A model generated the notes under the pieces. That model did no database searches. It was not told where the DNA came from and saw nothing but the letters and a program-made list of their open reading frames with translations. Positions 1 to 48,983 of a DNA stretch of 48,983 nt are shown one piece after another (within the stretch, counting starts at the first letter, position 1; the number at the start of each line of letters is the position of its first letter). Location: the NCBI RefSeq assembly GCF_025965585.1, contig NZ_JAOPWR010000059.1, forward strand, positions 1 to 48,983, read 5' to 3'. The translations under genes and the position numbers were made by a program. The stretch comes from Pseudonocardia sp. Its GTDB lineage: Bacteria > Actinomycetota > Actinomycetes > Mycobacteriales > Pseudonocardiaceae.

Positions 1-267
1 GCTGGACAGCTGCGCCTGCACGGCGTCGGCGACCTGCGCCCACGTCATGCCGTCGGAGCGGAGCTTGCGGATGAGATCGCGCTCGTAGTAGTCGGCGAGA
101 CGCCGCATCTCCTGCACAACGGCATACCAGGCCGCGGCGGCGTCGTTGGTGAGCGGGCCCTCGGTGCTGCGGCCCTTGAGGAACTCGAGGTGGGCGGTGA
201 CCGACCGGTCCCGGGTGACGGCGGGGTCGACCCGCTCGATCCAGCGCTCTGCTTCTGCGTACTTCAT
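1..267 (-). CDS. Hypothetical HTH-like protein (5' part only)
   Basis: The reading frame opens at an ATG at 267 and runs off the left edge, leaving 89 codons. The N-terminal part is charged and helical (begins MKYAEAERWIERVDPAV). The last visible stretch, GMTWAQVADAVQAQLSS, has the pattern of a sigma-region-4 or small-HTH recognition motif (W-x-x-[IV]-A-x-A), so a DNA-binding role is possible. I do not recognise the family. TATCAT lies 11 bases before the ATG and overlaps the palindrome at 272-284, so this gene could control itself; that is inference. Confidence 0.6.
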   Translation of the reverse strand, partial: MKYAEAERWIERVDPAVTRDRSVTAHLEFLKGRSTEGPLTNDAAAAWYAVVQEMRRLADYYERDLIRKLRSDGMTWAQVADAVQAQLSS

Positions 268-271
268 GCGA

Positions 272-315
272 CAATGATACATTGACGCCAACAAAACGTC
301 GATCTATCGACGACC
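272..315. repeat. Double-dyad element, copy A
   Basis: Two perfect dyads sit side by side: CAATG-ATA-CATTG at 272-284 and CGTCGAT-CT-ATCGACG at 297-312. Bases 280-315 match 42789-42824 at 30 of 36 positions, with the same 16-base offset between ATTGACGCCA and CGTCGATC. The element overlaps the likely promoter of the minus-strand gene starting at 267. A regulator binding site is the simplest reading; a plus-strand promoter (TTGACG, 17 bases, TATCGA) is an alternative. Confidence 0.5.
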
Positions 316-354
316 ACGCCGCCGCCGCAAGCCGCAACGGGGGAGCAGGAGCGG

Positions 355-2892
355 CTACAACCCGCCGAGCGGCTCCACGCCGGTGATCCACACCACGGCG
401 CTGCCGTCCTCGTCGGAGGCGGCGAGGTCGACCTCGGCGGTGATGGCCCAGTCGTGGTCGCCCTCGGGGTCGTCGAGGACCTGGCGGACGAGCCAGCGCT
501 CGGGCTCCTCGGTGATCGTGATCATCGACGGCCCGCGGGCGTCCGGGCCGGTGCCGATCGCGACCAACGTGTCGCCGTACTGCTCCCAGTAGGGGAGCAG
601 GGCCTCGCGCCATGCCTCGGCGTTCCAGCCGGAGTCGGAGTCCAGCTCGCCGAGCAGGTCCCAGCGCCGCAGGGCGGCGAGCTCGACGCGGCGGAACATC
701 GCGTTGCGCACCAGCACCCGGAACGCGCGGACGTTGCGGGTGACGCCCGCGGGACCGGAGTCGATCGAGGGCGGCGCGATCTCGTCGCCGGTCCCGGCGC
801 CCGCCGCGAGCGCCTCCCATTCGTCCAGGAGGGACGAGTCGACCTGGCGCACCAGCTCGCCCAGCCACTCCTCGACGTCGGTGAGCTCCTCGGTCTTGGC
901 CTCGTCCGGCACGGTCTGGCGCAGGGCGCGGTAGGCGTCGGCGAGGTAGCGAAGCACCAGGCCCTCCGACCGCGCCAGCTGATAGTGGGAGATGTACTCG
1001 ACGAACGTCATCGAGCGCTCGAACATGTCGCGGGCCACCGACTTGGGCGAGAGCCGCGCGTCCTCCACCCACGGCGCCCCGCGCCGGTAGGTCTCCAGCG
1101 CGCCGGTCAGCAGCTCGTCGAGCGGCTTGGGCCAGGTGACGTCCTCGAGGAGCTGCATGCGCTCCTCGTACTCGATGCCCTCGGCCTTCATCGCCGCGAC
1201 GGCCTCACCCTTGGCCTTGTTCTGCTGGGCGTAGAGGACCTGGCGGGGGTCGTCGAGGGTGGCCTCGATGATCGACAGTACGTCCATCGCGTAGGTGGGC
1301 GAGGACTTGTCCAGCAGCTCCACCGACGCCAGCGCGAACGGCGAGAGCGGCTGGTTGAGCGCGAAGTCGAGCTGCAGGTCGCCGACGAGGCGCACGCGGC
1401 GGCCCTCGGCGTCGGGCTCGTCGAGCTGCTCCACCACGCCGGACGCGAGCAGCGCCCGGTAGATCGCGATGGCCCGCAGGATGTGGCGGCGCTGGCGCGA
1501 GCGCGGCTCGTGGTTGTCCTCCAGCAGGTGCCGCATGGCCGCGAATGCGTTCCCCGGCCGGGAGATCACGTTGAGCAGCATCGCGTGCGAGACCTGGAAG
1601 TGGCTGGTCAGCGGCTCGGGCTGGGCCACCTGCAGCTTCCCGAACCCGGTCTCCGACCACCCGATGAAGCCCTCGGGGGCCTGCTTGCGCACGATCCGCT
1701 TGCGCTTCTTGAGGTCGTCGCCCGCGCGGGCGAGCAGCCGGGCGTTCTCCACCTCGTGGTCGGGCGCCTCGGCCACGACCGTGCCGACGGTGTCGTAGCC
1801 CGCCCGGCCGGCGCGTCCGGCGATCTGGTGGAACTCGCGCGCCTTCAGCGGGCGGGTGCGCTGGCCGTCGTACTTGGTCAGGGCGGTGAAGAGCACCGTG
1901 CGGATGGGCACGTTGATGCCGACGCCGAGCGTGTCGGTGCCGCAGATGACACGCAGCAGCCCGGCCTGGGCGAGGGTCTCGACGAGCCGCCGGTAGCGGG
2001 GGAGCATGCCCGCGTGGTGCACGCCGATGCCGTGGCGCACCAGCCTGCTCAGGGTCTTGCCGAACCCCGAGGTGAACCGGAAGTCCCCGATCACCTCGGC
2101 GATGGCCGCCTTGTCCTCCTTCGACGTGACGTTGACGCTCATCAGCGCCTGTGCCCGCTCGACGGCCGACTGCTGGGTGAAGTGCACGACGTAGACGGGC
2201 GCCTCGTGCGTCTGCAGCAGCTCGGTGATCGTCTCGTGCAGCGGCGAGTAGACGTAGCGGTAGTTCAGCGGCACCGGCCGCTCCACCGACGTGATCACCG
2301 CCGTCGGGCGGCCCGTACGGCGGGTCAGGTCCTCCTGGAAGAAGGACACGTCGCCCAGCGTGGCGCTCATCAGCAGGAACTGCGCCTGCGGCAGCTCGAT
2401 GATGGGCACCTGCCAGGCCCAGCCACGGTCGGGATCGGCGTAGAAGTGGAACTCGTCCATGACGACCGAGCCGACGTCGGCCGCCGCGCCCTCGCGCAGC
2501 GCGATGTTGGCCAGGATCTCCGCGGTGCAGCAGATGATCGGGGCCTTCTCGTTGACGGCCGCGTCGCCGGTGAGCATGCCGACCATGTCGGCGCCGAACA
2601 CGTCGATCAGCGCGAAGAACTTCTCGCTGACCAGCGCCTTGATCGGCGCCGTGTAGAAGCTGCGCTGCCCGCGCTGCAGCGCCACCGCATGCGCACCGAT
2701 GGCCACCAGCGACTTCCCCGACCCCGTGGGCGTGGAGAGGATGACGTTGCTGCCGGTGACGAGCTCCAGCAGCGCCTCCTCCTGCGCCGGGTAGAGCGAG
2801 AGGCCCTGCTCCTCGAACGCCCAGTCGGTGAACGCCTCGACGAGGTCGTCCGGATCGTCGAGGGTGGGGGGAAGGCGTTCGGTGAGGGTCAT
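355..2892 (-). CDS. DEAD/DEAH-box helicase with DUF3516-type C-terminal region
   Basis: A superfamily 2 helicase of 845 residues. Visible motifs are Walker A STPTGSGKS (about 53-61), motif II DEFH (146-149, in place of the usual DExD/H), motif III SAT (176-178) and motif VI QIAGRAGR (356-363). The last ~450 residues lack helicase motifs and resemble the region called DUF3516 in actinobacterial helicases; that assignment is from memory. The frame stays open far upstream, but the ATG at 2892 (protein MTLTERLPPTL) is chosen because DNA beyond it is the divergent intergenic region and then the opposite-strand gene. Likely an RNA or DNA helicase; the substrate is unknown. It is divergent from the ligase/kinase fusion with a 72-base gap. 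Confidence 0.85.
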   Translation of the reverse strand: MTLTERLPPTLDDPDDLVEAFTDWAFEEQGLSLYPAQEEALLELVTGSNVILSTPTGSGKSLVAIGAHAVALQRGQRSFYTAPIKALVSEKFFALIDVFGADMVGMLTGDAAVNEKAPIICCTAEILANIALREGAAADVGSVVMDEFHFYADPDRGWAWQVPIIELPQAQFLLMSATLGDVSFFQEDLTRRTGRPTAVITSVERPVPLNYRYVYSPLHETITELLQTHEAPVYVVHFTQQSAVERAQALMSVNVTSKEDKAAIAEVIGDFRFTSGFGKTLSRLVRHGIGVHHAGMLPRYRRLVETLAQAGLLRVICGTDTLGVGINVPIRTVLFTALTKYDGQRTRPLKAREFHQIAGRAGRAGYDTVGTVVAEAPDHEVENARLLARAGDDLKKRKRIVRKQAPEGFIGWSETGFGKLQVAQPEPLTSHFQVSHAMLLNVISRPGNAFAAMRHLLEDNHEPRSRQRRHILRAIAIYRALLASGVVEQLDEPDAEGRRVRLVGDLQLDFALNQPLSPFALASVELLDKSSPTYAMDVLSIIEATLDDPRQVLYAQQNKAKGEAVAAMKAEGIEYEERMQLLEDVTWPKPLDELLTGALETYRRGAPWVEDARLSPKSVARDMFERSMTFVEYISHYQLARSEGLVLRYLADAYRALRQTVPDEAKTEELTDVEEWLGELVRQVDSSLLDEWEALAAGAGTGDEIAPPSIDSGPAGVTRNVRAFRVLVRNAMFRRVELAALRRWDLLGELDSDSGWNAEAWREALLPYWEQYGDTLVAIGTGPDARGPSMITITEEPERWLVRQVLDDPEGDHDWAITAEVDLAASDEDGSAVVWITGVEPLGGL

Positions 2893-2935
2893 GATGTCTC
2901 CGATCGTCCCATCGTGCTCCGGTCGTGCCTGATGT

Positions 2936-2958
2936 CCCCCGGTCGGGGGCGCTAGCCT
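2936..2958 (+). promoter_or_regulatory. Hairpin and -10 box for the leaderless fusion gene
   Basis: CCCCCG-GT-CGGGGG (2936-2949) is a short perfect dyad in the 72-base divergent gap. It is followed by TAGCCT at 2953-2958, seven bases before the GTG at 2965, which fits a leaderless transcript. No convincing -35 is visible. Confidence 0.4.
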
Positions 2959-2964
2959 GGGCTC

Positions 2965-4557
2965 GTGACAGGGACCCCGGGCGGTATGCCCGATCTCGTG
3001 TCGCCCATGCAGCCCTCGGCCGGATCGGGCCAGCCACCCGCCGGACCGGACTGGGTCGTCGAGCTCGCCTGGACGGGCCACCGCTGCATCGCCTACGTCG
3101 AGCCGGGGCGCATCCGCCTCCTGAGCTCGGGTGGCGTCTCGGTGACCGCCGCCTACCCCGAGATCGCCGCGCCGCTCGATCGCCGGTCGCCATCGCGCGG
3201 GATGATCCTCGACGGCACGATCGTGGCCCGCGGGGAGGAGCACGCGCCCCGCCCGAACCTGCTGAAGAAGCGCAGCGCGCGGTTCCACCCGTCCGAGCAG
3301 CATATCCGGGCCGTTCCGGTGGACTTCCAGGTCGCCGACCTGCTCTGGCTCGACGGTCACAGCGCCGTCGACCTGCCCTACCGCGACCGGCGCAGCCTGC
3401 TCGAGGGCCTCGGCTTCGACGAGGCGCCGGTCTGGACCACCTCACCCCTTCCGGTGTCGGAGCTGGAGTCGATGCTCCGGATCGCCGATGTGAAGGGTGT
3501 GGACGCCCTGCACGCGCGACACCTGGGCTCCCGCTACCGGCCCGGGGGGCGCTCGCCTCTGTGGGTGCGGGTCCCGGTGCCGCGCACCCGGCAGGTCGTG
3601 GTGGGCGGCTGGACGCCCACCGACCCCGACCATCCCGACCTCATCGCGAGCCTGCTGCTCGGTGTGCCCGATCCAGCGGGCGCGCTCCGCTACGTCGGCC
3701 GGGTCGGGGTGACGGGGGAGCAGCGCGGCCAGGTCGCCGCCCTGCGCAAGCTGCGGCGCGACGCGTCCCCGTTCGGCGACGGGACGCGCGTGCCCACGGA
3801 GGCGGCGGCGCGGGCCATCTGGGTGGCCCCGCGGCTGGTGGGGTTCGTGGAGTTCACCGGCTTCACCGCCGACGGCCGGCTGCGGCTGCCGCACTGGCGC
3901 GGTCCCGTCCCCACCTCCGACGTCGACGAGACCCGCTGGGCCGTGGCCGCCGACCCGCCCGCCCACCGGTCGTCCGACCGGCAGGCCGGCCCTCCGGCGG
4001 CGGGCGAGCCGGTCGCGGCGGTGCCTGCGGTCGCCGAGCCGGCGGAGGAGGCCCCGTCGGCCCTCGAGACCCCCGCCGCGGGCCCGACCGCGTCCGGGGC
4101 TCCCGGGGCCGAGGCCCGCGCTCTGGAGCAGCATTTCGTCTACAACGCGCTCAACACGATCGCCGCGCTCATCCGCACCGACCCCGGGAGGGCGCGCGAG
4201 CTGCTCTTCGGGTTCGCCGACCTGTCCCGGGCCGCCGACCAGTCCGGCGCCACCACCACCCTCGGGCGCGAGCTCGACGCGGTCCGCGGCTACCTCCAGC
4301 TGGAGCAGGCGCGGTTCGGAGCCCGGCTGCGCGTCGAGCTGGACGTCGACGCCGGCATGCACGGTGCCGCGGTGGAGCCGATGCGGGTGCTCGCCGCCGT
4401 CCGGGAGGCCGTGCAGCAGCACATCGAGCCGCGCCCGCAGGGCGGCGTGCTGACGGTGTCCACGGGCCTCGTCGGCGGCCGCCACGCCGTGACCGTCGTG
4501 GGCGGTTCGGGCGATCCGGTGGTGATCGTGCTGCCCACCGCCGGTGCCTCGGTGTGA
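2965..4557 (+). CDS. Degenerate ATP-dependent DNA ligase core fused to LytS-type histidine kinase domain
   Basis: A 530-residue two-part protein. Residues ~30-315 align by eye with the adenylation and OB domains of LigC/LigD-type DNA ligases. The motif I region reads ELAWTGHR (33-40) where active ligases have E-x-K-W-D-G-x-R, so the nucleotidyl lysine is Ala35 and the Asp is Thr37. Motif III reads LDGTIVA instead of LDGEIVA. The motif V region ends SPLWVRV instead of SPLWVKV. The OB part keeps GGWTP, LLLGVPD, LRYVGRVG and GFVEFTGFT. A Pro/Ala-rich linker (~325-380) leads to a LytS/His_kinase (PF06580-like) segment, LEQHFVYNALNTIAALIRT, with candidate phospho-His390, and LGRELDAVRGYLQLEQARFG. 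The ATPase part that should follow is short and lacks the N-box Asn and a DxGxG motif. Ligase and kinase activity both look lost; a sensing or scaffold role is inference. No response regulator is adjacent. GTG start with TAGCCT close upstream. Confidence 0.8.
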   Translation: MTGTPGGMPDLVSPMQPSAGSGQPPAGPDWVVELAWTGHRCIAYVEPGRIRLLSSGGVSVTAAYPEIAAPLDRRSPSRGMILDGTIVARGEEHAPRPNLLKKRSARFHPSEQHIRAVPVDFQVADLLWLDGHSAVDLPYRDRRSLLEGLGFDEAPVWTTSPLPVSELESMLRIADVKGVDALHARHLGSRYRPGGRSPLWVRVPVPRTRQVVVGGWTPTDPDHPDLIASLLLGVPDPAGALRYVGRVGVTGEQRGQVAALRKLRRDASPFGDGTRVPTEAAARAIWVAPRLVGFVEFTGFTADGRLRLPHWRGPVPTSDVDETRWAVAADPPAHRSSDRQAGPPAAGEPVAAVPAVAEPAEEAPSALETPAAGPTASGAPGAEARALEQHFVYNALNTIAALIRTDPGRARELLFGFADLSRAADQSGATTTLGRELDAVRGYLQLEQARFGARLRVELDVDAGMHGAAVEPMRVLAAVREAVQQHIEPRPQGGVLTVSTGLVGGRHAVTVVGGSGDPVVIVLPTAGASV

Positions 4558-4609
4558 GCGTTCGCGTGAAGATTTGTCGACGGCAGGCGACGGTGATCGT
4601 CGCGATCGG

Positions 4610-4615
4610 TACCGT
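4610..4615 (+). promoter_or_regulatory. -10 box for the HAD/GH65 operon
   Basis: TACCGT ends six bases before the ATG at 4622, consistent with leaderless transcription of the two-gene operon. Confidence 0.35.
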
Positions 4616-4621
4616 TCGCGC

Positions 4622-5368
4622 ATGCTCGGCCTCCCCGACGGCACCCGCGCGTGCCTCTTCGACCTCGACGGCGTCCTGACCGACACGGCCAGCGTTCACG
4701 CGGCCGCCTGGAAGCAGATGTTCGACGATTTCCTCAAGGCTCGCGCCGAGCGTGACGGCACGCCCTTCCGGGCGTTCGACGTGAAGGCCGACTACGGCCC
4801 GTACGTCGACGGCAGACCCCGCCTCGACGGCACGCGCGAGTTCCTGCGGTCGCGCGGCATCACGCTCCCCGAGGGCAGGCCCGGCGACGCACCGGACGCC
4901 CAGACGATCCGGTCCTTGTCGTCGAAGAAGAACGACCTGGTCCAGGAGAAGATCAACACGGTCGGTGTCGACGTCTACCCCGGCTCGGTCGCGTACCTCA
5001 AGGCGGCGAAGGCCGCCGGCCTGAAGTGCGCGGTCGTCTCGTCCTCGGCCAACGCCGAGCAGGTGCTGGACGTCGCCGGCCTGGCCCAGTACATCGACCA
5101 CCGTGTCGACGGCGTGACCGCCAAGGAGCGCGGGCTGCCCGGCAAGCCCGCGCCGGACACGTTCCTCGCCGCGGCCGGTGACATGGAAGTACCGAAGGAG
5201 CAGGCCGTGGTGTTCGAGGACGCCACCGCCGGTGTCGAGTCGGGCAAGGCCGGCGGGTTCGGGTTCGTGGTCGGGGTGGACCGGGTAGGACACGCCGCGG
5301 AGCTCCGGCGACGCGGAGCCGACGTCGTCGTGCAGGACCTCGCCGAGCTGCTGGAGGAGAAGTCGTGA
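4622..5368 (+). CDS. HAD-family beta-phosphoglucomutase
   Basis: A 248-residue HAD phosphatase/mutase. The motif I box is LFDLDGVLTDT, with Asp14 as expected nucleophile and Asp16 as acid/base. Motif II is VVSSSAN, motif III is the Lys in GLPGKPAPDTFL, and motif IV is VVFEDATAGVESG. Beta-PGMs turn beta-glucose-1-phosphate into glucose-6-phosphate. The adjacent GH65 phosphorylase, whose start overlaps this stop by four bases (GTGA), would supply beta-glucose-1-phosphate, so the pair forms a short disaccharide salvage pathway. The ATG at 4622 is preferred over an upstream in-frame start because it lies directly before the HAD motif and just after a -10 box. Confidence 0.85.
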   Translation: MLGLPDGTRACLFDLDGVLTDTASVHAAAWKQMFDDFLKARAERDGTPFRAFDVKADYGPYVDGRPRLDGTREFLRSRGITLPEGRPGDAPDAQTIRSLSSKKNDLVQEKINTVGVDVYPGSVAYLKAAKAAGLKCAVVSSSANAEQVLDVAGLAQYIDHRVDGVTAKERGLPGKPAPDTFLAAAGDMEVPKEQAVVFEDATAGVESGKAGGFGFVVGVDRVGHAAELRRRGADVVVQDLAELLEEKS

Positions 5369-7725
5369 GTCCTGATCCCGCTCGTGCGTTCGCGGTCGAG
5401 CCGTGGGTGGTGCGCGAGCCGCGCCTCGACATGGAGAACCTCGGCCAGACCGAGTCGGTGTTCGCGCTGTCCAACGGCCACATCGGCCTGCGAGGCAACC
5501 TCGACGAGGGCGAGCCGCACGCCACCCCCGGCACGTACCTCAACTCGTTCTACGAGAAGCGGCCGCTGCCCTACGCGGAGGGCGGCTACGGCTACCCCGA
5601 GTCCGGCCAGACGATCATCAACGTCACCAACGGCAAGCTCATCCGGCTGCTGGTGGAGGACGAGCCGTTCGACCTGCGCTACGGCGAGCTGCGCCACCAC
5701 GAGCGCGTTCTGGACCTGCAGGCGGGCACGCTCACGCGCGAGGTCGAGTGGGCATCCCCGGCGGGCCGCGCGGTGAAGGTGCGCAGTACCCGCATGGTCT
5801 CGCTGACCCAGCGGGCGATCGCGGCCATCCGCTACGAGGTCGAGGTACTCGACGAGCCCGCGCTGCTGGTCGTCCAGTCCGAGCTGGTGGCGAACGAGCA
5901 GCTCCCGGCCCGCGACGACGACGACCCCCGTGTCGAGGCCGCGCTCACCGACCCCTTGCAGTCCGAGCAGCACCGCAGCGACGACGCCGGCGCCACGCTG
6001 ATCCACCAGACCCGCCACTCGGGCCTGCGCGTGGCCGCCGCGATGGACCACGAGGTGCTCGGCCCCGAGGGCACGAAGATCACCTCGGAGGCCACCGAGG
6101 ACATCGGGCGCACCACGGTGATCGCGCGCCTCAAGCCCGGCGAGACGCTCACGATCGTCAAGTACCTGGCGTACGGGTGGTCGTCACGCCGCAGCCAGCC
6201 CGCTCTGCACGACCAGGTGCGGGCCGCGCTCGCCGCCGCGCGCTACACCGGCTGGGAGGGCCTGCTCGCCGAGCAGCGCCAGTACATGGACGACTTCTGG
6301 ACCACCGCCGACGTCGAGATCGACGGCGACGCGGAGCTGCAGCAGGCCGTCCGCCTCGCGATCTTCCACGTGCTGCAGGCGGGGGCCAGGGCCGAGCGCC
6401 GGGCGATCGGGGCCAAGGGCCTCACCGGCGAGGGCTACGACGGGCACACATTCTGGGACACCGAGACGTTCACCCTCCCGGTGCTGTCGTTCCTCGCCCC
6501 GGAGGCGGCGGCCGACGCGCTGCGCTGGCGCCAGTCGATCCTGCCGCTGGCCTACGAGCGCGCCGAGCAGCTGGGCATCGGCGGCGCCGCGTTCCCGTGG
6601 CGCACGATCCGCGGGCAGGAGTGCTCCGGCTACTGGCCCGCGGGCACCGGCGCGTTCCACATCAACGCCGACATCGCCGACGCCGTGCGCCGCCACGTGG
6701 CAGCCACCGGCGACGTCGACTTCGAGCGCGAGGTGGGCCTCGAACTGCTCGTCGCGACCGCGCGGCTGTGGCGCTCGCTGGGCCACCACGACGCGTCGGG
6801 CGAGTTCCGCATCGACGGCGTGACCGGCCCCGACGAGTACACCGCCGTCGTCGACAACAACGTCTACACGAACCTCATGGCGCAGCTGAACCTGCGCGCC
6901 GCCGCCGACACCGCCGCCCGGCACAACCGGGCGGCGGCCAGGCTGGGCGTCAACGCCGAGGAGATGGCGAGCTGGCGTGACGCCGCGAAGGCGATGCGCA
7001 TCCCGTTCGACGAGGTGCTGGGCGTGCACCCGCAGTCGGAGAGCTTCACCGACCACCAGATGTGGGACTTCGAGCACACGCCGCCCGAGCACTACCCACT
7101 GCTGCTGCACGTGCCCTACTTCGACCTGTACCGCAAGCAGGTGGTCAAGCAGGCCGACCTGGTGCTGGCCATGGTGCTGCGCCCCGACATGTTCACGCCC
7201 GAGCAGATGCGGCGCAACTTCGCCTACTACGAGGCCGTGACGGTGCGCGACTCGTCGCTCTCGGCGTGCACCCAGGCGGTGATGGCGGCCTGGACCGGGC
7301 ACCTGGACCTCGCGTTCGACTACCTCGCCGAGTCGGCCCTGGTCGACCTCAACGACCTGGCCGGCAACTCCGACCACGGCGTGCACATCGCGTCGATGGC
7401 CGGCAGCTGGACCGCCGTCGTCTCCGGGTTCGGTGGCATGCAATGCGACGCGAACGGCCTGCGGTTCGCGCCGCGGCTGCCCCCGGCGCTGTCGCGGATC
7501 TCGTTCGGGCTGCTGTGGCAGGGCCGCCGGCTGCGCGTCGAGATGCGGCAGGACGAGGCCGAGTACACGCTGGTCACCGGCCCTCCGATGCGGTTCCGCC
7601 ACCACGGGGAGCCGGTGGCGCTGGCGGGCGACCCGGTCACACTGCCGGTGCCGCCCGTCGAGCCCGTCGAGCCGGTGGAGCAGCCCTACGGCCGGGCCCC
7701 GAAATCGCGCCACCCGGGTAGCTGA
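5365..7725 (+). CDS. Glycoside hydrolase family 65 disaccharide phosphorylase
   Basis: 786 residues, the usual size for GH65 maltose, trehalose or kojibiose phosphorylases. The N-terminal ~270 residues form the expected beta-sandwich region (LSNGHIGLRGN near the start), followed by the (alpha/alpha)6 barrel. The catalytic general acid is Glu491 in TGPDEYTAVVDNNVYTN. GQECSGYWPAGTGAFHIN and GVHIASMAGSWTAVVSGFGGM (around residue 674) match conserved barrel segments; the latter is where phosphate-binding residues lie in phosphorylases. Coupling to a beta-PGM favours phosphorolysis over hydrolysis. The sugar (trehalose, maltose or kojibiose) cannot be told from sequence by eye. Mycobacterium tuberculosis carries HAD and GH65 domains in one chain (Rv2006); here they are two genes. 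Confidence 0.87.
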   Translation: MSPDPARAFAVEPWVVREPRLDMENLGQTESVFALSNGHIGLRGNLDEGEPHATPGTYLNSFYEKRPLPYAEGGYGYPESGQTIINVTNGKLIRLLVEDEPFDLRYGELRHHERVLDLQAGTLTREVEWASPAGRAVKVRSTRMVSLTQRAIAAIRYEVEVLDEPALLVVQSELVANEQLPARDDDDPRVEAALTDPLQSEQHRSDDAGATLIHQTRHSGLRVAAAMDHEVLGPEGTKITSEATEDIGRTTVIARLKPGETLTIVKYLAYGWSSRRSQPALHDQVRAALAAARYTGWEGLLAEQRQYMDDFWTTADVEIDGDAELQQAVRLAIFHVLQAGARAERRAIGAKGLTGEGYDGHTFWDTETFTLPVLSFLAPEAAADALRWRQSILPLAYERAEQLGIGGAAFPWRTIRGQECSGYWPAGTGAFHINADIADAVRRHVAATGDVDFEREVGLELLVATARLWRSLGHHDASGEFRIDGVTGPDEYTAVVDNNVYTNLMAQLNLRAAADTAARHNRAAARLGVNAEEMASWRDAAKAMRIPFDEVLGVHPQSESFTDHQMWDFEHTPPEHYPLLLHVPYFDLYRKQVVKQADLVLAMVLRPDMFTPEQMRRNFAYYEAVTVRDSSLSACTQAVMAAWTGHLDLAFDYLAESALVDLNDLAGNSDHGVHIASMAGSWTAVVSGFGGMQCDANGLRFAPRLPPALSRISFGLLWQGRRLRVEMRQDEAEYTLVTGPPMRFRHHGEPVALAGDPVTLPVPPVEPVEPVEQPYGRAPKSRHPGS

Positions 7726-7742
7726 TCCACGCGTGCGGGCCG

Positions 7743-7793
7743 CTCCGATCGGGTACGCGGTGGCGTTGACGTCGTCCCGCTCCCCGATCGGAG
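7743..7793 (+). promoter_or_regulatory. Long perfect inverted repeat overlapping the ribosome-binding site
   Basis: CTCCGATCGGG (7743-7753) and CCCGATCGGAG (7783-7793) are perfect 11-base arms around a 29-base loop. Each arm also contains the palindrome CCGATCGG. The right arm overlaps the GGAGG (7790-7794) that serves the ATG at 7803, so pairing in RNA would hide the ribosome-binding site. It could instead be a pair of operator half-sites, or a terminator for the GH65 operon. Confidence 0.5.
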
Positions 7794-7802
7794 GGTTCTC
7801 CC

Positions 7803-8159
7803 ATGGACACCGCCCGCGCCCGTGACCTGCTCACCGCGGAGCTCGCCGACCTGGATGAGCGCGTCCGGTACGCGGAGTCGTCGCGGGCCGAGGCCGCGTC
7901 CGACGCCGGTGACGAGGGTGGCTCGGGCACGCACCCGGCCGACCACGGCGCCGACGTGACCTCGTCGATGGACAGCGAGCTGCTCCTGGACACGGTCGCC
8001 GACCAGCGCCGGGGCGTGCGCGGCGCGTTGGCACGCATCGAGGCCGGCAGCTACGGCCGGTGCCTCGTCTGCGACCGCGAGATCGACGACGAGCGGCTCG
8101 AGGCCCGTCCCGAGGTGCCCACCTGCCGTGAGCACGCCGACACCCCGGTGGTGGTGTAG
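7803..8159 (+). CDS. TraR/DksA-family zinc finger protein
   Basis: 118 residues. The N-terminal two-thirds is acidic and helical, as in DksA-like coiled coils. The C-terminus carries SYGRCLVCDREIDDERLEAR followed by PEVPTCREHAD. This is the TraR/DksA zinc finger, but the fourth ligand position, normally Cys, is His (CxxC, then CxxH). Members bind the RNA polymerase secondary channel or remain uncharacterised; a stress-related role is likely but not shown. ATG start preceded by GGAGG at 8 bases spacing. The inverted repeat at 7743-7793 may control its translation. Confidence 0.75.
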   Translation: MDTARARDLLTAELADLDERVRYAESSRAEAASDAGDEGGSGTHPADHGADVTSSMDSELLLDTVADQRRGVRGALARIEAGSYGRCLVCDREIDDERLEARPEVPTCREHADTPVVV

Positions 8160-8213
8160 GCCTGCCGCCTCCCGGGGTACTCCTCGGACGAATCCGACGA
8201 GAGGACGAGCACC

Positions 8214-8759
8214 ATGGCAGGCACCCTGAGCGGCAAGCGCATCGCGATTCTGGCCGCCGACGGCGTGGAGCAGGTGGAGCTGACCGAACCGCGCGCCGCG
8301 GTGACGGCCGCGGGCGCGACCACGGACATCGTGTCGCTCTCCGACGGCACGATCCAGGCGATGAACGGTGACATCGAGCCCGCGGACACGTTCACCGTGG
8401 ACCTCACCGTCGCCAAGGCCTCGGCCGGCGACTACGACGCCCTGATCATGCCCGGTGGCACGGTCAACGCCGACAAGCTCCGCGTCGACGGGGACGTCCG
8501 CGCGTTCGTGCGCGAGATCGTCGGGGCGGGGAAGCCGATCGGCGTGATCTGCCACGCGCCGTGGACGCTGATCGACGCCGGGCTGGTCGAGGGACGGACG
8601 CTGACGTCGTTCCCGAGCGTCCGCACGGACCTGCGCAACGCGGGCGCCACCGTGGTCGACGAGGAGGTCGTCGTCGATCGCGGACTGGTCTCCAGCCGCG
8701 ACCCGCACGACCTGCCGGCGTTCTGCGCCGCCGTCGTCGAGGAGTTCACCCGCTCCTGA
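8214..8759 (+). CDS. DJ-1/PfpI-family protein
   Basis: 181 residues of the type 1 glutamine-amidotransferase-like fold (PfpI/YhbO group). The nucleophile is Cys113 in GVICHAPWTLIDAGL, the nucleophile elbow, with a conserved early Glu (VEQVELTEP, Glu22) that lowers its pKa in this family. Other landmarks are ALIMPGGTVNAD and GRTLTSFPSVRTDLRNAG. Family members are described as deglycases, glyoxalases or chaperone-like stress proteins; the reaction here is not determined. ATG start; GAGAGG sequence about 10 bases upstream. Probably cytoplasmic, as there is no signal peptide. Confidence 0.82.
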   Translation: MAGTLSGKRIAILAADGVEQVELTEPRAAVTAAGATTDIVSLSDGTIQAMNGDIEPADTFTVDLTVAKASAGDYDALIMPGGTVNADKLRVDGDVRAFVREIVGAGKPIGVICHAPWTLIDAGLVEGRTLTSFPSVRTDLRNAGATVVDEEVVVDRGLVSSRDPHDLPAFCAAVVEEFTRS

Positions 8760-8881
8760 ACGCCGTTCGCGCGCTCGGGACGGCGGCGGTCTCTTTGGCG
8801 GCTTCAGGTGACGGAAGCGCGGCGCTGGTACGTTCGTAAGTCGCTTCTCCACATCCCGTTGCGCGCGAAGGTGATCCGCCG

Positions 8882-11248
8882 GTGTCCAACAGCACGTCTC
8901 CCGCGCAGTCCAACGGGACCGATCCGAACGTCGATCCCGACGGCATCGAGCGCGAGCGTCGCTACGTCGCCATGCTCTACGAGCGGCTCGACGTGCGGCG
9001 GGCCGAGACCGCGCAGCGGCTGCACGACGTGCTGCACGACGAGACGGTCGGTACCCCGCAGGCCCTGACCGAGCGCGACGTCGCCGCCGGGATCTACACC
9101 GACCGCCTGGCGGCGCTGCGCGCGGCCGAGCACGGGCTCGCGTTCGGCCGCCTCGACGCCGACGACGGCGAGCGGCGCTACATCGGCCGGCTGGGCCTGC
9201 TCGACGAGGACAACGACTACGAGTCCTTGCTGATGGACTGGCGCGCCCCGGCGGCGCGGCCGTTCTACACGGCCACGGCGGCCTCCCCGGAAGGCATCCG
9301 CCGCCGCCGGCACCTGCGCACCCGCCGTCGTGAGGTCACGGCGATCGACGACGAGGTGCTCGACATCGACGCGGCCGGTGCCGCCGACCAGGCCAGCGGC
9401 CTTACCAGCGAGGCCGCGCTGCTGGCCGCCGTCGGCGCGAGCCGTACGGGCCGGATGTCCGACATCGTGGCGACCATCCAGTCCGAGCAGGACGCGATCA
9501 TCCGGTCCAAGCCGTCGGGCGTTCTCGTGGTGCAGGGCGGCCCCGGCACCGGCAAGACGGCCGTGGCGCTGCACCGGGCCGCCTACCTGCTCTACACCCA
9601 CCGCGACCGCCTGGCGCGGCGCGGCGTGCTCGTCGTCGGGCCGAACCCCACGTTCCTGTCCTACATCGGGCAGGTCCTGCCGTCGCTGGGCGAGACGTCG
9701 GTCGTGCTGGGCACCGTCGGGCAGCTCTTCCCGGGCCTGGACGCCCGCCGCCCCGAGCCGCCCGCGGTGTCGGAGGTCAAGGGCCGGCCCGACATGGCGC
9801 CGGTCGTGGCGGCGGCCGTCCGCGACCGCCAGCAGGTGCCGCCGCGCCCGGTCCGGCTGGTCGTCGACCAGCAGGACGTCCGGCTGGACCGCGACATCGC
9901 GAACACCGCCCGCACCCGGGCCCGGCGCTCGCGCAAGCCGCACAACGAGGCGAAGCGGATCTTCCAGAAGGAGGCCGTCCGGCTGCTCGCCGAGCAGGTG
10001 GCGCGCACGCTCGGCGGGCGCGGACTGCTCGACCGCGGCGACATCGGCGACATCCGCGAGGAGCTCAACGAGAGCCGCGAGCTGATGCGCGAGCTCGACA
10101 AGCTCTGGCCCACGCTCTCGGCCCAGGAGCTGCTCACGGACCTGTTCGCCGATCGGCGCAAGCTCAACTCGGTGGCCCGGCGCATCCCCGCCGACGACCG
10201 GGCGCTGCTGCTGCGCGACCGGCCCGCCGACGACGTGCCCGAAGGCCTGCGCTGGTCGCCGGCCGACGTCCCGCTGCTCGACGAGGCCGCGGAGCTGCTC
10301 GGCGACGACGGCTCCGAGGCCGCCGCCCGTGAGGCCGCCGCGCTGCGCGAGGAGATCCAGTACGCGCAGGGCGTGCTCGACGTCCTCGACCTGGAGGAGG
10401 ACCTCGACGACGAGCTGCTGCGGGCGGGTGACGTCGTCGACGCCGACCGGCTCGCCGAGCGTCAGCAGGTGCGCCGCTACGACTCCACCGCCGACCGGGC
10501 GGCGGCCGACCGCGAGTGGACCTACGGCCACGTGATCGTCGACGAGGCGCAGGAGCTCTCGCCGATGGCCTGGCGGCTGATCATGCGCCGCTCGCCGAGC
10601 CGGTCGATGACGCTCGTCGGCGACATCGCGCAGACCGGCGACCTGTCGGGCGCGAACTCGTGGGGCGAGGTGCTCTCGCCGTACGTGGCGAGCCGTTGGC
10701 GACTGGAGCAGCTGACCGTCAACTACCGGACGCCCGCGGAGATCTCCGACGTCGCCGACGACGTGCTCGCGGCCATCGAGCCCGGCCTCGCCCCGCCGCG
10801 CGCGGTGCGGAGCACAGGGGTGCCGCCGCGCGTGATCCGTACCGTCCCCGGCGAGCTGGAGGACGAGATCGCCAAGGTGCTCGCCGAGGAGACCGGCGCC
10901 GTGGGGGAGGGGCGCACCGCCGTCCTCGCCCCCGAGGAACGGGTCGCCGCGCTGCGGGAGCGGCTGCTGGGCACGGTCGAGCGCGACCTCGGACCGGTCG
11001 GTCCCGACGGGCCGCCCGACCCGGACGTCGACCTGGAGTCGCCGATCGTGGTGCTGCCCATCACCGCGGCGAAGGGCCTGGAGTTCGACGCGGTGGTGCT
11101 CGTCGAGCCGGCGGAGGTGCTGGCGGCCAGCCCGAGGGGTGCGAACGACCTCTACGTGGCGCTGACGCGCTCGACGCAGCGCCTGGCGGTGGTCCACAGC
11201 CGGGACCTGCCCCCGATGCTCCACCGCCTGGCGGAGCTGGAGGCCTGA
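8882..11248 (+). CDS. helD: HelD-family RNA polymerase recycling ATPase
   Basis: 788 residues of the UvrD/Rep-like superfamily 1 group. The N-terminus (to ~150) is a charged, long-helix segment typical of the HelD coiled-coil arm, including ERERRYVAMLYERLDVRRAE. Walker A is GGPGTGKT (219-226), motif II is VIVDEAQELSP, motif III is VGDIAQTGDLSG, and motif VI is in the C-terminal YVALTRSTQRLAVVHS. HelD removes stalled RNA polymerase from DNA and frees it from rifampicin in some actinomycetes (HelR). I found no rifampicin-associated element in the 122 bases upstream. GTG start; the gap to the previous gene has no clear terminator. Confidence 0.87.
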   Translation: MSNSTSPAQSNGTDPNVDPDGIERERRYVAMLYERLDVRRAETAQRLHDVLHDETVGTPQALTERDVAAGIYTDRLAALRAAEHGLAFGRLDADDGERRYIGRLGLLDEDNDYESLLMDWRAPAARPFYTATAASPEGIRRRRHLRTRRREVTAIDDEVLDIDAAGAADQASGLTSEAALLAAVGASRTGRMSDIVATIQSEQDAIIRSKPSGVLVVQGGPGTGKTAVALHRAAYLLYTHRDRLARRGVLVVGPNPTFLSYIGQVLPSLGETSVVLGTVGQLFPGLDARRPEPPAVSEVKGRPDMAPVVAAAVRDRQQVPPRPVRLVVDQQDVRLDRDIANTARTRARRSRKPHNEAKRIFQKEAVRLLAEQVARTLGGRGLLDRGDIGDIREELNESRELMRELDKLWPTLSAQELLTDLFADRRKLNSVARRIPADDRALLLRDRPADDVPEGLRWSPADVPLLDEAAELLGDDGSEAAAREAAALREEIQYAQGVLDVLDLEEDLDDELLRAGDVVDADRLAERQQVRRYDSTADRAAADREWTYGHVIVDEAQELSPMAWRLIMRRSPSRSMTLVGDIAQTGDLSGANSWGEVLSPYVASRWRLEQLTVNYRTPAEISDVADDVLAAIEPGLAPPRAVRSTGVPPRVIRTVPGELEDEIAKVLAEETGAVGEGRTAVLAPEERVAALRERLLGTVERDLGPVGPDGPPDPDVDLESPIVVLPITAAKGLEFDAVVLVEPAEVLAASPRGANDLYVALTRSTQRLAVVHSRDLPPMLHRLAELEA

Positions 11249-11275
11249 TCCGGCCGCGACCCGCGTGCGTGGCCC

Positions 11276-12043
11276 TCAGAGAGGGGTCACGTAGGCGCCG
11301 GAGATGCCGCCGTCCACCAGGAACGTGGACGCGGTGATGAAGCTGGCGTCGTCGCTGGCCAGGAACGCCACGGTGCCGGCGATCTCCTCGGGCTTCGCGA
11401 AGCGGCCCATCGGGATGTGCACGAGCCGGCGCTGCGCGCGCTCGGGATCGGCGGCGAACAGCTCCTGCAGGAGCGGGGTGTCGACCGGGCCGGGGCACAG
11501 CGCGTTGACGCGGATGCCCTCGCGCGCGAACTGCACGCCCAGCTCCCGGCTCATCGCCAGCACCCCGCCCTTGGACGCGGTGTAGGAGATCTGCGACGTG
11601 GCGGCGCCCATCACCGCGACGAACGACGCGGTGTTGACGATCGCCCCCCTGCCCTGGCGCTGCATGTAGGGGATCGCGGCCCGGCAGCACAGGTAGACCG
11701 AGGTCAGGTTGACCTCCTGCACCCGGCGCCAGGCGTCCAGGCCGGTGGTGAGGATCGAGTCGTCCTCGGGCGGGGAGATGCCGGCGTTGTTGAACGCGAC
11801 GTCCACGGAGCCGTAGGTGTCCGCGGCGGCGGCGAACAGTGCCTCGACGTCGCTCTCGGAGGTGACGTCGGTGCGGACGAACAGCCCGTCCACCTCCTTT
11901 GCCGCAGCCGTGCCGCTGTCGGTGTCGACGTCGCCGATGACGATCTTCGCGCCCTCCGATGCGAGCCGCCGCGCCGTGGCCAACCCGATCCCGCTGCCAC
12001 CGCCGGTGATCACCGCGGTGCGTCCCTCGAACCGTGCCGTCAT
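11276..12043 (-). CDS. Short-chain dehydrogenase/reductase
   Basis: 255 residues of the classical SDR fold. TGGGSGIG near the N-terminus is the cofactor motif, followed by FNNAGI, the Ser of VNTASF and the catalytic YTASK. An acidic residue after the second strand (VIGDVD) favours NAD over NADP. Substrate unknown; it is of the 3-oxoacyl-ACP-reductase-like group that covers many alcohols and ketones. The ATG at 12043 is chosen over an in-frame ATG 51 bases upstream because TAGGCT lies just before it (12053-12048 on the minus strand). Downstream of the three-gene amine operon but separated from it by a strong hairpin. Confidence 0.85.
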   Translation of the reverse strand: MTARFEGRTAVITGGGSGIGLATARRLASEGAKIVIGDVDTDSGTAAAKEVDGLFVRTDVTSESDVEALFAAAADTYGSVDVAFNNAGISPPEDDSILTTGLDAWRRVQEVNLTSVYLCCRAAIPYMQRQGRGAIVNTASFVAVMGAATSQISYTASKGGVLAMSRELGVQFAREGIRVNALCPGPVDTPLLQELFAADPERAQRRLVHIPMGRFAKPEEIAGTVAFLASDDASFITASTFLVDGGISGAYVTPL

Positions 12044-12079
12044 GGCGGTCAGCCTAGAAGCCCCCGTTCCGCGCGCCGT

Positions 12080-12121
12080 TTTGCGTCCGCGCACACTCCG
12101 TGGACGGTGCGAGGACGCAAA
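12080..12121 (-). terminator. Strong hairpin after the C26 hydrolase gene
   Basis: Arms TTTGCGTCCGCGCAC (12080-12094) and GTGCGAGGACGCAAA (12107-12121) pair at 14 of 15 positions around a 12-base loop. It begins right after the hydrolase stop on the minus strand. No U-tract follows, as is common in actinomycetes. It could also be a dispersed palindromic repeat. Confidence 0.6.
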
Positions 12122-12844
12122 TCAGCGCGCGGATCGGGGGCGGGCCGCCTCGACGAGGGCGGCCATCAGGCGGGCGTCGGCGGCCGTCTGCTCGGGGTGC
12201 CACTGGACGCCCACCACGAACGGCGCGCCCGCGAGTTCGACGGCCTCGATCGTGCCGTCGGCGGCCCGGCCGGTGGCGACCAGCGCGTCGCCGAGCCGGT
12301 CGATCGCCTGGTGGTGGTGGCACCGCACCGACACGGCCGGGCCGAGGGCGTGTCCGGCGAGCGCGGCGGGGTCGAGCGCCACCTCGACGCTTCCGAACAC
12401 GCCGGGCGCCGGGTTGTGGCCGTCGTGACCGACCACGTCTGGGAGGTGCTGGGTGAGCGTGCCGCCGAGCGCGACGTTGAGCACCTGCATGCCACGGCAG
12501 ACCCCGAGCACCGGGATCCGCCGGTCCAGGGCCCGGCGCAGCACCGCGGCCTCGGCGTCGTCCCGCTCGGTCCGGGGCACACCCGTGCGGGGATGCGGGT
12601 CGGCGCCGTAGCGGCCGGAGCTGACGTCGGGGCCGCCCGAGAGGATCACCGCGTCGAGCCGGTCGACGGCCTCGGCCGCCTCCACCAGCGGCGGGAGCAG
12701 CACCGGGACGCCACCCGCGGCCACCACCATGACGCTGTAGCTGAGGGGCAGCAGCACGGCGTCGGTGTCCCACACCCCCCACGCGGCCCGCTCGCCGTAC
12801 GCGGTGACGCCGACGACGGGGCGGCTAGAGGCGCTCGAACCCAC
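12122..12844 (-). CDS. Class C26 gamma-glutamyl hydrolase (PuuD-like)
   Basis: 240 residues. The nucleophile Cys116 is in VLGVCRGMQVLN, and His216/Glu218 are in GVQWHPEQ, completing the class I glutamine amidotransferase triad; LSGGPDV is a further family landmark. Such proteins cleave gamma-glutamyl amides such as gamma-glutamyl-GABA. The GTG at 12844 overlaps the end of the upstream glutamine-synthetase-like gene by 20 bases, so the two are translationally coupled. Together they could add and later remove a glutamyl group from an amine. The open frame upstream of 12844 lies inside the ligase gene and is not used. Confidence 0.82.
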   Translation of the reverse strand: MGSSASSRPVVGVTAYGERAAWGVWDTDAVLLPLSYSVMVVAAGGVPVLLPPLVEAAEAVDRLDAVILSGGPDVSSGRYGADPHPRTGVPRTERDDAEAAVLRRALDRRIPVLGVCRGMQVLNVALGGTLTQHLPDVVGHDGHNPAPGVFGSVEVALDPAALAGHALGPAVSVRCHHHQAIDRLGDALVATGRAADGTIEAVELAGAPFVVGVQWHPEQTAADARLMAALVEAARPRSAR

Positions 12845-14189
12845 GCCTGCGCTCCCAGTCGGTGACGGCGGAGTCGAACGCCGCCAGCTCGATGCGAGCG
12901 GCGTTGGCGTAGTGGTCCACGACCTCCTGGCCGAACGCGTCCACCGCCGCCGTCGAGGCCGCGAAGAGCTCCGCGGCCTCCCGCAGCGTGGACGGCACGC
13001 GCTCGGCATCCGAGGTGTAGGCGTTGCCCTGGAGCTCCGGGCCGAGCGGCAGCTCGTGCTCGATGCCGTGCAGCCCGGCCGCGATGAGGGCGGCGACGCC
13101 GAGGTAGGGGTTCATGTCGCCGCCCGGCACGCGGTTCTCCACGCGCAGGGCCGGACCGTGCCCGACGACGCGCAGCGAGCACGTCCGGTTGTCGGTGCCC
13201 CACGCGACGGCGGTGGGCGCGAACGAGCCCTCGGCGTAGCGCTTGTAGGAGTTGACGTTCGGGGCGAAGAGGTACGTGAACTCCCGCAGCAGGGCCTGCT
13301 GCCCGGCGAGGAAGTGGCTGAACAGCGGGGAGAAGTCGTGCTCGCCGTCGCCGGGGAAGACCGCGCCGTGTTCGGGGTCGCGCAGCGAGATGTGGATGTG
13401 GCACGAGTTGCCCTCGCGCTCGTCGTACTTCGCCATGAACGTCAGTGCCATGCCGGCCTGGTCGGCGATCTCCTTGGCCCCGGTCTTGTAGATCGTGTGG
13501 TTGTCGCAGGTGGTGAGCGCGTCGGCGTAGCGGAAGGCGATCTCGTGCTGGCCGAGGTTGCACTCACCCTTGGCCGACTCCACGACCATGCCCGCGCCCG
13601 CCATCCCGTTGCGGATGCGGCGCAGCAGCGGCTCGACGCGGGCGGTGCCGAGCATCGAGTAGTCGACGTTGTAGAGGTTGGCCGGCTGCAGGTCGTGGTA
13701 GGCCTTGCGCCAGGCCGTGTCGAACGAGTCGGCGAAGAGGAGGAACTCCAGCTCCGTGCCGACGTCGGCCACGAGCCCGTGCCCGGCGAGCCGGTCGAGC
13801 TGCCCGCGCAGGATCTGCCGTGGCGAGGCCACCACGGGCGATCCGTCGGCCCACTGCCCGTCGCACAGCACGAGCGCGGTGGCCTCGTGCCAGGGGATCC
13901 AGCGCAGGGTCGCCATGTCGGGCCTGAGCACGAAGTCGCCGTAGCCGCGCTCCCAGCTCGACATGGCGTAGCCGTCGACGGTGTTCATCTCGACGTCCAC
14001 CGCGAGGAGGTAGTTGCACGCCTCGGTTGCGTGGCCGACGACCTCGTCGAGGAAGTAGCGGGCGGCGCAGCGCTTGCCCTGCAGCCGGCCCTGCATGTCG
14101 GTGAACGCGACCAGCACGGTGTCGATCGTGCCGTCGTCGACGTGGACGCGGAGCTGCTCGACGGTGAGCCTGCCCTGGTGATGCCTCAT
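12825..14189 (-). CDS. Glutamine-synthetase-family gamma-glutamyl ligase
   Basis: 454 residues, in the size range of PuuA/GlnA3/GlnA4-type enzymes. A beta-grasp N-terminal domain (VLVAFTDMQGRLQGKRC) precedes the catalytic domain with TELEFLL, NSCHIHISLRD, and the ENRVPGGDMNPYL segment that carries the metal and ATP-binding arginine region in this family. Its partners are a glutamyl hydrolase and a choline-kinase-like enzyme rather than nitrogen regulators, so it more likely glutamylates an amine (polyamine, ethanolamine or methylamine are candidates) than makes bulk glutamine. Start ATG at 14189, 13 bases after the kinase stop. Confidence 0.83.
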   Translation of the reverse strand: MRHHQGRLTVEQLRVHVDDGTIDTVLVAFTDMQGRLQGKRCAARYFLDEVVGHATEACNYLLAVDVEMNTVDGYAMSSWERGYGDFVLRPDMATLRWIPWHEATALVLCDGQWADGSPVVASPRQILRGQLDRLAGHGLVADVGTELEFLLFADSFDTAWRKAYHDLQPANLYNVDYSMLGTARVEPLLRRIRNGMAGAGMVVESAKGECNLGQHEIAFRYADALTTCDNHTIYKTGAKEIADQAGMALTFMAKYDEREGNSCHIHISLRDPEHGAVFPGDGEHDFSPLFSHFLAGQQALLREFTYLFAPNVNSYKRYAEGSFAPTAVAWGTDNRTCSLRVVGHGPALRVENRVPGGDMNPYLGVAALIAAGLHGIEHELPLGPELQGNAYTSDAERVPSTLREAAELFAASTAAVDAFGQEVVDHYANAARIELAAFDSAVTDWERRRGFERL

Positions 14190-14202
14190 GGGCGTGAGCG
14201 TC

Positions 14203-15138
14203 TCACGGCTCGTCGGTGCTGCGGGCCACCGTCAGCAGGTGATCGAGATCGGGTCCGTCGAACTCCGCGACAGCGCGGTCGTACTTCTCAAGGCCCCACG
14301 ACCAGAAGTCGAAGTCCAGCGGGCTCGACCCGTCCTGGATCGACGCCCACAGCATCCAGCCGTACTTCGCCACCAGCCCGAACAGCCGCGCGCGGGCCAC
14401 CTGCGACGGGCGGGGCCGGCCGAAGTAGGCGGTGACCAGCACGTCCAGCAGCGGGACGGGCAGCGTCGCCTCGCTCCAGACGTTGCCCAGCTCGAAGCAG
14501 GGGTCGTTGTTGCCCGAGTACTCGTAGTCGATGATCCGGATGCGGTCCCCGGTGTCGATGAGGTTGCCCGCGAGGAGGTCGTTGTTGCACGGCAGGGTGT
14601 GCGTGCGCGGGCCCAGCGCCTCCCGGACCCGGGCCAGCGTGGGCGCGAACTCGTCGTAGCGCGGCGGCAGCCGGAACCCGTGCTCGGCGACGATCCGGCG
14701 GTACCGGGCCTGCACGGCGAACATGTCGAAGTCGCCTATGAACCGCGGGCCGGCGTGCAGCTGCCGGCACGCTGCGGCGACGCGGCCGAGCACGGCGGGG
14801 TCGTGCAGGTCGTCGTCGGTGAGGGCGGAGCCGGGGAGGAACCCGACGACCAGCCCCTCGCCGGGCCGGTAGTGCAGCACCGGGGCCCCCACCCCGGCTT
14901 CCGCGGCGGCGACGGAGTTGGCGTACTCGTGGTCGCGGTCGATGCCCAGCAGCCCGGGCCCGGCCGCGGGGATCCGCACGACCACCGTCCCGTCGGGCGT
15001 GGTGACCTTGAGGTTGCGGTTGGTCAGCCCGCCGGGGAGCTCCTCGACGGTCCGCGGACGGCCGGACGTGCGGGGGATGGCGTCGAGGAGCTCGTCGTCG
15101 GCCGGCACCGCAGGGATCGTAGGGACTCGCCCGGCCAC
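14203..15138 (-). CDS. Choline/ethanolamine-kinase-like phosphotransferase
   Basis: 311 residues of the APH/ChoK fold. Catalytic Asp187 and Asn192 are in CNNDLLAGN, and Asp204 is in IIDYEYSGNNDPCFELGN, a stretch characteristic of choline and ethanolamine kinases. The N-terminal LPGGLTNRNLKV fits the glycine-rich ATP loop. Substrate likely an amino alcohol; not proved. First gene of the minus-strand operon with the glutamyl ligase and hydrolase, and divergent by only 26 bases from the dimethylglycine-dehydrogenase-like gene. GTG start at 15138. CGTGAG-CGT-CTCACG (14193-14207) overlaps its stop. Confidence 0.8.
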   Translation of the reverse strand: MAGRVPTIPAVPADDELLDAIPRTSGRPRTVEELPGGLTNRNLKVTTPDGTVVVRIPAAGPGLLGIDRDHEYANSVAAAEAGVGAPVLHYRPGEGLVVGFLPGSALTDDDLHDPAVLGRVAAACRQLHAGPRFIGDFDMFAVQARYRRIVAEHGFRLPPRYDEFAPTLARVREALGPRTHTLPCNNDLLAGNLIDTGDRIRIIDYEYSGNNDPCFELGNVWSEATLPVPLLDVLVTAYFGRPRPSQVARARLFGLVAKYGWMLWASIQDGSSPLDFDFWSWGLEKYDRAVAEFDGPDLDHLLTVARSTDEP

Positions 15139-15164
15139 CGGACCAGACCGTAGGGTCGGCTCCT
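15139..15164. promoter_or_regulatory. Overlapping divergent promoters
   Basis: The 26-base gap holds TAGGGT at 15150-15155 for the plus-strand GTG at 15165 and, on the other strand, TACGGT (15153-15148) for the minus-strand GTG at 15138. The two -10 boxes share bases, so the transcripts are probably leaderless and the promoters compete or are co-controlled. Confidence 0.45.
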
Positions 15165-17579
15165 GTGAGCGACCTGCGCGACCGCGCCCGCATCGTGATC
15201 ATCGGCGGGGGTGTCGGCGGCGCGAGCGTGGCCCACCACCTGGCCGAACGCGGCGAGACCGACGTCCTGCTGCTCGAGCGCTCGGAGCTGACGAGCGGGT
15301 CGACGTTCCACTCGGCGGGCCTGGTCGGGCAATTGCGCGCCGACCCGGCCCTGACCCGGATGAACGTCCACTCCGTGGAGCTGTACCGCAAGCTCGAGGC
15401 AGGTGAGCACGCCCCCGGATGGGTCGAGTCGGGATCGCTGAAGCTGGCGTCGTCGCCTGAGCGGCTCGGCGAGATCCGCCGCCAGCACGGCTGGGCGCAG
15501 CGGGCCGGGCTGCCGCTGGAGCTGCTCTCGGCCGACGAGGCGCGCGAGCTGTTCCCGATCATGAGCACCGACGGCGTGCTGGGTGCGGCGTGGACGCCGA
15601 CCGACGGCCAGGTCGATCCCGCCCGCCTCTGCTACGCCCTCGCCGCCACCGCCCGGGAGGCCGGGGTGAGGATCGCGCAGCGCACGCGCGTCACGGCGAT
15701 CGACACCGTCGACGGGCCGCACGGCCGCCGGGTCACGGGCGTGCGCACCGACAAGGGCGACGTCGCGTGCGAGATCGTCGTGAACTGCGGGGGCATGTTC
15801 GCCGCCGAGATCGCGCGGCTCGTCGACGTCCGGATCCCGGTGGTGCCGATGTCGCACCAGTACGTCGTGACGGCGCCCCTGCCGGCCGGTTCCCTGCCGG
15901 AACGCCCGCTGCCGTCGCTGCGCGACCCCGACCTGCTCGTCTACTACCGGCAGGAGATCGACGGGCTGGTGATGGGCGGTTACGAGCGCCACTGTGCGCC
16001 CGCGTGGGCCGACCACACCCCGCCCGCCGACTTCAACGGCAAGCTGCTGCCGCCGGACTGGGACCGCTTCGACGAGATCATCGCCAACTCGCAGGTCCGG
16101 GTGCCCGTGCTGGCCGAGGTCGGCGTCGCGTCGATGATCAACGGGCCGGAGGGCTTCACCCCCGACAACGAGTTCTGCCTCGGCGAGACCGAGGTGGCCG
16201 GGTTCTTCGTGGCCGCCGGGTTCTGCGCCCACGGGATCGCCGGCGCCGGAGGGATCGGCGACGTCATGGCCGCATGGATCCTCGACGGCGACCCGGGCAC
16301 GGACCTGTGGCACATGGACGTCCGCCGCTTCGGTGCCCACTACCGCTCGCCCGGCTACACGCTCGCCCGGACGGTCGAGAACTACGAGAGCTACTACGAC
16401 ATCCGCTGCCCCGGCGCCGAACGCAGCGCCGGACGCCCGCTGCGCATCTCACCCGCCTACCCGTGGCATGCCGCCCACGGCGCCGCCTTCGGCGAGAAGG
16501 CCGGGTGGGAGCGGGTCAACCACTACGCGGTGGCCGGGTCGGAGGACCTGCGCCCGCGCGGCTGGGCCGGCCGGAACTGGTCGCCGTGCGTCGAGACCGA
16601 GCACGTGGCCACGCGGACGTCGGCGGGGCTGTTCGACGAGTCGTCCTTCGCGAAGATCGAGATCAGCGGCCCGGACGCGACAGCGTTCTGCGCGCAGGTG
16701 TTCGCGGGCGATCTCGACCGCCCGCCCGGGGCCGTCGTCTACACGCAGGCGCTGAACGAGCGCGGCGGCGTCGAGATGGACGTGACGGTCACCCGTGTCG
16801 CCGCCGACGTGTTCTCCGTGGTCACGGGCACGGCGTTCGGTCCGCACGACCTCGGCCTGTTGCGCCGGCACGCGCGGGGGACGAGCGCGGACGTCCGGAT
16901 CGCCGACGTCACCGCGGCGTGGGCGTGCTTCGGGCTGTGGGGGCCGCGGGCGCGCGACCTGCTGGCGCCGCTCACGCCGTCGTCGCTGGACAACGCCGCG
17001 TTCCCGTACCCGTCGATGCGGGAGATCGTGGTCGGTGACGTGCCGGTGCGGGCGCTGCGTGTCACGTACGTGGGGGAGCTCGGCTGGGAGTTGTACTGCC
17101 CTACGGACTACGGCGCCGCGCTGTGGTCGACGCTCGCCGCCACCGGCGCCACCCCCGGCGGCTACCGCGCGATCGAGAGCCTGCGGCTGGAGAAGGGCTA
17201 CCGCGCCTGGGGCTCCGACATCGGCCCCGACACCACCCCGCTGGAGGCCGGGCTGGGCTTCGCCGTCCGTCGCGGGGACGGGTTCGTGGGGGCGTCGGTC
17301 CTGCGGGCGGCGCCCGTGAGGCGCCGGCTGCGCTGTCTCGTGCTCGACGACCCGCGCGCCGTCGCCCTCGGCGGCGAGCCGGTGCAGGTGGGGGAGCAGG
17401 TGGTGGGGCAGGTGACCTCGGGCGGCTACGGCTACACGGCGGCGAGGTCGATCGCCTACGCGTACATCCCGGTGGACGCCGAGGGCGGGGTGACGGTGGC
17501 GGTGGACGGCGAGCGGATCCCGGCCCAGCTCGCGAGCGGCCCCCTCCACGATCCGAAGGGCACGAGGATCCGGGCCTGA
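15165..17579 (+). CDS. Dimethylglycine/sarcosine-dehydrogenase-like FAD and GcvT fusion
   Basis: 804 residues. The N-terminal FAD domain starts IVIIGGGVGGASVAHHLAER (10-29), and TSGSTFHSAGLVGQLR has His49 at the place where FAD is covalently bound in dimethylglycine dehydrogenases. The middle and C-terminus (about 430-800) match GcvT/aminomethyltransferase domains (GLFDESSFAKIEISGPDA, SLRLEKGYRAWGSDI). This layout oxidises an N-methyl amine and passes the carbon to tetrahydrofolate as 5,10-methylene-THF. The divergent operon could process the amine upstream. It also ties to glycine cleavage elsewhere in the window. GTG start; TAGGGT at -10. Confidence 0.87.
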   Translation: MSDLRDRARIVIIGGGVGGASVAHHLAERGETDVLLLERSELTSGSTFHSAGLVGQLRADPALTRMNVHSVELYRKLEAGEHAPGWVESGSLKLASSPERLGEIRRQHGWAQRAGLPLELLSADEARELFPIMSTDGVLGAAWTPTDGQVDPARLCYALAATAREAGVRIAQRTRVTAIDTVDGPHGRRVTGVRTDKGDVACEIVVNCGGMFAAEIARLVDVRIPVVPMSHQYVVTAPLPAGSLPERPLPSLRDPDLLVYYRQEIDGLVMGGYERHCAPAWADHTPPADFNGKLLPPDWDRFDEIIANSQVRVPVLAEVGVASMINGPEGFTPDNEFCLGETEVAGFFVAAGFCAHGIAGAGGIGDVMAAWILDGDPGTDLWHMDVRRFGAHYRSPGYTLARTVENYESYYDIRCPGAERSAGRPLRISPAYPWHAAHGAAFGEKAGWERVNHYAVAGSEDLRPRGWAGRNWSPCVETEHVATRTSAGLFDESSFAKIEISGPDATAFCAQVFAGDLDRPPGAVVYTQALNERGGVEMDVTVTRVAADVFSVVTGTAFGPHDLGLLRRHARGTSADVRIADVTAAWACFGLWGPRARDLLAPLTPSSLDNAAFPYPSMREIVVGDVPVRALRVTYVGELGWELYCPTDYGAALWSTLAATGATPGGYRAIESLRLEKGYRAWGSDIGPDTTPLEAGLGFAVRRGDGFVGASVLRAAPVRRRLRCLVLDDPRAVALGGEPVQVGEQVVGQVTSGGYGYTAARSIAYAYIPVDAEGGVTVAVDGERIPAQLASGPLHDPKGTRIRA

Positions 17580-17881
17580 CCCACGCCACCCCCCGGGCCA
17601 CCTCGGTGGTCGAGGATCGCACCCCACGCGCCTCGGATCGAGCGCGCTCCGGCAGGGCCTCGATGTAGGCAGGCAGCGCCGGCGACGCGGCGGTACCGGC
17701 GGATCGGCGAGGTCCGCGGACCGCTGATCACTGCGCGCTCTGTCCGGCTCGCTCCACGACCACCGCACTCCCGGCGGGGCCGGCCCGGACAGGCCATGAC
17801 CAGCGTGCACCGGGTGTGGCTGTGGACGGAACCGGTGCACCCTCGGCGGGCCGGTCGGGGGGCGCGGGCCGTCCACCCGGG
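17580..17881. other. Convergent gap with a hairpin, no gene seen
   Basis: About 300 bases between the ends of the FAD/GcvT gene and recQ. No convincing coding frame on either strand. It holds the palindrome GGTCCGCGGACC (17711-17722) and the inverted repeat listed separately at 17805-17840. Confidence 0.6.
17805..17840. terminator. Candidate terminator between convergent genes
   Basis: Perfect 9-base arms GTGCACCGG (17805-17813) and CCGGTGCAC (17832-17840) with an 18-base loop, 42 bases past the recQ stop on the minus strand. No U-tract. Confidence 0.45.
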
Positions 17882-19717
17882 TCAGGCGGCCTCGTCGCCC
17901 CCGGTCAGCGTCTCCAGCACGCCGTCGCCATACTTGGCCAGCTTGTTCTCGCCGATCCCGCTGATCGTGCCCAGCTCGGTGAGGGTGGTGGGCATCCGCG
18001 TGGCGATCTCGCGCAGCGTGGCGTCGTGGAAGATCACGTACGCGGGCACGCCCTGCTCCTTGGCCGTGGCTCCCCGCCACGCGCGCAGGCGCTCGAACAC
18101 CGGTGCCGCGCCGGGGGCCATCTCGACCTGCGCCGCCTTGGACGACCGCGTGCGGGTGCGTGCGGTGCGTTCGGGGTCGCGGCGCATCTTGACCCTGCGC
18201 TCCCCGCGCAGCACCGGGCGGCTGGCGTCGGTGAGCACGAACGTCTGGTACGTGCCCTCGACGCCGAGCAGCCCCTGGGCCATGAGCTGCCGGATCACTC
18301 CGCGCCACTCGCCCTCGCCGAGATCGGCGCCCACGCCGAACACGGTGAGCGAGTGGTGGTCGAACTGCTCGACCTTGGCTGTGCGCTTCCCGAGCAGGAT
18401 GTCGATGATCTGGCCGGCGCCGAACTTCTGGCCGCGCTCGCGGTCGAGCCGGAACACCGTGGAGAGCACCTTCTGCGCGGGCACGGTCCCGTCCCACGAC
18501 TCCGGCGGGGTCAGGCACGTGTCGCAGTTGCCGCACGGGTCGCCCTGCTGGCCGAAGTAGTTGAGCAGCTGGACACGGCGGCACTCGACCGTCTCGCACA
18601 GCGCCAGCATCGCGTCGAGGTGCTGGGAGAGGCGCTGGCGGTGCGCGCGGTCGCCCTCCGACTCGTTGATCATCTTGCGCTGCTGGACGACGTCGGCGAG
18701 CCCGTAGGCCAGCCACGCGGTGGACGGCAGCCCGTCACGGCCGGCGCGGCCCGTCTCCTGGTAGTAGCCCTCCACCGACTTGGGCAGGTCCAGGTGGGCG
18801 ACGAACCGCACGTCGGGCTTGTCGATGCCCATGCCGAACGCGATGGTCGCGACCATCACGATGCCGTCCTCGCGCAGGAACCGCGCCTGGTTCCGCGCGC
18901 GCAGGCCGGCGTCGAGGCCCGCGTGGTACGGCAGGGCCGGGATCCCCTGGGCCACGAGGAACTCCGCCGTCTGCTCCACCGACTTGCGCGACAGGCAGTA
19001 GACGATGCCCGCGTCGCCGGGGTGCTCACTGCGCAGCAGGTCGAGCAGCTGCCTGCGCGGCTCGTTCTTCGGCGCGATCCGGTACTGGATGTTCGGGCGG
19101 TCGAAGCTGGCGACGAAGTGCCGCGCCTCGGTGAGGCCCAGCCGCTGCGCGATCTCGGTGTGCGTGCTGCGCGTGGCGGTGGCCGTCAGCGCGATGCGCG
19201 GGACATCCGGCCAGCGCTCGTGCAGCTGGGAGAGGGCGAGGTAGTCGGGGCGGAAGTCGTGGCCCCACTGCGCGACGCAGTGCGCCTCGTCGATGGCGAA
19301 CAGGGCGATGGTGCCGCGGTCGAGCAGGCGCAGCGTGGACTCGACGCGCAGCCGTTCCGGGGCGAGGTAGAGCAGGTCCAGCTCGCCGGACAGGTACGCC
19401 GACTCGACGGCGCGCCGCTCGTCGGGATCCTGGGTGGAGTTGAGGAACCCGGCCCGGACGCCGAGCGCCGTGAGGGCGTCGACCTGGTCCTGCATGAGGG
19501 CGATCAGCGGCGACACCACCACGCCGACGCCCGTCCGGACCAGCGCCGGGATCTGGTAGCAGAGCGACTTGCCGCCGCCGGTGGGCATGAGGACGAGCGC
19601 GTCGCCCCCGCCGCTGACGTGCTCGACGACGGTGGCCTGGTCACCCCGGAACGCGTCGTAGCCGAAGACGCGCCGGAGCACGTCGAGCGGAGCGGGCGCG
19701 GTGTCGGGGAGGGCCAC
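17882..19717 (-). CDS. recQ: ATP-dependent DNA helicase RecQ
   Basis: 611 residues, standard RecQ length. Walker [13 protein letters not shown], motif [20 protein letters not shown], motif [12 protein letters not shown], then the zinc-binding cysteines (CETVECR ... CGNCDTC), winged helix, and a C-terminal HRDC domain ([17 protein letters not shown] through [13 protein letters not shown]). It unwinds DNA 3' to 5' in recombination and fork repair. GTG start at 19717, with TACGAT a short distance upstream, suggests a leaderless transcript. It ends towards the FAD/GcvT gene. Confidence 0.93.
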
Positions 19718-19766
19718 GGGCCCGATCGTAGGCGGCGGGTCCGACGGCCCGTGGCGGAACCGTCGA

Positions 19767-20975
19767 TCAGGCTGTCGCCGTCTCCCGACGTCGCGCGGCG
19801 GGGTGCGCCCGCCGCAGACCGAGCCCGACGACGAGCGCGACGACGATGCCGCACGCGGCGACGATCGGGATCACGGCATTCACCGGCAGCCACTCCGCGA
19901 GCGCTCCCGCCGTCGCGAACCCGAGGCCCTGAGTGACCATCATCCCGGCCGACTGCAGGGCGAAGCCCCGTCGCCGCAGGTCCTCGGGCACCGTGGCCAG
20001 CGCGAGCTGGTCGAGCCCGATGAAATAGCTGGTGGTGAGCCCGGCGAGCACCAGCAGGGCCATGGTCACGGGCAGCGACGGTGTGACCGCGAACAGCAGC
20101 ACCGGCGCGAAGCCTGCGGTCGCGAGGGGGACGACGAGCCGGGCGCGCCGGGCGGGCGTGAGCAGCGACCCCGCCAGCAGCTCCCCGAGCACAGACCCCA
20201 CCGGCAGCCCGGTGAGCAACAGCCCGACCGCGACGGTGCCCTCGCCCAGCCGGTGGGCGTAGGGATTGGCGAGCGCCTCGGGGGCGACCGCGAAGAACGC
20301 GGGGAGCCACGACATGGCCAGGACCGACCGCATGCCCGGCACCGCGAGCAGCACCCGCAGGGCGGCGACCGGCCCGATCGGGTCGACGGCGCGACCGGCG
20401 GGTGGGCACCGGCGGGTGCCGACGAACAGGACGACCGCCGAGAGCGCGTAGCCCGTCGCCGCGGTGAGCAACGCCTGCGCCGGGGTGACGATCACGAGGG
20501 CGAGGCCACCGGCGGCGAAGCCGACCATCTGGGCGTTCTGCGACACCAGCCGCAGCAACGAGCGGCCGTAGGCGAACCCGTCGTCGCCCAGCAGTTCGGG
20601 CAGGGTCGCCGCGCGGGTGCCGGAGAAGATCGGGTCGATCGTGCCCTTGACCGCCAGCAGCGCGAGCATCGCGACGATCGGCATGCCGGGCACGGCCATC
20701 AGCACGAGCAGCCCTGCGCACACCGCCTCGCAGGCGACCAGGACGTCCCGGCTCGGCCGGTTCCGCCCGACCCCGCCGAGGAACAGCGCGCCGAGGCCCA
20801 TCGGCACGAACCCGATCGCGAACGTCAGCGAGGCGAGCAACGGGGAGGAGGTCCGCTGGTAGACGAGCACGGTCAGCGAGACGTCGCCGATGATCATGGC
20901 GAGCATCGCGAACACATGCGCGCCCAGCACGGCCCGGAACTCGGCTCCGCGCAGGACGGTGCGGTAGGTGGACAC
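19767..20975 (-). CDS. MFS transporter
   Basis: 402 residues, strongly hydrophobic, with about 12 predicted membrane segments. The first halves read [20 protein letters not shown] and [20 protein letters not shown], the latter in the place of the usual loop 2-3 motif A. The family resembles MFS_3/enterobactin-exporter-like efflux carriers; substrate unknown. Divergent from an ArsR-like regulator with a 57-base gap holding a 16-base dyad, so drug- or metabolite-induced efflux is likely. GTG start at 20975. Confidence 0.8.
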
Positions 20976-20994
20976 GCGTCGAGCCTCCCCGATC

Positions 20995-21010
20995 GCGGGA
21001 CGGATCCCGC
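20995..21010. promoter_or_regulatory. Candidate operator between MFS and regulator genes
   Basis: GCGGGA-CGGA-TCCCGC is a perfect dyad (6-base arms, 4-base spacer) in the 57-base divergent gap. Its position fits binding by the adjacent ArsR-like protein to control both directions. Confidence 0.5.
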
Positions 21011-21032
21011 ACGCTTCGGGCAGGATCGAAAC

Positions 21033-22022
21033 GTGCCCCTCGACCTGCAGCTCGACACCGCCGACGTGCTCGGCCTCCGGTTCGCGCGATCACCGTTGTG
21101 GGAGACGATGGAGGCGCTGCGCGTCACGCGGGAGCCGTGGCGCCAGGCCTACCACCTCTCATGGCTGCGGGCACTCGACCGACGTGTGCTCGCGGCTGCG
21201 TCGGAGGTGCTGGCACCGCTCGTACCGCGGCCCGGGTTCACGCCCGACTTCCTCGTCCCGACCCCGGTCGGCCCCACCACCTCCTTCGACGACGAGCTCG
21301 CGGCGGTCGCGGCGACGCCGGTCGACCAGGTGGTCCGGGAGCTGGAGATCGGCCGGACCCACGCGCGGGCGGCTCAGGACGTGCGCGACGGTCTCGCGGA
21401 CCTGCTCGCCGACCCGGCCCGCAGCCTGGGCCGCATCGTGGCCGCGCAGCGCGTCTGCTGGGAGGTGTTGATCCGGCCGTTCTGGGCGGCGATCGACGAC
21501 CTGCTCGCCGCGGACATCGCCCACCGGGCGGCGGCGCTGGCCACCGGCGGCCTCGCGTCGGTGCTGAACGACCTGCACACCGAGCTGTCGTGGGCCGACG
21601 GCGTGCTGGCGTTCCGCGGCGGGTCGCACGGCTTCACCGAGGACGTCCGCGGCCGCGGGCTGGTGCTCCTGCCGAGCGTGTTCGCGTGGCCGCACGTCAT
21701 CGCGATCACCGACCCGCCGATGCAGCCCACGGTCGTCTACCCGGCCCGCGGGGTGGGCACGCTATGGCCGCCCGCCCCCGCCCGTGACCCCGGCGCGCTG
21801 GGCGAGCTCCTCGGCGGTTCCCGGGCCGCCCTGCTGCGCGCGCTGGGGGAGGAGGCGTCGACGAGCGTGCTGGCCCGGCGAGCCGGGATCGGGCTGCCGA
21901 CCACGTCGGTGCACCTCAGGGTGCTCCGCGAGAACGGGCTGGTGGCCGCGCGGCGATCGGGGCGGGACGTGCTGCACCGCCGCACCGCCCTCGGAGCGGC
22001 CCTGGCCGGCGGCGCCGCCTGA
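21033..22022 (+). CDS. ArsR-like winged-helix regulator with large N-terminal domain
   Basis: 329 residues from the GTG at 21033; the frame is open well upstream, but that part overlaps the MFS gene on the other strand. The last ~75 residues form a winged helix: LGELLGGSRAALLRALGEEA, LARRAGIGLPTTSVHLRVLR, ENGLVAARRSGRDVLHRRT. The N-terminal ~240 residues (LDTADVLGLRFARSPLWETM onward) match the DUF5937-like domain found in actinobacterial regulators of this type; role unknown, perhaps ligand binding. Probably represses the divergent MFS gene and itself. Confidence 0.78.
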   Translation: MPLDLQLDTADVLGLRFARSPLWETMEALRVTREPWRQAYHLSWLRALDRRVLAAASEVLAPLVPRPGFTPDFLVPTPVGPTTSFDDELAAVAATPVDQVVRELEIGRTHARAAQDVRDGLADLLADPARSLGRIVAAQRVCWEVLIRPFWAAIDDLLAADIAHRAAALATGGLASVLNDLHTELSWADGVLAFRGGSHGFTEDVRGRGLVLLPSVFAWPHVIAITDPPMQPTVVYPARGVGTLWPPAPARDPGALGELLGGSRAALLRALGEEASTSVLARRAGIGLPTTSVHLRVLRENGLVAARRSGRDVLHRRTALGAALAGGAA

Positions 22023-22196
22023 CGGCGCCGGCGGTCACGAGCGCCCGGCCGTGTCGATTCGGGCGCCGGAACGTGTCGGGTCGCGGTCGCGGGTGTCGAC
22101 CCGGGGAGTGCGGGCACGGCACGGCGGCGCCACCACCGTGACGGGCCCGGTGTCCGCCCTACCGTCAGCCTGCCCTGGTATCGAGGGCGCGGCGGG
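22023..22196. other. Convergent gap with three GTGTCG repeats
   Basis: 174 bases between the ends of the regulator and ABC genes. GTGTCG occurs at 22051, 22073 and 22093, spaced 22 and 20 bases. No gene seen and no strong hairpin that I would call a terminator. Confidence 0.4.
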
Positions 22197-24035
22197 TCAG
22201 GCCAGCGACGCGCGCCATGCCGCATGCAGGTCGGCGAACTCGCCGCCCCTTCCCAGCAGTTCCTCCGGGCTGCCGTCCTGGACGACGACACCGTCGGCCA
22301 TCACCAGCACGCGGTCGGCGATGAGCACCGTCGACAGCCGGTGGGCGATGATCAGCGCGGTGCGCCCGGCGAGCACCGTCTCCAACGCCGCCTGCACCGC
22401 CCGCTCCGACGGCACGTCCAGCGACGAGGTGGCCTCGTCGAGCAGCACCACCGCGGGGTCGGCGAGCACCACCCGGGCCAGCGACACGAGCTGCCGCTGA
22501 CCGGCCGACAGGCGCCCGCCGCGCTTGCGCACGTCGGTGTCGAACCGGTCGGGGAGCGCCTCGACGAACTCCCGCGCCCCCACCGCCTCCACAGCCGCGA
22601 CGATCTCGGCGCGTGATGCGGACGGCCGGCCCATCGCGACGTTGTCGGCGACGGACCCGGAGAACAGGAACGCCTCCTGGGTGATCATCACCAGCGCCGC
22701 GCGCAGGTCGTCGTCGCTCACGTCACGCAGGTCCACGCCGTCGAGCCGCACCGCACCGGCGGTGGGGTCGTAGAACCGCGCCGCGAGCTTGGCCAGCGTG
22801 GACTTGCCCGCGCCCGTCGCCCCGACCAGCGCCACCGTCTGGCCGGCCGGCACGCGCAGCGAGAACTCGGGCAGGATCTCCCGCTCGGCGGACCGGCTGT
22901 ACGCGAAGCGGACCCGGTCGAAGTCGAGCGCCCCCTTCACCGGGACGGGCAGCGCCGTCGGCCGCAGGGGCTCGGGGACCCCGGCGGGGGTGTCGAGCAC
23001 CGATGCGATCTTCTCCAGCGCCGCGGCCGCCGACTGGTAGGCGTTGAAGAACTGCGCCAGGTCGTCGAGCGGGTCGTAGAAGCGGCGCAGGTAGAGCAGG
23101 AACGCCGTCAGCGCGCCCAGCTCCAGCGACCCGCCGACCACCCGCAGGCCGCCGACCAGCAGCACCAGCGCCAGCGTCACGTTGCCGACCAGCCGCAGCC
23201 AGCCCACGTACCAGGCGACGGTGCGGAACGCGTCGGCGTTGGCGTCGCGGTAGGCGCTCGACAGGCCGTGCATGATCTGCTCGCTGCGCCGCTCCCGGCG
23301 GAACGCCTGCACGGCGCGGATGCCGTTCATCGACTCGACGAGGTGCACGATCAGCCGCGCCACCGTGGTCCGGGTGCGCCGGTAGCTCGCCCTCGACCGC
23401 CGCTGGAACCAGCGCGTCAGGGCCACCAGCGGTACGAACCCGACCAGCACGATCCCCGCGAGCAGCGGGTCGAGCCAGATCAGGAGCACCGTGATGCCGA
23501 CGAGCGACAGCATCGCACCCAGCAGCCCGTCGAGGCCCTTCTCCAGCAGGTCGTTGAGCGAGTCGAGGTCGCTCGTGAGCCGGGAGATGAGCCGGCCCGA
23601 GGTGTAGGACTCGTGGAAGTCGAGCGACAGCCGCTGCCCGTGCGCGAAGACGCGCCGGCGCACCTCGAGCAGGAGGTCCTGCCCGATGCGGCCCGACAGC
23701 GCCAGGAACGCCGCGCGCAGGGCCGCCGCGCCCAGGCCGGTCGCCGCGTAGCCGCCGATCGCCCAGGCCAGCGGACCGAGCTCGCCGCGTAGCGCCGCGG
23801 GCACGCCCGTGTCGATGGTCGTCGCCACCAGCAGCGGCCCGGCCAGCATCAGCGCGTTCTCGGCCACCAGCAGCACGATCGCGAGCACGACGGCCGGCCG
23901 GTGCGGGCGCACCAGATCGGCGACGAGCGCGCGGGCGCGACGCTGCAACCGCAGGCCGGTGCTGGTCGAGACGACGTCGGCCTCGTCGTCGTCGCCGCCG
24001 ATCCCACGCCAGTCGGTGCCGGTGTCGGTGCTCAA
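22197..24035 (-). CDS. ABC exporter subunit, ATPase-competent half
   Basis: 612 residues: a six-helix membrane domain (about 40-330) and a nucleotide-binding domain with Walker A GATGAGKST, signature LSAGQRQ (non-standard, normally LSGGQ), Walker B VVLLDEATSSLD with the catalytic Glu, and the switch His in IIAHRLS. TTG start at 24035 overlaps the partner gene's stop by four bases (TTGA). The pair forms a heterodimeric type IV exporter; the substrate is unknown, with drugs or lipids typical. This half supplies the good Walker B, while its altered signature faces the degenerate site of the partner, as in TM287/288-like exporters. Confidence 0.88.
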   Translation of the reverse strand: MSTDTGTDWRGIGGDDDEADVVSTSTGLRLQRRARALVADLVRPHRPAVVLAIVLLVAENALMLAGPLLVATTIDTGVPAALRGELGPLAWAIGGYAATGLGAAALRAAFLALSGRIGQDLLLEVRRRVFAHGQRLSLDFHESYTSGRLISRLTSDLDSLNDLLEKGLDGLLGAMLSLVGITVLLIWLDPLLAGIVLVGFVPLVALTRWFQRRSRASYRRTRTTVARLIVHLVESMNGIRAVQAFRRERRSEQIMHGLSSAYRDANADAFRTVAWYVGWLRLVGNVTLALVLLVGGLRVVGGSLELGALTAFLLYLRRFYDPLDDLAQFFNAYQSAAAALEKIASVLDTPAGVPEPLRPTALPVPVKGALDFDRVRFAYSRSAEREILPEFSLRVPAGQTVALVGATGAGKSTLAKLAARFYDPTAGAVRLDGVDLRDVSDDDLRAALVMITQEAFLFSGSVADNVAMGRPSASRAEIVAAVEAVGAREFVEALPDRFDTDVRKRGGRLSAGQRQLVSLARVVLADPAVVLLDEATSSLDVPSERAVQAALETVLAGRTALIIAHRLSTVLIADRVLVMADGVVVQDGSPEELLGRGGEFADLHAAWRASLA

Positions 24036-25897
24036 GCGATCGCCCCCTCTCGATGGTCGTCCAGGCTCGAGACCAGGGCCCGGTACGCCGGGTCGGTGGC
24101 GAGCAGCTCGCTGTGGTCACCCACGGCCGTGATCCGCCCGTCCTGCAGCATCGCGACGCGGTCGGCGAGCTGCACCGTTGACGGCCGGTGGGCCACCACC
24201 AGCGCCGTGACACCGCCGCCTCGCCTGCGCTCGGCGGCGCCGTCACGGCGTGCCGTGACGTGTCGATGCGCGACCTCGCCAGCTCGGTCCCGGCCGCCCA
24301 GCACGCGCCGCAGGGCGCCCTCCACCTCCGCCTCGGTGTGCACGTCGAGCGCCGAGAGCGGGTCGTCGAGCACCAGCACGGGCGGGTACCCGAGCACGGC
24401 GCGGGCCAGCGCGAGCCGCTGGCGCTGCCCGCCCGAGAGCGACATGCCCTGCTCGCCGATGCGCGTGTCCAGCCCCCACGGCAGGGCCGCGACGAAGCCG
24501 TCGGCGCTCGCGACGCGCAGCGCGTCCCAGATCGCGTCGTCGGGGGCGTCCGGGACACCCAGCGCCACGTTCTCCCGCACGCTCGCCGAGATCAGCACCG
24601 GGTCCTCGAACGCCGTGACGACGGCGCGGCGCAGCTCGGCCAGCCGCACGTGCCGGACGTCGACGCCGTCGAGCAGCACCGCGCCACCGGTGACGTCGTA
24701 GAGGCGCGACAGCAGCGCCGTGAGCGTGGTCTTGCCCGATCCGGTGGCCCCGACCAGCGCCATCGTCTCGCCGGGCCGGACGGTCAGGTCCACCCCGCGC
24801 AGGATCTCGCGGTCGGCACCGGGGTAGGTGAAGTGCACGTCGCGCAGCACGAGCTCGCCGAGCACCGGTGCCGCCAGCGGCTCGGGCGCGGCGGGGTCGG
24901 TGATGGCCGGTGCGATGTCGCGGACCTCCCAGTACCGCGTGGTGGCGGCCGCGGCGTTGCTCGCCTCGGCGAGCAGGTACCCGATCGACGCGATCGGCCA
25001 GTACAGGTAGGTGAGCACGGAGACCGCGGCGACGAGCGTGCCCAGCGTGATGGTCCCGGTGGCGACGCCCCGCGCGCCGACGCCGAGGATCGCGGCGATC
25101 GCGAGCTCGGGCAGCATGATCAGCACCGCCCAGAGGGCCGCGAGCAGCCGCACCTTGAACAGCTCGGTGCCGCGCAGGTGCCGTGCCTCGGCCAGGTACC
25201 GGGCCGTCAGCTCGCGTCCGCGGCCCAGCGACTTGAGCACGCGGATGCCCAGCGCCGACTCCTCGACGACGCTGGCCAGGTCGCCCGCCTGGTCCTGGGC
25301 TCGGCGCGCGGCCCGGGAGAAGCGGCGCTCCAGCATCAGCGTGAGAGCGGTGAGCGGGACGGCCGTGATCGCCACGACGAGGCCCAGGGGCGGCGAGAGC
25401 CAGACGAGCACGCCGATGCCGACCACCAGGGTCAGTGCGTTGACCACCAGGAAGATGCCGGAGAACGCGACGAACCAGCGGATCGTCGTCAGGTCGGAGG
25501 TGGCCCGCGACAGCAGCTGGCCCGACGCCCAGCGGTCGTGGAACGCCACGGGCAGCCGCTGCAGGTGGGCGAACAGGTCTGCCCGCATCGAGGCCTCGAT
25601 CTGGTTGCTCGGCCGTGCGACCAGCATCCGCCGCAGGAAGACCAGCCCCGCCTCGACGAGGCCGAGCGCGAGCACGCCCAGCACCAGCCAGGGCAGCAGC
25701 CCGAGGTCGCCCCGGGCGATGGAACCGTCGACGATGGCACGCGTCCAGAGCGGGACGGCGAGACCGGCCAGGGTGCCGACGAGCGCGGCGACACCGCTCC
25801 CGACCAGCGGCAGGCGGTGGGGGCGGACATAGGGCAGCAGCCGGCGCAGGGCGGAGAGGGTGGGTCGCGGGGCGCCGGCGAAGGAGGATTCGCTCAT
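24032..25897 (-). CDS. ABC exporter subunit, degenerate-site half
   Basis: 621 residues with a six-helix membrane domain then an ATPase domain: Walker A GATGSGKTT, canonical signature LSGGQRQR, and Walker B VLVLDDPLSALD, where Asp512 replaces the catalytic Glu. This is the mark of the non-hydrolysing site in asymmetric heterodimers. Between the segment after the D-loop (LGGRD) and the switch-His strand (TALVVAHR) lie about 27 extra residues, DRAGEVAHRHVTARRDGAAE and more, absent from the partner; their DNA holds a perfect hairpin (24241-24260). The ATG at 25897 (MSESSFAGAPRP) is chosen over an upstream in-frame start. The minus strand carries TAGCGT about 11 bases upstream. Confidence 0.87.
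   Translation of the reverse strand: MSESSFAGAPRPTLSALRRLLPYVRPHRLPLVGSGVAALVGTLAGLAVPLWTRAIVDGSIARGDLGLLPWLVLGVLALGLVEAGLVFLRRMLVARPSNQIEASMRADLFAHLQRLPVAFHDRWASGQLLSRATSDLTTIRWFVAFSGIFLVVNALTLVVGIGVLVWLSPPLGLVVAITAVPLTALTLMLERRFSRAARRAQDQAGDLASVVEESALGIRVLKSLGRGRELTARYLAEARHLRGTELFKVRLLAALWAVLIMLPELAIAAILGVGARGVATGTITLGTLVAAVSVLTYLYWPIASIGYLLAEASNAAAATTRYWEVRDIAPAITDPAAPEPLAAPVLGELVLRDVHFTYPGADREILRGVDLTVRPGETMALVGATGSGKTTLTALLSRLYDVTGGAVLLDGVDVRHVRLAELRRAVVTAFEDPVLISASVRENVALGVPDAPDDAIWDALRVASADGFVAALPWGLDTRIGEQGMSLSGGQRQRLALARAVLGYPPVLVLDDPLSALDVHTEAEVEGALRRVLGGRDRAGEVAHRHVTARRDGAAERRRGGGVTALVVAHRPSTVQLADRVAMLQDGRITAVGDHSELLATDPAYRALVSSLDDHREGAIA
24241..24260. repeat. Palindrome inside an in-frame insertion
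   Basis: CGTCACGG-CGTG-CCGTGACG, 8-base perfect arms and 4-base loop, within the extra ~78 bases (about 24214-24291) of the ABC gene. GCCGTGAC also occurs at 24204-24211 and 24252-24259, a possible slippage or insertion scar. Confidence 0.5.
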
Positions 25898-25973
25898 GGC
25901 TCGGTCGACGCTATGCCCCCGTGATGCTGGGCGCATCCGAGTTCCTGGTCCGTCGTGCGGTGCGGGCGTCGCC

Positions 25974-25979
25974 TAGGTT
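25974..25979 (+). promoter_or_regulatory. -10 box for fgd
   Basis: TAGGTT lies in the 138-base divergent gap, 57 bases before the fgd GTG. No clear -35 partner is seen. Confidence 0.35.
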
Positions 25980-26035
25980 GGGACACAAGCGCCGCACGTC
26001 GATCGGGCGGCGGTACGTGAGTAGGGAGCGCAGTC

Positions 26036-27040
26036 GTGGCGTTGCGGATCGGCTACAAGGCGTCGGCGGAGCAGTTCGGGCCCCGTGACCTGGTGGAGTA
26101 CGCGGTGCGGGCCGAGGAGGTGGGCCTGGACAGCGCTGTGGTGTCGGACCACTTCCTGCCGTGGCGTCACGAGGGCGGACACGCGCCGGCCGCGCTGGCG
26201 TGGCTGCCGGCGGTGGGGGAGCGCACCTCGCGCATCCAGCTGGGCACCTCGGTGCTGACCCCGACGTTCCGCTACAACCCCGCCGTGCTGGCGCAGATGT
26301 TCGCCACGCTGGGCCTGCTGTACCCCGGCCGGGTGATGCTGGGCGTCGGTACGGGGGAGGCGCTCAACGAGATCGCCGTGTCGGGCCGTGAGTGGCCGGA
26401 CTTCAAGGAGCGCTTCGCCCGCCTGCGCGAGGCCGTGGACCTGATCCGGCAGCTGTGGACGTCCGACGAGGAGGTCTCCTTCGACGGGGAGTACTACCGG
26501 ACGGTCAACGCGATCATCTACGACAAGCCCGAGCAGCCGGTCCCGATCTACGTCGCCGCGGGTGGGCCGATGGTGGCCCGGTACGCCGGTCGCGCGGCCG
26601 ACGGGTTCATCTGCACCTCCGGCAAGGGGATGGACCTCTACACGGAGAAGCTGATCCCGTCGGTGGCCGAGGGTGCGGCGAAGGCCGGGCGCGATCCGGC
26701 CGACATCGACCACATGATCGAGATCAAGTTGTCCTACGACCGGGACAAGGACGTCGCGCTGGAGAACTGCCGGTTCTGGGCTCCGCTGTCGCTCACGGCC
26801 GACCAGAAGAACAGCGTGGACTCCGCCACGGAGATGGAGCGCCTCGCCGACGAGCTGCCCATCGAGCAGGTCGCGAAGCGCTGGATCGTGGCGTCCAACC
26901 CCGACGAGGCCCTCGATGGGATCAAGCCCTACGTCGACGCCGGCCTCAACCACCTGGTCTTCCACGGCCCCGGCCACGACCAGGAGCGGTTCCTCACCCA
27001 GTTCTCCGAGGACGTGCTGCCCAGGCTCCGCGAGCTGTGA
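26036..27040 (+). CDS. fgd: F420-dependent glucose-6-phosphate dehydrogenase
   Basis: 334 residues, very close to the known Fgd length (336 in M. tuberculosis). It is of the luciferase-like TIM-barrel fold. Recognisable segments are [15 protein letters not shown] (with the active-site His), [14 protein letters not shown] and [20 protein letters not shown]. It oxidises glucose-6-phosphate and reduces F420, feeding F420H2 to other enzymes such as the flavin-type protein at 44831-45235. GTG start with GGGAG upstream. It is alone in its operon, with a promoter for the next gene after it. Confidence 0.93.
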
Positions 27041-27079
27041 CAGCTCCGCGAACTGTGACCGAACCGGGGGCGGTCACTG

Positions 27080-27108
27080 CTGACCGTTTCCGGATCAGTC
27101 CCTAGGCT
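27080..27108 (+). promoter_or_regulatory. Promoter for the crotonase gene
   Basis: CTGACC (27080-27085), 17-base spacer, TAGGCT (27103-27108). A good housekeeping-type promoter. The start codon at 27155 has GAAGGGGAG upstream. Confidence 0.55.
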
Positions 27109-27154
27109 GAGCGGGCACCGGGGCGACGCCGCCCCGGGCGGAAGGGGAGCGGAC

Positions 27155-27946
27155 GTGAGCACCAGCGAGGCGGTCGGAACCGAGGTCCCTGCGGTCGTGC
27201 GGGACGGGCGCGTGCTCCGGGTCCGGGTGGCGCGCGGACGGCACGGCACGCTCGACGGCGACGCCCTTCCGGAGATCGTCGCGGTGCTGGAGTCGCTCGA
27301 CCCGTCCGAGGTCGGCGCCGTGCTGCTGGTCAGCGAGGGCGCCAGCTTCTGCACCGGCGGCGACGTGCGCGCCTTCGCCGGCGCCGAGGACCGCGGCGCG
27401 TACGTCAAGCAGCTCGCCGACAGCTTCCACCGCTTCATCACCGCGCTCGTCGCCTGCCCGGTGCCCGTCGTCGCGGGCGTACCGGGGTGGGCGGCGGGCG
27501 CGGGCCTGTCGATCGTCTGCGCCGCCGACCTCGCCGTGGCCGGCCGGTCCACGCACGTGCGCCCCGCCTACCCCGGCATCGGCTTCTCCCCGGACGGCGG
27601 CATGAGCTGGACGCTGCCCCGGATCGTCGGCGCCGGCCGGGCCAAGCACATGCTGCTCACCGACCAGGTGCTCGACGCCGACGCCGCGCTGGCCGCGGGC
27701 ATCGTCACCGCCGTCGTCGACGACGCCGACGTCGTCGCGGAGGCCGAGCACACCGCGCTGCGCATCGCCCAGGGCCCGACGGCGGCGCTGGGCCGGATCA
27801 AGCGCCTGCTGGCGGGCTCGTCCGACCACACCCTCAGCGAGCACCTGGCGCTGGAGGCCGAGTCGATCTCCGTCAGTGCCGGCGGACCGGAGGGGGCTGA
27901 GGGGCTCGCCGCGTTCGTCGAGAAGCGAGCCCCCCGCTTCCACTAG
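27155..27946 (+). CDS. Enoyl-CoA hydratase/isomerase-family protein
   Basis: 263 residues of the crotonase fold. The oxyanion-hole segments are SFCTGGDVRAF and GWAAGAGLSIV. The acidic residue in GFSPDGGMSWTLPRIVG is at the place used by isomerase-type members such as PaaG, while the usual hydratase Glu is not evident, so isomerisation or a related reaction is at least as likely as hydration. Substrate unknown. GTG start at 27155. The stop overlaps the end of the livF remnant on the other strand. Confidence 0.8.
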   Translation: MSTSEAVGTEVPAVVRDGRVLRVRVARGRHGTLDGDALPEIVAVLESLDPSEVGAVLLVSEGASFCTGGDVRAFAGAEDRGAYVKQLADSFHRFITALVACPVPVVAGVPGWAAGAGLSIVCAADLAVAGRSTHVRPAYPGIGFSPDGGMSWTLPRIVGAGRAKHMLLTDQVLDADAALAAGIVTAVVDDADVVAEAEHTALRIAQGPTAALGRIKRLLAGSSDHTLSEHLALEAESISVSAGGPEGAEGLAAFVEKRAPRFH

Positions 27947-28190
27947 GGAGAGGCGGGCTCCGCCCCGAGGTGGACGCGGCGCACCGCCGGGTCGTCGGCC
28001 GGCTCCCGCGAGGGTGCCGGACGCGACCACGCTGCCGATGGCCGGTATCTGCTGCTCGCCGCCGAGAGCGTCCCGGCCAGCTGCTTCGCCGGCTCCTCCA
28101 GGCGCGGGAACAGCGCGTAGACCCGCCCCATGGCGATCCGGCGGCGGTCGAGGCAGCCGTGGCGTTCGCGGTCCGGGCGGGCGGCGAGGG
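27943..28190 (-). pseudogene. Decayed branched-chain amino acid ABC ATPase (livF-like)
   Basis: Minus-strand pieces of a LivF protein in the right order. First, GRVYALFPRLEEPAKQLAGT (to ~28063). Then, after a one-base frameshift, the signature region SGGEQQIPAIGS. Then a jump directly to VVASGT (from 28030), skipping Walker B and the switch region. Then, after another frame change, ADDPAVRRVHLGA, which is a LivF C-terminus. Walker A and the N-terminal half are absent. It no longer makes a transporter subunit. Neighbouring liv genes are not in the window. Confidence 0.7.
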
Positions 28191-28202
28191 AGGGGGCGTC
28201 AG

Positions 28203-28233
28203 CCGGATGGGCGCATGGCCGGTGGCCATCCGG
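28203..28233. repeat. Inverted repeat in the gap
   Basis: CCGGATGG (28203-28210) and CCATCCGG (28226-28233) are perfect 8-base arms around 15 bases. Between the pseudogene and the small membrane protein; could be a terminator. Nothing else is seen from about 28190 to 28302. Confidence 0.35.
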
Positions 28234-28302
28234 GCCGCCGCCGGCTCACGCCCCGGCGCCCGCGCCCGATTCGTCCGACACCCGATGGGGTAACCCGAGG
28301 TC

Positions 28303-28575
28303 GTGCCTGCTTCCGACGATCCTGCCCCGGCCGAGGAGCGGTCGCGCGTGACGGCGTGGCTGTCGGGCCTGGCCGTGCTCGTGTTCCTCGGGCTCGCGGC
28401 CGTGGCGATGCTGTGCGGCTACCGGTTCTTCGGGGTGGCTGCCGTCGTGCTGGCCGTGTTCGCGGCCGTGGAGCTGGCGTGGGTGCTGCGGACGCGGCGC
28501 TCCCGGGGCGCGGTGCGCAACGCTGAACGCCCCGGTCAGCAGCGCTGGCCGGGGCGTTCGAACGGTGAGGTCTAG
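28303..28575 (+). CDS. Small membrane protein, unknown
   Basis: 90 residues from a GTG. Two hydrophobic helices are clear (AWLSGLAVLVFLGLAAVAM and FGVAAVVLAVFAAVELAWVL), separated by a short loop and followed by a basic tail (RTRRSRG), so the C-terminus is probably cytoplasmic. No family recognised. The last ~17 codons overlap a strong hairpin (28525-28559), which is unusual for coding DNA and hints that the protein tail has no tight constraint. Confidence 0.5.
   Translation: MPASDDPAPAEERSRVTAWLSGLAVLVFLGLAAVAMLCGYRFFGVAAVVLAVFAAVELAWVLRTRRSRGAVRNAERPGQQRWPGRSNGEV
28525..28559. terminator. Bidirectional terminator between convergent genes
   Basis: Arms GAACGCCCCGG (28525-28535) and CCGGGGCGTTC (28549-28559), perfect over 11 bases, 13-base loop. 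It lies in the 3' end of the small membrane gene and just past the stop of the SARP-like gene (28572). Confidence 0.65.
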
Positions 28576-29444
28576 CGGGAGGTGCCGGGCACCGAACCGC
28601 CGGCCACGAGGCGGCGGGTGCCGCCCGCGGCGCCACGGACCGAGCGGATGCCGGGCAGCTGCACGGCCGAGCGCGGCATCGCACGGCGGGCACGCAGCAC
28701 CGGCCACACCGGCGCGGGCGGGAACAGCCCCTCCAGACCGGACGGGGTGGGCCCGCCGACGCTGGAGCGCAGCAGCTCCTGGTACTGGTCGTACTCGGCG
28801 ACGGCCGCGGCGATGTCGCCCTGGGCCAGGTGCGCCTCGATGAGGGCGCGGCGGGCGCTCTCGCGGCTCGGGGCGGTGGTGACGGCGATCTGCGCCATCT
28901 CGACGGCGTCCTCGTAACGGCCGACGGCCGAGAGCCGCAGGCTGCGCTCCTCGACGGCGTGCAGGCGCAGCTGGCGGAAGCGCTCCCGCTCGACGGCGAT
29001 CCACGCGGCCGTCCAGTCCGGGAGGATGTCGGCGCCCAGCGCGGTGGTGTCGGTGACCGCGTCGGCCGAGATCGTCGGCAGGGCGCGGATCAGGGCCATC
29101 GCGAACGCGAGGTCGACCTCGACGTCGGCGGCGAGAGCCAGGGGCGCATCGGGGTCGTCGGTGCCGGTGAGCAGGCCCGGGACGTCGACGGCGTCGACGG
29201 CGTCGCGGAGCAGCCGGGCCGCGGCGTTGGCGGCGACACCGGGGAAGAGGTCGGCCGCGAGCGCTGCGCGCTCCTGCGGACGGGGGTGGACGGCGAGGTA
29301 GGCCACGAGGCGTCGAGAGTCGACGCCGAGGGGTACGGCCACGCTGCCGTCGGCCAGCGTGAACGAGCCGAGCACTGTGATCCGACGGACGTCGTCCCGG
29401 TGCATGGCCTGAGTCGTGCGAGATCGTCGCTGATCGTCAGACAT
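28572..29444 (-). CDS. SARP-like regulator (winged helix plus BTAD)
   Basis: 290 residues from the ATG at 29444 (MSDDQRRSRTT), with GGGACGAG just upstream. The N-terminal ITVLGSFTLADGSVAVPLG, SRRLVAYLAVHPRPQERAAL and AARLLRDAVDAV match the OmpR-like winged helix of AfsR/SARP activators. The next ~170 residues form a BTAD-type helical repeat region (RFRQLRLHAVEERSLRLSAV, ESARRALIEAHLAQGD). No NB-ARC or TPR extension, so it is a short SARP. Secondary-metabolism genes are not adjacent. It is next to the MEDS operon but separated by 164 bases. Target genes unknown. Confidence 0.75.
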   Translation of the reverse strand: MSDDQRRSRTTQAMHRDDVRRITVLGSFTLADGSVAVPLGVDSRRLVAYLAVHPRPQERAALAADLFPGVAANAAARLLRDAVDAVDVPGLLTGTDDPDAPLALAADVEVDLAFAMALIRALPTISADAVTDTTALGADILPDWTAAWIAVERERFRQLRLHAVEERSLRLSAVGRYEDAVEMAQIAVTTAPSRESARRALIEAHLAQGDIAAAVAEYDQYQELLRSSVGGPTPSGLEGLFPPAPVWPVLRARRAMPRSAVQLPGIRSVRGAAGGTRRLVAGGSVPGTSR

Positions 29445-29608
29445 TCTCGTCCCAAAAGTGGTTGTACCCGTTGTTGACCCGAATGCAGCCTCGTGGCGCC
29501 GAGTCCGCAGAGAAGTGTTCTCCGCGTCAAGGGGATTGCCAAGGGGCATGTTCGTCACAGTTCGGGCTGACGTGCGGCCGTCCGGGTGACGCGCTGCTGC
29601 GATCTTAC

Positions 29609-30559
29609 TCACGGTGCGGCGCGCATGCGGACGTGGGTGCCTCCGCGATCAGGCCAGACGTGCAGCGAGTCACACAGTTGCCGCGCTATCCAGATCCCGC
29701 GGCCCCGTGGCTCCGAGGGGTGCGGCGCCCGCAGGCCGGGCAGCGGGTCGCGGAGGGCACCGTTGTCCTGGACCTCGAAAACGAACCCGTCGGAGGCGGC
29801 CCACACGCTGATCTGCGCCTCGCCGGCACCGTGCTCGACGGCGTTGGTGGTGACCTCGTTGACCGCCAGTACGACGTCCTCGGCGCGGTCGCGCCCGTAG
29901 CCGGCGGCGAGCAGCGCGTGCTCGACCGCGTCGCGCACCTCGTTGAGCTGCCAGGCGCCGAACACCATCCGCGAGTCCGGAGGGCCGAGCAGCACGGGGG
30001 AGGGGGCGGGGACCTCGGCGAGGACGTCGCGCGGGCGCCGGTACCAGGGGTTGTGGCGCTGCTCGCCGTCGACCAGCAGCAGCGGGTGGTTCCGCCGCGC
30101 GCCTGCGAGGACCTCCAGGTGCAGCGGCATCTCCGGGAAGAAGCAGGTGATGTGCACCGGCAGGTCGGACAACGCGACGTTCATGGCGGCGTCGAGCTCG
30201 GTCCAGAAGCTGCCGTCGAGCCCGTCGAAGCGGTTCCAGTGCTCGGTGACGACGGTGGCGGAACCCGAGGCCGCGGTGAGCTCGCGGAGCTGGCGGGCGC
30301 GGCGGGCGGCGAGCGTCTGGCCGGAGCCCCCGTCGGATCCCTCCGGCGGGGCCAGCTGCATGAGCCCCGGCAGGCTCCCGAACATGTCGTACACGGCCTC
30401 CATGGTGGACGGCTGCACGGCGACGGCGACGGGCTCGCCGCGCTCGAGCCCGGCCGTGACCAGCGGGAGGAGCTGAGCGAGCAGGTTGTCACGGGAGCTG
30501 TGGAGGCCCACGGCGTGCGTCATCCGGGGCTGCGGCTCGCGGGTGTTCTCGACCTTCAC
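29609..30559 (-). CDS. MEDS-domain protein with RsbW-like ATPase (anti-sigma kinase type)
   Basis: 316 residues. The N-terminal ~190 residues match the MEDS/DcmR sensory domain (VGLHSSRDNLLAQLLPLV, VTEHWNRFD, CFFPEMPLHLEVLAGARRNH). The C-terminus is a complete GHKL ATPase: N-box VVLAVNEVTTNAVEHG, G1 box FEVQDNGALRDP, G2 box GRGIWIARQLCDSL. This architecture is seen in actinomycete partner-switching kinases. GTG start at 30559 overlaps the stop of the MEDS-STAS gene by four bases. Likely partner is the STAS protein or a distant sigma factor; no sigma gene is nearby. Confidence 0.8.
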   Translation of the reverse strand: MKVENTREPQPRMTHAVGLHSSRDNLLAQLLPLVTAGLERGEPVAVAVQPSTMEAVYDMFGSLPGLMQLAPPEGSDGGSGQTLAARRARQLRELTAASGSATVVTEHWNRFDGLDGSFWTELDAAMNVALSDLPVHITCFFPEMPLHLEVLAGARRNHPLLLVDGEQRHNPWYRRPRDVLAEVPAPSPVLLGPPDSRMVFGAWQLNEVRDAVEHALLAAGYGRDRAEDVVLAVNEVTTNAVEHGAGEAQISVWAASDGFVFEVQDNGALRDPLPGLRAPHPSEPRGRGIWIARQLCDSLHVWPDRGGTHVRMRAAP

Positions 30560-31455
30560 GAGATCGCTCCCGGCTGCTCCACCGCCGGGAGCGGGATGAC
30601 CACGAGCTGCGCAGCGAACGGGGCCCCGCAGCGGTCGAGCACGCGCATCACCCGCGGCTGCACGCCGGCGAGCACCAGCCGGTGGGTGCTGGGGAACTCC
30701 TCGGCGGCGTGCACGAGGCCGACCGCCCCCGCCACGTCGAGGAACCGCAGCGACGACAGGTCCAGCGTGATGTCGGTGGGCGCGGAGTGCGAGCGGAGTG
30801 CGGCGTCCAGCGTGGACTCGAGCAGCCGCCGGACCTGCAGCCTGTTGCTGTGGTCGACCTCCCCGGCGATGCGCGCCGAGGCGGGCCCGATGTGGGTGAT
30901 GCGCAGCAGGGTGTCGTCGTACACGGCGGGCGTCACCAGCTCGGTCTCATGGATGTCGCGCATCTCCGCGACGGCGTGGTCGTCGAAGTACCGCCGGTCG
31001 TACCGGCACAGCATGCGGGTGGTGGGGCTCGTGTGCAGGAGGCGGTCGACCGAGCGCTCGAAGTCGACGATCTTCTGCAGGCCGCCGGCCCGTAGCCCGG
31101 ACTGCGACTCGCCGGCCAGCCGCAGCCCCGGCCAGCCCTGCGCGTGCGTCTCGTCGATCTGCTCGGCGATGACCTGGGTGATCGCCTCGGCCGGTTGGGT
31201 CAGCGTCTTGCGCGTGATCTCCGTGGGCACGATGAGCAGCTGGCCCCCGTCCAGGGCGTCGCGGACGCCGACGCGGTCCTCGAAGAGCCGGCGCAGCATC
31301 CGGTCGGCGGTGTCGTCCTCGAAGTAGACCACCCGGTCACCCGCGGCGAGTCCGTCGGCGACCCACGCGGCCGTGACCTCCCACAGGTGCTCGTCACTGT
31401 CCGGAATGACGCACGAGTGATCGGCCAGGGAGAGATCCCCGATCGCTCTCGTCAT
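30556..31455 (-). CDS. MEDS-domain protein with STAS domain lacking the phospho-serine
   Basis: 299 residues. Residues 1-180 form a MEDS domain (LSLADHSCVIPDSDEHLWEV, VVYFEDDTADRMLRRLFED, CRYDRRYFDDHAV). The C-terminal ~110 residues are a STAS anti-anti-sigma fold (RITHIGPASARIAGEVDHSN, DITLDLSSLRFLDVAGAVGL). The phosphorylatable Ser of classic antagonists (D-S-S-G) is replaced: D240-V241-A242-G243. If it works as an antagonist it cannot be switched off by phosphorylation at this place. ATG at 31455; first gene of the operon. Confidence 0.8.
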   Translation of the reverse strand: MTRAIGDLSLADHSCVIPDSDEHLWEVTAAWVADGLAAGDRVVYFEDDTADRMLRRLFEDRVGVRDALDGGQLLIVPTEITRKTLTQPAEAITQVIAEQIDETHAQGWPGLRLAGESQSGLRAGGLQKIVDFERSVDRLLHTSPTTRMLCRYDRRYFDDHAVAEMRDIHETELVTPAVYDDTLLRITHIGPASARIAGEVDHSNRLQVRRLLESTLDAALRSHSAPTDITLDLSSLRFLDVAGAVGLVHAAEEFPSTHRLVLAGVQPRVMRVLDRCGAPFAAQLVVIPLPAVEQPGAIS

Positions 31456-31622
31456 GGCCCACCCCGCCGGAACCTGATCGTGGGTCCACCTTCGTGGCGC
31501 CCGGACACGCCCTGAGCAGGCGATGAACGCAGCGTGAACCGGGTCCTACTCTACGTCCGCCTCCCGGGGGTCTCGCCCGCCCGAGCGGTGAACGAGGCGG
31601 TGAGATGCTGATCGTCGGCGAC

Positions 31623-31637
31623 GAACGGTGATCGTTC
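31623..31637. repeat. Short inverted repeat upstream of the MEDS operon
   Basis: GAACG-GTGAT-CGTTC in the 254-base gap before the MEDS operon and after the TPP gene. Could be an operator or a weak terminator. TAGAGT on the minus strand (31554-31549) may be the -10 of the operon; no -35 is evident. Confidence 0.35.
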
Positions 31638-31709
31638 ATGCAGATGCACGTGCCGACGCGGGCCTCGACCACGGCCGGCGCCGGTCCGCTCACACCCCGT
31701 CGGAGCCCG

Positions 31710-33272
31710 TCACGCCACCAGCGGTGGCACCATCGCCTCCACGAGATGGGGGCCGGGCTCGGCCGCCGCCCTCCGCAGCGCGCCGGCGAAACCCTCGGCG
31801 GTGTCGACCCGTACGGCGGGCACGCCCATGCCCGTGGCCAGCGCGACGAAGTCCAGCCGCGGGCCGCCGATGTCGAGCAGCGCCTTCGCGCGGGCGCCGT
31901 CGCCCACGACGAAGCCCGACGCCCCGACCTGCTGCAGCTCGCCCCGCAGGATCGCGTAGGCGCTGTTGTTGTAGACGACGGTGGTGACGTCGAGGCTCTC
32001 GCGGGCGTGCGTCCACAGTGCCGAGATCGTGTACATCGCGCTGCCGTCGGCCTGCAGGCACCACACGGGACGGTCCGGGCAGGCCACGGACGCACCGGTG
32101 GCGGCGGGCAGGCCGTAGCCGATGGCGCCGCCGGTGAGGGTGAGCCAGTCGTGGCGCGGGGCGCCCGCGGTGGCCCCGGGCAGTCCGAGGCCTGACGTGA
32201 TCGCCTCGTCGACGACGATCGCCCCCTCGGGCAGCAGCGTCCCGACCACGGCCGAGGCGGTCTCGACGGTCAGGGCGCCCGTGGGCAGCTGCGGCCGGGA
32301 CGCCCGCGCCAGGGTGGGGGTGGTGCCGGGGGCGACCAGGTCGGCGAGCTCGGCCAGTGCGTCGGCGGCCGCGCCCTCGCGGACCACCACCTCGTGCACG
32401 GTGCAGCCCTCGGGCACGAGATCGCCCGGCTGGCCGGGGTAGGCGAAGAAGCTGACCGGCGAGCGGGCCCCGACCAGGACGAGGTGCCGCGCGCCCCGCA
32501 GCTGGTGGACGGCCATGTCGGCGGCGTAGCCGAGCCGCCCGGCGGGGGCGACGCCCGCACCCCGTTCGAGCCGGGTCGGGAAGGTCTCGGTGAGCAGCCG
32601 CGCTCCGGTGGCGGTGGCGATCCGGTCGGCGGCGGCGAGCCCGTCGGCCCGGGTGGCGTCGCCCCCGACCAGCAGGACGCACCGCTCCCCGCAGGTGAGG
32701 GCGTCGGCGGCCGCCTTGACCGCCTCCGGCTCGGCGGTGACCCGGGACGCGACAGGCCGCGGTGCGGCGGGAGCCCCGCCGTCGGACCAGCTGACATCGG
32801 CGGGCAGTACGAGGGTCGCGATGGTGCCCGCACGGGCCGCGGCCACGGCGGCGGCCGCGTCGGCCCCGACGTCCGCGGAGGAGGCGCTGTGGTGCACCCA
32901 CCCCGACACCGACCCGGCGACGGCGTCGATGTCGGACTGCAGCGGGGCGTCGTACCGCGCGTGGAACGTGGCGTGGTCGCCCACGACGTTGACGATCGGC
33001 GTGCCGGCCCGGCGGGCGTTGTGCAGGTTGGCCAGCCCGTTGCCCAGGCCCGGCCCCAGGTGCAGCAGCGTGGCCGCGGGCCGGTCGGCCATCCGGGCGT
33101 AGCCGTCGGCCGCGCCGGTGGCCACGCCCTCGAAGAGGGTCAGGACCGCACGCATCTCCGGCACCCCGTCCAGCGCGGCGACGAAGTGCATCTCCGACGT
33201 GCCGGGGTTGGCGAAGCAGACGTCCACGCCGCTCGCGACGAGGGAGTGCAGGAGTGCGTGCGCTCCGTTCAC
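31710..33272 (-). CDS. Thiamine-diphosphate-dependent enzyme (acetolactate synthase-like)
   Basis: 520 residues. The N-terminal half has the TPP-activating Glu48 (LTLFEGVATGAADGYARM) and NPGTSEMHFV. The C-terminal half has the cofactor motif ADGSAMYTISALWTH ending in YNNSAYAILRGELQ. The family covers acetolactate synthase, benzoylformate decarboxylase and similar decarboxylases; the true substrate is unknown. The GTG at 33272 overlaps the OsmC gene's stop by four bases. The very long open frame upstream of 33272 is ignored because it runs through opposite-strand genes. Confidence 0.8.
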   Translation of the reverse strand: MNGAHALLHSLVASGVDVCFANPGTSEMHFVAALDGVPEMRAVLTLFEGVATGAADGYARMADRPAATLLHLGPGLGNGLANLHNARRAGTPIVNVVGDHATFHARYDAPLQSDIDAVAGSVSGWVHHSASSADVGADAAAAVAAARAGTIATLVLPADVSWSDGGAPAAPRPVASRVTAEPEAVKAAADALTCGERCVLLVGGDATRADGLAAADRIATATGARLLTETFPTRLERGAGVAPAGRLGYAADMAVHQLRGARHLVLVGARSPVSFFAYPGQPGDLVPEGCTVHEVVVREGAAADALAELADLVAPGTTPTLARASRPQLPTGALTVETASAVVGTLLPEGAIVVDEAITSGLGLPGATAGAPRHDWLTLTGGAIGYGLPAATGASVACPDRPVWCLQADGSAMYTISALWTHARESLDVTTVVYNNSAYAILRGELQQVGASGFVVGDGARAKALLDIGGPRLDFVALATGMGVPAVRVDTAEGFAGALRRAAAEPGPHLVEAMVPPLVA

Positions 33273-33799
33273 GCGCTCGTGCTCTCCGGCGTCCGGACGT
33301 TCACGGCCGTGCTGGGGGAGTTGACCAGCGTCTGCAGCACCACGCAGTAGCGCTCGGTCAGCTTCATCAGCGTGGCGACCTGGTCGGCGTCGGCCGTGGT
33401 GTCCAGGTCGAAGGTCAGGCGGATGTCGCGGAAGCCCACCGGGGCCTCCTTGTCGACGCCGAGCGTGCCGCGGAAATCGAGGTCGCCCTCGGCGTGCAGG
33501 GTGCCGGCGACGTCGATGCCCAGCGATGTGGCGACCGCCCGCATCGTGACGCCGGCGCAGGCCACGAGGGCCTCGAGCAGCATGTCGCCCGAGCAGAGCT
33601 GCATGCCGTCGCCCCCGGTGGCGGGGTGCAGGCCGGCCTCGACCAGCGCGGTGGCGGTCGTGACCCGGCAGGCGATACCGGTGCCGTCGAGCTCGCCGTC
33701 GGCCTTGAGCGTGACCACCGCGGAGGCGGGGTCGTCCTTGTACTGCGCCTTCAGTGGGCCCTGGATGCCCTTGAGCGTGTCTGCGTCCATGGGCGACAT
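33269..33799 (-). CDS. OsmC/Ohr-family peroxide-reductase-like protein
   Basis: 176 residues. OsmC landmarks are GDGMQLCSGDMLLEALVACA and the late ERYCVV; Cys81 and Cys152 are at the positions of the two reactive cysteines of the family. It is likely a thiol peroxidase for organic peroxides. The ATG at 33799 is preferred to 33790 because GGGAGG lies six bases upstream. Translationally coupled to the TPP enzyme; why they pair is unclear. Divergent from the phosphatidyltransferase gene. Confidence 0.75.
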   Translation of the reverse strand: MSPMDADTLKGIQGPLKAQYKDDPASAVVTLKADGELDGTGIACRVTTATALVEAGLHPATGGDGMQLCSGDMLLEALVACAGVTMRAVATSLGIDVAGTLHAEGDLDFRGTLGVDKEAPVGFRDIRLTFDLDTTADADQVATLMKLTERYCVVLQTLVNSPSTAVNVRTPESTSA

Positions 33800-33849
33800 C
33801 GTGCCTCCCGGCCGGGCGCCACGCACCCGCCGGGTGGACGGGCCGGCAG

Positions 33850-33855
33850 TACTGT
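33850..33855 (+). promoter_or_regulatory. -10 box for the phosphatidyltransferase gene
   Basis: TACTGT ends nine bases before the GTG at 33864, consistent with a leaderless transcript. Confidence 0.35.
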
Positions 33856-33863
33856 CTGCTCCC

Positions 33864-34517
33864 GTGCCCGCCGCACCGACGCTCTCGGACCACAGCCGCG
33901 TCCTGACGATCCCCAACGCGCTGAGCGTGCTGCGCCTGCTCGGGGTGCCGTTGTTCGTCTGGCTGCTGATCGGCTCGCGGCCCGACGGGTTCGCCGTGCA
34001 GGACGTCTGGGCGATCGTCGTGCTGGGCATCGGCGGCATCACCGACTGGCTCGACGGCAAGCTCGCCCGGCTGCTGGACCAGCACAGCCGTCTGGGGGCC
34101 CTGCTCGACCCCGCGGTGGACCGGCTCTACATCCTCGCCGCGCTGGTGGCGCTGGCCGTGCGCGACGTCGTGCCCTGGTGGGGCGTGGTCCTGCTGGTCG
34201 CCCGCGACCTGGTGCTGGGCGTCTGCGTGCTGGTGCTGCGCCGCCGCGGGTACGGGCCCTTCGTCGTCACCTACCTGGGCAAGGCCGCCACGTTCCTGCT
34301 GCTGTACGCCTTCCCGCTGCTGCTGGCCGGCCTCGGGGAGGGCTGGTTCTCCGACATCTGCCGCCCGCTGGGCTATGCGTTCGCGATCTGGGGCACGGCC
34401 CTCTACCTCTACTCGGGCGCGCTCTACCTGGCGGAGTTCGTGCTGGCGCTGCGGCGTCCGGTGGACCGGCCGCCTGCCGATGGGGCGGTGCCCCGGCCCA
34501 CCCCGTCGGATGGCTAG
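33864..34517 (+). CDS. CDP-alcohol phosphatidyltransferase
   Basis: 217 residues, integral membrane, about six hydrophobic helices. The full active-site signature D-x2-D-G-x2-A-R-x8-G-x3-D-x3-D is present (D61, D64, G65, A68, R69, G78, D82, D86). It condenses CDP-diacylglycerol with an alcohol phosphate or phospholipid; phosphatidylglycerophosphate or cardiolipin synthesis is likely. In mycobacteria a pgsA-type gene also lies just before the gcvH region. GTG start at 33864. The promoter for gcvH lies inside its last codons. Confidence 0.87.
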   Translation: MPAAPTLSDHSRVLTIPNALSVLRLLGVPLFVWLLIGSRPDGFAVQDVWAIVVLGIGGITDWLDGKLARLLDQHSRLGALLDPAVDRLYILAALVALAVRDVVPWWGVVLLVARDLVLGVCVLVLRRRGYGPFVVTYLGKAATFLLLYAFPLLLAGLGEGWFSDICRPLGYAFAIWGTALYLYSGALYLAEFVLALRRPVDRPPADGAVPRPTPSDG

Positions 34518-34519
34518 GC
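34514..34519 (+). promoter_or_regulatory. -10 box of gcvH inside the upstream gene
   Basis: TAGGCT overlaps the stop codon of the phosphatidyltransferase and lies eight bases before the GTG at 34528. It supports 34528 over the in-frame ATG at 34510 as the gcvH start. Confidence 0.45.
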
Positions 34520-34527
34520 TCCCCGGC

Positions 34528-34914
34528 GTGATCCCCGAGGACCTGCGGTACACCGAAGCCCACGAGTGGGTGCGCGAGATGGGGGACGGGGTGGTGCGGA
34601 TCGGCATCACCGACCACGCCCAGTCCCAGCTCGGCGATGTCGTCTTCGTCCAGCTCCCCGACGTCGGGACCACGGTGGCCGCGGGCGCCGCGGTCGGCGA
34701 GGTCGAGTCCACCAAGTCCGTGTCGGACCTCTACGCCCCCGTCGGCGGCACCGTCGTCGCGGTCAACGAGGCTCTGGCCGACAATCCCGAGCTGATCAAC
34801 AGCGGCCCGTACGAGGCCGGTTGGATGATCGACGTGCAGCTCGCGGACGGCGCCACGGGCGTCCCCGCCGACCTGCTCGACGCCGCGGCGTACGGCGAGC
34901 TCGTCGGCAGCTGA
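34528..34914 (+). CDS. gcvH: Glycine cleavage system H protein
   Basis: 128 residues from the GTG at 34528 (protein begins V/M-IPEDLRYTEAHEWV, the usual GcvH start). The lipoyl lysine is Lys63 in VESTKSVSDLYAP. The protein carries the aminomethyl group from GcvP to GcvT; lipoylated form needed. gcvP is 5 kb downstream with its own riboswitch, and no gcvT is in the window apart from the GcvT domain of the FAD fusion. Confidence 0.93.
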   Translation: MIPEDLRYTEAHEWVREMGDGVVRIGITDHAQSQLGDVVFVQLPDVGTTVAAGAAVGEVESTKSVSDLYAPVGGTVVAVNEALADNPELINSGPYEAGWMIDVQLADGATGVPADLLDAAAYGELVGS

Positions 34915-34943
34915 CCGGCCCGTGCGGGTCCTGCCCCACGCGG

Positions 34944-34949
34944 TAGGTT
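34944..34949 (+). promoter_or_regulatory. -10 box of garA
   Basis: TAGGTT lies about 90 bases before the garA GTG, giving a longer leader than most genes here. AGGAGGAG lies just before the start. Confidence 0.35.
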
Positions 34950-35038
34950 GACCGCACCAACCACGCCGGACGGCCCATCAGGCCGCCCCGGCACATCGTC
35001 CAGCGCACATTTGCAGGAGTGCAGGAGGAGTCCCCGAG

Positions 35039-35476
35039 GTGACCACGAACGACGGGCCCGGCGTGCCCCCGGAGCGTTCCCCCGAGACCACGTCGGTCTT
35101 CCGGGCTGACTTCCTCTCCGAGGCCGAGCCTCCCGCCCAGGACCAGCCGGTCTCCGGCGTCGACGCCCTGCCCGAGGGCGCAGCCCTGCTGGTGGTCAAG
35201 CGCGGGCCGAACGCGGGATCGCGGTTCCTGCTCGACCGTGCGTCCACCAGCGCGGGGCGCCACCCCGACAGCGACATCTTCCTCGACGACGTCACGGTGT
35301 CGCGCCGGCACGCGGAGTTCCGCAACGACGGCGGCGAGTTCGTCGTCGTCGACGTCGGCAGCCTCAACGGCACCTACGTCAACCGCGAGCCGGTCGACAC
35401 CGCCGTCCTCGTCAACGGTGACGAGGTCCAGATCGGGAAGTTCCGGCTGGTCTTCATCACCGGCGCCCGCGGCTGA
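35039..35476 (+). CDS. garA: FHA-domain metabolic regulator GarA/OdhI
   Basis: 145 residues. The N-terminal ETTSVF (16-21) holds the threonines phosphorylated by PknB/PknG in known GarA. The FHA domain follows, with AGRHPDSDIFLDDVTVSRRH and GSLNGTYVN carrying the phospho-binding residues. The unphosphorylated form binds 2-oxoglutarate dehydrogenase and glutamate enzymes and tunes carbon/nitrogen flux. Adjacent to gcvH as in mycobacteria. GTG start with a strong SD. Confidence 0.93.
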   Translation: MTTNDGPGVPPERSPETTSVFRADFLSEAEPPAQDQPVSGVDALPEGAALLVVKRGPNAGSRFLLDRASTSAGRHPDSDIFLDDVTVSRRHAEFRNDGGEFVVVDVGSLNGTYVNREPVDTAVLVNGDEVQIGKFRLVFITGARG

Positions 35477-35607
35477 CGTCGCACGACGCCGGCCGGGGTG
35501 CGTTCGCGACCCTCGGCGACCGTCCGCCGCCCGTCCGGAGGCGGGCGCGGGCCGGGCGTCACGTGTAGCGTCGAAGCACAGCAGGACCGTCAGGAGGAGG
35601 AGAGCGC

Positions 35608-36081
35608 ATGAGCGAGATGCGCGTCGTGGGCGTCCGGGTCGAACTGCCCGCGAACCAGCCGATCCTCCTGTTGCGGGAGACCAGTGGTGATCGCTATCTC
35701 CCGATCTGGATCGGCTCGGTGGAGGCCACCGCGATCGCCCTGGAGCAGCAGGGGGTCAAACCCGCCCGCCCGTTGACCCACGACCTCCTCAAGGACGTGA
35801 TCGCCGGGCTGGGCCGCCGACTGGAGCAGGTGCGTATCACCGACCTCCAGGAGGGCACGTTCTACGCCGAGCTCGTCTTCGACGGCGGGGTCAAGGTGTC
35901 GGCGCGGCCGAGCGACTCGGTGGCGCTGGCCCTGCGGGTCGGGGTGCCGATCCACGCCGAGGAGAGCGTCCTCGCCGAGGCCGGGCTGATCATCCCGGAC
36001 GAGCAGGAGGACGAGGTCGAGAAGTTCCGGGAGTTCCTGGACTCGATCTCTCCCGAGGACTTCCGGGGCGCCCAGCCCTGA
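35608..36081 (+). CDS. Bifunctional nuclease family protein (DUF151)
   Basis: 157 residues. Conserved features are LPIWIGSVEATAIALEQQGV, RPLTHDLLKDVI and ARPSDSVALALRVGVPIHAE. This is a widespread small family called bifunctional nuclease after plant members; in actinomycetes the function is not settled. In M. tuberculosis the homologue (Rv1829) sits in the same cluster. GGAGGAGGAG upstream of the ATG. TAGCGT (35566-35571) may be its -10. Confidence 0.85.
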   Translation: MSEMRVVGVRVELPANQPILLLRETSGDRYLPIWIGSVEATAIALEQQGVKPARPLTHDLLKDVIAGLGRRLEQVRITDLQEGTFYAELVFDGGVKVSARPSDSVALALRVGVPIHAEESVLAEAGLIIPDEQEDEVEKFREFLDSISPEDFRGAQP

Positions 36082-36131
36082 GGTCCGGCCCCGGTCCGGG
36101 TATTCCGCCGGGCGACACGCCCAGGACTGGG

Positions 36132-36181
36132 TGACCGGTCCGGCGCGCCGCGTTGACCGGTCGCGTGTGCCCGCTTACGGT
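36132..36181 (+). promoter_or_regulatory. Promoter with two TGACCGGTC repeats
   Basis: TTGACC (36153-36158), 17-base spacer, TACGGT (36176-36181): a near-consensus housekeeping promoter. TGACCGGTC occurs at 36132-36140 and 36154-36162, 22 bases apart, the second covering the -35. Each contains the palindrome GACCGGTC, so the pair may be an operator. Confidence 0.6.
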
Positions 36182-36251
36182 CAGTGCAACACAGTGGTGA
36201 TCCACCGGACGGTTCCTCCGCACCGGGTGCACCCCGGCGGGAAGGAGCTCG

Positions 36252-36830
36252 GTGGACGACCCGCCGACCAGCACGCCTGAACAGGGCGAGCTCTTCCCTG
36301 ATCCCCTCCTCGGAGCGGGGTTCGACGGGACGCCCGACCAACTCGTCGGGTTCCGGGGGCCCACCGCCACGCAGGTCGTGGGCATCACCTACCGGCAGCT
36401 CGACTACTGGGCCCGCACCGGTCTCGTCGTCCCGTCGATCCGTGGGGCCGCGGGCTCGGGGTCGCAGCGCCTCTACTCCTTCAAGGACGTGCTCGTCCTC
36501 AAGGTCGTCAAGCGGCTGCTCGACGCCGGGGTGTCCCTGCAGAACATCCGTGTCGCCGTCGAGCACCTGCGGCGCCGCGGCATCCGCGACCTCGCCGGCA
36601 TCACCCTCTTCAGCGACGGCACCACGGTCTACGAGTGCTCCTCGCCTGAGGAGGTCGTCGACCTGCTCCGTGGTGGCCAGGGCGTGTTCGGCATCGCGGT
36701 GTCCGGGGCCATGCGCGAGATCAGCGGCTCCATCAAGGACTTCCCGGTGGAGCGCGCCGACGGCGGCACCGTCGACGAGTCGCCCGAGGACGAGCTGTCG
36801 CGCCGCCGCTCCCGCAAGGCCATCAGCTAG
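36252..36830 (+). CDS. MerR-family regulator (Rv1830-like)
   Basis: 192 residues. MerR helix-turn-helix and wing in about 45-110: GITYRQLDYWARTGLVVPSI, RLYSFKDVLVLKVVKRLLDA, GVSLQNIRVAVEHLRRRGI. The N-terminal QGELFPDPLLG and the C-terminal GQGVFGIAVSGAMREI are shared with the mycobacterial protein of the same cluster (Rv1830), which has been linked to cell division. The second MerR gene usual in this cluster (Rv1828-like) is not present between garA and the DUF151 gene. GTG start with GAAGGAG upstream. May bind the repeats in its own promoter. Confidence 0.87.
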   Translation: MDDPPTSTPEQGELFPDPLLGAGFDGTPDQLVGFRGPTATQVVGITYRQLDYWARTGLVVPSIRGAAGSGSQRLYSFKDVLVLKVVKRLLDAGVSLQNIRVAVEHLRRRGIRDLAGITLFSDGTTVYECSSPEEVVDLLRGGQGVFGIAVSGAMREISGSIKDFPVERADGGTVDESPEDELSRRRSRKAIS

Positions 36831-36990
36831 CTCTCTCAGCTCTCGACTCGAAGGGGCCGTACTCGGCCGGCAGCCTGTCGAGACGGGCCTGGTTCCACAG
36901 CGCGAGGCCGACGGCGGGCAGTGAGACGCCGAACGAGATCATCGCCTGCGGGTGGTAGGCGGCGGTGGTCGCGGGCGGCGGGGCTTCGTG
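36823..36990 (-). pseudogene. Possible C-terminal gene fragment
   Basis: On the minus strand a frame with high third-position GC reads APPPATTAAYHPQAM, then ISFGVSLPAVGLALWNQ and ARLDRLPAEYGPFESRAERAS, ending at 36823. The hydrophobic part could be one membrane helix. The frame is closed by a stop near 37050, and the only ATG lies at the helix, so no full gene exists. It looks like the tail of a lost membrane protein; I do not recognise the family. Confidence 0.3.
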
Positions 36991-37036
36991 GTCATGGGAG
37001 AGCGTGCCGCTCCCCGCCGCTCCGGCGTCCGTGGAG

Positions 37037-37741
37037 CTACGGCGCGTGGGTCACGAGGTCGTCACCGCGCCCGGCCGCCCCGCCGTCGTCGAAGGCGCCA
37101 CGCTCGGCCAGATGGTCCACGAGCAGTCGGCCGACGTGGTGCACGTGCTCCTCCATCGCCGCACGGGCGGCGCCGGGATCACGACGGGCCAGGGCGTCGA
37201 AGATCGCGTCGTGGTCGTGCGCCGACGCCTCGGCCCAGCCCTCGACACGGCCGAAGTGGTCGAGCGGCACGTAGTGCACGGTCATGACCAGCATCGACGT
37301 GAGGCGGTGGGCGCCGGGGGCCTTGTTGATCGTGCGGTGGATCTCGTGGTTGAGCTGGTCCACCCGCGTGGCGTCGCCGGCGCGGGCCGCCGCCTCGAGG
37401 TCGCGCTGGACGGCGCGCAGCCGGTCGATCTCGGTGCGGGGCAGCAACGTCGCGCTGCGGGCCGCGAGCTCGCCTGCGATGTGGGCCTGGACGGCGAACA
37501 GGTCGTGCACGTCGCCGCGCTCGACCGGCACCACGCGGAACCCACGGCGCGGCTCCCAGCGCACCGTGCCCTCGCTCTGCAGGATCATGAGGGCCTCGCG
37601 CACCGGGGTGGCGCTGACACCGAGCCGGGTGGCGAGGTGCTCGACCCGGATGAACTCCGAGGCGCGCAGCTCGCCGACCATGATCGCCTCGCGGATGTGG
37701 CTGGCCACCCGCTCGCTGAGCTGCTGCTTCGGGAAGTCCAC
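37037..37741 (-). CDS. GntR-family regulator with FCD domain
   Basis: 234 residues. Winged helix in about 10-70 (RLGVSATPVREALMILQSEG), then an FCD-type helical ligand domain with the metal-binding pattern (Asp/His in RVDQLNHEIHRTINK, HDHDAIFDAL and MEEHVHHV). Starts one base after the acyl-CoA dehydrogenase stop, so both are on one transcript; it likely senses an acyl-CoA or organic acid and controls the operon. GTG start at 37741. Confidence 0.85.
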   Translation of the reverse strand: MDFPKQQLSERVASHIREAIMVGELRASEFIRVEHLATRLGVSATPVREALMILQSEGTVRWEPRRGFRVVPVERGDVHDLFAVQAHIAGELAARSATLLPRTEIDRLRAVQRDLEAAARAGDATRVDQLNHEIHRTINKAPGAHRLTSMLVMTVHYVPLDHFGRVEGWAEASAHDHDAIFDALARRDPGAARAAMEEHVHHVGRLLVDHLAERGAFDDGGAAGRGDDLVTHAP

Positions 37742-37742
37742 C

Positions 37743-38906
37743 TCAGCCGAGTCCGCCCCGCTTGACCAGCTGCGAGGCGATGACGTTGCGCTGGATCTCG
37801 TTGGTGCCCTCGCCGACGATCATGAGCGGGGCGTCGCGGAAGTAGCGTTCGACGTCGAACTCGGTGGAGTAGCCGTATCCGCCGTGGATGCGGACGGCGT
37901 CCAGCGCGACCTCCATGGCCATCTCGGAGTTGAAGAGCTTGGCCATGCCGGCCTCCATGTCGGCGCGCTGGCCGGCGTCGTACTTGTCGGCGGCGTAGAG
38001 GATGAGCTGGCGGCCTGCGGTGATCTTGGTGGCCATGTTCGCGAGGTAGTTGCCGATGGACTGGTGCTTCCAGATGGGTTGGCCGAAGCTCTCGCGGTCC
38101 TGGGCGTAGCGGAGGGCGTCGTCGAAGGCGGCGCGCGCCACGCCGAGGGCGCGGGCCGCGACCTGGATGCGGCCGGTCTCCAGCCCCTTCATCATCTGGG
38201 CGAAGCCCTTGCCCACGACGCCGCCGAGCACGGACGAGGCGGGGGCGCGGTAGCCGTCGAAGAGCAGCTCGCAGGACTCGACGCCCTTGTAACCGAGCTT
38301 GGGCAGGTCCTTGGAGACCGTGAGCCCGGGGCCGTGCTCGACCAGCAGGATCGAGACGCCCTTGTGCGGGGGAGTGGCGGTGGGGTCGGTCTTGCACATC
38401 AGCGCGATGAGCTGGGAGCGCCGCGAGTTGGTGATCCAGGTCTTGGCGCCGTCGACAACGTAGGTGTCGCCGTCGCGGGTGGCGCGGGTGGTCATGGCCT
38501 GCAGGTCCGACCCGCCGCCGGGCTCGGTGAGCGCCATGGTGGCCCGGACCTCGCCGGTGGCCATCCTCGGCAGGTAGTGCTGCTTCTGCTCCTCGGTGCC
38601 GAAGGCCAGCAGGAGCTTGGAGACCACGGTGTGGCCGCCCATCGCGCCGGCGAGGCTCATCCAGCCCCGTGCGAGCTCGGCGGTGACCAGCGCGTAGCAG
38701 GGCATCGAGACCGGCGCCTCGCCGTAGGGCTCCGGGATGGCGAGCCCGAAGATCCCGAGCTCCTTCATCTGCTCGATCAGCTTCTCGGGATATTCGTTCG
38801 CGTGTTCGAGTTCGCGGACCACGGGGCGGACCTCACGGTCCACGAACTCGCGCACGACGTCGACGACGGCCTGTTCCTCGGTGCTCAGCTCCACGGGCGT
38901 CAACAT
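37743..38906 (-). CDS. Acyl-CoA dehydrogenase
   Basis: 387 residues, usual size. FAD and substrate segments are MALTEPGGGSDL and KTWITNSRRSQ. The catalytic base is Glu366 in VGEGTNEIQR, the position used by short- and medium-chain enzymes. C-terminal GGYGYSTEF is also conserved. It desaturates a fatty or branched acyl-CoA; chain length unknown. The ATG at 38906 is preferred over upstream starts because an AT-rich promoter-like island lies directly before it. The divergent side is a DoxX-like gene. Confidence 0.87.
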   Translation of the reverse strand: MLTPVELSTEEQAVVDVVREFVDREVRPVVRELEHANEYPEKLIEQMKELGIFGLAIPEPYGEAPVSMPCYALVTAELARGWMSLAGAMGGHTVVSKLLLAFGTEEQKQHYLPRMATGEVRATMALTEPGGGSDLQAMTTRATRDGDTYVVDGAKTWITNSRRSQLIALMCKTDPTATPPHKGVSILLVEHGPGLTVSKDLPKLGYKGVESCELLFDGYRAPASSVLGGVVGKGFAQMMKGLETGRIQVAARALGVARAAFDDALRYAQDRESFGQPIWKHQSIGNYLANMATKITAGRQLILYAADKYDAGQRADMEAGMAKLFNSEMAMEVALDAVRIHGGYGYSTEFDVERYFRDAPLMIVGEGTNEIQRNVIASQLVKRGGLG

Positions 38907-38919
38907 AATATAGAGTTCG
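38904..38919 (-). promoter_or_regulatory. AT-rich imperfect dyad at the dehydrogenase start
   Basis: On the minus strand AACTCTATATTATGTT (around 38918-38903), an imperfect dyad and one of the few AT-rich spots in the window. It spans the ATG. A binding site for the GntR regulator would fit. Confidence 0.35.
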
Positions 38920-38926
38920 TGCTCGG

Positions 38927-39346
38927 TCAGCTGCGTGTGACGAGGTCGCGGACGATCGCCCGCAGGCCGGCGTGGCGGAGGTAGAGCGCCACCCAGGCGA
39001 CGATCCCGGTGTAGACGGGGAAGAGCAGCGTCGAGAACAGCGGGGCCTCGACGCGCAGCTGCGAGCACACGGCGCCGCCGAGGTAGCCGGTGAGCAGCAC
39101 CGCACCGAGCAGCGAGGTCCGCGGCACCAGGTAGAGGGCGAGGCAGCCGAGCAGCGTCGCCCCGACGACGGGCACGGCTGATGCGGGGAAGCCCATCTGC
39201 ACCGTCGCGTCGACGACGGCCTGCACCTGCAGGAGCTTGGTGATGCAGTCGAAGGCGAGGAACAGCGTGAGGCCGACGGTCAGCACGATGCCCGTGACGG
39301 CGGCGGCGCGGCTGATCGGGACGGCGGGGCGGGTCGTGGTGGTCAT
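38927..39346 (-). CDS. DoxX-like membrane protein
   Basis: 139 residues with four hydrophobic helices: VTGIVLTVGLTLFLAFDCIT, AVPVVGATLLGCLALYLVP, LLGAVLLTGYLGGAVCSQLR and TLLFPVYTGIVAWVALYL. The layout and the K-LLQ start after helix 1 fit the DoxX_2-like family; function of this group is not known. Start ATG at 39346 (MTTTTRPAVP) with AGGAG upstream; a longer open frame exists but is less likely. Nineteen bases from the dehydrogenase start. Confidence 0.7.
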   Translation of the reverse strand: MTTTTRPAVPISRAAAVTGIVLTVGLTLFLAFDCITKLLQVQAVVDATVQMGFPASAVPVVGATLLGCLALYLVPRTSLLGAVLLTGYLGGAVCSQLRVEAPLFSTLLFPVYTGIVAWVALYLRHAGLRAIVRDLVTRS

Positions 39347-39527
39347 GGGAACTCCTGGGTGAGCCGAAGCGGAACGGACACAGGGGAGACCCGCGCGCCG
39401 AGCGCGAGTCATCGGTCGGCGCGCGCCCTCTGTGCCGGGCGTGCACGGAGCTGCGCGCGCGCCGGGAGGAACGCGCGTGCGACGCGACCGGGGCCGGACG
39501 CACGGGCGCATCGCCCTGACCACCGGC

Positions 39528-39533
39528 TAGAGT
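39528..39533 (+). promoter_or_regulatory. -10 box of the gcvP transcript
   Basis: TAGAGT about 25 bases before the riboswitch. The -35 is not convincing. Confidence 0.35.
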
Positions 39534-39555
39534 GGGCGGCGCAGTCGCCGAACCA

Positions 39556-39772
39556 GCGCGGGAGAGACCCGGACTCCCGAATGAAGGGACAGAGCCGGGC
39601 GCCGAAGGAGCAAATCCTCCCCGGAACCTCTCAGGCAGCCAGGACCGCGTTGGCGAGACGCCTCTGGAAAGCGACGCCCGCAATGCTGGGCGTCCGCCGA
39701 CGGGGAAAGCCCGGTTCGATCCGGGTGAATCTCTCAGGCGCCCGGGTACCGGGCGGAGACAGAGGGGGAGGG
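39556..39772 (+). promoter_or_regulatory. Tandem glycine riboswitch
   Basis: Two consecutive aptamer-like units lead to gcvP. The first begins GCGGGAGAGACCC (from 39558) and ends GAACCTCTCAGGC (39624-39636). The second begins GGCGAGACGCCTCTGG (39652) and ends GAATCTCTCAGGCGCCC (39728-39744). GCCGAAGGAGCAA and CCGACGGGGAAAG match the conserved internal loops. GGGCAGTGCCC and the GAGGAG ribosome-binding site follow. This is a known glycine-sensing regulator of glycine cleavage genes; activation by glycine is the usual behaviour. Confidence 0.92.
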
Positions 39773-39809
39773 CAGTGCCCCGCGCCGCCCGAGTCTCGAG
39801 GAGCCCCTT

Positions 39810-42665
39810 TTGTCTGAGCGACCTTCCCTCCAGGATCTGGAGCGGGGCACCCCGTTCGCCGACCGCCACATCGGCCCCCGCCCGGCCGAGCTGGACACGA
39901 TGCTCGCCGCCATCGGCGCGGGCTCCCTCGACGAGCTGGCCGCCGCGGCGGTGCCGGACAGCATCCAGGACCGCGAGCCTGCCCCGTCGAGCCTCCCGGC
40001 CGCGGCCACGGAGACCGAGGTGCTCGCGGACCTGCGCCGCCTGGCCGAGCGCAACACCGTGACCGTCCCGATGATCGGGCTTGGTTACTCCGGCACGGTC
40101 ACGCCCACGGTGATCCGGCGCAACGTGCTGGAGAACCCGGCCTGGTACACCGCGTACACGCCCTATCAGCCCGAGATCAGCCAGGGCCGGCTCGAGGCGC
40201 TGCTGACGTTCCAGACGACCGTCTCGGACCTCACCGGGCTGCCCGTCGCGGGGGCGTCGCTGCTCGACGAGGCCACCGCGGCCGCCGAGGCCATGACGCT
40301 GCTGCGCCGCGCCGGGAAGGCGGCCTCGCCCCGGTTCGTGGTGGACGCCGACACCCTGCCCCAGACCCTCGACGTGCTGCACACCCGCGCTGCGCCGCTG
40401 GGCATCGAGCTGGTGGTGGCCGACCTGTCGGCCGGTCTGCCCGAGGGCGAGTTCTACGGGGTCCTGCTCTCCTACCCCGGTGCGTCCGGGGCGGTGCGGG
40501 ACCTCGCGCCCCTGATCGACGCGGCTCACGAGCGGGGCGCGCTCGTCGCAGTCGCGGCCGACCTGCTCGCGCTGACCCTGCTCACCCCGCCCGGCGAGCT
40601 CGGCGCCGACGCCGCGGTCGGCACCACGCAGCGCTTCGGCGTGCCGCTGGGCTACGGCGGGCCGCACGCCGGCTACCTCTCGGTGGGCCAGAAGCTCTCC
40701 CGTCAGCTCCCCGGGCGTCTCGTGGGCCTCTCCCTCGACGCGGACGGCCACCCCGCGCTACGGCTGGCCCTGCAGACCCGCGAGCAGCACATCCGCCGGG
40801 AGAAGGCCACCAGCAACATCTGCACCGCGCAGGTGCTGCTCGCCGTCGTCGCCGCCTGCTACGCCGTCTACCACGGCCCCGACGGCCTGCGCCGCATCGC
40901 CCGGCGCGCCCACCGGATGGCCGCGGTGCTCGCCGCCGGGCTGCGGGCCGGGGGAGCGGACGTCGTGCACGGGGCGTTCTTCGACACCGTGCAGGCCCGC
41001 GTGCCGGGCCGTGCCGATGCGGTCGCCGATGCCGCCCACGCGTCCGGGATCGCGCTGCGCCGGATGGACGCCGACACGGTCGGCATCGCGTGCTCGGAGC
41101 TGACCACCGTCGCGCACGTGGAGGCGGTCTGGGCCGCGTTCGGGATCGAGGCCGACGCCACGGCGCTGGACGCCACCACCGACGACGCGTTGCCGGCGGA
41201 GCTCACCCGCACCAGCGACTACCTGTCGCACCCTGTCTTCCACGAGCACCGCTCGGAGACCTCGCTCATGCGCTGGCTGCGCCGCCTCGCCGACGCCGAC
41301 CTCGCGCTCGACCGCACGATGATCCCGCTCGGCTCGTGCACGATGAAGCTCAACGCGGCCACCGAGATGGAGCCCATCACGTGGCCGGCGTTCGCCGACC
41401 TGCACCCCTTCGCCCCCGAGAGCGACGCCGCGGGCACGCTGGAGCTGATCGCCGACCTGGAGCGCTGGCTCGCCGAGCTCACCGGGTACGCGGCGGTGTC
41501 GCTGCAGCCCAACGCGGGCAGCCAGGGTGAGTTCGCCGGGCTGCTGGCCATCGCCGCCTACCACCGCAGCCGCGGCGACGACCACCGCGACGTCTGCCTC
41601 ATCCCGGCCAGCGCCCACGGCACCAACGCCGCGTCGGCCGTGATGGCGGGCATGCGGGTGGTCGTCGTCGCCACGAGCCCGACCGGCGACGTCGACCTCG
41701 ACGACCTGCGCGCCAAGATCGCCGACCACCGCGACTCCCTCGCCGCGCTGATGATCACCTACCCGTCCACGCACGGCGTGTACGAGGCCACCGTGCGCGA
41801 CGTGTGCGAGGCCGTCCACGAGGCCGGCGGCCAGGTCTACGTCGACGGCGCGAACCTCAACGCGCTGGTGGGCGTGGCGCGGCCGGGGGCGTTCGGCGGC
41901 GACGTCAGTCACCTGAACCTGCACAAGACGTTCTGCATCCCGCACGGCGGCGGTGGGCCCGGCGTCGGACCGGTGGCCGTGGCCGAGCACCTGGCGCCGT
42001 TCCTTCCCGGCCGCGGGACCGTCGGCGCGGTGTCGGCCGCTCCGCACGGCAGCCCGGGTGTGCTGCCGATCTCGTGGGCGTACGTGCGGCTGATGGGGGC
42101 CGAGGGCCTGCGGCGCGCCACCCTGACCGCCATCGCCGCGGCCAACTACGTCGCCAAGCGCCTCGGCGAGCACTACCCGGTGCTCTACGCGGGCGCCGGT
42201 GGGCACGTGGCCCACGAGTGCATCCTCGACCTGCGCGGCATCACGAAGGCCTCCGGCGTCACCGTCGACGACGTGGCCAAGCGGCTCGCCGACTACGGCC
42301 TGCACGCCCCGACGATGTCCTTCCCGGTGGCGGGCACGCTCATGGTGGAGCCCACCGAGAGCGAGGACCTCGCCGAGATCGACCGCTTCGTCGACGCCAT
42401 GATCGGCATCCGCGGGGAGATCGACCGGGTGGCGGCGGGGGAGTGGCCGGTGGAGGACAACCCACTGCGCGGCGCCCCGCACACCGCGGCGTGCATCGCC
42501 GACAAGTGGAACCACCCCTACAGCCGCGAGCTCGCCGCCTATCCGACCGGCGTGACGCCGGGTGTGCACGACCACAAGGTCTGGCCGCCGGTCCGGCGCA
42601 TCGACGGCGCCCACGGCGACCGCAACCTCGTCTGCAGCTGTCCGCCCGTGGAGGCGTACTCCTGA
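39810..42665 (+). CDS. gcvP: Glycine dehydrogenase (decarboxylating), GcvP
   Basis: 951 residues, single-chain P protein with N- and C-terminal halves. The PLP lysine is Lys706 in [20 protein letters not shown]. Other landmarks are [20 protein letters not shown] and [12 protein letters not shown]. It decarboxylates glycine and passes the aminomethyl group to GcvH. TTG start at 39810 with GAGGAG six bases upstream. Controlled by the tandem glycine riboswitch. The transcript ends at the hairpin at 42691-42724. Confidence 0.95.
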
Positions 42666-42690
42666 GCCGCTGACGGCGGGCCGAACACCC

Positions 42691-42724
42691 TGGCGGGTGG
42701 GCCCCCTCCAGCGCCCACCCGCCA
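42691..42724 (+). terminator. gcvP terminator
   Basis: Perfect 12-base arms TGGCGGGTGGGC (42691-42702) and GCCCACCCGCCA (42713-42724), 10-base loop, 26 bases past the gcvP stop. No U-tract. Confidence 0.75.
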
Positions 42725-42733
42725 TCTCCATGA

Positions 42734-42749
42734 GGCGCGGATCCGCGCC
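42734..42749. repeat. Perfect 16-base palindrome
   Basis: GGCGCGGATCCGCGCC, just after the gcvP terminator. GATAC-10-GTATC (42752-42771) follows. Function unknown; may help termination for both convergent genes. Confidence 0.4.
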
Positions 42750-42784
42750 GTGATACCTCGTCGCCCGTATCTTTCGGTGTCAAG

Positions 42785-42824
42785 CAATCATTGACGCCAT
42801 CGAATCGTCGATCAAACGATGACC
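42785..42824. repeat. Double-dyad element, copy B
   Basis: CAAT-C-ATTG (42785-42793) and CGTCGAT...ACGAT (42806-42820) match copy A near 272-315 in sequence and spacing: 30 of 36 identical between 42789-42824 and 280-315. It lies between convergent genes, so no start codon is next to it. Confidence 0.5.
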
Positions 42825-42864
42825 GACCGGCAACGCCTCGACCACGACGAGGGGAGCGGCGGGA

Positions 42865-43767
42865 TCAGATCGTGACGGCGAGCTCGTCGCACACCGCGAC
42901 GAGCCGGGACCGCAGGGGAGCGGCACGCTCGGCGAAGCCCGCCTGGGCGCGGGCGTACTCGGCGCGGCCGGCGGGGGTCTCGATGCGGACCGGCGGGTAG
43001 CCGAGATCGGCCAGGTCGTACGGGCTCGCCCGCATGTCGAGCTCGCGCACGTCGACGGCGAGGGCGAAACAGTCGGCCAGCAGCTCCGACGGCGTGACGG
43101 GAGCGAGCTTGTACGCCCACTTGTAGAGGTCCATGGTGGCGTGCAGGCAGCCGGGCTGCTCGTGCTCCGCCTGGTCGGCGCGCTCGGGCGTCAGCGCGTT
43201 GAGGGGGCGCGCGGCGACGGTGAAGAACCGGAACGCGTCGTGGTGCGTGCAGTGGATCGGGAGCTGCTCGACGACCGCGTCGGTGCCCGCGGCACCCAGC
43301 CGCAGCGGGACGGCGCCGTGGCGGGGTGCGTCGGTGCGGTAGACCATGGCCCACTCGTGCAGGCCGAAGCAGCCCAGCCGCGGCGGCCGGGACGCGGTGG
43401 CGACGAGCAGGGCCCGCACGAACTCCGCCGTGGACCCCAGCCGCTCGGGGAGCTGCGCCGGGTCGAGGCGCAGACCGTCTCCGTCGCGGACGTAGCCCGG
43501 CCGGTCGAGGAACTCTTCCGCGTCGCGGAGCGCCACCCCGGGGCCGGGGTGCCACTCCTCCAGCCGTACCGGGCGCAGCGAGTAGTAGGTGAAGAGGAAA
43601 TCCATCACCGGGTGCGCCTCGTGGCGGCGCCTGCGCTCGCGGTGGGGGAGCGTCCAACGCTCGACGCGCGCCCGGTGGGCATCGGCGCGAGCACGCCACA
43701 CCGGCCCGTCGAGCAGCTCCACGGGCTCGACCGTACCTGTTTCTGATGAAGCGGATCCCTCGGCCAT
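42865..43767 (-). CDS. Protein of the actinobacterial 3-methyladenine DNA glycosylase family
   Basis: 300 residues from the ATG at 43767. Conserved segments GPVWRARADAHRARVERW, HPVMDFLFTYYSLRPVRLEE and WHPGPGVALRDAEEFL identify a family annotated as 3-methyladenine DNA glycosylase in actinomycetes. I see no clear helix-hairpin-helix glycosylase motif, so the activity should be taken as a family label only. It is divergent from the beta-helix gene with a 66-base gap that holds a 14-base palindrome. Confidence 0.6.
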   Translation of the reverse strand: MAEGSASSETGTVEPVELLDGPVWRARADAHRARVERWTLPHRERRRRHEAHPVMDFLFTYYSLRPVRLEEWHPGPGVALRDAEEFLDRPGYVRDGDGLRLDPAQLPERLGSTAEFVRALLVATASRPPRLGCFGLHEWAMVYRTDAPRHGAVPLRLGAAGTDAVVEQLPIHCTHHDAFRFFTVAARPLNALTPERADQAEHEQPGCLHATMDLYKWAYKLAPVTPSELLADCFALAVDVRELDMRASPYDLADLGYPPVRIETPAGRAEYARAQAGFAERAAPLRSRLVAVCDELAVTI

Positions 43768-43787
43768 AACGTCCGGAAGGTCCCGTT

Positions 43788-43801
43788 CGACAGCACTGTC
43801 G
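43788..43801. promoter_or_regulatory. Palindrome in a divergent gap
   Basis: CGACAG-CA-CTGTCG, a perfect dyad between the genes starting at 43767 and 43834. A regulator site for one or both is likely. Confidence 0.45.
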
Positions 43802-43833
43802 CCAGCGCCGTTACGCCGAATGCAGGAGCACCC

Positions 43834-44826
43834 GTGAACCGAACGATCAGGACCTTCGCCGCAGGTGTCGTCGCGGCCGTCGCGGCGGTGCTCCTCCCCG
43901 CCGGCGTGGCGCACGCGGCCACGCCGCCGCCGTCCACGACGTGCTCGTCGTCCACGGCGGTGAAGGTCTCGACCGCGGCCGCCCTGACCAAGGCCCTCGC
44001 GGCGGCCGTGCCGGGCACGATGATCACCCTGGCGCCCGGGACCTACGCAGGCACCTTCGTCGCCCGCGCGAAGGGCACGAGCGCGAAGCCCATCGCGCTC
44101 TGCGGCCCGCGCACGGCCGTCCTCACCGCGGGCGCGATCGACCGCGGCTACACCGTCCACCTCGACGGCGCGGCGTACTGGCAGGTCAGCGGCTTCACCG
44201 TCCGCGGCGGCATGAAGGGCGTGATGGCCGACAACGCCCAGGGCAACCGCATCGAGGGCCTGCTGATCGACGGCGTCGGCGACGAGGCCCTGCACCTGCG
44301 CACGAACAGCAGCGACAACCTCGTGCGCGCCAACACCATCCAGCGCGCCGGGCTGCGCACGCCGTCCATCGGCGAGGGCGTGTACGTGGGCAGCGCGCAG
44401 AGCAACTGGTGCGAGCTCACGGCGTGCGGGCCCGACCGCAGCGACCGCAACGTGATCGAGCTCAACGCCGTCTCGGCGACCACGGCCGAGGCGGTGGACA
44501 TCAAGGAGGGCACCACCGGCGGGATCCTGCGCAAGAACACGTTCACCGGCGCCGGCACGACGGCCGCCGACTCGTGGGTGGACGTCAAGGGCAACGGCTG
44601 GACGATCAGCGAGAACACCGGCACCACCAGCTCGGTGGACGGCTTCCAGGTGCACGCCGTGCTCGCGGGCTGGGCGCTGGACAACGTGTTCAGCGGCAAC
44701 AAGGCCACCGTCAACGGCACCGGCTACGGGTTCCTCGTCACCACCAACAAGGACCGCAACCGCGTGACCTGCACGAACACGGTGACCAAGGCAGCCAAGG
44801 GCTACTCCAACGTGGCCTGCCGCTGA
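43834..44826 (+). CDS. Secreted right-handed beta-helix protein
   Basis: 330 residues. A signal peptide is clear: basic MNRTIRTF, hydrophobic AAGVVAAVAAVLLPAGVA, then AHA-A cleavage near residue 28. The rest shows beta-helix repeats (YWQVSGFTVRGGMKGVMADN, NRIEGLLIDGVGDEALHLRT, NLVRANTIQRAG, NVIELNAVSATTAEAVDIKE), like pectate lyases or NosD. Cysteines are few and could form disulfides. Enzyme activity on polysaccharide is possible but no catalytic set is evident. GTG start with GCAGGAG upstream. Confidence 0.75.
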   Translation: MNRTIRTFAAGVVAAVAAVLLPAGVAHAATPPPSTTCSSSTAVKVSTAAALTKALAAAVPGTMITLAPGTYAGTFVARAKGTSAKPIALCGPRTAVLTAGAIDRGYTVHLDGAAYWQVSGFTVRGGMKGVMADNAQGNRIEGLLIDGVGDEALHLRTNSSDNLVRANTIQRAGLRTPSIGEGVYVGSAQSNWCELTACGPDRSDRNVIELNAVSATTAEAVDIKEGTTGGILRKNTFTGAGTTAADSWVDVKGNGWTISENTGTTSSVDGFQVHAVLAGWALDNVFSGNKATVNGTGYGFLVTTNKDRNRVTCTNTVTKAAKGYSNVACR

Positions 44827-44830
44827 GCGG

Positions 44831-45235
44831 TCAGGAGCCGACGGTCCGGTTGCCCGGGCCGTCGGCCTCGATGCCGTAGGCGAGGATCCGGCGCGGATGG
44901 ATCCGGATGACGCCCGGTGCGACGCCCGGGAAGGCGGCCACGGGGTGCTCGTCGGGCAGCACCTCGGCGGTCCCGCGGATCTCCAGCGCCCGCGGCTGCC
45001 GCGGCTCGGCCACGACGTCGTCGACCACCAGCGACACGCGACCGTCGCGCTCGACGTTGCGCCACTTCTGGGTGTCGGGGTTGCTCAGGCCGGGGATGTC
45101 GATGGTGCCGGTCTCGGCGTCGACCAGGAAGCCGACGGGGCGCACCTGGGGCGCTCCGCCGGGGCCGATCGTGGCGAGGCGGGCCAGGTGCTGCCCGCGC
45201 AGGTAGTCCAGCTCGGCTGCGGTGAAGGTGCTCAT
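44831..45235 (-). CDS. PPOX-class F420/flavin-dependent protein
   Basis: 134 residues of the split-barrel fold: ELDYLRGQHLARLATIGPGG, APQVRPVGFLVDAETG, VERDGRVSLVVDD. Members bind F420 or FMN and reduce small molecules or flavin-like substrates; F420 use is likely because fgd is in the same genome region. Function unknown. ATG at 45235. Its stop is four bases from that of the beta-helix gene. Confidence 0.75.
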   Translation of the reverse strand: MSTFTAAELDYLRGQHLARLATIGPGGAPQVRPVGFLVDAETGTIDIPGLSNPDTQKWRNVERDGRVSLVVDDVVAEPRQPRALEIRGTAEVLPDEHPVAAFPGVAPGVIRIHPRRILAYGIEADGPGNRTVGS

Positions 45236-45268
45236 GGCGTCATCGTCGGACGTGAACCCGGCTTCAGG

Positions 45269-46333
45269 TCAAGGCAGGTCTACCCCGTCAGACGCGGTGG
45301 TGTGGGTGGAGTCGGAGACCGTGCCGACGTAGTGCTCGATGAGGTCCTCGAGCGTCACCACCCCGACCGTGACGCCGCGGGTGTCGTTCACCCGGCCCAG
45401 GTGCGCGCCCGTGCGGCGGAGCTCGGCCAGCGCCTCGTCCAGCCGGGCGGCCGCGCGCACCTCCGGCAGCAGCCGGACGCGCTCGGGCGGCACCTCGGCC
45501 TCGGGGTCGTCGACGAGGTCGAGGATGTCCTTGACGTGCAGGTACCCGGCGAACCGGCCATCGGCGGCGAGCACCGGGAAGCGGGAGAAGCCGGTGTCGG
45601 CCACGGCGACGGCCACGTCCCCGACGGTGGGCCGCACCCCGAGCGTGACCAGCTCGTCCCGGGGCACCAGCACGTCGGCCACCATCGCCTCGACCGAGTT
45701 GATCGTGCGCTCCAGGCGCCGGTGCTCGTCGTCGTCGAGGAGGCCCTCGCGGCCGGACTCGGCGATGAGGTCGGCCAGCTCACCGGAGGTGAACGCCGCC
45801 TCCAGCTCGTCGCGGGGCTCCACCCCCAGCAGCTTCAGCACGCCGTTGGCCATCACGTTGAACAGCTCGATGAGCGGCCGCATGACCGTGGTGAAGACGA
45901 GGAACGGGGGCACGAGCTTGATCGCGGTGCGCTCCGGGCCGGCGATCGCGATGTTCTTCGGCACCATCTCGCCGATCACCATGTGGGCCATCACGACGAT
46001 CGCCAGGGAGAGTGCGAACGCGACCGGGTCCAGGATCTCCCTCGGCAGCCCGGCCCAGGCGAACGGAGCCTCGATGAGGTGTGCAACAGCGGGCTCGCCG
46101 AGACGGCCGAGCAGCAGCGAGCAGATCGTGATGCCCAGCTGCGACGCCGCGAGCATGCGCGAGAGGTCGGCACCGGCGCGGAGGACCGTGGCGGCGCCCG
46201 CGACACCCGAGCGGGCCATCGCGTCGAGCCGGTCGCGCCGGGCGGAGACCAGCGCGAACTCGGCGCCGACGAAGAACGCGTTGGCCCCCAGCAACGCGAC
46301 GGTGGCGAGCAGGGCCATCAGGTCGTTACCCAC
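45269..46333 (-). CDS. CNNM/CBS membrane protein (second of pair)
   Basis: 354 residues. DUF21-type membrane part (LLATVALLGANAFFVGAEFA, ITICSLLLGRLGEPAVAHLI, VMAHMVIGEMVPKNIAIAGP) then two CBS domains (MVADVLVPRDELVTLGVRP and TGAHLGRVNDTRGVTVGVVT). No clear CorC_HlyC domain at the end, unlike its partner. Members export Mg2+ or Co2+, or are labelled hemolysins. The GTG at 46333 overlaps the upstream gene by eight bases, so it is preferred to the ATG at 46318. Confidence 0.82.
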   Translation of the reverse strand: MGNDLMALLATVALLGANAFFVGAEFALVSARRDRLDAMARSGVAGAATVLRAGADLSRMLAASQLGITICSLLLGRLGEPAVAHLIEAPFAWAGLPREILDPVAFALSLAIVVMAHMVIGEMVPKNIAIAGPERTAIKLVPPFLVFTTVMRPLIELFNVMANGVLKLLGVEPRDELEAAFTSGELADLIAESGREGLLDDDEHRRLERTINSVEAMVADVLVPRDELVTLGVRPTVGDVAVAVADTGFSRFPVLAADGRFAGYLHVKDILDLVDDPEAEVPPERVRLLPEVRAAARLDEALAELRRTGAHLGRVNDTRGVTVGVVTLEDLIEHYVGTVSDSTHTTASDGVDLP

Positions 46334-47774
46334 GGACGTGCTCCCGGTCGTCGGTGACGTTCCCGTTGACGTTCCCGGGGGGCCGCTCGGGGGTGGCGGC
46401 CCGGTCGCGCGGGCGGTCGACGGGGACGAGCCGCGGGGTCGCGGCAACCGCCTCGGGCCCGTCGACGGCATCGGGACGGGCGAGCCGCAGCTCGGCGATC
46501 CGATGGCGGTCGCGCCGCATCACGGTGAGCGTCCACCCGTCGACGGCGACGTCGGCGCCGACGTCGGGGATGCGCCCCAGCCGGGACAGCACGAGCCCGG
46601 CCAGGGTCTCGTAGGCCCCGTCGGGCATCTCGAACCCGGTGGCGTCGGCCACCTCGTCGCCGCGCAGCAGGCCCGACACCAGCCAGACGCCGCGGCCCAT
46701 CGGCCGCACGCGGGCCTGCTCGGCCCGGTCGTGCTCGTCGCGGACGTCGCCGACGATCTCCTCGACCAGGTCCTCCAGCGTGACGATGCCCGCGGTGCCG
46801 CCGTACTCGTCCACGACCACGGCGACCTGCAAGCCCGACTCGCGGAGACTGGTGAGCAGCGCGTCGCCGTCGAGGGACTCCGGGACGGTGGGCACGGACT
46901 GCGTCAGCTCGCGCACGGTGACCCGTGCGCGGTCCGCCGCCGCGACCCCGAACGCCTGCTTGACGTGCACTGCGCCGAGCACGGCGTCGGGGTCGCTGTC
47001 GTAGACCGGGAAGCGGGAGAAGCCGCTGCGCCGGGAGACGGCGATGAGGTCGGCCACCGTCTCGTCGGCGTCGAGCGACTCGACGCGCACGCGTGGCGTC
47101 ATGAGGTCCTCGGCGACGCGGTCGGTGAAGCGCAGCGACCGGTCCAGCAGCGTCGCGGTGCCTGCGTCGAGGGTGCCGTGCTGGGCACTGCTGCGCACGA
47201 GCGAGCTGAGCTCCCGCGGCGACCGGGCCGAGCGCAGCTCCTCGGCGGGCTCCACCCCGAGCCGGCGGACGATGGCGTTGGCCGAGGCGTTGAGCGCGCT
47301 GATCAGCCAGCGGAACGTCTGGGCGAACCCGCTCTGCAGCCATACGACGGCGCGGGCGACGCGCAGCGGGTCGGCGATCGCGAGGTTCTTCGGCACGAGC
47401 TCGCCGAACACCATCGACACCGTCGTGGCCAGCAGCAGTGCCAGCACCGTGGCGATGCCGGAGGCGACGCCGTCGGGCAGGCCCAGGGCGGTGAGGCCGG
47501 GCTGGAACAGCGACGCGATGGCGGGCTCGGCCACGTAGCCGGTGACGAGCGTGGTGACGGTGATACCCAGCTGGCTGCCCGACAGCTGGAACGACAGGGC
47601 CCGGTGGGCGCGCTGCACCCGGCGGGCCGCCCGGTCGCCGTACTCGGCGACGTGGGCGTCCACCTGGCTGCGCTCCAGCGCGGTGAGGGCGAACTCCGAC
47701 GCGACGGACACGGCGGTGCCGGCCGTCAGGGCCACGACGGCGAGCAGGCCGAGCAGCGACCACAGGACGCTCAC
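46326..47774 (-). CDS. CNNM/CBS/CorC membrane protein (first of pair)
   Basis: 482 residues. DUF21 region (VALTAGTAVSVASEFALTAL, GITVTTLVTGYVAEPAIASL, STVSMVFGELVPKNLAIAD-type segment), two CBS domains (DLMTPRVRVESLDADETV; VVVDEYGGTAGIVTLEDLVE) and a C-terminal CorC_HlyC domain (VSGLLRGDEVADATGFEMPD). Probably a divalent cation exporter working with the gene after it. GTG at 47774. Confidence 0.85.
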   Translation of the reverse strand: MSVLWSLLGLLAVVALTAGTAVSVASEFALTALERSQVDAHVAEYGDRAARRVQRAHRALSFQLSGSQLGITVTTLVTGYVAEPAIASLFQPGLTALGLPDGVASGIATVLALLLATTVSMVFGELVPKNLAIADPLRVARAVVWLQSGFAQTFRWLISALNASANAIVRRLGVEPAEELRSARSPRELSSLVRSSAQHGTLDAGTATLLDRSLRFTDRVAEDLMTPRVRVESLDADETVADLIAVSRRSGFSRFPVYDSDPDAVLGAVHVKQAFGVAAADRARVTVRELTQSVPTVPESLDGDALLTSLRESGLQVAVVVDEYGGTAGIVTLEDLVEEIVGDVRDEHDRAEQARVRPMGRGVWLVSGLLRGDEVADATGFEMPDGAYETLAGLVLSRLGRIPDVGADVAVDGWTLTVMRRDRHRIAELRLARPDAVDGPEAVAATPRLVPVDRPRDRAATPERPPGNVNGNVTDDREHVRG

Positions 47775-48016
47775 GGCGCGACCACGGGGGTGGGGGCGCC
47801 GACGATGGCGCGGAGGAGCCGGAACGGGCCCGGCGTCGTACTGCAGCCCGGCTCGGCGGGACGTGCGGTGGGCACGAGAGGGACTCCTCGAGAAGGGTCC
47901 GGCCAGTGTAGGGGGGCCCGGCGCGCCCTACCGGACGGCGCCCAGGTGACCTCCGCGTACCGCCGCGGGTGGTGAGCCGCGCGTCACCTCCGTGCGACCC
48001 GGGTCCGAGCGGGATC

Positions 48017-48022
48017 TAGGTT
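48017..48022 (+). promoter_or_regulatory. -10 box of coaA
   Basis: TAGGTT ends eight bases before the ATG at 48031, giving a leaderless transcript. The rest of the 256-base gap upstream (47775-48030) shows nothing clear. Confidence 0.45.
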
Positions 48023-48030
48023 GACACGTC

Positions 48031-48978
48031 ATGAACGGCAGCCGCACGGGTGCGCGCGAGTCGTCCTCGCCGTTCGTCGACTTCGACCGGACGTCCTGGG
48101 CGAAGCTCGGTGAGAACACCCCCCTTCCCCTGACGGCGGAGGAGCTCGACCGCGTCCGCAGCTTCGGTGACGCCGTCGACCTCGACGAGGTCCGCGAGGT
48201 CTACCTGCCGCTGTCGCGGCTGCTCACGCTGCACGTACAGGAGGGCGGGCGGCTCTACCGCGCCTACCGCACGTTCCTCGGGGCGAACACCGCGCGCACG
48301 CCGTTCGTCATCGGGATCGCGGGGTCGGTGTCGGTCGGCAAGTCCACGACCGCGCGCCTGCTGCGGCTCTTGCTCGCCCGCTGGCCCCAGCACCCGCGCG
48401 TCGAGCTGGTGACCACCGACGGCTTCCTCCTGCCCAACGCCGAGCTGGAGCGGCGCGGCCTCATGGCGAGCAAGGGCTTCCCCGAGTCCTACGACCGGCG
48501 CGCGCTGCTGCGGTTCGTCACCGCGGTGAAGGCGGGGCGGGCCGAGGTGACCGCCCCGGTCTATTCGCACCTCGTCTACGACATCGTCGAGGACGAACGG
48601 CTGACCGTGCACCGGCCGGACATCCTGCTGCTCGAGGGCCTCAACGTTCTGCAGCCCAGTGTCTCGGGATCGCTCGCGGTGAGCGACTTCATCGACTTCT
48701 CCGTCTACGTCGACGCCGCCACCGACGACATCCGGCGCTGGTACGTCGACCGGTTCCTGCGGTTGCGCGAGACCGCGTTCCGCGACCCCGACTCGTACTT
48801 CCGCCGCTACGCCGCGCTCGACGAGCAGCAGGCCGTGGCCCGGGCCGAGAGCATCTGGTCGGAGATCAACGGCCCCAACCTGCAGCACAACATCCGCCCC
48901 ACCCGGGGCCGCGCCAGCCTGGTGCTGCGCAAGGGGCCCGACCACAACGTGACGGGCATCCGGCTGCGCAAGGTGTGA
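48031..48978 (+). CDS. coaA: Type I pantothenate kinase CoaA
   Basis: 315 residues. P-loop GSVSVGKS (98-105) followed by [10 protein letters not shown]. Further conserved segments are [34 protein letters not shown] and [12 protein letters not shown]. It phosphorylates pantothenate, the first step of CoA synthesis, and is inhibited by CoA in the family. ATG start at 48031. The stop is five bases from the window end, so the downstream context is unseen. Confidence 0.95.
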
Positions 48979-48983
48979 CCGGC

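Follow-up and report, generated by a model that had tools for sequence, protein, structure and literature searches.

Introduction

The usual account of bacterial DNA-damage signaling invokes RecA/LexA, with PafBC in addition in actinobacteria, and eukaryotic DNA-PK is made up of Ku plus a kinase. Bacterial NHEJ is described as a Ku- and LigD-based repair system, and the parts of NHEJ papers that we consulted (among them PMC8656161 and PMC9638933) mention no signaling arm of it.

The gene examined here lies in a 48,983-nucleotide stretch of Pseudonocardia DNA (the whole stretch that was analyzed, hereafter the window). With the ligase domain (LIG) of M. tuberculosis LigD (1vs0/6nhz), its product shares the nucleotidyltransferase (NTase) and OB fold and the Trp/Gly/Arg scaffold of motif I, but it lacks the nucleophilic Lys, the phosphate-binding Arg and the motif III Glu and carries a kinase module. 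With LytS-type (PF06580) kinases, such as actinobacterial GAF-LytS proteins and GanS (6swk), it has the H-box His and the DHp helices in common. The full HATPase of those kinases is shared by the Actinomycetospora orthologs but is degenerate in Pseudonocardia, and the fusion has a putatively dead ligase as its input rather than a GAF domain or membrane sensor and no LytTR gene adjoining it. Known Ku-LigD loci are matched in one group of genomes, g3, where Ku likewise stands directly 5' of a LigD-type gene, although this partner lacks the ligation residues and bears a signaling module. DNA-PK offers an analogy only: Ku is genetically linked with a kinase-derived protein in both, but the kinase fold and chemistry are unrelated and kinase activity of the fusion is hypothetical. 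We know of no other dead-ligase input domain on a histidine-kinase-type protein. Within the portions of the open-licence literature consulted, no ligase-histidine kinase fusion is described; the term 'histidine kinase' does not occur in PMC7719229, nor 'kinase' in PMC5124664.

The reading we prefer, with a probability of roughly 0.45, is that a pseudoligase docking on DNA ends or Ku is the input of a LytS-type signaling protein that probably acts on a LytTR regulator. A conserved, apparently dead NHEJ ligase on a histidine-kinase module, located behind Ku in g3, makes two-component reporting of DNA breaks testable.

Architecture and start of the fusion gene

The gene and its parts are as follows.

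2953..2958, forward strand: -10 box TAGCCT, 6 nt 5' of the GTG; leaderless-type promoter, predicted by consensus match
2965..4557, forward strand: pseudoligase-LytS fusion gene, 530 aa, GTG start
3046..3570, forward strand: NTase domain of LigD-type ligase, residues 28-202 (DNA_ligase_A_M, PF01068, 3e-15, and predicted fold); predicted inactive
3067..3084, forward strand: motif I remnant AWTGHR, residues 35-40, with Lys replaced by Ala35 and Asp by Thr37
3127..3129, forward strand: Ser55 codon, where 14/14 intact ligases have an Arg (aligned with Arg501 of M. tuberculosis LigD)
3208..3219, forward strand: motif III remnant LDGT, residues 82-85, with Glu replaced by Thr85
3640..3903, forward strand: OB domain, residues 226-313 (DNA_ligase_A_C, PF04679, 4e-13)
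3919..4122, forward strand: linker, residues 319-386; pLDDT below 50 in most of 335-384, fast-evolving in most pairs
4123..4329, forward strand: LytS-type His_kinase/DHp module, residues 387-455 (PF06580, 1e-13)
4132..4134, forward strand: His390 codon, presumed phospho-acceptor, invariant in an 18-sequence alignment
4330..4542, forward strand: shortened, degenerate HATPase remnant, residues 456-526, without N, G1 and G2 boxes or a lid

The two-part layout of ligase and LytS-type module proposed in an earlier note on this DNA was confirmed by Pfam, by a solved relative and by the predicted fold; Pfam found no POL or PE domain in the protein. The closest solved relative is the M. tuberculosis LigD ligase domain (E = 1e-33), and the structure model has a ligase fold (NTase and OB) over residues 6-332, including the stretch 30-315 on which the ligase assignment had been staked. 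A structure search with this model returned ligases only, a result that covers the ligase part and not the kinase part.

In leaderless actinobacterial promoters the -10 box is spaced from the start codon as TAGCCT is from the GTG here. Of 32 Pseudonocardia orthologs, 31 have the pattern TANNNT 6-7 nt 5' of an in-frame start codon (GTG or ATG); at random positions within these loci it was seen 11 times in 640. The GTG at 2965 is thus supported as the start by the box 6 nt upstream and by the conservation of this pattern. Simple pattern scans found no SOS- or PafBC-like boxes upstream.

Predicted loss of ligase catalysis

We compared 54 fusions (32 from Pseudonocardia including the window, 11 from Actinomycetospora and 11 others, among them an apparently frameshifted copy, L186, from G037) with 14 intact relatives. 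Every one of the 14 intact relatives has the Lys of motif I, an Arg at the position of residue 55 of the window protein and the Glu of motif III, and none of these three occurs in any of the 54 fusions. By alignment these sites are Lys481, Arg501 and Glu530 of M. tuberculosis LigD (530 being counted from the alignment), and roles for Lys481 and Arg501 are given in the part of PMC8656161 consulted. The window protein has A35, T37 and T85 where 14/14 intact relatives have Lys, Asp and Glu, as the earlier note had read them, and S55 is a loss beyond its list. Extended to homologs, that reading holds for Lys, as none of the 54 is a fusion with the intact motif I Lys that would have counted against it, and for Glu; the motif I Asp is kept in part of the family (3/32 Pseudonocardia, 8/11 Actinomycetospora and 11/11 other fusions). 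The Trp/Gly/Arg scaffold residues of motif I are retained in the fusions, and the OB domain is both retained and constrained. Judged by these residues, the ligase core of the fusion is predicted to be dead.

Some of the old nucleotide-binding site persists: Arg40 is kept in 53/54 fusions and Arg196 in 54/54. By alignment they correspond to LigD Arg486 and Arg629, which contact the ribose and gamma-phosphate according to the part of PMC8656161 consulted. This retention favors an alternative in which the former adenylation pocket has become a sensor of some ligand, such as a small nucleotide, and neither DNA nor Ku plays a part in what the protein does now. We consider this alternative improbable, as the positions of Lys35, Arg55 and Glu85 have all changed and the OB domain, superfluous for a small ligand, is kept under constraint.

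Distribution, origin and selection

With a cut-off of E <= 1e-130 (the best ligase-only match at order level among the matches listed being 9.5e-116), the fusion was found in 55 of 62 Pseudonocardia genomes (two of the 55 cut at contig ends), 17 of 18 Actinomycetospora genomes and 10 of 11 g3 genomes. Named contigs carrying the family belong to Pseudonocardia, Actinomycetospora and Pseudonocardiales metagenome bins; we infer that the genus of G042 is Actinomycetospora and that g3 is a genus of such bins. At order level, among the matches listed, four of 298 genomes drawn had a full-length match, all in the same family as the window, and the remaining matches covered the ligase part alone. None of 1059 matching plasmid records had one place covering 80% of the protein.

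The ligase halves of the fusions form a single clade (SH-aLRT 99.9), so that one origin suffices. Sequences were filtered for redundancy over their last 150 residues (fusions from 78 to 56, ligases from 24 to 21, kinases from 84 to 72); 14 redundant or partial rows were removed before the ligase tree was made, and the kinase tree used 26 of the 56 fusions and 30 of the 72 kinases. Both trees are quick searches with SH-aLRT support only. The fused kinase halves fall on one side of a branch that separates them from the 30 stand-alone kinases (support 92, not starred).

Purifying selection acts on both halves, most strongly on the DHp, whose dN/dS is 0.02-0.24 in ten pairs; for the ATPase tail the values are 0.21-1.20 in eight Pseudonocardia pairs, 0.07 in an Actinomycetospora pair and 0.27 in a g3 pair (dS by NG86, which is rough for GC-rich genomes). 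Across homologs the two halves stay joined, and the motif I Lys and motif III Glu stay lost, points that the earlier note had proposed to look for.

It might be argued that the gene is functionless and decaying, since Pseudonocardia copies lack the catalytic residues of both halves. We regard this as very improbable: the gene is kept at the frequencies given above, is under purifying selection and has a predicted leaderless-type promoter conserved in 31/32 orthologs. Prevalence and dN/dS together make a chance fusion untenable, and with the promoter pattern they led us to reject chance and pseudogene explanations.

Linkage to Ku

In g3, Ku is the gene directly upstream of the fusion and on the same strand in 10/10 fusion genomes (tblastn; in three of the ten, Ku is at or cut by a contig end), with PF02735 matches of 1.5e-45 and 1.8e-47 in two genomes. 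The Ku stop is 6-22 nt from the likely fusion start in eight genomes and 82-94 nt from it in two; G180, one of the eight, also allows an overlapping start. Ku is also linked in Actinomycetospora, 9-14 kb from the fusion in all seven genomes examined of the 17 with the fusion. Near the Pseudonocardia fusions it was found in none of six genomes examined: Ku is more than 1.5 Mb away on the same contig in G050, G237 and G259 and on other contigs in G000, G004 and G192, the fusion of G000 being 3 kb from a contig end, where nearness of Ku is not strictly excluded. The Pseudonocardia result favors the small-ligand alternative, and the operon-like arrangement in g3 speaks against it. In the ligase tree, g3 and G037 are on one branch and Actinomycetospora and Pseudonocardia on another; Ku linkage is therefore most simply ancestral, and the linkages may be a single event.

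The Ku core of M. tuberculosis binds the LigD ligase domain directly, and the LigD polymerase domain is the likely primary Ku site, according to the part of PMC9638933 consulted. Direct contact between Ku and LIG provides a route by which Ku might recruit a dead LIG domain.

The linkage also favors the main rival to our reading, in which the protein is a structural or regulatory NHEJ factor without phospho-signaling: at Ku-bound ends the dead ligase would compete with active ligases or scaffold them, with only dimerization or the bridging of two ends left to the DHp. Lys-bearing ligases elsewhere in g3 genomes G048, G154, G191 and G002 and in the genome of the window are in keeping with such a role. 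We think this rival possible but lean against it, for reasons that lie in the kinase half (see below).

Three further observations concern the Ku loci. In two g3 genomes (L198, L200) the spacer between Ku and the fusion carries two copies of a palindromic 24-mer, with variants, possibly as a regulatory site or a small mobile repeat. G037 has a second fusion copy beside another Ku, apparently frameshifted at both ends (L186:9172-10434). Ku-adjacent ligases outside the fusion clade can also lack the motif I Lys, having Asp, Met or Arg instead (L188, L189, L201-L204 (Actinomycetospora), L144 (G192) and L186:7507-8064 (G037)), and those of G042, G075 and G166 gave no OB-domain match; Ku-linked ligases thus seem to decay repeatedly in the family.

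Graded decay of the kinase half

The LytS-type DHp with His390 reported in the earlier note was borne out by the PF06580 match, and His390 and, four residues on, Asn394 are invariant in the 18-row alignment. In the genome of the window, the kinase half is 42% identical over 140 aa to a stand-alone GAF-LytS kinase, which the DHp matches around the His. The claim that the ATP-binding box is missing stands for the window protein, which has no HATPase_c match (nor have the other two Pseudonocardia proteins tested, L046 and L016), but a shrunken remnant persists (helix 474-487 and strands 494-522 in the model) and the loss is not family-wide. The N, G1 and G2 boxes are decayed in the Pseudonocardia members aligned and present in the two Actinomycetospora orthologs aligned (HATPase_c 4.5e-9 in L048 and 8e-11 in L030). 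In the g3 fusions the N and G1 boxes remain, but the G2 box is missing and the lid is incomplete (HATPase_c 1.6e-6 and 2.8e-7). The result is a graded pseudoenzyme series, from an intact-looking kinase in Actinomycetospora through a part-eroded one in g3 to an ATP-less DHp in Pseudonocardia, all with a predicted dead ligase.

Loss of the Pseudonocardia ATPase while the DHp stays the most constrained part would suit a purely structural NHEJ factor. Such a factor accounts poorly for the invariant His390, for the resemblance of the DHp to that of the stand-alone kinase around the His and for the HATPase boxes of Actinomycetospora, which are constrained in the one pair measured. To judge from its boxes, the Actinomycetospora form can be an ordinary kinase. 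Without the usual ATP-binding boxes, the window protein is no kinase in its own right, and only phospho-acceptor, phosphatase-like or hetero-dimer roles would seem to remain for it.

A proposed signaling role and its candidate partners

In the reading we prefer, a LigD-type NHEJ ligase domain would have lost its chemistry and become the input of a LytS-type kinase through one fusion event in an ancestor within Pseudonocardiaceae. The ligase half would bind DNA at ends or nicks, Ku, or both, and the linker would relay the docked state to the DHp dimer. Docking might, in Actinomycetospora, switch His autophosphorylation via the intact-looking ATP-binding domain. In Pseudonocardia, with this domain decayed, the protein may work under DNA/Ku gating as a phospho-acceptor, as a phosphatase-like protein or by hetero-dimerizing with the stand-alone GAF-LytS kinase, and its target would be the LytTR response regulator of that kinase. 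A narrower version, in which Ku on a double-strand end recruits the dead LigD domain and the LytS module signals to a LytTR factor, is a DNA-break alarm that we put forward tentatively and think rather unlikely. If true, two-component signaling would have its own counterpart of Ku plus DNA-PK, in the form of a histidine kinase with a broken DNA end as its input.

Consistent with the earlier note, which saw no response regulator beside the fusion, none of the 20 genomes searched for the LytTR family has an adjoining LytTR gene; the nearest, in one genome (G192), is about 5 kb away. Seven genomes (G042, G075, G048, G154, G191, G202 and G002) have two LytS-type kinases and one LytTR gene, which is 2-5 kb from the stand-alone kinase. 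The genome of the window encodes three LytTR proteins alongside two LytS-type kinases; two of the LytTR proteins, one of them maybe incomplete at its start, show no receiver, which leaves the regulator beside the stand-alone kinase as the candidate partner. These counts come from genomes that are 87-99% complete. Additional receiver-bearing LytTR regulators occur in G192 (L217:8528-9355), G004 (L214:2996-3856) and G050 (L215:2921-3922); they are 55-65% identical to the one beside the stand-alone kinase and have no other LytS-type kinase close by. They too are candidates for the partner of the fusion, so that the choice is not forced in every Pseudonocardia.

The stand-alone GAF-LytS kinase gene begins 4-27 nt after an Fpg/Nei-type glycosylase gene at six loci (L192:4631-8666, L061, L063, L064, L072 and L081; home-made gene finder, with Pfam run on four of the six genes), and this adjacency is a further link to DNA repair. 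In the genome of the window, this kinase is followed by an S49-like peptidase gene and then by the LytTR regulator gene; the roughly 250-aa gene after the kinase was considered as a regulator and rejected, being the S49-type peptidase. LytTR proteins of another kind, which have an extended N-terminal region and no receiver, are encoded at L213:1762-3108 and L216:20-817 (both in the genome of the window), L218:2088-3470 (G259) and L220:1063-2244 (G037); Pfam matched nothing in this region in L213, L216 and L218, the three examined.

Neighborhood of the gene in Pseudonocardia

Three neighbors of the fusion in the window are typical of Pseudonocardia.

355..2892, reverse strand: DUF3516 DEAD-box helicase, divergent (PF12029, 4e-211)
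4622..5368, forward strand: HAD hydrolase, downstream, conserved neighbor
5407..7725, forward strand: GH65 family enzyme, downstream, conserved neighbor

The divergent helicase had been suggested as a partner. It is in the neighborhood of the fusion in 17 of 19 Pseudonocardia loci, but no Actinomycetospora or g3 locus whose upstream side was read has it; in those lineages Ku is the linked repair gene, and we discarded the helicase as a general partner. PADLOC defense models matched no family at E 0.01 with the window protein or L053. A UvrD-like helicase (window 8882-11248), perhaps of the HelD/HelR kind, is near the fusion in 13 of 26 clustered loci, and the window also encodes a RecQ helicase with RQC and HRDC domains (17882-19717).
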